From a virus: 30,201 nt of DNA. The DNA is taken from IMG/VR virus record IMGVR_UViG_3300035698_005496, positions 1 through 30,201 of that record. One strand, 5' to 3'. The position numbers and the translations under genes were made by a program. Below, one piece after another: positions 1 to 30,201 of the stretch (its first letter is position 1; each line of letters begins with the position of its first letter). A model generated the notes under the pieces. That model worked only from the letters and a program-made list of their open reading frames with translations, was not told the DNA's origin and ran no database searches.

Positions 1-670
1 AAGATAAATCAACACCATTTGATCTTAATATTTTATTAGACGAGCCAAGTCCCAATCTATCTGTAGCATTAGATGAATTTCTATATATAATATCACCGCG
101 AGTTGTCATAGGATCAGAAAACTCGCCGGTCGATGCACTAAGCATATTATCGCCGTACCATTGAAGTCCAGGACCTGCTGATATTACAGTACTAGGTTCT
201 ATTCTGAAAGCGGTGTTTAGTGAAACCTGATCACTCAGATCTATAAAACCATTTATACCACGACCACTAAGAGAATAATTTATCCAACTATCATCCTGAA
301 AGATTATGACGTCGCCATCTTCAGCATCGCTCACGTTAACATTAGATATATCTCCTAATGTATAAACGTTCAATAGTTGATATTCTAATTCATCTGCGAT
401 AACTCTAAACCAAGATTCTACATTACTAAATTTATCAGAATAAGATTCTTTAAATTCTAAAGTCCTTTGAGACTCTACAGTAACGGCCGACAGTTGTGTT
501 GCTAATAATTCTACATCAAACGGATTGATATCGACGGCAGTATAATCAACAGCACCAGAAGTGATGATAACATTTCCATCCTCATCTTTATTAGGCACTT
601 TAATTTCAGATGTAGCTTGTTTAAGTTGATCTAGCGCGTGTTGATATATTGTTTCTTTAGTAATTGCCAT
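1..670 (-). CDS. Baseplate or tail fibre protein, N-terminal part (cut by window edge)
   Basis: An open frame of 223 codons from the ATG at 670 to the window edge with no stop. The strong site AAGGAGAT precedes the ATG, ten bases after the previous stop. The start reads MAITKETIYQHALDQLKQAT. Further in, LGDISNVNVSDAEDGDVIIF followed by SDPMTTRGDIIYRNSSNATD and RLGLGSSNKILRSNGVDLS resembles the repeated trimeric modules common in phage tail fibre and baseplate decoration proteins. The C-terminal part lies outside, so neither full length nor receptor-binding domains can be judged. Confidence 0.8.
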   Translation of the reverse strand, partial: MAITKETIYQHALDQLKQATSEIKVPNKDEDGNVIITSGAVDYTAVDINPFDVELLATQLSAVTVESQRTLEFKESYSDKFSNVESWFRVIADELEYQLLNVYTLGDISNVNVSDAEDGDVIIFQDDSWINYSLSGRGINGFIDLSDQVSLNTAFRIEPSTVISAGPGLQWYGDNMLSASTGEFSDPMTTRGDIIYRNSSNATDRLGLGSSNKILRSNGVDLS

Positions 671-679
671 TACATCTCC

Positions 680-1060
680 TTAAGTCCCCGGTACTTCGGT
701 GTTAAATACTTTGTCCTTAGCGGTAGTAACACCAGACTGAATAACAGGTGGTAATATTCCCTGTGCAATTTGTAAAGTATCCTGTGCAATTTCACCGCTC
801 ATAGATGGATTCAACGGAATGGCGGCCGCCTTTGTGGCCAATTTAATTGCGGGTGTTGCTTTTTGTATAATGTTTGTCACCAGAACATAAGCATTATAAG
901 CTGTAATGGCCGCGAGTGCTGTAGTAATAGAAGCCATGATGGCACTATTCTTTTTTATAGCTGGGAATTTTTGAGCTGTCAGTAATGCCACTTGCAGTTC
1001 GGTCATAGTTAACGAATTCATTTTATGATCTATTTTTAATAATTCAGCTACGGTTGCCAT
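680..1060 (-). CDS. Small hydrophobic late protein of unknown function
   Basis: A 126-residue protein that I do not recognise. It is Ala/Thr-rich with a long hydrophobic helix-forming stretch (MASITTALAAITAYNAYVLV, about residues 42-61) and a second Ala-rich region (~68-82). No signal peptide is evident. GAGGG lies upstream of the ATG and it starts two bases after the spike gene stop. Its place between the spike and the next baseplate or fibre gene suggests a baseplate part, spike-tip part or assembly factor, but no motif supports one over the others. Confidence 0.7.
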   Translation of the reverse strand: MATVAELLKIDHKMNSLTMTELQVALLTAQKFPAIKKNSAIMASITTALAAITAYNAYVLVTNIIQKATPAIKLATKAAAIPLNPSMSGEIAQDTLQIAQGILPPVIQSGVTTAKDKVFNTEVPGT

Positions 1061-1062
1061 AA

Positions 1063-1722
1063 TTAAGCCCTCACATTCTTTGTTGCCGTTAACACATGAC
1101 CATCCTTTGTTAATATTTGTCCTGGTGTTGGTGATGTTACAACATATCCACCGCCCGGACCTATAACAACTTTATCTCCTGCATCTATCCTAACGACTTT
1201 ATCAGAGTGTATTGTGATTTCTCCTTCTTCATCTGCCACAATTTTAACACCCAGTCTTTGTTTATATACCATCTCACCAATGCGGCGATTAATAACTAGA
1301 TAATCTCCTTCGTCTAGTTCAAAAAATACCATGCTGTCTGGATAATCTGTACCTCTGAGCTTTGAAATAGTATTAGTATCAATTATCTTATCGGTAAAGT
1401 GGGGGAAATAAATATCTCCCTTTTCAAAATAAACACCAACTAAAGTGCCAACGGGCGGAACTATAAAGGATCCAATTGTACTACCAACAAAATTCTTATC
1501 ATTAAATGCCCAAGGAATATCTTTATCAGAAACATCATTGCCATAAATACCAAAGACTCTTATTCTACAACGACCAAGTTCATCTGGATCATTATTATCA
1601 ATAACCCGACCAACATAATCGTCGAGCAATCTATCTTCATGTTCATCTAAAAACTCTGTCATTACAAACGAAAGAGGATCTGATAATCTAGTTCTAAGTG
1701 TTTCTTCTAATCTAATCGCCAT
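1063..1722 (-). CDS. Baseplate spike protein with gp5-like OB fold
   Basis: A 219-residue spike protein. Residues ~35-110 look like the OB-fold domain of T4 gp5 and gpV: YVGRVIDNNDPDELGRCRIR, IPWAF, and FIVPPVGTLVGVYFEKGDIY. The C-terminal part has repeating beta strands (EITIHSDKVVRIDAGDKVVI) like the start of the spike beta-helix. It lacks the lysozyme domain that T4 gp5 carries between these parts; the M15 peptidase on the tape-measure protein may stand in for it. The start overlaps closely with the hub gene stop (one base between them) with a weak ribosome binding site, so coupling is likely. Confidence 0.82.
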   Translation of the reverse strand: MAIRLEETLRTRLSDPLSFVMTEFLDEHEDRLLDDYVGRVIDNNDPDELGRCRIRVFGIYGNDVSDKDIPWAFNDKNFVGSTIGSFIVPPVGTLVGVYFEKGDIYFPHFTDKIIDTNTISKLRGTDYPDSMVFFELDEGDYLVINRRIGEMVYKQRLGVKIVADEEGEITIHSDKVVRIDAGDKVVIGPGGGYVVTSPTPGQILTKDGHVLTATKNVRA

Positions 1723-1723
1723 A

Positions 1724-2905
1724 TTATTCTGTCACTCTATATTGTTTTACATCTTGAGATTTGTTCATTCCATTTCTATGAAGCGATACCATCTTTTTGT
1801 ATATACCATCCTTTGATACCTGATGTGTTATTCCACCAACCAAATAATTCCCGCTCATTACTTTATTAGGACCATCATCAAAATTCGACGGTACACTCAA
1901 ATTTATTTTATCAAACAGGTTTATATCATTTCTAGCATCAACATTTATAACAAGAGAGAACGCAAAGAAATTATTTAACAAGAAAGGATTGCGCGCTAAC
2001 GATTCAAAATATCCCCCGTAAACATTCTCTGTATAAAAATGGCCCGATTCCGAAAAAACATCTTGGCCCGCATACTCTTTATCTGTAAAAGATAACTGTG
2101 TCAACTTTTCAGGGGTACTAACGCTTCCTGTCTTTTCTGATCCATTTAAATCATAATACTCATAAGATCCACCATAGCCGGTTGTCTTATTATAATAACC
2201 ATTAAAATTTACAATATCATATTGATTGTACCAAATGGTTTTATCTTTATCATCTATTTCATTTTCAAACATTACTTGATCGAGTTTGGCTATTCTACTT
2301 TCCTTTTTATTCATTTCTGCATGAAGAGATGTATATACAAATTTAGATTTAGAATTGGCATAAAATATTGGAAGATCGTCTGATATACTAGCCCTATTTA
2401 AAATATGACGAATGAATTTATAATTATTACTACACTGTAACCAAGTCATCGTATCGGTCGGTATAACATTTAAAGGATTTGTAAATGGTAAATCAACTTC
2501 TTCTGATATAGTTTTTAAAACACTAACAGAATTTTGCTTTCTAAAACTTCTACTATGGCTCGGAGTAAACATTGAGCTGACTTTAAGATGGCCAGACATT
2601 TCAACAACAATTTGTTTATTATCACTGACCTGATTGACTTTGTAATCGCTAAGAAGAAAAGTCATCGTTAATGCATTTTTATCTTGGTCTGACTTGCCGA
2701 TCGTAACTTTTATTTCATCGTTGTCTTCTAACGGCAATCTTTCGATCATTGTTCCGTCATCAACGTATGTTAATTCTAAACGGGGGAGTATGTCTATTAC
2801 CCATTCACGTATCACCAAATTCAGTACATTTGCGCCTGTATATCTTTGTCCTTGAATTACTAAATCTAATAGAAAGTTTTGTCCTGGTAATTGTACTGAT
2901 GGCAT
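1724..2905 (-). CDS. Baseplate hub protein, gp27/gpD-like
   Basis: A 393-residue protein with the general layout of hub proteins of the gp27/gpD family, which form a trimeric ring below the tail tube and hold the spike. The beta-rich N-terminus (LLDLVIQGQRYTGANVLNLV, IDILPRLELTYVDDG, TMTFLLSDYKV) and the SVLKTISEEVDLPF and MTWLQCSNNYKFIRHILNRA segments in the middle resemble the gpD-type tube domain and helix pair. It precedes an OB-fold spike gene, as expected for a hub-spike pair. GAGG precedes the ATG. The family call is by order and pattern. Confidence 0.72.
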   Translation of the reverse strand: MPSVQLPGQNFLLDLVIQGQRYTGANVLNLVIREWVIDILPRLELTYVDDGTMIERLPLEDNDEIKVTIGKSDQDKNALTMTFLLSDYKVNQVSDNKQIVVEMSGHLKVSSMFTPSHSRSFRKQNSVSVLKTISEEVDLPFTNPLNVIPTDTMTWLQCSNNYKFIRHILNRASISDDLPIFYANSKSKFVYTSLHAEMNKKESRIAKLDQVMFENEIDDKDKTIWYNQYDIVNFNGYYNKTTGYGGSYEYYDLNGSEKTGSVSTPEKLTQLSFTDKEYAGQDVFSESGHFYTENVYGGYFESLARNPFLLNNFFAFSLVINVDARNDINLFDKINLSVPSNFDDGPNKVMSGNYLVGGITHQVSKDGIYKKMVSLHRNGMNKSQDVKQYRVTE

Positions 2906-2914
2906 TTATCAACC

Positions 2915-3232
2915 TCACTGTTTGCTTTGCACATTTAAGTACCAATCCTCGATATCTCCAAGGCTAGGAACGTTTACTATATCACCAACAGCAACATCAT
3001 TCCACCAGTCCTGAATATTATTTATCTTAGCTACGATCCACCAATAATCAGTAACACCATAAAACTTTAAAGAAAACAAATCGGGCCGGGCTATAAAGCT
3101 TCTGGCCATCGTTGCGAAAGTCATCGGTCGTTTAATTTTAAAAAGATCCCAATTAGTTAATAACAAGTCTCTTTCTTTAACGCCATCAACATTTTCTAAT
3201 TCCATAAAATTTGATCTATTATATTTTGCCAT
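2915..3232 (-). CDS. LysM-like baseplate protein (gp53 / gpX type)
   Basis: A 105-residue protein with an N-terminal basic segment and a C-terminal LysM-like part: FYGVTDYWWIVAKINNIQDW followed by VAVGDIVNVPSLGDIEDWY. Such domains occur in T4 gp53 (baseplate wedge) and in the small gpX-type proteins that link tube and hub in other contractile tails. Its place between the tube cap and the gp27-like hub fits the second group best. TGGAGA precedes the ATG. The fold is suggested by pattern only. Confidence 0.7.
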   Translation of the reverse strand: MAKYNRSNFMELENVDGVKERDLLLTNWDLFKIKRPMTFATMARSFIARPDLFSLKFYGVTDYWWIVAKINNIQDWWNDVAVGDIVNVPSLGDIEDWYLNVQSKQ

Positions 3233-3244
3233 TATATCTCCAGA

Positions 3245-4387
3245 TTAAAAAGTTGTAAGGCCACCCTTACGACTTGCTTCGTTCTGTTTATCTATTGTTA
3301 TAACTCTACTGGCCCCATCACGCGGCAAGAACAATCCAATATCATTTGCACTAGAAATTATCTTTCGTGATGATAATTTAAGAGTAGCATCTACCCACAA
3401 CGGCCCGGATCTTGTCATTTCTCTTGAAAAATCTAAAATTACATTTTCTAATACCATGTCGGAATGACTAAAATAATTTGATATTTCAACCTTAACTGGG
3501 CTCGGAGACCCCCTTAATGTCCAATAATCGGAAATGTCATCTAAAACATTATCAGCTCCAGCATTGCCAAGGAATTTACCGACGGCTACGCCTAGAGTTG
3601 CAATTCCTGTAACGGCATCAATTCCTTTTTCTGTAACAGTCTTCTTCGACTGCTTGACAAGACCACCTTCACGGAAAAATTTTTCTTCTTTCCCGGCATC
3701 CTCCGGTTGTTTCGATGCATAGCCGACCGCGGCCGCGGCATTGAGTGCCCCTTTGGAAATTTCCTTTTTAACGTCGTTCGCCACTGCCAACAAAGCCAAT
3801 GCCTGATCCGGGGCCCCATTCATACGAAGCTCAGCAGCGGTTGCTTTTATTACATCAAATGCTTCGCCCGGCACACACATACTTAATAACATCATCGGAA
3901 TAAGAATAGTATTCCAATTTGAAGTCCAATTCACAATTCTAATTTTAGGATTGATTTCTAAATATCCACTCTTTTTATATAACTTTTTAGAAGCATAAAC
4001 TTCGCCAATTTCTCCAACACCAAACTGTGGCGCAACTTTATTAGCAAAATTAACAAAGGCCACACCTTTCGACTTTATACCATCTAGCAGTTTGATACTA
4101 GGAATTAGACCACCAAAGCCTCCCCTTGCTCCCCATTCGGCATTAATAGAAAAATTCAATTTCTCTGATATAACACCAGTAATAGGAATATCCATACTAG
4201 TGGAAAATTTTCTTATGGAGGTCGGGGTGATTCTAATAACAGCATAACCGTTTTTAGTCTTACCTTCTAAATCTGTATCGCCATATGACTTTTTATAAGA
4301 TTCTTCATCAAACAACGTTCTAGCAAAAGAATTTCTTAATTCACCACCGATATTACCAACCGCACCTTTAAGTTTATCTATAGCCAT
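3245..4387 (-). CDS. Baseplate tail-tube initiator/cap protein, T4 gp48/gp54-like
   Basis: A 380-residue protein directly after the tape-measure gene, as genes 48 and 54 follow 29 in T4 (364 and 320 residues). These proteins sit on the baseplate hub and start tube growth. The C-terminal block GSPSPVKVEISNYFSHSDMV, ENVILDFSREMTRSGPLWVD and TLKLSSRKI resembles gp48-type tube caps. The middle (residues ~190-285) is helical and Ala-rich. GAGGGG precedes the ATG. I cannot separate gp48 from gp54 by eye. Confidence 0.7.
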   Translation of the reverse strand: MAIDKLKGAVGNIGGELRNSFARTLFDEESYKKSYGDTDLEGKTKNGYAVIRITPTSIRKFSTSMDIPITGVISEKLNFSINAEWGARGGFGGLIPSIKLLDGIKSKGVAFVNFANKVAPQFGVGEIGEVYASKKLYKKSGYLEINPKIRIVNWTSNWNTILIPMMLLSMCVPGEAFDVIKATAAELRMNGAPDQALALLAVANDVKKEISKGALNAAAAVGYASKQPEDAGKEEKFFREGGLVKQSKKTVTEKGIDAVTGIATLGVAVGKFLGNAGADNVLDDISDYWTLRGSPSPVKVEISNYFSHSDMVLENVILDFSREMTRSGPLWVDATLKLSSRKIISSANDIGLFLPRDGASRVITIDKQNEASRKGGLTTF

Positions 4388-4388
4388 A

Positions 4389-6392
4389 TTATCCCCTCGC
4401 CGATGTTGTTACAGATGTAACATTACTAATCTGTGGTGTTGGTAATGCTTCTTGGAATTGTGTTCCTATTTCTTTTGCTAACATCATAATACTCGCTGAT
4501 GATAAATTAATTCCTGTACTCTTTTTTTTATTCATTTCTATTTCAAAATCCGGCAAGTTACTTGCAGAGTTCTGAGTTAATTCCGGTTCTGGTAAAGAAT
4601 CACCACCAACAAAAATCTTTTTATTTCTCCAGTCCTGATTAATTGTATCCCTTTTACCATAAGACGGATCCCATGGTTCAAGATGCCAAGGTTCGTTCTT
4701 TGCCTTTGCATTCTTATGGCCGTGTGTATCTCCCCAATGTAATAAAGGTCTATGGAAATTTTTAAGAAGTGACAACTTTTCTAATTTATTAGCATCTTCA
4801 GATTGAATATCAATAGCCCTTCCAAACGCATGAGGGCTCCTTGGGTTTTTAGATCTATAAGCTGAATTAACACGAAGGTATTTTCCTCCAGTTTTGTTAA
4901 AATATTCCTTTGCCATTTTTAAAAAATTAGATCGAGTTGTTCCATCCATATTCGTAAGATCTGTATACCACTCTGGATGAAATTTCACACCATCATAAGA
5001 CTTAAATCTTGATGATTTACTACCATAACGAAGATCTTTACCTGAATATATAACATCCTCGTCTTGTTGTATTTCTGATTCTTTACTAGGATCAAATGTA
5101 TTTTTACCAACCATTAAGTCACTACCCAATACATCACCACCACCATCGGCAGCGGCTTTATTTTTGAACATATTTTTTAACTTGCTACCAAAACCTGGGA
5201 CAGAACTAACAGCTTTCATTGCTTTACCCTTATCACCAACACCCATAGTCAAGGCAGCTTTTGTATCCCTAATAGCAATAATAGCATCTATCGCAAATGA
5301 AATTGCAGTACCAACACCAGGAAATATAGAAGCGATACCAGAAGCTATTTCTAAAACACCACCAATATAATCTCCCTTTATAAATTTACCGATGCCAAAA
5401 ATCAAACCAAGAATAGAACCAACTCCAGGTATTTTCTTTAAAAAAGATTTACCAAGAGCCTTCGATCCAATCTTACCTATGGCCTTGCCTGTTTGTTTCC
5501 CTAACATTTTACCAAGATTCTTTACGCCACCCTTTGATAATACTTTAAATGATAATTTAGCGAACTTAGCTAAATTTTTAATTCCCTTAAAAAAACCACC
5601 GACTTGCTTGAGTGCCGCCATTCCGTTTTTTAAAATTTTAGGCATACCCACCGTCAGGGGGAACATTACAGAAGTACCCCACTTTAAGAATGTTTTTGTT
5701 ATTTGTCCCACGCCTTCCGGGGATGTGAAAATGCTTTTAAATCCCTCTTTTGTTACGTGTAATATTCCTTTTGACGAATATTTAATAGCCCCCACAAACA
5801 GATCTTTAGTAAGTTTTCCTATAGTCCCAGTTACAAATTTTCCTTCCGGGGAATTATAAAAATCCTTTAAGACATCCCAACCCTTACCAAAAATTTTACC
5901 CAGGCCGTTTCTAATAGTAGACAAATATTTATTTTCTCCTGTTAGTAAATAACCAACAACACCGCCCATTGCTAATCCAGTTAAAAGCTGACCTGCGACG
6001 CCAAGTAATCCTTTTGCTTTAGATATAACCCGCGATCGCTGTTGTTTAGTTTGTTCCTTTAATGCAGCTTCTATATCTTTCAGTTCGCCAACTACATTCT
6101 TATTAGGGTCTTTTTCCCTAATAAAGCTTTTTGCATCTTTTTTAGATTTCTCTGATGTTTTAGATGCATTGGTCAATAACTTATTACTAGAAGCTATATC
6201 TTTGGTCATCGATGACATTGATGTATTCATGTTTTTTAATAAAACCAAACTGGCATTATGGTACATGCCAAGGTTCTTAGTCATCTTATCAATACCAGGA
6301 TCAGATCTAACAGACCTAAACTTTTCTTGGTTTCGACGACTAATAGCTTCGGATTCGGCTTTATTAACTACATTCATTCCAGAGTCTGGCAT
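4389..6392 (-). CDS. Tape-measure / hub protein (gp29 position) with M15 peptidase domain
   Basis: A 667-residue protein in the place of T4 gp29, the hub protein that sets tail length. Residues 1-125 are helical and charged. Residues ~127-150 and ~320-377 are hydrophobic, Gly/Ala-rich segments typical of tape measures, with many lysine-rich amphipathic helices between. Residues ~460-580 form a VanY-like D,D-peptidase (M15): SAYRS (510-514), PHAFGRAID with His521 and Asp528, and EPWHLEP with Glu567 and His570, the usual zinc ligands and base. It would cut peptidoglycan cross-links when the protein is ejected ahead of DNA. T4 gp29 has no such domain. The start overlaps the preceding stop by one base. 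Fusion of peptidase and tape measure is seen directly; role at entry is inferred. Confidence 0.85.
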   Translation of the reverse strand: MPDSGMNVVNKAESEAISRRNQEKFRSVRSDPGIDKMTKNLGMYHNASLVLLKNMNTSMSSMTKDIASSNKLLTNASKTSEKSKKDAKSFIREKDPNKNVVGELKDIEAALKEQTKQQRSRVISKAKGLLGVAGQLLTGLAMGGVVGYLLTGENKYLSTIRNGLGKIFGKGWDVLKDFYNSPEGKFVTGTIGKLTKDLFVGAIKYSSKGILHVTKEGFKSIFTSPEGVGQITKTFLKWGTSVMFPLTVGMPKILKNGMAALKQVGGFFKGIKNLAKFAKLSFKVLSKGGVKNLGKMLGKQTGKAIGKIGSKALGKSFLKKIPGVGSILGLIFGIGKFIKGDYIGGVLEIASGIASIFPGVGTAISFAIDAIIAIRDTKAALTMGVGDKGKAMKAVSSVPGFGSKLKNMFKNKAAADGGGDVLGSDLMVGKNTFDPSKESEIQQDEDVIYSGKDLRYGSKSSRFKSYDGVKFHPEWYTDLTNMDGTTRSNFLKMAKEYFNKTGGKYLRVNSAYRSKNPRSPHAFGRAIDIQSEDANKLEKLSLLKNFHRPLLHWGDTHGHKNAKAKNEPWHLEPWDPSYGKRDTINQDWRNKKIFVGGDSLPEPELTQNSASNLPDFEIEMNKKKSTGINLSSASIMMLAKEIGTQFQEALPTPQISNVTSVTTSARG

Positions 6393-6661
6393 TATCCTGT
6401 CATTCCTTCGCTAAACATATCGGGTGTTATAGTATTTTCCTTTTTATCTCTCGATTGCTTTTCTTTTCTTTTTTCTTCTGATAATCTCTCAAGGCACCAC
6501 ACAAATTCAAAATAATCTTTATCATTAAAATCAAAATCAATTCCCATATGATACGCTAGTTGAAACTCCATTTCTAATATTTCATTTAAAGTTATTGTTG
6601 GGAACAAAAAAGTCGGCGCGAAAATTAGCCCTTTCAGGGGCAATACCTCCGCAAGAGTCAC
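6392..6661 (-). CDS. Small overlapping ORF between gp26-like and tape-measure genes (gp51 position), possible frameshift extension
   Basis: An open frame in +1 (equivalently -2) relation to the gp26-like gene. The protein-like part (TLNEILEMEFQLAYHMGIDF, then DFNDKDYFEFVWCLERLSEEKRKE) starts before the only ATG. That ATG is at 6571, would give 59 residues and has only weak TTAGAA before it. A GTG at 6661 lacks a ribosome binding site. An alternative is ribosome slippage on the T6 run at 6606-6611, giving a gp26 extended form, as in tail assembly chaperone pairs of many phages. The stop overlaps the tape-measure ATG by one base. T4 has gene 51 here, another hub assembly factor. Coding is likely; the start mechanism is open. 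Confidence 0.6.
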   Translation of the reverse strand: MTLAEVLPLKGLIFAPTFLFPTITLNEILEMEFQLAYHMGIDFDFNDKDYFEFVWCLERLSEEKRKEKQSRDKKENTITPDMFSEGMTG

Positions 6662-7565
6662 AAGTTACATTCATAATAGGCTCGATTCCCATGCCAAACT
6701 TTTCCACATATGTCATTATAGTTGAATAATCTTCACCAGATAACTCACAAATATAATTATATTTTTGAATCAACGTCATCTCTTTGTTATTAACCATTAA
6801 CATATTAGCTAGACCAAGGATTTCATCATCAGCTTCGATATCACCAAACGCTTTTGCATTCATCTCTTTATATCTATCAAGATAATTTTGATCTGATATT
6901 GTCAAAAACTTCAATTGAATTTTATCTTGATTGTTTAATGATAATTCTTTATCAATTTCATATTCATCACTAAGATATTGTACTTGTAAATTATTAAGTT
7001 TAAAATGAAACGACGATTTCATTTCACATTTCTGACAATGGAAATTTACAACATAACCACTATCTCTAAATGTGTTAGCTCTCAACCAAAAAATTATATA
7101 CAATTTATCGGCGATAAGAATATCACCTACGTCTATTCCCTTAACAGTCCTTTTAATAATATCATTAAGAACATAATCTGCATTGTTCTCGTTCAAAGAA
7201 GATAATTTTTTAATTTCTATTACCTTTAACGGCCTTGCCTGAAGACTCGTTCCCTTTGGATATAAACGATACTTAGAAGGTAAATCGGTAATCTCCCAAT
7301 AATTAGCACCACCGGTTACTACAGCGCTCGGTAGTGTCTCTCTTACTTCTGGTTGTAAAGATTTCTTTAGCTCATTAAATTTAGCAGGATTTTTTTCATG
7401 TCCTTCAAATTTTTCAATTGCCTTTCCTTCCATTGTTGCTAGAGTTTGCTCAATCAATTCATCGTCTTCCTTTGCTCTGTTCTCTGAGAACGTATCTTGT
7501 TGTTTACTAGCATTTTTAGTAAGCTTTCTTAAATCTTCATCTTTTAAATCTTCAAACTGATTCAT
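6582..7565 (-). CDS. 26: Baseplate hub assembly protein, T4 gp26-like
   Basis: A 327-residue protein. After a charged N-terminus (1-85), the block ITDLPSKYRLYPKGTSLQARPLKVIEIKKLSSL and the following helices resemble T4 gp26, a protein needed for baseplate hub assembly (T4 base plate family). It carries two CxxC pairs, CQKC near residue 180 and CDSCG near residue 303, that could bind one zinc ion. T4 gp26 is shorter (208); the extra length here is N-terminal. AAAGGAG precedes the ATG. Its 3' end overlaps a second open frame (6392-6661) and it lies just before the tape-measure gene, the usual place of tail assembly chaperones. A six-T run near its end may be a frameshift site. Confidence 0.78.
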   Translation of the reverse strand: MNQFEDLKDEDLRKLTKNASKQQDTFSENRAKEDDELIEQTLATMEGKAIEKFEGHEKNPAKFNELKKSLQPEVRETLPSAVVTGGANYWEITDLPSKYRLYPKGTSLQARPLKVIEIKKLSSLNENNADYVLNDIIKRTVKGIDVGDILIADKLYIIFWLRANTFRDSGYVVNFHCQKCEMKSSFHFKLNNLQVQYLSDEYEIDKELSLNNQDKIQLKFLTISDQNYLDRYKEMNAKAFGDIEADDEILGLANMLMVNNKEMTLIQKYNYICELSGEDYSTIMTYVEKFGMGIEPIMNVTCDSCGGIAPERANFRADFFVPNNNFK

Positions 7566-7598
7566 ATCAATACTCCTTTAAAATTAAACATTCTTTTA

Positions 7599-7606
7599 TA
7601 TTTATC
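7599..7606 (-). promoter_or_regulatory. Variant late promoter box GATAAATA
   Basis: One mismatch to TATAAATA, on the minus strand, overlapping the stop codon of the preceding gene and 33 bases upstream of the gp26-like start, a spacing like that of the perfect boxes. Confidence 0.35.
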
Positions 7607-8324
7607 CACCAAATATAGTTTTTGCGTCTGTCGCAAAACCTTTAGCCTCTGGAGAATCTTTCCCCAATCCAATTTTTCTATCACGCACCCTACCAGCTAC
7701 AGAATTACCAATATTAGATAATCCTTTCTGTGCCGCATTATACATCATATATTTAGGATAATAACTTTTCATAACATCACAACCAAAACTAATATTATAT
7801 TTAATTTGATCGCTGCTTTTATAACTATAAACTGGTGAGGTCGTTCCTATAAAATATAAATCTTTATAGATATACCACACAACAGGGATACCACTTTTAT
7901 CTTGCACTTCAACTATTAAAGAACCGATCCGATTCTCCATAGGATGTTCATAATAACCATCTCTATCTATTATTTGTTTCTGACACCAATTTATAAAATA
8001 TGATATAGTACCAATCTCATCCTCTTCCAATGTCATTTCGACTTGTAACCAATCCTCTGTCTTAAGTACAGGAAACGTGCGTAGTAAAGCACCCCACATC
8101 TGTTTTTCTTTTGTAAACGTATATTGTGGTAACGTAACACTCTCTATATGAAAACTTCTAATAATCGGCATTGGGCCTGTTTTCTTTCTAACTTCATTCG
8201 TTTTGAATGGATTATCAAGAAATGTAGCATAAAATCTCCACGCCGGTTGTATAGTTTTGCCGCCAAGGGGCCCTGGAAACTTATACCAAGTTAACAACTC
8301 TAAGCCGTTTTGACCGTAAGGCAT
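7602..8324 (-). CDS. Tail protein, possibly a tube-related or tube-baseplate protein
   Basis: A 240-residue protein between the tail tube and gp26-like genes. It has several beta-like segments (RFYATFLDNPF, SFHIESVTLPQYTF, WLQVEMTLEEDE, QIKYNISFGCDVM) whose order resembles a tail tube fold, so it may be a tube-like adaptor at one end of the tail. I do not recognise a named T4 homologue. A helical C-terminus (YNAAQKGLSNIGNSVAGRVRDRK) has no tube counterpart. TAGGAG precedes the ATG. A structural role is likely from place and form; the exact one is not. Confidence 0.78.
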   Translation of the reverse strand: MPYGQNGLELLTWYKFPGPLGGKTIQPAWRFYATFLDNPFKTNEVRKKTGPMPIIRSFHIESVTLPQYTFTKEKQMWGALLRTFPVLKTEDWLQVEMTLEEDEIGTISYFINWCQKQIIDRDGYYEHPMENRIGSLIVEVQDKSGIPVVWYIYKDLYFIGTTSPVYSYKSSDQIKYNISFGCDVMKSYYPKYMMYNAAQKGLSNIGNSVAGRVRDRKIGLGKDSPEAKGFATDAKTIFGG

Positions 8325-8337
8325 TGCGTACTCCTAA

Positions 8338-8345
8338 GATTTATA
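8338..8345 (-). promoter_or_regulatory. Variant late promoter box TATAAATC
   Basis: One mismatch to TATAAATA on the minus strand, directly after the tube terminator and 13 bases before the next ATG. A start here would give almost no leader, so use is uncertain. Confidence 0.3.
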
Positions 8346-8352
8346 TTGAAAG

Positions 8353-8377
8353 AGATGGGGGAAAATACCCCCCATCT
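8353..8377 (-). terminator. Hairpin terminator after the tail tube gene
   Basis: A perfect 9-bp stem (AGATGGGGG with CCCCCATCT, loop of seven bases) follows the tube stop codon by 38 bases. On the minus strand it is followed by CTCTTTC, a weak T tract; the plus strand side has TTTATTTATT. It may act as a partial terminator that lowers transcription after the abundant tube gene. Confidence 0.6.
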
Positions 8378-8415
8378 TTATTTATTCATCAATTCACAGT
8401 AGTCATGAGGGGCTA

Positions 8416-8970
8416 CTAGTCGCCAGTGATCATTTCCCAAAAATCATATTGAAAAGTTACATTATATATAACTTGCTCTGCACCAGAATAAGCTAGTGTA
8501 ACATCTTCTACATTTGTTGGCCAAGCGTTAACAAATTTGATTTGCTTTTTCAGCGGATCTTTATTATACTTAAACATTCTAAGTACAATATCTCTTGTCA
8601 ACTGACGCTTAGTTACTTTAGTAGGATTTGCCCCACCACCATTAATACCAGGCTCAATATTAAATATCTGTTGTCTCCACTCATATAACAACTTAGTTAC
8701 CAATTGATCTTCTGTCTCTTCAAGAGTAACAGACATTGTATTAGTAAAAGTTGGCTTACCAGGAAAGAATTGCTTCATTCCCATAAACTCACTTGTCATA
8801 ACTTCATTACCACGACCAGGTATCACAGCTGTCCTAGCTCTAAGAAGAATATCCTTCTGATCATAACCATCCAACAGATCTGCTATTGTTGGGATCCATA
8901 GCTGCCACATCCAGGTTTTTTGTATATCAGGAAGGTTTTTCATTCTACCTTCTATTGTGAAATCTGCCAT
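8416..8970 (-). CDS. 19: Tail tube protein, T4 gp19-like
   Basis: A 184-residue protein, close to T4 gp19 (163), which polymerises into the inner tube through which DNA passes. The pattern fits tube proteins: an early WMWQLWIPTI segment, the ARTAVIPGRGNEVMTSEFMG loop, a PGKPTFTNTMSVTLEE strand, and a C-terminal strand pair ending VIYNVTFQYDFWEMI. AAGGAG lies before the ATG. A hairpin terminator follows the gene. Confidence 0.92.
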   Translation of the reverse strand: MADFTIEGRMKNLPDIQKTWMWQLWIPTIADLLDGYDQKDILLRARTAVIPGRGNEVMTSEFMGMKQFFPGKPTFTNTMSVTLEETEDQLVTKLLYEWRQQIFNIEPGINGGGANPTKVTKRQLTRDIVLRMFKYNKDPLKKQIKFVNAWPTNVEDVTLAYSGAEQVIYNVTFQYDFWEMITGD

Positions 8971-8991
8971 ATTTATCTCCTTATGTTATCC

Positions 8992-8999
8992 TATTTATA
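8992..8999 (-). promoter_or_regulatory. TATAAATA late promoter box for the tail tube gene
   Basis: A perfect match on the minus strand in the 59-base gap between sheath and tube genes, 21 bases upstream of the tube ATG (site AAGGAG). A near match GATAAATA lies further upstream around 9019. Confidence 0.65.
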
Positions 9000-9029
9000 T
9001 CTCGTGCTTATAATGTTTATATTTATCAT

Positions 9030-10919
9030 TTACGCATATTGCAATCTAACTTCTGATACACTAATTCCTGTGCGTGTTACAACAGTAGTAAGCTGTATGA
9101 ATTCGATCGTCTTGGCTGGCTGTACATATATATCTACATTCAGCCTATTCTGATCTATAACATCAGCAGTATTATTAGTTGTGTCACATACCACAGTATA
9201 ATCCAAAAGTCCATTGCCGGCTTTTACAGAAGCCAGAAAATTATCTACCAAAGAAAATACTCTAAGTCTAGTGGCTGTTGTATTATTCTCGAACGTAAAT
9301 GGTAATAGAGCTGTTTCAATATTATTTTCAATATATAACAGATTTCTTCTAACATTAATACGATCCAATGCGCTCTTCTTAAGTTGTGCTGTTTTTTGTC
9401 CCCAAAGAGCATAACCCGCACCCCGGATCCATTTCACACAATTAATATTCTTATTGTACATCTTGCCAATATGATCATCTTTAAAAACGACCTTTTGATC
9501 TTGCACACCTAATATACCCCTATTCATACCAGCAGGAGCGTCCCAAGGATTAGCTACCGTATCTGTTCTAGCAAAAACAGCCGCACCAAAAATCGAATTA
9601 GGAAGATATATAAACTTATCATTATATCTATCATATGTTTTAGAATAGCCACCATACACAGCTACGTAAGACGGCTTTTGATAGCCGTACTGCTCTGCTG
9701 TTATGATTGACTGGTACGTATCATTAGACACCCTTCCTGCTTGCACAACTGCTATACAATCCTGCCTCTGTGCTGCTACTCTAGCAACTTCTTGTTTAAC
9801 TGTAGTATTGTAAGTAGGGCAAATAAGAATTGCAACTGACACTTCTTCTCTATTTGTAAAGCGATCCCAACCTGCTATATTATCAGAACCTAGACCATTA
9901 TCAACTACTGTATTACCACCACCGAGCTCAGCAAGATCACTATAATTTACATAGTAACCAGAACTATCTTCTGCATTTGGGGCCGCTGTCTTTACAGCAC
10001 TAGTAGCTATATAAGGTATTGTTCCCGTGCCAGCCTTCATGTATATGTAACTAGAATATCCATTAATGATACCCTCAATGAATAACTGGTTGTTATTTTG
10101 GTCTTTAGTTGGGGACAATGCACCATAAAAAACCTCGACCGGGGATAGTCTAACCTTACCGGCTGCCTCGTCCGCTGATGATGGATAATAATCTGTCCAA
10201 TTCTTATTAGTATCTTTTTTATATACTAACACCTTAATCAATTTACTTGCTATAGGATAATATTTTTCTATAGAAGTTTTTCCCATTAAAGCGCCATCAT
10301 CTGCTGTACCCGAAGTAAATCCAGCAGTAACAGCAGAAGAAACTATTGGGTAATCATCATATCCGAACTTCCAATCCGCACTAGTATTAAATGTTTCAAC
10401 TGTTACAGCCAAATCATCTCCTTCGTTACCAGGAGTAATTGCACCAACACCAATCAAACCAGAAGGCGCTGTTAACCAATTTTGATCTAAACTATATATC
10501 CTATCTATTTTATCAGAAACAGGAGCAACTACAGCACTTATACCATCCGCATTATCAACACCACTAAGAGATGTATTAACCTCAACAGAAGCATACATAT
10601 CCTCACCCGCATCAAATTCTCTTACAACATACAACACAGATGACTCTTTAAGAAATTCAAGGGCCGCATAAGAACCATAACCATATTCTGGTACAAGTCC
10701 ATTTTCTGCTGTGTTAACTGTATTAGAGCCAGACGCAAAGTATGGTTCTCCAAATGTTTCAATAAATTCCTTATCCTCTGATACCAGCACTGGTCTATTA
10801 ATTGGACCCTTTGGGGATCTAATTACTATTCCACCATCTGATACACCAGCAGGAACAAGTATCTCCGACAAGTCAATTTCCTTTCTATAAACACCAGGCG
10901 TATTAAAAATTCTCGCCAT
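9030..10919 (-). CDS. 18: Tail sheath protein, T4 gp18-like
   Basis: A 629-residue contractile sheath protein, close to T4 gp18 (659). The sheath surrounds the tail tube and contracts to drive it into the cell. Visible family features: the start MARIFNTPGVYRKEIDLSE, the IVIRSPKGPINRPVLVSEDKEF block, the middle AVYGGYSKTYDRYNDKFIYLP region, DQKVVFKDDHIGKMYNKNIN, the RGAGYALWGQKTAQ motif conserved in sheath proteins, and INVRRNLLYIENNIE near the C-terminus. The second of two adjacent ATGs (10919) is chosen because the first is only one base from GGAGGT. Two tandem late promoters lie upstream and the tube gene follows, as in T4. Confidence 0.95.
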   Translation of the reverse strand: MARIFNTPGVYRKEIDLSEILVPAGVSDGGIVIRSPKGPINRPVLVSEDKEFIETFGEPYFASGSNTVNTAENGLVPEYGYGSYAALEFLKESSVLYVVREFDAGEDMYASVEVNTSLSGVDNADGISAVVAPVSDKIDRIYSLDQNWLTAPSGLIGVGAITPGNEGDDLAVTVETFNTSADWKFGYDDYPIVSSAVTAGFTSGTADDGALMGKTSIEKYYPIASKLIKVLVYKKDTNKNWTDYYPSSADEAAGKVRLSPVEVFYGALSPTKDQNNNQLFIEGIINGYSSYIYMKAGTGTIPYIATSAVKTAAPNAEDSSGYYVNYSDLAELGGGNTVVDNGLGSDNIAGWDRFTNREEVSVAILICPTYNTTVKQEVARVAAQRQDCIAVVQAGRVSNDTYQSIITAEQYGYQKPSYVAVYGGYSKTYDRYNDKFIYLPNSIFGAAVFARTDTVANPWDAPAGMNRGILGVQDQKVVFKDDHIGKMYNKNINCVKWIRGAGYALWGQKTAQLKKSALDRINVRRNLLYIENNIETALLPFTFENNTTATRLRVFSLVDNFLASVKAGNGLLDYTVVCDTTNNTADVIDQNRLNVDIYVQPAKTIEFIQLTTVVTRTGISVSEVRLQYA

Positions 10920-10973
10920 CATGACCTCCTAAGTTTCTATATTTAACTTTAAAGCATTTCATTTCTTCTTACT

Positions 10974-10990
10974 TATTTATAGTATTTATA
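10974..10990 (-). promoter_or_regulatory. Two tandem TATAAATA late promoter boxes before the tail sheath gene
   Basis: Two perfect matches on the minus strand, at 10983-10990 and 10974-10981, one base apart, in the 82-base gap between the terminase stop and the sheath start. They lie about 54 bases upstream of the sheath ATG. The doubled site may give strong output for an abundant protein. Confidence 0.7.
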
Positions 10991-11001
10991 TAATTTTGTT
11001 A

Positions 11002-12663
11002 TCATATAATATCAGTAATTTCGTTTCCTTCATCAAATATCATAACCGGCATAGCGTTTGGATCGAAATCTATTTTATATTTATCATCAATTGTTTTAAC
11101 AGAAAGGTCTCTACCTTCAAAATAATCTGTGATAATAAAGTATAATGCCCATAGCAAACTAGTCACACAATCATCATGATCATTACGTCCCGCCTTAAAA
11201 ACATTTGGGGTTGCTTCCTCATATCTGCTCAATTCATATATTGTACGCTTATCAACTATTTTTAACCACGACTTCTCCATATAATCTTTGATAAGTAAAC
11301 AACCATCTAGCTTAGTTTTTCTATGAGATCTTATCCCTAATCCCTTTGGATCAACATTTATAAGATTTTCATTTTCATATTCATACCAAATAGCATCACA
11401 GACAGAAGAACCAATATCATTGTTTTCTACCATCATCGGCGCGCCACCATAAAAATCTGAAATAGAAATACAAACTTGAGCAAAATCTCTGGCATTAATC
11501 AAATTGTTTCTATACATCGCTACTTGTTCTATATCTTGAAGATTAGATATTTTTAATACTTGTATAACAGAATAATCTTTTCCTGTGCCCTTTGCAGAAT
11601 CAATTCCTAATACATAAAGCGTACTTGGTTCTGGAGATTTATAAATTTGAAATAAACCATTCCATTTCATTGATATAGGATCTGCTGGTATTATTCTCTC
11701 TAATACATCTCCATCTACAAGTGTTGAAGAGCTCCCTAAAAACTTACAGGAATACTCTTGAGCAAATCTAACTGGGCCACCAATAGCCGCAATTGTTTCT
11801 TTTTTCCATTGTTCATCTCTACCTGGGACTTCCCACCAGCCGACAAAGATAGGAAAGAAATTACTCTTACCGCGCACAGCATCCATCCAGAAATCATAAA
11901 AATGGTTCAGACCGGTCGGTGTTGATATTATTATAATCTTAGATGTAGTACCACTTGAGATAACAGGATATGTGGCAGTAATAAATTCTTCTGCGATGTG
12001 AGGTTTAACTTTAGCAAACTCATCCATGTACAATAAATTTACAGAATCACCAGAAATTGAATCAGATGAAGTAGATGCTGCTATTGCTTTAGTACCATTA
12101 CCCAGACTGATCGATTTTTTGTTCCAGCCGCCCTCTTCTATTCCCTGTTGCATCCACAATGGAATCATTTTATATGCGAGCTTAATTCTATCTAATATCT
12201 TAATAGCAGTAGGTTCTTTATTAGCAAGTATAGCAACGTACTTATCTTTATGAAATAAGATGTACCACAATATATAAATTGTAGAAACTGTTGTGTTATG
12301 CGATAATATATCATTCGTATACAATGTATGAGTATCTGAATCTACTGTTACATCAAACATCTCTTCTGGTTCTAATTCTAATTTTTTAACAGAAATTACC
12401 TTTTGTAAACCAGTTCTAGTTATTACTCTATCATCTTCTGTTAAATCCTTTACAAACTTTTGCTTAAAACCATCAACCATTACTATATGATCATCAGCAC
12501 ATTTTAAATCACAACTAAATGTTTTTAATTCCCAAACATCATACTTAATCGTTTTATGTAAATGTGTTATATCTTTCCAACCCGATTCAGTCTCTATTTC
12601 CCATTCATCTAATTCATATGATTCAATAAATTTTTCATCGATCGGTTCAATTTTTTGTGCCAT
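11002..12663 (-). CDS. 17: Split-intein C fragment fused to large terminase C-terminal part
   Basis: A 553-residue ORF. Residues 1-123 are the intein C-terminal piece: a block B-like LKCADDH (His59; the usual Thr or Ser three residues earlier is Ala56) and a block F ending HTLYTNDILSHN (His122, Asn123). Thr124 is the first extein residue, and TTVSTIYILWYILFHKDK continues the Walker A of T4 gp17. Walker B is LLYMDE (Asp214-Glu215), the coupling motif is STPTG (247-251), and the nuclease acidic residues are Asp355 in GIDSAKG, Glu413 in VENND, and Asp497/Asp498 in HDD. Trans-splicing with the 93-residue piece would give about 523 residues. The start overlaps the endonuclease gene by 17 bases with no strong ribosome binding site, so translation may be coupled. 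Confidence 0.92.
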   Translation of the reverse strand: MAQKIEPIDEKFIESYELDEWEIETESGWKDITHLHKTIKYDVWELKTFSCDLKCADDHIVMVDGFKQKFVKDLTEDDRVITRTGLQKVISVKKLELEPEEMFDVTVDSDTHTLYTNDILSHNTTVSTIYILWYILFHKDKYVAILANKEPTAIKILDRIKLAYKMIPLWMQQGIEEGGWNKKSISLGNGTKAIAASTSSDSISGDSVNLLYMDEFAKVKPHIAEEFITATYPVISSGTTSKIIIISTPTGLNHFYDFWMDAVRGKSNFFPIFVGWWEVPGRDEQWKKETIAAIGGPVRFAQEYSCKFLGSSSTLVDGDVLERIIPADPISMKWNGLFQIYKSPEPSTLYVLGIDSAKGTGKDYSVIQVLKISNLQDIEQVAMYRNNLINARDFAQVCISISDFYGGAPMMVENNDIGSSVCDAIWYEYENENLINVDPKGLGIRSHRKTKLDGCLLIKDYMEKSWLKIVDKRTIYELSRYEEATPNVFKAGRNDHDDCVTSLLWALYFIITDYFEGRDLSVKTIDDKYKIDFDPNAMPVMIFDEGNEITDII

Positions 12664-13822
12664 TTATAAATTCCATACACTCGTTTATTACTCTTTTAGA
12701 ATCCTTATTGTAATCCATTTCTTTAACATGAAAAACATCAATACCCCTTTCATTAATTTCAACATCTCTCAAATCATCTCTAGTTCTATTTCCTCGACCT
12801 ATTATACCATGCCAATAAGTACCATCAAATTCTATACATTTATTTATATCATCAATATAAAAATCTAAAGATCTAGTTGTTTTATTAGTTTTTAATCTAA
12901 ATTCTTTATTTTTATTTTCAATTTTATTGCCATTAAATAAAGTAGCAAAGTATATATTTTTATATTCACATTTAATCATTTTATATATTTCCCAAAATAA
13001 CTCTTGACTAACATTAGAATAATTTTGTTTTGGAAAATTTTTCAACCATTTGGCCTGTCTCTCTTGCCATCTTTTTAACCCAGCCTCTTTACCATACTTT
13101 TTAATACAAATATCTTTACTAAACGTCGTCTGATAATTTTTAAGTTTTTCTCTTGCTTCTATTTCATTATACCCCTTCTTAATCCAATGCTCTATTCTTC
13201 TAGGAGAAATTGTTTTGTCGTTTTTATACGTCGTAATTATAGATTTCCTAGCTCTTTTATCTCTATCTGTATTCTCATTATACCATCTTACATTGCAATC
13301 TTTATTATAACAAAAATTTTTATACCCCTCAGTAAACGAATGAAATTTTAATTTTTTACCACAATATTTACAACAATCAAGTTCTTCTTTTAACATTAAA
13401 TATTTTATATAATACTTTTCTATGTTAATATCTGGATGAAAACTTCCTAAGTGCTGTCTCAACCCGCCCTTTGTTTCATATCCAACATGACAAATTTCAC
13501 ATTTATATTTAATAGATTCTTTTTTGTTATAACTTTGATAGTGCTGTAAATTACAAAAACTACCGGAATATCTTTTGTATGGTAATATTTCATCACAATA
13601 TTTACATTTTATTTTACCAAAAAGATATTCATTATAATAATTTTCTATACAAATTTCTTTATGACATTTAGTAATATGGCACAATAAACTACTCAATTTA
13701 TCAGATCCGCGGCCGCAAATTTCACACCTATATCTTAATTGATCTGGGTGACAAATGGCAATATGATCTCTTAATCTTCTTTTAGTTTTAAATTCCTTTT
13801 CACAAACTTCACACTTAAACAT
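12647..13822 (-). CDS. Putative homing endonuclease between the split-intein halves: C2H2 zinc fingers plus Vsr-like nuclease
   Basis: A 391-residue protein. The N-terminal half holds three classic C2H2 zinc fingers with CX2CX12HX4H spacing (Cys4-His25, Cys33-His54, Cys108-His129) and further CxxC pairs near residues 73-76 and 151-154. The C-terminal ~80 residues carry a Vsr-like core: RSLDFYIDD (Asp320), IEFDGTYWHG (Glu331, His338) and GIDVFHVKEMDYNKD, similar to the endonucleases found between split-intein halves in fractured genes. The ATG at 13822 is 8 bases after GGAG; an in-frame TTG two codons upstream is less likely. The 3' end overlaps the TerL C-terminal ORF by 17 bases. It probably cuts unbroken terminase alleles near the Walker A codons, which is inferred from its place. 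Confidence 0.87.
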   Translation of the reverse strand: MFKCEVCEKEFKTKRRLRDHIAICHPDQLRYRCEICGRGSDKLSSLLCHITKCHKEICIENYYNEYLFGKIKCKYCDEILPYKRYSGSFCNLQHYQSYNKKESIKYKCEICHVGYETKGGLRQHLGSFHPDINIEKYYIKYLMLKEELDCCKYCGKKLKFHSFTEGYKNFCYNKDCNVRWYNENTDRDKRARKSIITTYKNDKTISPRRIEHWIKKGYNEIEAREKLKNYQTTFSKDICIKKYGKEAGLKRWQERQAKWLKNFPKQNYSNVSQELFWEIYKMIKCEYKNIYFATLFNGNKIENKNKEFRLKTNKTTRSLDFYIDDINKCIEFDGTYWHGIIGRGNRTRDDLRDVEINERGIDVFHVKEMDYNKDSKRVINECMEFINGTKN

Positions 13823-13857
13823 AAACAAAACTCCTCGATTTAATTTTTACCTATAAG

Positions 13858-13865
13858 TATTTATA
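13858..13865 (-). promoter_or_regulatory. TATAAATA late promoter box inside the fractured terminase locus
   Basis: A perfect match on the minus strand in the 90-base gap between the TerL N-terminal gene and the endonuclease gene, 35 bases before the endonuclease ATG. It would transcribe the endonuclease and the TerL C-terminal gene together. Confidence 0.65.
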
Positions 13866-13866
13866 T

Positions 13867-13886
13867 AAAAACACATACCTATATGT
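13867..13886 (-). terminator. Possible weak terminator after the TerL N-terminal gene
   Basis: The minus strand has a 5-bp AT-rich stem (ACATA with TATGT) with a TAGG loop, followed by G and five T residues. The stem is short, so termination would be partial at best. It lies just upstream of the late promoter of the endonuclease gene. Confidence 0.3.
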
Positions 13887-13912
13887 CATAAAAAATTAAA
13901 TATATGAAGTTT

Positions 13913-14293
13913 TTATTTATTTTTAATTTGCTTATATAGCTCTCCTATCATTATTTCTTTAATTTCACCCGTATTTTTGTTTTTTATTTTTACCAAAGTA
14001 TCATTAAAAAAACATTTTCCTGCTTGGCGAGAGATTCTTAGAATACAGTGCCTAGTTTTTTTAGGTGGGTCCACAAGAGTATTCAGGGGCGGATCTATAT
14101 AAGCTTTAAGAATTTTCTTTTGGAAATCGTACAAAGGAATTTTCTTTTTTCCTTCGTCCAATGTAACAATATAAAAATATTTCTCTGCAAAATAAATTAT
14201 ATCTTCTTTACATCTAATTAATTCCTCTAACATTTCCTTTGAGTATTCTGTCTTTTCATTGGCAGATCTCAATTTAGCATTACCTAAGTACAT
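13913..14293 (-). CDS. 17: Large terminase N-terminal piece fused to split-intein N fragment
   Basis: A 126-residue ORF in two parts. Residues 1-93 are the start of a T4 gp17-type large terminase: FAEKYFYIVTL, YDFQKKIL and LRISRQAGK, which is the Walker A loop cut just before its Thr. Residue 94 is a Cys opening an intein block A (CFFNDTLVKIKNKNTGEIKE), and the intein piece stops after only 33 residues. The missing remainder (intein C fragment and TerL from TT on) is encoded at 11002-12663, after an endonuclease gene. The piece alone lacks a complete P-loop and should have no ATPase activity. AAGGAAA precedes the ATG. Very short N fragments are known from the AceL-TerL type of split intein. 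Confidence 0.9.
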   Translation of the reverse strand: MYLGNAKLRSANEKTEYSKEMLEELIRCKEDIIYFAEKYFYIVTLDEGKKKIPLYDFQKKILKAYIDPPLNTLVDPPKKTRHCILRISRQAGKCFFNDTLVKIKNKNTGEIKEIMIGELYKQIKNK

Positions 14294-14302
14294 TCAATTT
14301 CC

Positions 14303-15529
14303 TTAGGACGCGTATTTTTGAACTAACCTCTTCCAATTTGGGCTATCACTTTCCCTTATTTTAAGAGCCTTAGTAAACGTCCTCATATTCATTTCACCTT
14401 CACCAAATTGATCTTTCATGTCTTGCATATATTTAAAAACTTCTTGTTTTACTTTCATACTAACTTCAGGCATAATGTCTTCTAAAATAGATTTAATTCT
14501 AAGAAGCATATCTTTAGCCTTTAAAGTAACATCAACAGCAAACGATCTTGATAGTATAGCCTTATTCATTTTCCTTTTGTGAATATTAGAAATGAAAATT
14601 ACTTTACCATTGAATCTAAACTTACTAGGAAGCTGGCCCGAGTCTTCAATTTTATCTTCTATGTCATATTCATCCATTCCATCTGGATTAAAAGTGTTTC
14701 TAGATATCCATGAGATCTCTCTTGGCTCATCAGAATCAAGAGCGGCCTTAAGAATATTAACACCATTAGGATCTTTGAAAACAGAATCGGCATCATCATA
14801 AACTATCAACTTGTTTCTATTATCATACAAAGTTCTATACATACCCAATGGAGTAGAATAACCCTTTACCCTTAACCAATCTTCACCAGAATTCAAACCA
14901 GCATCCTCGATCGCTTGTTTAACCAAATACGATTTTCCGGATCCAGGCATACCAGTTATAAGAAGAGACGGTTGTATATCATCTAATACCATCTGAACCA
15001 AATCATCTAAATCTTTATAAACTGTTTCTGGGTCTGCATATATTTTCTTATCTAATTTTGCTTGGGCATCTTCTGTATCAATAGCTTCTTCTGGTTGTCC
15101 TTTGTTAACCTTTACTCTGGCCTTGGCTTCATTAACACCCTCTTCAACTTCTGGTTCAGTTTCCATTTCGAATTCACCGATCGTTGGTTTTTTAAGTTGG
15201 TTAATAATAGTTGGAATTATTTTAACAATTGACATTCCTTGTGTTGGTATATTAACAGATGGACTTGAATTATTAGTAGCATCCCAAATGTCAACAGAAA
15301 TTATTTCATTCTTGTTATTAAAATTAAATCTAACAGCCTGTACAGTATTCCCTATAAAATATTTAAGGCCTGCACCAGCTCCTTTAGAATTCTTATATTG
15401 ATCAACTCCATGATATTGATACAAGGATTGACCTAATTGTTTTTCAATTGTCGTTTTAATTAATCCTGCTGCCCGTTGAAGATTCTTTTCAGCAAAGGCT
15501 TCTAAAAAATAATGATCTAAAAACTTCAT
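14303..15529 (-). CDS. AAA+ ATPase, placed between small and large terminase genes
   Basis: A 408-residue protein with an N-terminal region of unknown fold (residues 1-115), an acidic linker (~118-160) and a P-loop ATPase domain (~165-345). Walker A is TGMPGSGKS (192-200), Walker B LIVYDDAD (241-248), a sensor-1-like Asn is in IFISN (311-315), and Arg328 in ILSRSF is placed as an arginine finger. The C-terminal helical part (~345-408) fits an AAA+ lid. It is not a terminase: it has no nuclease motifs and the large terminase is next door. Possible roles include remodelling a virion or packaging complex, or a DNA-handling step late in infection. AGGAG precedes the ATG. Function is unproven. Confidence 0.82.
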   Translation of the reverse strand: MKFLDHYFLEAFAEKNLQRAAGLIKTTIEKQLGQSLYQYHGVDQYKNSKGAGAGLKYFIGNTVQAVRFNFNNKNEIISVDIWDATNNSSPSVNIPTQGMSIVKIIPTIINQLKKPTIGEFEMETEPEVEEGVNEAKARVKVNKGQPEEAIDTEDAQAKLDKKIYADPETVYKDLDDLVQMVLDDIQPSLLITGMPGSGKSYLVKQAIEDAGLNSGEDWLRVKGYSTPLGMYRTLYDNRNKLIVYDDADSVFKDPNGVNILKAALDSDEPREISWISRNTFNPDGMDEYDIEDKIEDSGQLPSKFRFNGKVIFISNIHKRKMNKAILSRSFAVDVTLKAKDMLLRIKSILEDIMPEVSMKVKQEVFKYMQDMKDQFGEGEMNMRTFTKALKIRESDSPNWKRLVQKYAS

Positions 15530-15531
15530 AT

Positions 15532-15903
15532 TTAAATTGCTCCTATATTAGATAAAAGAGTAACAACAGCATCAATAGAAGTATCCCCTTTCTCCGAATT
15601 ATCTCCCAAAAAAGCAAACCACTTGCCCTCTGTTTCAACCACATTTAAGCCCACCAATTCTTCTTGTAGAGCTCCTTCGTTGTCATAAACTATAACTGTA
15701 TATTCTATGTTATCTGTTTCGTCGTCTACTGGCTCATATACCAAACGAGTTTGACAATCTCCATCTTCACATTCCTGATGGATTATATATTCACCATCTG
15801 GGATAACTTCTTCAACATCTATAGGTGATCGTTCATCGTCCGGATCACTTCTTTGAATTTTATCCTCTGTTATGAATAATTTAAGATGTCCCAAAAAACT
15901 CAT
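15532..15903 (-). CDS. Acidic late protein of unknown function
   Basis: A 123-residue acidic protein, not recognised. It starts MSFLGHLKLFITEDKIQRSD, has alternating beta-like segments (GEYIIHQECEDGDCQTRLVYE, IEYTVIVYDNEG), and ends with a helix DTSIDAVVTLLSNIGAI. CxxxxC in HQECEDGDCQ could be a partial metal or disulfide motif but there is no second pair. AAGGA precedes the ATG and it ends two bases before the AAA+ ATPase gene, so the two are probably translated together and may work together; that is inference. Confidence 0.72.
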   Translation of the reverse strand: MSFLGHLKLFITEDKIQRSDPDDERSPIDVEEVIPDGEYIIHQECEDGDCQTRLVYEPVDDETDNIEYTVIVYDNEGALQEELVGLNVVETEGKWFAFLGDNSEKGDTSIDAVVTLLSNIGAI

Positions 15904-15909
15904 TGTTAT

Positions 15910-16455
15910 TTATCCTTCGTGTCGAGATTTTCTATTATCTCTATCGTCTGCTACTTCAAATTCTGCTTCAATAGCATTAATAGAACTGTTCGCCCTAGCA
16001 TTATCAATTAGATCCAACACTTGATCTGGAGTCATTGATATTTTACTAGTGCCCATATTATTTATAGCATCTAAACTTTGACTAGACTTTAGTTGTAATT
16101 CAACCACTGCCTGATTCAATTCTCTAAGTTCTGTATACTGTTTGGTAGCGGCCTCTGTTAATTTAGCGAACGCCTCAAACATTCCCTGTCTAGCTCCTAC
16201 TTTGAGCTCACCATTTAATTTATCCAATACAGATCTTGTACATAAAATTAATGATTTAATATCCTGTTGTAAAAATTCTTTATCCTGCAAAGCCAAATTA
16301 GGATCGTGTTTAACCAATTGATTCTTTCTATCTTCTATTTCAACCAATTCCTTTTTAACTTCTTCGACGAGCGGTTCACTTGGATCATAAACTGTTCCAA
16401 ATTCCTTACTCAATTTTGTCATAGAATCATCTGCGCTTGTAATCAATTCACTCAT
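15910..16455 (-). CDS. 16: Small terminase subunit, T4 gp16-like
   Basis: A 181-residue helical protein, close in size to T4 gp16 (164). Small terminases form rings that recognise viral DNA and regulate the large subunit during packaging. The predicted central helical hairpin (residues ~25-135) with a KQYTELRELNQAVVELQLK coiled-coil segment fits the gp16 oligomerisation core, and the charged C-terminus (ADDRDNRKSRHEG) is typical. Evidence is mainly the position between gp15 and gp17 and the coiled-coil form. TAAGGAG precedes the ATG. It lies six bases upstream of a small acidic gene. Confidence 0.75.
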   Translation of the reverse strand: MSELITSADDSMTKLSKEFGTVYDPSEPLVEEVKKELVEIEDRKNQLVKHDPNLALQDKEFLQQDIKSLILCTRSVLDKLNGELKVGARQGMFEAFAKLTEAATKQYTELRELNQAVVELQLKSSQSLDAINNMGTSKISMTPDQVLDLIDNARANSSINAIEAEFEVADDRDNRKSRHEG

Positions 16456-16466
16456 TTATAAACTCC

Positions 16467-17399
16467 TTAACTTGTATTAGATGCGCTTGTAGATCTAAAC
16501 CAATCAAACTTCACATCTACACCATCATCACCAACATAATATCTATCTTCATCATAATTTCCACTTGTATCATATGACGCACTTGTTACCCACTCTCCAC
16601 CATAATTTCCAGATGTTGAATATTCATCTGATGATGGACCAGCGCTTGTTACTAATTCTCCTGCTGAGGTCTGATATCCTGATGTTGAATATGAATCCGT
16701 AAATACATCAGTATCACCAACATAATATCTAGTATTAATAACTTTAATTATCTGTGAGTATGTCCAAGGTCTATACATATAAGCATGAACCGTAAAATTT
16801 AACTGTCCATTCACATACCTATCGTCCGGGTTGGCCATGTCTTCGGCGAATTCAGGCACAACACTATCAAGCGTCACATGTAAATCTCGTTCTATATTAA
16901 GAAACGAAAATTCTTTTACTCTTAGATCCAACGCAGGATTAAAATAAGGCAAAATGTTTTCCATTATCTGAGCAAATTTATCGAGCGAGTCACTACGAAC
17001 ATATAATGTAAAATTCAAATCATAGGGAGTTGGTTGGTAATCAGCAAAGGTTTCTAATATATCAGAGCCGCTTGTCTCAAGGCTTGTCTGTAACCAATAT
17101 CTCCATTCATTAACTCCATATGCTCTATCTGGATTGTACGATATACCATTTAACAAAACGGCCATGCGAGGTATCATCATATAGAATCTATCACCATGCT
17201 CGTTATTTTCACGATCATAATAATGATCTTCAGTTCTATCTTGATGATATTTCTCTACGGGGCCAAACTGCAATGGTACAATATCTGTACTTAAAGCATT
17301 ACCGCTGACATCATACTTCTTAATAGATATGTCATTAAACATATCCATAAAAGCAATAACAACATTCTTTATTGTTTTAGGATAATAATATTTTTGCAT
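16467..17399 (-). CDS. 15: Tail terminator / sheath stabiliser, T4 gp15-like
   Basis: A 310-residue protein whose first ~225 residues follow T4 gp15, the hexameric ring that caps the finished tail tube and sheath and binds the neck. Matching landmarks in order: an N-terminal YYPKTIKNVVIAFMDMFNDI segment, PRMAVLLNGISYNPDR, the QPTPYDLNFTLYVRSDSLDK block, QIMENILPYFNPALDL, and an RDLHVTLDSVVPEFAED segment. The last ~80 residues are a Ser/Thr/Gly/Tyr-rich low-complexity tail with repeated TSG/TSA units (YSTSGYQTSAGELVTSAG, YSTSGNYGGEWVTSAS) and two YYVGD motifs, absent from T4 gp15. The ribosome binding site is modest (AAGAGAT). Confidence 0.88.
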   Translation of the reverse strand: MQKYYYPKTIKNVVIAFMDMFNDISIKKYDVSGNALSTDIVPLQFGPVEKYHQDRTEDHYYDRENNEHGDRFYMMIPRMAVLLNGISYNPDRAYGVNEWRYWLQTSLETSGSDILETFADYQPTPYDLNFTLYVRSDSLDKFAQIMENILPYFNPALDLRVKEFSFLNIERDLHVTLDSVVPEFAEDMANPDDRYVNGQLNFTVHAYMYRPWTYSQIIKVINTRYYVGDTDVFTDSYSTSGYQTSAGELVTSAGPSSDEYSTSGNYGGEWVTSASYDTSGNYDEDRYYVGDDGVDVKFDWFRSTSASNTS

Positions 17400-17409
17400 A
17401 AATTATCTC

Positions 17410-17799
17410 TTAGTTAATAACATCTTCTTCGGGTTTGATATCTTCAAATGATTCGTCCTCGGTCTCTTCCACAGAAAAATCTATTTCTTCAGAACCATCT
17501 TCGCCCGGCCAAATGAAATTGTTTTCAGAAAATCCTATTTCTGTTAACTTATCTAATATCCATTCTTTGATCATTTCATCTAAATTATCAGCGTCGACCT
17601 TTACTAATACCTTATCTATTATATTTGACATCTGAGCAGCTTCATGATCTATCGAGTCGCCCTCATATTCAAAAGATATAGTAGCTGCCGGTACGCCTTC
17701 GTTTGTTACTATATAGCTCTGACCATCTGATTCTAGACCAAACTCACCTGGTACTTCTTCTTCGCCCAGAAAAGTATTAATTTCATTCAATATTCCCAT
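17410..17799 (-). CDS. Acidic late protein of unknown function
   Basis: A 129-residue, very acidic protein, not recognised. It begins MGILNEINTFLGEEEVPGEF, has a predicted alpha-beta region (SYIVTNEGVPAATISFEYEG, then a long helix around DEMIKEWILDKLTEIGF), and ends with a Glu/Asp-rich tail. The build resembles the 123-residue acidic protein at 15532-15903, which also starts with a short helical MxxLxxxxxF segment, but I cannot claim homology. AAGGAG precedes the ATG. It lies between gp13-like and gp15-like genes, so a joining or assembly role is a guess. Confidence 0.75.
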   Translation of the reverse strand: MGILNEINTFLGEEEVPGEFGLESDGQSYIVTNEGVPAATISFEYEGDSIDHEAAQMSNIIDKVLVKVDADNLDEMIKEWILDKLTEIGFSENNFIWPGEDGSEEIDFSVEETEDESFEDIKPEEDVIN

Positions 17800-17809
17800 T
17801 TTGTTCTCC

Positions 17810-18595
17810 TTATGCTACATAAAAATCTATAGGTTGACTTTCTGTTCTCATCCATTCTAAATATCTAATTTCTTCTTCTACACCCTCTGCATGGAAAGCG
17901 TCGCCATTAATTGTAATCCCATCCGGTAATGTGGCTGGGTATTTACTAAGGTGCCATCCCCATTGTTTCTTAGCTCTTGCAACTGCTAATTTTTTCACCA
18001 ATGGATTGTTATATAATCTCTCTGCTGTTTCTCTTCTATAAAATCCCAACACTCCAGTCATATCTTCTGCCGGTGTGGGTATTATTTGAATGCTCTGTCT
18101 ACCGGGCAAAAAAGATGCCCTGTAACCCTTACCGAACATTTGCCTTATCTGATCAATATACATCATGGCAATCTGATAATTGGCTAATACTAATTGCCCA
18201 CCATCATATCCACCGCCCCCGAAGAAACTACCTCGATTAATAAAAGAATCATACAATAACATATGACTAGGACTGAATAAAGTATTAATTCCATCTAGGC
18301 CGAAAGACATCTCTAAATCATATATATCCTGGACATCATGAAGCACAGCACTTGTAGATTTCCCTGGGTTTTCTATAACTCCAGAAATAGGAAACTCACT
18401 AACACCAGCAGACACAGTAATAACAACATAGTCTAAAAATGATCCCTCTGAATAATTATATCTAGTGAAATCCTGTACCGTGTCAGCTATTATCTGAGAA
18501 AATTGATCGTTAGTAACCTCTACATTAATTACAGGCATACCAAGAGTTAATTTAAGATAATCTATCATTTGTGATTCTGAGGATATCGAGGCCAT
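17810..18595 (-). CDS. 13: Neck protein, T4 gp13-like
   Basis: A 261-residue protein of the gp13 family, which with gp14 forms the neck that seals the filled head and receives the tail. The N-terminal block (MIDYLKLTLGMPVINVEVTN, then DQFSQIIADTVQDFTRYNYS) matches the gp13 start in cyanophage relatives, where a helical adaptor domain precedes a beta region. The C-terminal block AKKQWGWHLSKY, then LPDGITINGDAFHAEG, matches the gp13 ending closely. A glycine-rich loop (SFFGGGGYDGGQ) lies in the middle. TAGGAG precedes the ATG. In T4 genes 13 and 14 are adjacent; here they are more than 9 kb apart, on the two sides of the head module. Confidence 0.85.
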   Translation of the reverse strand: MASISSESQMIDYLKLTLGMPVINVEVTNDQFSQIIADTVQDFTRYNYSEGSFLDYVVITVSAGVSEFPISGVIENPGKSTSAVLHDVQDIYDLEMSFGLDGINTLFSPSHMLLYDSFINRGSFFGGGGYDGGQLVLANYQIAMMYIDQIRQMFGKGYRASFLPGRQSIQIIPTPAEDMTGVLGFYRRETAERLYNNPLVKKLAVARAKKQWGWHLSKYPATLPDGITINGDAFHAEGVEEEIRYLEWMRTESQPIDFYVA

Positions 18596-18597
18596 AC

Positions 18598-18909
18598 TTA
18601 TTCTCCTAGTCCATAAAAATTCCGCTCTCTAATCGCAAGAATTTCTTCCCTTCTTTTTGGTTTTATTTTTACACCCCTAAGAGGTTTTATCTTAGGTCTG
18701 ACTTTCTTTATAATCTTTTTCTTTTTTGATTTCTCAACTACTATAACTGGTTTTGGTGCCGGGGGTGCTAAAATACGTATCTCTTTTCCAAAACAACCGA
18801 TCGCCTCATCTGGGACCGGCATAGGACGTTTGTTAAAAGGTACAACAATCTCAACACCATTGGGCATCTTAAACCCATAATCGAACCCTGCAACATTCAC
18901 AACTACCAT
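18598..18909 (-). CDS. Small basic late protein of unknown function
   Basis: A 103-residue protein that I do not recognise. The N-terminal half looks like a small beta domain (NVAGFDYGFKMPNGVEIVVPF), followed by a proline-rich linker (APPAPKPVIVV) and a strongly basic segment (KSKKKKIIKKVRPKIK... KIKPKRREE). The ATG at 18909 is 8 bases after GGAG; an in-frame TTG two codons upstream is less likely. The gene ends two bases before the gp13-like gene. The basic tail could touch DNA at the head-tail joint, but nothing in the sequence proves it. Confidence 0.75.
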   Translation of the reverse strand: MVVVNVAGFDYGFKMPNGVEIVVPFNKRPMPVPDEAIGCFGKEIRILAPPAPKPVIVVEKSKKKKIIKKVRPKIKPLRGVKIKPKRREEILAIRERNFYGLGE

Positions 18910-18922
18910 ATTCAATTCTCCA

Positions 18923-20410
18923 TTAACATTTTATATCATATGTATTTATATATTTTAAATTTCCACTATTATAAATTCTATAAATTCCTCTATCTGTCAT
19001 TATCTTTCTTTCTGATTTAGTTTTATCATATCCTTGTTCTACTAATTTATTTTTCCTATACGAAAATCTATTTCTTCTTTTATCCCCAACTATATAATGA
19101 TATCCTGGGCGGGATGTACCTAACATTTCAAACCCCAAATGGTCATATAAAGCATTTCCATTGTCCATAGACCAGCTTCTATCAGCATATGTAATAATTT
19201 TGCTTGGGTTATATCTTACAGTAAAAAATTTATATAATTTATTAGCAGCGCCAATCACACTTGTATTTAATTTATTACAAAATCTTAATAACTCATATTC
19301 ATTTTTGGTTGCTTTCATACCCAAGGAAATTCTTAAATTACCAAATGTCATTAATGAAACCAATTCCCCTTCGAAATAAAGCCCTACAGAAACTTTACAA
19401 TGATAATTTCCCTGTAAATGATTTTTCTTTAAAAAATTCTTAGAATCTTCTTTTGATACTTCTTTCATTTCACATTTTCTTGCATATATTCTATCACTCT
19501 TACCTAATAAATTTAAAAGCCTAGATTTAACTATATCTTGTTTATAAAGCCAATCATCCTCATATATATGTATTAAATGAATTCCGTGTTCTTCACACAC
19601 ATTAGTTTTATTTAAATGATATTTATTATCTTTATATCTTTCACTGTGCCAATATAAACCATTATATTCTATTGCTAATTTAATATCTGGTAAATAAATA
19701 TCTAATTCTAATGGACTTATTATATTCTTAGAATTTTCTACTATTTCGTTATCATAATTGTTTTCGATAAAATCTAATAATTCTTTTTCTTGTTTTGAGA
19801 TTCTTCCGGTCGAACATTTAACACAACCCTTACCACACAAATGGTCGTTTGGTCTTTGTTTAAATTCACCATGAATTTTACATATGATGTTTATGTTATC
19901 TCTTGTACCTTTATAATTTACATTTTTATAATCATACATATCACCATACAATCGCTTTGCTTTTTTTATAAACTCTTCTGTTGTTAAAGTTTTGTTTATT
20001 GAATTTTTGATGATACCACAATATTTACAGCCTTGTTTTTGGTTTATATGAGCAATAGGACTCATTTTAAATTCACCATGATCTGAACATATTATTTTAA
20101 CCTTATTTTTATTACCAGTATATTCAACCAAAGAATAATCATATCTATCACCATGTATAACCTTGGATTCTTTAATAAATTGCTCATTAGTCTTTCTAAA
20201 TCTTTTTCCAATTGTCTCATAATAACATTTTTTGCATTTAGATCCATTCAAATGAAGATAAGGAGATTGTAAAAATTCACCATGTTCTCGACACATTATT
20301 ATAATTTTCTCATCAATAGACTTATATTCCACTTTTGAATAATCATATCTATCACCATGTACATTTTTTGCCCTTTTAATAAAATCTCCGACCGTTAGTT
20401 TTTTACTCAT
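18923..20410 (-). CDS. Second putative homing endonuclease of the same family, three repeats
   Basis: A 495-residue paralogue of the preceding gene, overlapping its end by 8 bases (ATGAGTAA), so probably translationally coupled. Residues ~5-200 hold three repeat units with the HGDRYDYS block, the IxCxxHGEF segment and CxxC, more diverged from each other than those of the first gene. Residues ~205-345 carry the same nuclease core: LELDIYLPD, IEYNGLYWH (His255) and HLIHIYEDDW. The C-terminal region (LRFCNKLN, YADRSW, FRIYNSGNLKY-like ending) is also shared; it may be a further DNA-contact domain. Its last codons contain a TATAAATA box that would drive the next structural genes. Function is inferred from family resemblance only. 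Confidence 0.83.
   Translation of the reverse strand: MSKKLTVGDFIKRAKNVHGDRYDYSKVEYKSIDEKIIIMCREHGEFLQSPYLHLNGSKCKKCYYETIGKRFRKTNEQFIKESKVIHGDRYDYSLVEYTGNKNKVKIICSDHGEFKMSPIAHINQKQGCKYCGIIKNSINKTLTTEEFIKKAKRLYGDMYDYKNVNYKGTRDNINIICKIHGEFKQRPNDHLCGKGCVKCSTGRISKQEKELLDFIENNYDNEIVENSKNIISPLELDIYLPDIKLAIEYNGLYWHSERYKDNKYHLNKTNVCEEHGIHLIHIYEDDWLYKQDIVKSRLLNLLGKSDRIYARKCEMKEVSKEDSKNFLKKNHLQGNYHCKVSVGLYFEGELVSLMTFGNLRISLGMKATKNEYELLRFCNKLNTSVIGAANKLYKFFTVRYNPSKIITYADRSWSMDNGNALYDHLGFEMLGTSRPGYHYIVGDKRRNRFSYRKNKLVEQGYDKTKSERKIMTDRGIYRIYNSGNLKYINTYDIKC
18943..18950 (-). promoter_or_regulatory. TATAAATA late promoter box within the end of the second endonuclease gene
   Basis: A perfect match on the minus strand inside the codons for Tyr-Ile-Asn near the C-terminus of the endonuclease gene. 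It is 33 bases upstream of the ATG at 18909 and probably drives the gp13-gp15-terminase genes. Confidence 0.65.
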
Positions 20411-22217
20411 AATTTCTCCAAATGTATTTCAAATTTCCACTATTATAAATTCTATAAAATTTTCTATCGAACATTATTTCTCTTTCTGTAATATCTTTAT
20501 CATAACCGTCTTTAACCAACACATCTTTTCGATATTTAAATCTATTTTCTCTAATCCCACCAACAATATAATAATAATTAAGCTCTGTTGTAGACGCAAA
20601 CTTAAATTCTAAATGATCATATAAAGTATTTTTATTATTCATTGTCCAAGAACGATCTGCATAACTTATTACTTCTTTTGGATTATATTGTTTTACAAAT
20701 CTTTTGTATAATTTACTAGCTGCACCAACTACACTATTATTCAATTTATTACAAAATCTCAATAATTCATAACCATTTGCTGAAGATCCCAAACATCTTC
20801 TTCTCTTTCCAAATGTCATCAAAGAAACCAATTTGTTTTTATAAAATAATCCAATCCTAACCTTACTAACACAATGTCCTTGTAAATGATTTTCTTCTAA
20901 AAATCTCTGAGACATTTTATAATCTACTTCTTTTAATTCACATTTACGAGCATATATTCTTTTACTTTTACCTAATAAATTTAAAAGTCTTGATTTCACT
21001 ATATCTTGTTTGTAAAGCCAATCGTCCTCATATATATGTACTAAATGAATTCCATGTTCTTCACAAGCAGATGTTTTATTATAATGATATTCTTTATCTT
21101 TATTCAATTCATTGTGCCAATACAAACCATTATATTCTATTGCTAATTTAATATCTGGTAAATAAATATCTATTTCATACGGACTGATAATATCTCTATA
21201 ATTATCTATTACCTTTCCATCATAATTCTCTTTAATAAAATTTAAAACTTCTTTTTCTTGTTTCGAAATTCCAACATCAGCACATTTAGGACACCCCTGT
21301 CCATTTAAATGAGCATATGATACTTGATTAAAAATTCCATGATCTGAACAAATAATATCTATTTTGTTATGAGACACAGTATATTCAACTTTTGAATAAT
21401 CATACCGATCGCCATGTACATTCTTTGCTCTTTTAATAAATTCTTTAGTTGTTAATTTATTATAATTTTTAGCACATCTAGGACATCCCTGACCATATAA
21501 ATGATTAACTGGTTGTTGTTCGAATGCCCCGTGGTTATAACAAACTATTTTTATTTTTTCATGTGAATCTTTATATTCCACTTTTGAATAATCATACCGA
21601 TCACCATGTACATTCTTTGCTCTTTTAATATAATCTCCAGTTGTCAGTCTACCACATTTATGACAATTAGATCCTTGTAAATGTTTTCTTGCTATTTGAT
21701 TAAACTCACCATGCACAGAACATATTATCTTTACATCATTATAAATGCTACTATATTCCACTTTTGAATAATCATACCGATCGCCATGTACATTCCTTGC
21801 TCTTTTAATAAACTCTTCTGTTGTGAATTGTTGTTTCCCAGAGCATTTAGGACATCCTTGGCCCTGTAAATGATTTGCCGGTTTTTGTTCAAATACTCCA
21901 TGTTCATAACAAATTATTTTAACTTTAGAAGTATTATTTATATAATTGACTTTTGAATAATCATACCGATCGCCATGTACATTCTTTGCTCTTTCAATAA
22001 AATCCCCTGTTGTTAATCTAGAATTACATCTGGCACATTTAGAACAACCATATCCCCTTAAATGATCTCCCGAGGTTTGATAAAATTCTTCGTGTTCTGG
22101 ACAAATTATTTTAACTTTAGAAGTATTATTTATATAATTGACTTTTGAATAATCATACCGATCGCCATGTACATTCTTTGCTCTTTCAATAAATCCTTCC
22201 GTTGTAATTCTTTTCAT
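20403..22217 (-). CDS. Putative homing endonuclease: five zinc-ribbon-like repeats plus Vsr-like nuclease
   Basis: A 604-residue protein with two parts. Residues ~4-312 hold five tandem units of about 60 residues, each with the block RAKNVHGDRYDYSKV, then an IICxxHG segment, a conserved HL, and a final CxxC. The Cys/His spacing suggests one zinc site per unit, and the units resemble those Pfam calls DUF723. Residues ~317 onward carry a Vsr/PD-(D/E)XK-like core: EIDIYLPD (Glu348, Asp350), IEYNGLYWH (Glu361, His368) and HLVHIYEDDW (His394). These resemble the EDxHD homing endonucleases of phages. It is freestanding, not inside an intron or intein, and sits between a terminator and the second copy. 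The coding DNA is more AT-rich than the neighbouring structural genes. Target and activity are unknown. Confidence 0.85.
   Translation of the reverse strand: MKRITTEGFIERAKNVHGDRYDYSKVNYINNTSKVKIICPEHEEFYQTSGDHLRGYGCSKCARCNSRLTTGDFIERAKNVHGDRYDYSKVNYINNTSKVKIICYEHGVFEQKPANHLQGQGCPKCSGKQQFTTEEFIKRARNVHGDRYDYSKVEYSSIYNDVKIICSVHGEFNQIARKHLQGSNCHKCGRLTTGDYIKRAKNVHGDRYDYSKVEYKDSHEKIKIVCYNHGAFEQQPVNHLYGQGCPRCAKNYNKLTTKEFIKRAKNVHGDRYDYSKVEYTVSHNKIDIICSDHGIFNQVSYAHLNGQGCPKCADVGISKQEKEVLNFIKENYDGKVIDNYRDIISPYEIDIYLPDIKLAIEYNGLYWHNELNKDKEYHYNKTSACEEHGIHLVHIYEDDWLYKQDIVKSRLLNLLGKSKRIYARKCELKEVDYKMSQRFLEENHLQGHCVSKVRIGLFYKNKLVSLMTFGKRRRCLGSSANGYELLRFCNKLNNSVVGAASKLYKRFVKQYNPKEVISYADRSWTMNNKNTLYDHLEFKFASTTELNYYYIVGGIRENRFKYRKDVLVKDGYDKDITEREIMFDRKFYRIYNSGNLKYIWRNYE
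21388..22193 (-). repeat. Five direct repeats of 180-192 bases inside the first endonuclease gene
   Basis: A conserved block beginning ACTTTTGAATAATCATACCG on the plus strand recurs at about 21388, 21580, 21760, 21949 and 22141. All steps are multiples of three. The last two copies share a perfect 93-base match (21909-22001 and 22101-22193). They encode the zinc-ribbon-like units. Confidence 0.85.
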
Positions 22218-22259
22218 TTATATAAACCCCAATTCCGTGTTATGTCATGTCGTTACTAT

Positions 22260-22267
22260 TATTTATA
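22260..22267 (-). promoter_or_regulatory. TATAAATA late promoter box for the tandem endonuclease genes
   Basis: A perfect match on the minus strand, downstream of the capsid terminator and 42 bases before the first endonuclease ATG. It would give the inserted gene pair its own late transcription. Confidence 0.65.
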
Positions 22268-22290
22268 CAATATAGCATAAAAATGCACAT

Positions 22291-22317
22291 AAAACAAGGG
22301 AGAAATTTCTTTCTCCC
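22291..22317 (-). terminator. Terminator after the major capsid protein gene
   Basis: On the minus strand a perfect 8-bp stem (GGGAGAAA with TTTCTCCC) closed by a GAAA tetraloop is followed by TTGTTTTAT. It ends the capsid message before the endonuclease genes. Confidence 0.8.
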
Positions 22318-22318
22318 C

Positions 22319-22326
22319 AATTTATA
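22319..22326 (-). promoter_or_regulatory. Variant late promoter box TATAAATT
   Basis: One mismatch to TATAAATA, on the minus strand between the capsid stop codon and its terminator. A transcript starting here would run straight into the hairpin, so its function is doubtful. Confidence 0.2.
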
Positions 22327-22347
22327 TCTAACTAAGATTGCTACTAA

Positions 22348-23718
22348 TTATGCAGTTGGCATTACTGCGCTTACATTATAGTAAGGAATCAATCTGTAGT
22401 ATCTTCCAGATCCAAGCAATGTATCAGTAATTGCATACCTGCTCATAACTCCGATCCTTGGTGTGAAATCTGAAGGCTCGATAGCTTTACTATTAAGACC
22501 CATGATATATGGTGAGAAAATCAATCCACAATCTGAGATTCCTGCACCCTTATAACCAACAAGAGCAAAGTCTGTTTCTGCATACTGATCACGGTAGATA
22601 TCGATTGTGCCGTTAAGCTTACCAATCTGTGCCATAACTGTGCTAGGGTTAATATCCTGTTTGTACTGTACCCACTGATGGCCAGCCGCCTGAAGACAGG
22701 ATGCTATTGATGGAGAAACAACCGCAAAGTTACCAGCTCCTCTACGAGTTTTAATGGCAATCTTATTAGCTTGATGAACAATAGAAGCTACAATACTCAT
22801 ATATTGCTCACCAGCCCATCTTCCGTATCCAATCATACTAGGAGTACAATCGTATGCAGAAATAACCTCACCACCATTAGCAGTAGTGACAGCGGCTCTT
22901 TTCATTCTGTAAATAATTTCTCTATCCAATTCAGCAGTAACCTCGTACTGAAGGATATTAACCATCTCTCTTTCGATATCGATACCATGCATGGCACGAA
23001 TATCCTGAGCGGCTTCAAGCGAGAAACTAGCTGCAAGCTTACGAGTTCCTGCTGTAATAGCAAGCTGATCCAATCTAATCTTAAGTTCTGGATATGATCC
23101 ACAACCAGTCGGAGCTGTCGATGTGATTGTTGTTGATCCTGATGTAGACGATGCTGTAATAGTATTGGCACAATTGTTTCCGATTGTCCAAGCTTCAGAA
23201 GCTGATGTGTTAGCTCCAGTACCCGATGTATCACTTGTACCATCACTAGCGCTAGTGTTTCCACCAACTCCAGCAAGTGTAGCTGATGTACCAGCCTGAC
23301 TACCTGTGTATCCACCGAATCTATCTACTTGATCCCAAGCAGCTTCAATACCAGCGTCTGTGTTATAAAGTACGCGTAATGCATAAGCAAGACCAACCGG
23401 AGTTGACATAGCCTGAACACCAACACACTTATTAGCAAACAAATCTGGGAAAGTACGTCTTACAAGAGCCAAGGCTACTGGACGGAATCTCCAAGAATCT
23501 GAATCTGCTGCACCATTAGTGAATCCACCAAGTGTACCAGTATTAATAGCACCCTGGGATGCCTCTGTCATGAATACATCATTTCCGTTAAAATCCTTAC
23601 TCTCTTGGTTTTCCAAAAGTTTTGCCATATTTTCTTTCATGTAAGGATCTTTAACATCATTGATGCTCATTTTTCCTTCTGCTTTTTCCCATTTCTTAAT
23701 GAGATCTTTTGCGCTCAT
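22348..23718 (-). CDS. 23: Major capsid protein, T4 gp23-like
   Basis: A 456-residue HK97-fold capsid protein of the gp23 family. The N-terminal ~52 residues are helical and charged and would be removed by the prohead protease; VFMTEASQ has the x-x-E/A cleavage form of T4 gp23, predicting a cut after Glu52. WRFRPVALALVRRTFPDLFANKCVGVQAMSTPVGL (residues ~76-110, shown here only as the conserved early block) is strongly gp23-like, as are the IDIEREMVNILQYEVT region and the C-terminal RYAITDTLLGSGRYYRLI segment. Residues ~137-208 form a Thr/Ser/Gly-rich low-complexity insert where surface or insertion domains occur in relatives. TAGGAGGA gives a very strong ribosome binding site. A hairpin terminator follows the gene. 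Confidence 0.95.
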   Translation of the reverse strand: MSAKDLIKKWEKAEGKMSINDVKDPYMKENMAKLLENQESKDFNGNDVFMTEASQGAINTGTLGGFTNGAADSDSWRFRPVALALVRRTFPDLFANKCVGVQAMSTPVGLAYALRVLYNTDAGIEAAWDQVDRFGGYTGSQAGTSATLAGVGGNTSASDGTSDTSGTGANTSASEAWTIGNNCANTITASSTSGSTTITSTAPTGCGSYPELKIRLDQLAITAGTRKLAASFSLEAAQDIRAMHGIDIEREMVNILQYEVTAELDREIIYRMKRAAVTTANGGEVISAYDCTPSMIGYGRWAGEQYMSIVASIVHQANKIAIKTRRGAGNFAVVSPSIASCLQAAGHQWVQYKQDINPSTVMAQIGKLNGTIDIYRDQYAETDFALVGYKGAGISDCGLIFSPYIMGLNSKAIEPSDFTPRIGVMSRYAITDTLLGSGRYYRLIPYYNVSAVMPTA

Positions 23719-23759
23719 ATAATCCTCCTACAAATTATATTATATTGTTATCTTTTCTT

Positions 23760-24572
23760 TTATATCAAATACCTGTTAGCCATCGAAGCGTATGTTTCTT
23801 CTGTATCTTCTTTGACAACTTTCTTCTTCTTATCCTTCAAACAATCCTTATCTGTAACGACATCGTCGATCTTTTTCTTAGCACCGCCCTTCTTCGTTTT
23901 CTTAGACTCTTTCACCATACCAATAAAGGTATCTATCTTATCTTTCACTTCATCAAAATGCTTGCCTTTAAACATTTCTACAACACGCTGCTTCTGTGTT
24001 TCTGTAAGGCTGGCTGTTTTATCAGAGATCAAAAGATATGTTGCAGTCTTTTCAAGTCTTTCTTCAGATTCTACATTCTTTGCGATTGCTTCAGACAATT
24101 GAGTTTCCAAATCAGTAATCTTATTCACACCCTCTTGAATTGCCTTAGCACCATCTGATTCGATCTCTACAAAATTTTCTTTGTAAAGTTTCTTAATGCC
24201 TGTAACAATAGGTGACATCGCTTCATTAATAGCGATCTTTTCAATAGATTCCTCAGAAATTTGTTCAACAATAACATGCTCTAAAAAGCTATCGAGCTTT
24301 GTAACAATTTTCTTTTCAAGACTACCAAGCTTCACATCATACTCTTCTACAAGTTTAGCTTTTTCGCCCTTCATCATCTTTGCAACTTCTGTCTGACAAT
24401 ACTCTTCCGCCATAACAGAATATTTCTTTTTGAGTTCTTCTTCAACAAGCTTAACCTTATCTGATACGCGGTCATCTACCAACTGATCCATTGCGCTCTC
24501 AAACTTCTTAAGGTCTTTTGCTGTCAAGATCTCTTTAATCTTATCTGTTATTTTAGTTTTCTTCTCTGCCAT
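23760..24572 (-). CDS. 22: Prohead scaffold protein, T4 gp22-like
   Basis: A 270-residue, almost wholly helical, Lys/Glu-rich protein, the same size as T4 gp22 (269). The scaffold forms the prohead core around which the capsid protein assembles and is cut to peptides by the gp21 protease. A long coiled-coil-like region occupies residues 1-95, followed by the SPIVTGIKKLY helix shared by gp22-type proteins, a second coiled region, and a lysine-rich C-terminal stretch (residues 222-255). A possible protease site of the L-x-E type is seen in SLTETQ. It lies between protease and major capsid protein as in T4, with a strong ribosome binding site and its own late promoter. Confidence 0.9.
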   Translation of the reverse strand: MAEKKTKITDKIKEILTAKDLKKFESAMDQLVDDRVSDKVKLVEEELKKKYSVMAEEYCQTEVAKMMKGEKAKLVEEYDVKLGSLEKKIVTKLDSFLEHVIVEQISEESIEKIAINEAMSPIVTGIKKLYKENFVEIESDGAKAIQEGVNKITDLETQLSEAIAKNVESEERLEKTATYLLISDKTASLTETQKQRVVEMFKGKHFDEVKDKIDTFIGMVKESKKTKKGGAKKKIDDVVTDKDCLKDKKKKVVKEDTEETYASMANRYLI

Positions 24573-24602
24573 AATGGCCCCTCCCTTATATTAGCTATAA
24601 AA

Positions 24603-24610
24603 TATTTATA
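24603..24610 (-). promoter_or_regulatory. TATAAATA late promoter box for the scaffold gene
   Basis: A perfect match on the minus strand in the 67-base gap between protease and scaffold, 30 bases upstream of the scaffold start codon, which carries the strong site GGGAGGGG. Confidence 0.7.
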
Positions 24611-24639
24611 TTATTTTTTCTTAAAATCAACGTAAATCA

Positions 24640-25323
24640 TTAATTTTTTTTGGTTTGTATATCCTGTAAAAAATCCATAAGATAATGTAAACCGTTCTTT
24701 GACACAGTGTTACGGCTATATCTTTTTTTAACCTTCGCTTCTAGTGTTTCATAGGCTCTAGCAAGAACCTCAGTAATTTCACCATCTGCGCCAATGATAT
24801 ACTCTTTGTTTTCCAGAACACCTTCCACAACAGCAGCGGGTGCACTTTGGTCTAAAACAGCATCAATGGTTATTAAATTAAAATCATCCTTAACAGTTTC
24901 TTCTTCTAACGAGCCAACGCCCCTAGTTGACATTCCCAATAAAATTCCCTCCTTTACTAATGTCTCAAGAATTCGACCCTTTGGTGTATCTATTATTCTA
25001 GCTACTCCGATCCCTAAATTCTTTTCCATTACCAAAGATTCGATAACATGAGAAATTCTATCCAGATTAATCTGCGGCGAATCAGGATGGTCACACTCAC
25101 CTACAGCCCTATTCTTACCGATCTTTTCTATAACAAACGTATTAACTTCACGCACGATCAATTCTTGTGGATAAATTCGTCCATTCTTATTTTTTATTTC
25201 TGCTTCTAGAAATGGTCCCTTTAACTTATAATGTTTTTGGGGTTTTTTTCCTTCTACAATAACATCTTCTTCGAGCACCTCTATGTCCTGAAACGAAACA
25301 AACTCTCTTAAAAGTTTCGCCAT
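24640..25323 (-). CDS. 21: Prohead maturation protease, T4 gp21-like
   Basis: A 227-residue serine protease of the T4 gp21 type, which is packed in the prohead, cleaves scaffold and capsid proteins after assembly and then degrades itself. The catalytic His is in GECDHPDSP (His79) and the catalytic Ser in GMSTRGVG (Ser132). The LITIDAVLDQSAP segment around residues 150-162 carries the conserved acidic region after the serine. The length matches T4 gp21 (212). It starts two bases after the core protein gene behind GAGGAG. The scaffold and capsid genes that encode its substrates follow, and the capsid N-terminus holds a fitting cleavage site. Confidence 0.93.
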   Translation of the reverse strand: MAKLLREFVSFQDIEVLEEDVIVEGKKPQKHYKLKGPFLEAEIKNKNGRIYPQELIVREVNTFVIEKIGKNRAVGECDHPDSPQINLDRISHVIESLVMEKNLGIGVARIIDTPKGRILETLVKEGILLGMSTRGVGSLEEETVKDDFNLITIDAVLDQSAPAAVVEGVLENKEYIIGADGEITEVLARAYETLEAKVKKRYSRNTVSKNGLHYLMDFLQDIQTKKN

Positions 25324-25325
25324 AA

Positions 25326-25514
25326 TTACTCCTCGTCTGATTTGATGTTCATGATTTCTTTCATCTTATCAACATCAACACCATTCATATTAGCAAGCAC
25401 TTCAATCTTTTTGTTTTGAATTCTTGTGTTAACTTTCTCAGCAGCCGCTACATCGCAATGCTTCTTAAGCTCGTTAAAGTCTCCATCCAAAACAGTCTTA
25501 ATAATAGAATCCAT
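25326..25514 (-). CDS. Small prohead core protein, T4 gp67/gp68 position
   Basis: A 62-residue, highly charged, predicted helical protein with an acidic end (MNIKSDEE). It lies between portal and prohead protease, the slot held in T4 by the small core proteins gp67 and gp68, which fill the prohead interior and are degraded by the protease. AAAGGAG precedes the ATG and the stop is two bases from the protease start, so translation is probably coupled. Assignment to the core rests on position, size and composition, not on a motif I can recognise. Confidence 0.7.
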   Translation of the reverse strand: MDSIIKTVLDGDFNELKKHCDVAAAEKVNTRIQNKKIEVLANMNGVDVDKMKEIMNIKSDEE

Positions 25515-25544
25515 AATACCTTTACTCCTTTATAATCAATAGTT

Positions 25545-27374
25545 CTAAAGTAATCTATTCTTATTTATATTTCTTTTGTCCTTAATTGTACTATCTTCTT
25601 TATTCCATTCCTTTAAAAGCATAGAATCACCATCATTTATTTTATCAAAACCAATAGATTCTGGGGTTTCTTCTGGATTAAATTCTTCTCCAGGGATATC
25701 ACCGAGCTCTAAATCATCTATCTCTTCGCCTGGGATCTCTCCTAGTTCTGGACCTCCACCAAGGCCTTCACCCGTTGCGCCAAGGCCGCCTATTCCAGCT
25801 TCCATGCCACCAAGACCCTCTTCGGCTTCTCCTTCTGCGGCGTTATCACCAGCTATCTTATCTCTATTAACTAGATCTTCATTCTCATTCCATTCATCAT
25901 CACTCATCAAGAAATATTTTTTAAGTGCAAATTCTTTTGAGAAAAAACCATTTGGGTTTTCTTGAGAGTTGTAAATAAATTCATTCATAGAAGTTAACAA
26001 TCCAAATCTTGACTCTGACATCTCCATCTCTTTATATTCTTTAAAAAGATTTGATTTTGTAAAAGTAATATTAAAAAGATTTGTATCTATATATTTTTCA
26101 TCTACTCCTCTAAGTTTCAATAAAGTCATAAACGGATCTAAAATAACATACTTAAATCTTCGCTGAAGTCTTTCAACATATCTAGAAAATTTTATCTCTT
26201 CTTGTAATACTTCTCCACCATGACTAGTACTATATGTACTACCACCAGTATCTTCCCATCTTGATTTAGGTAGCTTAAGAGTTTTATAAAGTTTCTTAAG
26301 GAAATAAGCAACATCATCCAATTCACCTAGCTGCATTCCACCACCAATTGTATCTACTGTGGTTCCTTCGCCTGCATCATTTTTAGAGAACCAATAATCT
26401 TCTGTTAGTGCCTGAATGTTTTGTGCTGAGTTCATTGCTCCAGTTTCTGGATCATATACTATTCTTTTCTTATATCTTTGAATCATTCCCTTAATGTATT
26501 CTTCCGCCTTACCCTTTGGCATACGACCAATTGCAATATTCCATACCCTTCTTTCTGGAGCCCTTACCAACCTGTAAATAACTACAGCATCTTCAAGATT
26601 CTTAAGCTGATTGTATGTGCGGATAGATGATTCTAAATATCCTCTTTGATCTAACTTGTTTGCTCCAGGCAATCCATAATTAATATATGCTACCTGATCC
26701 TTATCAAAAATTATATTTGTATCATCTATTTCCTCATCTGATTGATACATACTAACATTTGGAGCTTCTTTTGTTGTGTTAACTTGCATGTAGGCTTTAA
26801 TAATATCATCTTCATATATAGGCATGACTGTATGAGATGGTAGCACTTTAATACCTATAACATCATCTCCTTCAGCGTTCATGATCAATTCAATATACAA
26901 TTCTCCTTCAACAAGCCACTTCTTAAAAAGATCCCAAGCGAGCTCATTGAATTCAAAAACTTCATGAAGCATATAATCCCAAACTTCTCTAATCTGATCT
27001 TCTATATGAGATGGGAGCTCCTCGGTCATATCCAAACTAACAATATCACCCTCGTTGTTATCTATAATTGCTTCATCACAAATAGCATCGATAGCATCAG
27101 AAATTTCAGGGAAGAAAGACATCTCTCGATATTTAATAACTCTACCCGATTTGTTTCCAAAATATTGTTCAAATTGAATACCTGTATATGTTATTCCAGT
27201 ACCAGGGGCCAACATGTTTTCATAATTGACCATCTGGCCAAGATCCATTTGCTCCTGCGAAAATCCTTGAGAGTTTGCTATTTGTTCATTGTCAGACTTC
27301 TCTTCTTCATCTCTAACATTCCTAAAAAATTTCGCAAACGGATTGAAATTAAACAGTTTTTCAAGTCTCGACAT
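25545..27374 (-). CDS. 20: Portal protein, T4 gp20-like
   Basis: A 609-residue portal vertex protein, somewhat longer than T4 gp20 (524). Portals form the dodecameric ring at one head vertex, nucleate prohead assembly and act as the DNA channel for the terminase. Typical gp20-family segments are visible: the early EISDAIDAICDEAI block, the IKVLPSHTVMPIYE region, a central VIYRLVRAPERRVW block, and the conserved LPKSRW ... GGEVLQEEIKFSRYV stretch. The last ~100 residues are acidic and glycine-rich with repeated GEIPGEEIDDLELGDIPGEE-type units, an extension not typical of T4. A good GGAGG precedes the ATG. Its final codons contain a TATAAATA box for the genes after it. The head genes that follow keep T4 order. 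Confidence 0.93.
   Translation of the reverse strand: MSRLEKLFNFNPFAKFFRNVRDEEEKSDNEQIANSQGFSQEQMDLGQMVNYENMLAPGTGITYTGIQFEQYFGNKSGRVIKYREMSFFPEISDAIDAICDEAIIDNNEGDIVSLDMTEELPSHIEDQIREVWDYMLHEVFEFNELAWDLFKKWLVEGELYIELIMNAEGDDVIGIKVLPSHTVMPIYEDDIIKAYMQVNTTKEAPNVSMYQSDEEIDDTNIIFDKDQVAYINYGLPGANKLDQRGYLESSIRTYNQLKNLEDAVVIYRLVRAPERRVWNIAIGRMPKGKAEEYIKGMIQRYKKRIVYDPETGAMNSAQNIQALTEDYWFSKNDAGEGTTVDTIGGGMQLGELDDVAYFLKKLYKTLKLPKSRWEDTGGSTYSTSHGGEVLQEEIKFSRYVERLQRRFKYVILDPFMTLLKLRGVDEKYIDTNLFNITFTKSNLFKEYKEMEMSESRFGLLTSMNEFIYNSQENPNGFFSKEFALKKYFLMSDDEWNENEDLVNRDKIAGDNAAEGEAEEGLGGMEAGIGGLGATGEGLGGGPELGEIPGEEIDDLELGDIPGEEFNPEETPESIGFDKINDGDSMLLKEWNKEDSTIKDKRNINKNRLL
25562..25569 (-). promoter_or_regulatory. 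TATAAATA late promoter box within the end of the portal gene
   Basis: A perfect match on the minus strand inside the last codons of the portal gene, where it encodes part of Asn-Ile-Asn. It is 47 bases upstream of the small core protein gene and would feed core protein, protease and scaffold. Confidence 0.6.
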
Positions 27375-27878
27375 TTAATCCTCCATTAACCCATTCAAAT
27401 AATCATGATACGATTCGTTTTTCTTTTTCTTTTTCTTTTTTTTCTTTTTCTTTTTTGATGTAACATTTCCATACCGGGTCAACATATCACCCAGCTTGGC
27501 TGCAAAATTAGCACTACCACCATATTGTGCGGCATTACCTACACTTGTGGTTGTAATGGTTGCCTCTTCATTCTGATCGTCTTCATTCTCATCATCTTCC
27601 ATTGAATTGATCGTGGCCTTGCTTAATCCCAACTTCGCATATATCTTTTCCATTTGAGCTGTATACTTTAAATTGGCAAACAAATCTTCTATATCTATTA
27701 CAACATCATATATCTTCTGAAGATTGTTTGCTGTTGGTTTACCATACTTAAACAATCTTATAGCGATCGTTTTAACATTCGCAGGAGCTTCTATTATATC
27801 TCCTTCTTTGTTCTTTATTTTTTTGTTTTTAAGTTTTTGCTTAAACTTTTCTATTTCTTCGTTATTCTTTATTTCCAT
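27375..27878 (-). CDS. Uncharacterised late protein with a poly-lysine tract
   Basis: A 167-residue protein of unknown function. Residues 1-90 are mixed charged and helical. Then come an acidic patch (MEDDENEDDQNEE, about residues 97-109), a region rich in small residues, and an uninterrupted run of twelve lysines followed by NESYHDYLNGLMED. The start is supported by GAGGAT before the ATG. It sits directly before the portal gene, where T4 has no obvious equivalent. The lysine run is encoded by a nearly pure purine tract, prone to replication and transcription slippage. A highly basic tail beside an acidic patch could bind DNA or a charged scaffold, but that is speculation. Confidence 0.75.
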   Translation of the reverse strand: MEIKNNEEIEKFKQKLKNKKIKNKEGDIIEAPANVKTIAIRLFKYGKPTANNLQKIYDVVIDIEDLFANLKYTAQMEKIYAKLGLSKATINSMEDDENEDDQNEEATITTTSVGNAAQYGGSANFAAKLGDMLTRYGNVTSKKKKKKKKKKKKNESYHDYLNGLMED

Positions 27879-27894
27879 AATATCCTCTGTTAAA

Positions 27895-27902
27895 TATTTA
27901 TA
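27895..27902 (-). promoter_or_regulatory. TATAAATA late promoter box overlapping a stop codon
   Basis: A perfect match on the minus strand. The TAA within it is the stop codon of the 140-residue gene. It is only 16 bases from the next ATG, giving a very short leader if used, so it is weaker evidence than the other boxes. Confidence 0.45.
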
Positions 27903-28320
27903 GAGTTTCTTTTATGTCTTCATTTATCAAATATGTAACCAACTCTTCCGTAGAGGCATCATATTTTTCTTTAATATGTTTAATGTCTTTTTGAATTCTA
28001 TCGATCTCAGATCGTTGTTTGATTGTTCCACGAACTATTAATTTATTATAAAAATCATTTGACATGGTTTGTAAATATAAAAAGTTATTAAAATTTGATA
28101 TCTTCCCGCCCAACAATCTCTTTAGTTTAAATACAATCTTGTCAAGTAACGTAAAGGATTGTCTTTCAATATCAGTCTGTGGATCTCTAACCTGCCTACC
28201 GGCATTATTAACAATTCCCTTTTTATAAGCCGCTGTGCGTACAATAGGAGTAGTTAGTTTCTTAATTATTATATAACCAACAATAGAATCTATATTAGAT
28301 CTCTGTTCTAAACTAGCCAT
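27898..28320 (-). CDS. Uncharacterised late protein, 140 residues
   Basis: I do not recognise this protein. It is basic and predicted helical, with no signal peptide and no clear membrane segment. It starts MASLEQRSNIDSIVGYIIIKK and ends in a charged helical region (RSEIDRIQKDIKHIKEKYD). I prefer the ATG at 28320, two bases after the stop of the gp14-like copy 2 and behind GGTGGG; an in-frame GTG lies three codons upstream. The junction copies the layout of the previous gene pair. Its place between neck and portal genes in a late transcription unit suggests a virion or assembly role, which is inference only. The stop codon lies inside a TATAAATA box. Confidence 0.75.
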   Translation of the reverse strand: MASLEQRSNIDSIVGYIIIKKLTTPIVRTAAYKKGIVNNAGRQVRDPQTDIERQSFTLLDKIVFKLKRLLGGKISNFNNFLYLQTMSNDFYNKLIVRGTIKQRSEIDRIQKDIKHIKEKYDASTEELVTYLINEDIKETL

Positions 28321-28322
28321 TG

Positions 28323-29195
28323 TTACCACCCACCGAACGGATCACCGCTCGATTTTTCATTAGTTGGGGGATCATAAAGTACATCAGGTTTCTCTTCATC
28401 TATCACATCAGATACATTAAAAATATCTGTATCCTTATCTGTGTAATCTTTAATCCACTCCATACTTGCTGAAGTTGATGCAGATAATGAAATATGTTCG
28501 TCCTTGAATGGTCTCACAATAAATTCCCACATGTGCTGTTTTGATAACAAGTACATGCCAACTTCTTCTTTAACTTCCATAATCTCATATAAGTATTTAT
28601 CATAGTTAGCCTTTACAACATCACCGGTCTTAGGAATGTAAGAAGCATATGTATTTATTCCATGATTGCCTGGGAGTGCAGAGTTACCAAACGTAGACGC
28701 ATCCTGGAACTGAAGCTTGGGTATAAACATACTAAACTCATCTAATCCTTGAATTCCAAACTTAGACCATAACTTATCTTCTCTTGGTAATGTATAGAAA
28801 GCATTGAAACCAAATTTCCTTTCAAACATTCTATTTCCATCTTCACCAAATATCTTATCGTAATTTGTATCATATGAAGCTATATAGAACGTCATACAAA
28901 CTCCATGATGATTGATAGATTCTGTTGTCATATTATCAAATAAGTTTCTTTCATTATCATAAGCTGGCTGACACTTCTTCAATCCATTGTATATAGGCCT
29001 GGGAGCCGCTCCAGCCCACCCGGACGTAACATAGTCGGCTTGGTCAGGCAGACACGTTTGAGCGGTTACTGTTGGCTCTAATAATGTCATTGTCATGTTT
29101 ATAGGCGACGCTAAAACTGTACCAGTAATTATAGTAGCACTCAAGGCTGTCATTGTCATATCGATAGGATTAGGAGCTGCTGATGTATTTGCCAC
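28323..29195 (-). CDS. gp14-like neck (head completion) protein, copy 2
   Basis: A 290-residue paralogue of the preceding gene, sharing the FGEDGNR, LPREDKLW and FGIQGLDEFSM motifs, the YEIMEVKEEVGM and WEFIVRPFKDEH blocks, and an almost identical acidic tail ending SGDPFGGW. A GTG start at 29195 is preferred: it lies 8 bases after GGAGGG, two bases past the previous stop, and gives an N-terminus (MANTSAAPNPIDMTM) resembling the start of copy 1. The first 45 residues contain a small internal repeat (PIDMTMT... then PINMTMT...). T4 has a single gp14, so the duplication is unusual. Either the two proteins form a mixed neck ring or one has a new role; the sequence cannot decide. Confidence 0.78.
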   Translation of the reverse strand: MANTSAAPNPIDMTMTALSATIITGTVLASPINMTMTLLEPTVTAQTCLPDQADYVTSGWAGAAPRPIYNGLKKCQPAYDNERNLFDNMTTESINHHGVCMTFYIASYDTNYDKIFGEDGNRMFERKFGFNAFYTLPREDKLWSKFGIQGLDEFSMFIPKLQFQDASTFGNSALPGNHGINTYASYIPKTGDVVKANYDKYLYEIMEVKEEVGMYLLSKQHMWEFIVRPFKDEHISLSASTSASMEWIKDYTDKDTDIFNVSDVIDEEKPDVLYDPPTNEKSSGDPFGGW

Positions 29196-29197
29196 AA

Positions 29198-30094
29198 TTA
29201 CCACCCTCCGAACGGATCGCCGCTCGCTTCTTCGTTAGCAGGAGGATCATAAAGTACATCTGGTTTCTCTTCATCTATCACATCTGACACATCAAATACA
29301 TCGGAATCTTTATCAACCTCTGGTGCTACATTAGGCATAGATGCAGATGTGGTAGCTGATACTGATAGATGCTCATCCTTAAATGGTCTCACAATAAATT
29401 CCCATGTGTGCTGTTTAGATAGTAAGAACATTCCAACTTCGTCCTTCACTTCCATAATCTCATATATATAATCATTGTATTTAGATCTAACGATATCTCC
29501 TATCTTTGGAATATATTCATCATACACTCCAAAATCCATTACAACATCAGGACTAGCAGACGTACCAGAAATACCATACGTTGACTTAGAGGCAAAGTTT
29601 AATTTCGATGCATACATACTAAACTCATCTAATCCTTGAATTCCAAATTTACCCCACAATTTATCTTCTCTTGGTAATGAATAAAATGCATCAAACGCAA
29701 ACTTCCTCACTACCGTTCTATTATTATCTTCACCAAATATCTTATCATAAGTTGTATCATACGTCACAATATAATAATCTAAACACACGCCATGATGTGC
29801 AATGGACTCTTCAATTAGGTTATCAAACAACCAACGCTCACTATCATAGGCTTCATTGCATTTAGTTAAGTAATCATCGGACATGTTAGTCCCATTTCCC
29901 ATACTATAATCATTGCCATCAAAGTCTGAAAACATTCTGTCTGACAAAGTATAATAACTAGAGCCACTTAAAATGAGTCGGGCCCCTGTTGTAAGATCCA
30001 CGCAGGCCGCAGAAGTTGTAACCATTACCGACGGTACAGAAAATGTCATAGCTACCGGGTCTGGTGTTTCTATATTAACAATATCATCTGCCAT
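29198..30094 (-). CDS. gp14-like neck (head completion) protein, copy 1
   Basis: A 298-residue protein resembling T4 gp14, one of the two neck proteins that close the head and join it to the tail. The gp14-like core spans roughly residues 88-215: an NLIEESIAHHGV helix, a YDKIFGEDNNR motif equivalent to the LIFGEDLK segment of T4 gp14, then FGIQGLDEF and an IPKIGDIV segment matching the gp14 order. The acidic C-terminus ends SGDPFGGW, like the SSPFDNDF end of gp14. I chose the ATG at 30094 because GGAGATG lies about 8 bases upstream; an in-frame GTG at 30115 has no ribosome binding site. The next gene is a paralogue with the same core and tail. The N-terminal ~85 residues differ between the two copies. 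The family call is fairly strong; what each copy does is inferred. Confidence 0.8.
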   Translation of the reverse strand: MADDIVNIETPDPVAMTFSVPSVMVTTSAACVDLTTGARLILSGSSYYTLSDRMFSDFDGNDYSMGNGTNMSDDYLTKCNEAYDSERWLFDNLIEESIAHHGVCLDYYIVTYDTTYDKIFGEDNNRTVVRKFAFDAFYSLPREDKLWGKFGIQGLDEFSMYASKLNFASKSTYGISGTSASPDVVMDFGVYDEYIPKIGDIVRSKYNDYIYEIMEVKDEVGMFLLSKQHTWEFIVRPFKDEHLSVSATTSASMPNVAPEVDKDSDVFDVSDVIDEEKPDVLYDPPANEEASGDPFGGW

Positions 30095-30115
30095 ATAACA
30101 TCTCCGCGCATACAC

Positions 30116-30139
30116 AAAAAACCGGGCACAATGTACCCG
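30116..30139 (-). terminator. Terminator-like hairpin in the leader of the first gp14-like gene
   Basis: The minus strand has a 7-bp stem (CGGGTAC with GTGCCCG, one T-G pair) with a three-base ATT loop, then a G and six T residues. It has the form of an intrinsic terminator but lies downstream of the TATAAATA box and about 22 bases before the gene's ATG. It could back up the previous terminator, or act as a 5' stem on the late transcript. Confidence 0.6.
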
Positions 30140-30143
30140 ATCA

Positions 30144-30151
30144 TATTTATA
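30144..30151 (-). promoter_or_regulatory. T4-type late promoter box TATAAATA for the gp14-like genes
   Basis: A perfect match on the minus strand to the T4 late promoter -10 element, 49 bases upstream of the first gp14-like start codon and between two hairpins. If spacing is as in T4, transcription would start near 30138, at the edge of the downstream hairpin. Confidence 0.65.
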
Positions 30152-30172
30152 ATTATTAGAAACTGAAGTTAT

Positions 30173-30199
30173 AAAGAAAGGGACGGAACATGTCCGCCC
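30173..30199 (-). terminator. Rho-independent-type terminator of an upstream gene outside the window
   Basis: On the minus strand a GC-rich hairpin (GGG, then CGGA paired with TCCG around a CATGT loop, one bulged T, then CCC) is followed by a T-rich stretch TTTCTTT. The gene it would serve lies beyond 30201. It separates that gene from the late promoter and gp14-like genes that follow. Confidence 0.6.
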
Positions 30200-30201
30200 T
30201 T

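What the first reader, a model, noticed from the sequence alone, without database searches (positions are those of the whole stretch)
11002..14293. Fractured large terminase: split intein inserted in the Walker A loop
Seen: one ORF ends TerL at RISRQAGK and adds Cys plus 32 intein-like residues; another ORF opens with 123 intein-like residues ending HN and continues TTVSTIY. Joined, the exteins read as the complete T4 gp17 P-loop, and Walker B, coupling and nuclease motifs all follow in order. Known: split inteins in TerL with very short N pieces (AceL-TerL type) and fractured genes with endonuclease ORFs occur in environmental DNA. Inferred: the packaging motor exists only after trans-splicing.
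Basis: partly seen in the sequence, partly recalled or inferred. Interest (0 to 1): 0.88.

Follow-up and report, generated by a model that had tools for sequence, protein, structure and literature searches.

The report
Phage packaging motor gene in pieces
A T4-like phage carries its DNA-packaging motor gene as two separate genes whose protein products are very probably stitched together by a split self-splicing insert sitting in the ATP-binding loop, with a selfish DNA-cutting enzyme gene between them; this is a new example of a known arrangement that turns out to be common in environmental phages.

Summary
On the minus strand: TerL residues 1-93 plus a 33-residue intein N-piece (14293-13913), a 391-residue homing endonuclease gene (13822-12647), then a 123-residue intein C-piece plus TerL residues 94-523 (12663-11002). 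Joined exteins fit a profile of 79 intact TerLs without a gap across Walker A, GK|TT (376 bits joined; 58 and 302 apart). The C-piece models as an intein fold (pLDDT 94.5; VidaL, gp41-1, Cat). The endonuclease domain's best structural match is I-Bth0305I.

Relatives make trans-splicing the best explanation. I found 33 distinct TerL loci split at this loop, one natural fused version, and cis versions in Ackermannviridae. In the cultured Vibrio phage vB_VmeM-32 the two halves lie 77 kb apart on opposite strands with no other TerL. Splicing itself was not tested.

It is not the AceL/GOS-TerL insert, which lies at another TerL site that is empty here. It is a new member of the known 'fractured gene' kind. 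More interesting is its surroundings: the same split-intein and endonuclease family also sits in Walker A loops of gp41-like, gp46/SbcC-like and AAA genes, and some relatives' TerL carries two or three inteins.

The parts
14015..14293 (-). TerL N-extein, residues 1-93, ends ...RISRQAGK (first half of Walker A)
13913..14014 (-). Intein N-piece (IntN), 33 aa CFFNDTLVKIKNKNTGEIKEIMIGELYKQIKNK plus stop; atypical split after the first helix (S2-type position, by alignment)
   Evidence: S2 definition PMC13014065
12647..13822 (-). Homing endonuclease gene, 391 aa from an ATG with GAGGAG upstream: C2H2 zinc fingers, KKGY/RQ..KYG modules, C-terminal EDxHD/Vsr-type nuclease (I-Bth0305I fold); its 3' end overlaps the next start codon by 17 bases
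12295..12663 (-). Intein C-piece (IntC), 123 aa ending ...NDILSHN; Hint fold
11002..12294 (-). TerL C-extein, 430 aa starting TTVSTIY: rest of Walker A, Walker B (LLYMDE), coupling motif (STP), nuclease domain

Best explanation
The large terminase gene of this T4-like phage is a fractured gene. Two polypeptides, TerL(1-93)-IntN and IntC-TerL(94-523), are made from separate ORFs; IntN and IntC bind and fold into a class 1 intein (Cys1, terminal His-Asn, Thr+1), which excises itself and joins Lys93 to Thr94, restoring the GKTT ATP-binding loop. The gene between them encodes an I-Bth0305I-type homing endonuclease which, by analogy with known homing endonucleases, cuts intein-free TerL genes at the Walker A codons so that repair copies the whole intein-endonuclease block in. 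Shown here: anatomy, homology, intein and endonuclease folds by prediction, purifying selection, recurrence in independent phages, and dispersed halves in a cultured relative. Inferred: association, splicing, and cutting at the empty site.
For: Exact healing of TerL at GK|TT and 79 related TerLs with an unoccupied site. IntC model matches inteins (VidaL 1.1 A over 101 columns). IntN + IntC align over their full length with cis inteins of Ackermannviridae TerL at the same codon, and one relative of the same family, L125, has both in one ORF. G28, A56, D57, H59, H122, N123 of IntC invariant in 36 sequences. IntC dN/dS about 0.08-0.11 against close relatives. Census: 33 distinct TerL loci split here, 27 with endonuclease sequence between the halves. 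Vibrio phage vB_VmeM-32: N half at 79947-80624 (-), C half at 1102-3216 (+), and no other TerL match. Huge phage LR756500 has the same three-part order. Endonuclease domain: I-Bth0305I Z 11.3, Vsr Z 10.1. Endonuclease genes range from full length to remnants to absent, as a homing cycle predicts. IntN, IntC and endonuclease GC 0.20-0.29 vs TerL exteins 0.32-0.34.
Against: No biochemical evidence. The block-B Thr of classical inteins is Ala here (A56 of CADDH), although VidaL, described as active, also has Ala there. The window is only 30 kb. The start of the IntC gene has a weak ribosome site and may need coupling to endonuclease translation. Tree evidence that this particular intein moved between TerL lineages is suggestive only: intein data reject the extein placement (p=0.0006), but extein data do not reject the intein placement (p=0.24).
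Confidence: 0.9

Rival explanations
1. RNA-level splicing: a group I or II intron carrying the endonuclease joins the two TerL exons, as reported for ICP1 terL (PMC10448857).
For: TerL genes can carry self-splicing introns next to endonuclease genes (PMC10448857).
Against: No Rfam intron match at gathering or at E<=1 in 12200-14400. The flanking 33 + 123 codons are conserved intein coding sequence under purifying selection and exist as one uninterrupted ORF segment in cis relatives. In vB_VmeM-32 the halves are 77 kb apart on opposite strands.
Confidence: 0.03
2. Two-subunit terminase without ligation: the pieces bind each other and work as a heterodimer, as in the genes-in-pieces NrdA of phage Aeh1 (known case), the intein remnants serving only as glue.
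For: Such a case exists for ribonucleotide reductase (Friedrich 2007, cited in PMC3322345). IntN and IntC would associate in any case.
Against: The break falls between Lys and Thr of the ATP-binding loop, which has to be continuous to hold phosphate. Terminal HN and block-B H are invariant in 36 C-pieces and Cys1 is kept in the joined set, which only splicing requires.
Confidence: 0.04
3. Broken, non-functional TerL (pseudogene) or assembly chimera.
For: The record is a metagenome fragment.
Against: Full-length ORFs, low dN/dS, same arrangement in dozens of independent contigs, a related split TerL in the cultured phage vB_VmeM-32, and no spare TerL in ten large records.
Confidence: 0.02

Closest known systems
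Fractured genes with split inteins and freestanding endonucleases (Dassa et al. 2009, NAR 37:2560)
   Same: Essential phage enzyme gene cut at an active-site codon by a split intein, with an endonuclease gene between the halves; endonuclease of the Vsr/EDxHD fold.
   Different: Target gene and site: TerL Walker A, with an atypically short N-piece. The Dassa text was not available here; its content is from my own knowledge and from citing papers.
AceL-TerL and GOS-TerL split inteins (Thiel 2014; Bachmann 2015)
   Same: TerL host gene, atypical split with short IntN (25 and 37 aa), split after the first helix (PMC13014065).
   Different: Other insertion site (+1 Cys; QEF.|C.FLG by inference); IntC profile nearer to VidaL than to Cat; here +1 Thr in Walker A.
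VidaL split intein (PDB 6vgv)
   Same: Best sequence-profile match of the IntC family (E=9e-12) and close fold (1.1 A); atypical split.
   Different: VidaL IntN is 16 aa and splits at S1 (PMC13014065); here 33 aa at S2.
Mycobacteriophage TerL1-a intein (Kelley 2016, PMC5050341) and Ackermannviridae TerL inteins
   Same: Insertion between the invariant Lys and Thr of TerL Walker A.
   Different: Those are in cis, in one ORF; here split with a separate endonuclease gene.
I-Bth0305I homing endonuclease (PDB 3r3p)
   Same: Nuclease domain fold, Z 11.3 over 97 residues.
   Different: N-terminal C2H2 zinc fingers here; split-intein partner here, intron partner for I-Bth0305I (own knowledge); target untested.

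Membership tests
Fractured gene with split intein | Conserved enzyme gene interrupted at the same codon where relatives are continuous | tested here: met
   (79 intact TerLs)
Fractured gene with split intein | Both flanking pieces encode complementary parts of one intein | tested here: met
   (fused relative L125)
Fractured gene with split intein | Freestanding endonuclease gene between the halves | tested here: met
Fractured gene with split intein | Protein trans-splicing activity | not testable with these tools
   needs co-expression
Class 1 intein | Cys/Ser at position 1, block-B His, C-terminal (His-)Asn, Cys/Ser/Thr at +1 | tested here: met
   C1, H59, H122-N123, T+1
Class 1 intein | Thr/Ser at block-B position 7 (TxxH); common in the class rather than strictly required | tested here: not met
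   Ala56 in CADDH, invariant Ala in 36 C-pieces; VidaL also has Ala there and is described as fast splicing, so it does not exclude activity or class 1
Atypically split intein, S2 position | Short IntN (about 15-35 aa) ending after the first helix | tested here: met
   33 aa; split loop located by alignment to cis inteins; definition PMC13014065. The helix itself was not modelled
AceL/GOS-TerL intein allele | Same insertion site in TerL (+1 Cys) | tested here: not met
   Window site b is empty (FAQEYSCKFLGSSST); site b C-piece of L008 matches Cat best; AceL/GOS +1 Cys from PMC11766414
EDxHD (I-Bth0305I/Vsr-like) homing endonuclease | Nuclease-domain fold | tested here: met
   Z 11.3 (3r3p) and 10.1 (1cw0)
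EDxHD (I-Bth0305I/Vsr-like) homing endonuclease | Cleavage of the intein-free allele | not testable with these tools
   needs a cleavage assay; D320, E331, G334, H338, E368 invariant in 16 sequences
T4-type large terminase | ATPase and nuclease motifs in order | tested here: met
   alignment to gp17; Pfam Terminase_6N and 6C over cut-off

The most novel reading that the evidence does not exclude
One lineage of atypically split intein with its zinc-finger EDxHD endonuclease has colonised the Walker A codons of at least four unrelated P-loop ATPase genes of T4-like and huge phages (TerL, gp41-like helicase, gp46/SbcC-like, an AAA protein) by jumping between genes at the same short protein motif, so that a large share of environmental T4-like TerLs are made from two or three trans-spliced pieces.
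Probability: 0.45. Interest if true: 0.62.

Novelty: new member of a known kind. Interest (0 to 1): 0.48.

Why it matters
It adds dozens of naturally split inteins with 33-56 residue N-pieces and Thr or Ser at +1, useful for protein labelling. Natural controls are at hand: split, fused and dispersed versions of one gene, and endonuclease genes from intact to lost. It also means that annotation pipelines looking for one TerL ORF miss or truncate TerL in many environmental T4-like phages; in some relatives it is in three pieces.

Tried and rejected
Group I/II intron: no Rfam match (only a sub-threshold preQ1 match inside TerL-N coding sequence, taken as chance). Homing shown for the window itself by tree conflict: the extein data reject the four-row intein clade {window, L108, L109, L114} (p=2e-6), but much of that conflict is not the window's: after leaving out L113 and L114 the extein data no longer reject window+L108+L109 (p=0.24), so this is reported as suggestive. 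Bacterial/archaeal genome scan with the IntC alignment found nothing. One search of the cis LAGLIDADG intein used wrong coordinates and was replaced by Pfam.

Full report
WHAT WAS CLAIMED AND WHETHER IT IS THERE. Both are exactly where stated. On the minus strand, 14293-13913 encodes 93 TerL residues ending RISRQAGK followed by Cys and 32 more residues; 12663-11002 encodes 123 residues ending LSHN followed by TTVSTIY and 423 further TerL residues. The joined extein is 523 residues and the joined intein 156. The N half matches T4 gp17 at E=7e-12, the C half at E=1e-60, with Walker B, the coupling motif and nuclease residues aligned in order. A profile of 79 intact TerLs from other contigs scores 58 bits for the N half, 302 for the C half and 376 for the joined protein, with no gap at RQAGK|TTVS; shifting the junction by one to three residues costs 2-7 bits. 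Neighbouring genes are T4-like: tail sheath stabiliser 16467-17399 upstream, then tail sheath and tail tube downstream.

THE INTEIN. The C-piece passes NCBI's intein C-terminal motif. A profile of 36 relatives matches VidaL (E=9e-12), gp41-1 (1e-8) and the Cat consensus (5e-6) in the PDB. Its model (pLDDT 94.5) matches inteins only in the top ranks, VidaL at 1.1 A over 101 columns. Joined IntN+IntC aligns end to end with the cis inteins of Ackermannviridae TerL, which sit at the same codon (308 phage records hold an IntC-like match). The split lies in the loop after IntN's predicted helix, between ...ELYKQIKNK and ...DEKFIES, where the cis forms read ...HDKFVDS. By the definition in PMC13014065 this is the S2 atypical split, as in AceL-TerL and GOS-TerL. 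Residues needed for class 1 splicing are present: Cys1, the block-B His, the final His-Asn and Thr at +1. The block-B Thr is Ala, as in VidaL.

THE GENE BETWEEN. The 391-residue product has C2H2 zinc fingers at its N-terminus and a C-terminal nuclease domain whose best structural matches are the homing endonuclease I-Bth0305I (Z 11.3) and Vsr (Z 10.1) (model pLDDT 82). D320, E331, G334, H338 and E368 are invariant in 16 relatives. Its gene has a good ribosome site and overlaps the IntC start by 17 bases. The closest homologue in the annotated phage records (41.6% identity, a 462-kb uncultured phage) lies between TerL halves too.

WHY TRANS-SPLICING. (1) Recurrence: scanning viral contigs with the IntC alignment gave 80 loci. 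Among distinct ones, 33 TerL loci are split at this loop, 27 with endonuclease sequence between the halves, and one (L125) is fused in a single ORF. (2) Constraint: IntC dN/dS is about 0.1 against close relatives. (3) Dispersal: in Vibrio phage vB_VmeM-32, a cultured phage, the N half follows the small terminase gene at 79947-80624 on the minus strand, while the C half precedes the tail sheath gene at 1102-3216 on the plus strand. No other TerL match exists in that genome. RNA splicing in cis cannot join these. (4) No spare intact TerL was found in ten large or complete records. (5) No intron model matches.

MOBILITY. Endonuclease genes run from full length through remnants (77 aa in L108, 50 in L109, 44 in L118, several broken pieces in L181) to none (L112, L115, L119, L120, L172), the pattern expected of a homing cycle. 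Intein and extein trees disagree: extein data reject the clade that the inteins of window, L108, L109 and L114 form (p=2e-6). For the window alone the case is weaker: intein data reject its extein placement (p=0.0006), but extein data do not reject its intein placement (p=0.24). Caulobacter phage Cr30 has an endonuclease of this family directly upstream of an intein-free TerL.

COMPARISON WITH THE KNOWN. TerL inteins at Lys|Thr of Walker A are known in cis (TerL1-a of mycobacteriophages, PMC5050341). Atypically split TerL inteins are known (AceL-TerL, GOS-TerL; PMC11766414) but use Cys at +1. In relatives of the window a second split intein at QEF.|C.FLGS has Cat as its best solved match, so I infer that AceL/GOS-TerL belong to that second site, which is empty in the window. 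Fractured genes with Vsr-like endonucleases are known (Dassa 2009, not held here; cited by PMC6892783, PMC10448857 and others). The window is therefore a new member of a known kind. I found no paper in the searchable library that describes a split intein at TerL Walker A, but most subscription papers are not in it.

WHAT IS MORE UNUSUAL AROUND IT. The same intein and endonuclease family sits at Walker A of gp41-like DnaB helicases, gp46/SbcC-like genes and an AAA gene; the intein tree needs at least five changes of host gene, though deep support is weak. In L002 and L008 TerL is in three pieces with two split inteins (L009 has the first two pieces before its contig ends); in L003-L005 one TerL holds a split intein, a LAGLIDADG cis intein at the coupling motif and the N-piece of another split intein. 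These raise the interest of the family above that of the single case.

Noticed in passing
L002 3431-6816; L008 3407-6413; L009 3492-4987: TerL in three pieces: split intein at Walker A and a second split intein at QEF.|C.FLGS, with a second endonuclease gene (phrog_3339) after the middle piece in L002. In L009 the contig stops before the third piece.
   Followed up: partly
L003 2319-6826 (also L004, L005): One TerL gene with three inteins: two split and one LAGLIDADG cis intein at the coupling motif (S|TP); L006 and L017 have the cis one too.
   Followed up: partly
L013 4668-5345 and L104 1102-3216 (KU160494, vB_VmeM-32): TerL halves 77 kb apart on opposite strands; the C half also has a cis mini-intein in Walker B (YVDE|C...SHN|CAF). 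By eye, UvsX and a gp41-like helicase of the same phage are also split, with endonuclease ORFs between the pieces (L107).
   Followed up: partly
L188 4485-8771 (Campylobacter phage CP21): TerL with a cis intein near Walker A, a split intein with an endonuclease gene, and a cis intein at Walker B. The related phage IBB_35 paper (PMC3322345) explained the break as an intron; a split intein looks likelier.
   Followed up: partly
L106 2859-7354 (huge phage LR756500): Same fractured TerL with a Gln-ending intein (ILSSQ|TICSS), followed by a second short TerL-like ORF.
   Followed up: partly
L122 4293-4988 (also L121): A second, 231-aa TerL ATPase-like ORF (phrog_5989) lies between the endonuclease and the IntC-TerL gene; role unknown.
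   Followed up: no
L105 3974-6704 (Caulobacter phage Cr30): Endonuclease of this family directly upstream of an intact, intein-free TerL whose Walker A reads RQSAKSTT, perhaps a resistant target.
   Followed up: no
L125 4006-5379: Single-ORF fused version of the same intein with an internal Met where split relatives start IntC, perhaps a re-fusion after endonuclease loss.
   Followed up: partly
L130, L133, L140, L141 (gp46/SbcC); L134, L135, L154, L159, L161, L175, L178, L183 (gp41-like); L162, L177 (AAA): Same split-intein family at GK|S/T of other P-loop ATPases, with endonuclease sequence of the same family between the halves in all but L175.
   Followed up: partly
L009 3088-3540: Intein-C-like ORF without the final His-Asn, directly upstream of TerL-N; orphan or decayed (judged by eye only).
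   Followed up: no
window 14303-15529: 408-aa AAA-type ATPase (phrog_1250, unknown function) directly upstream of TerL-N in the packaging cluster.
   Followed up: no
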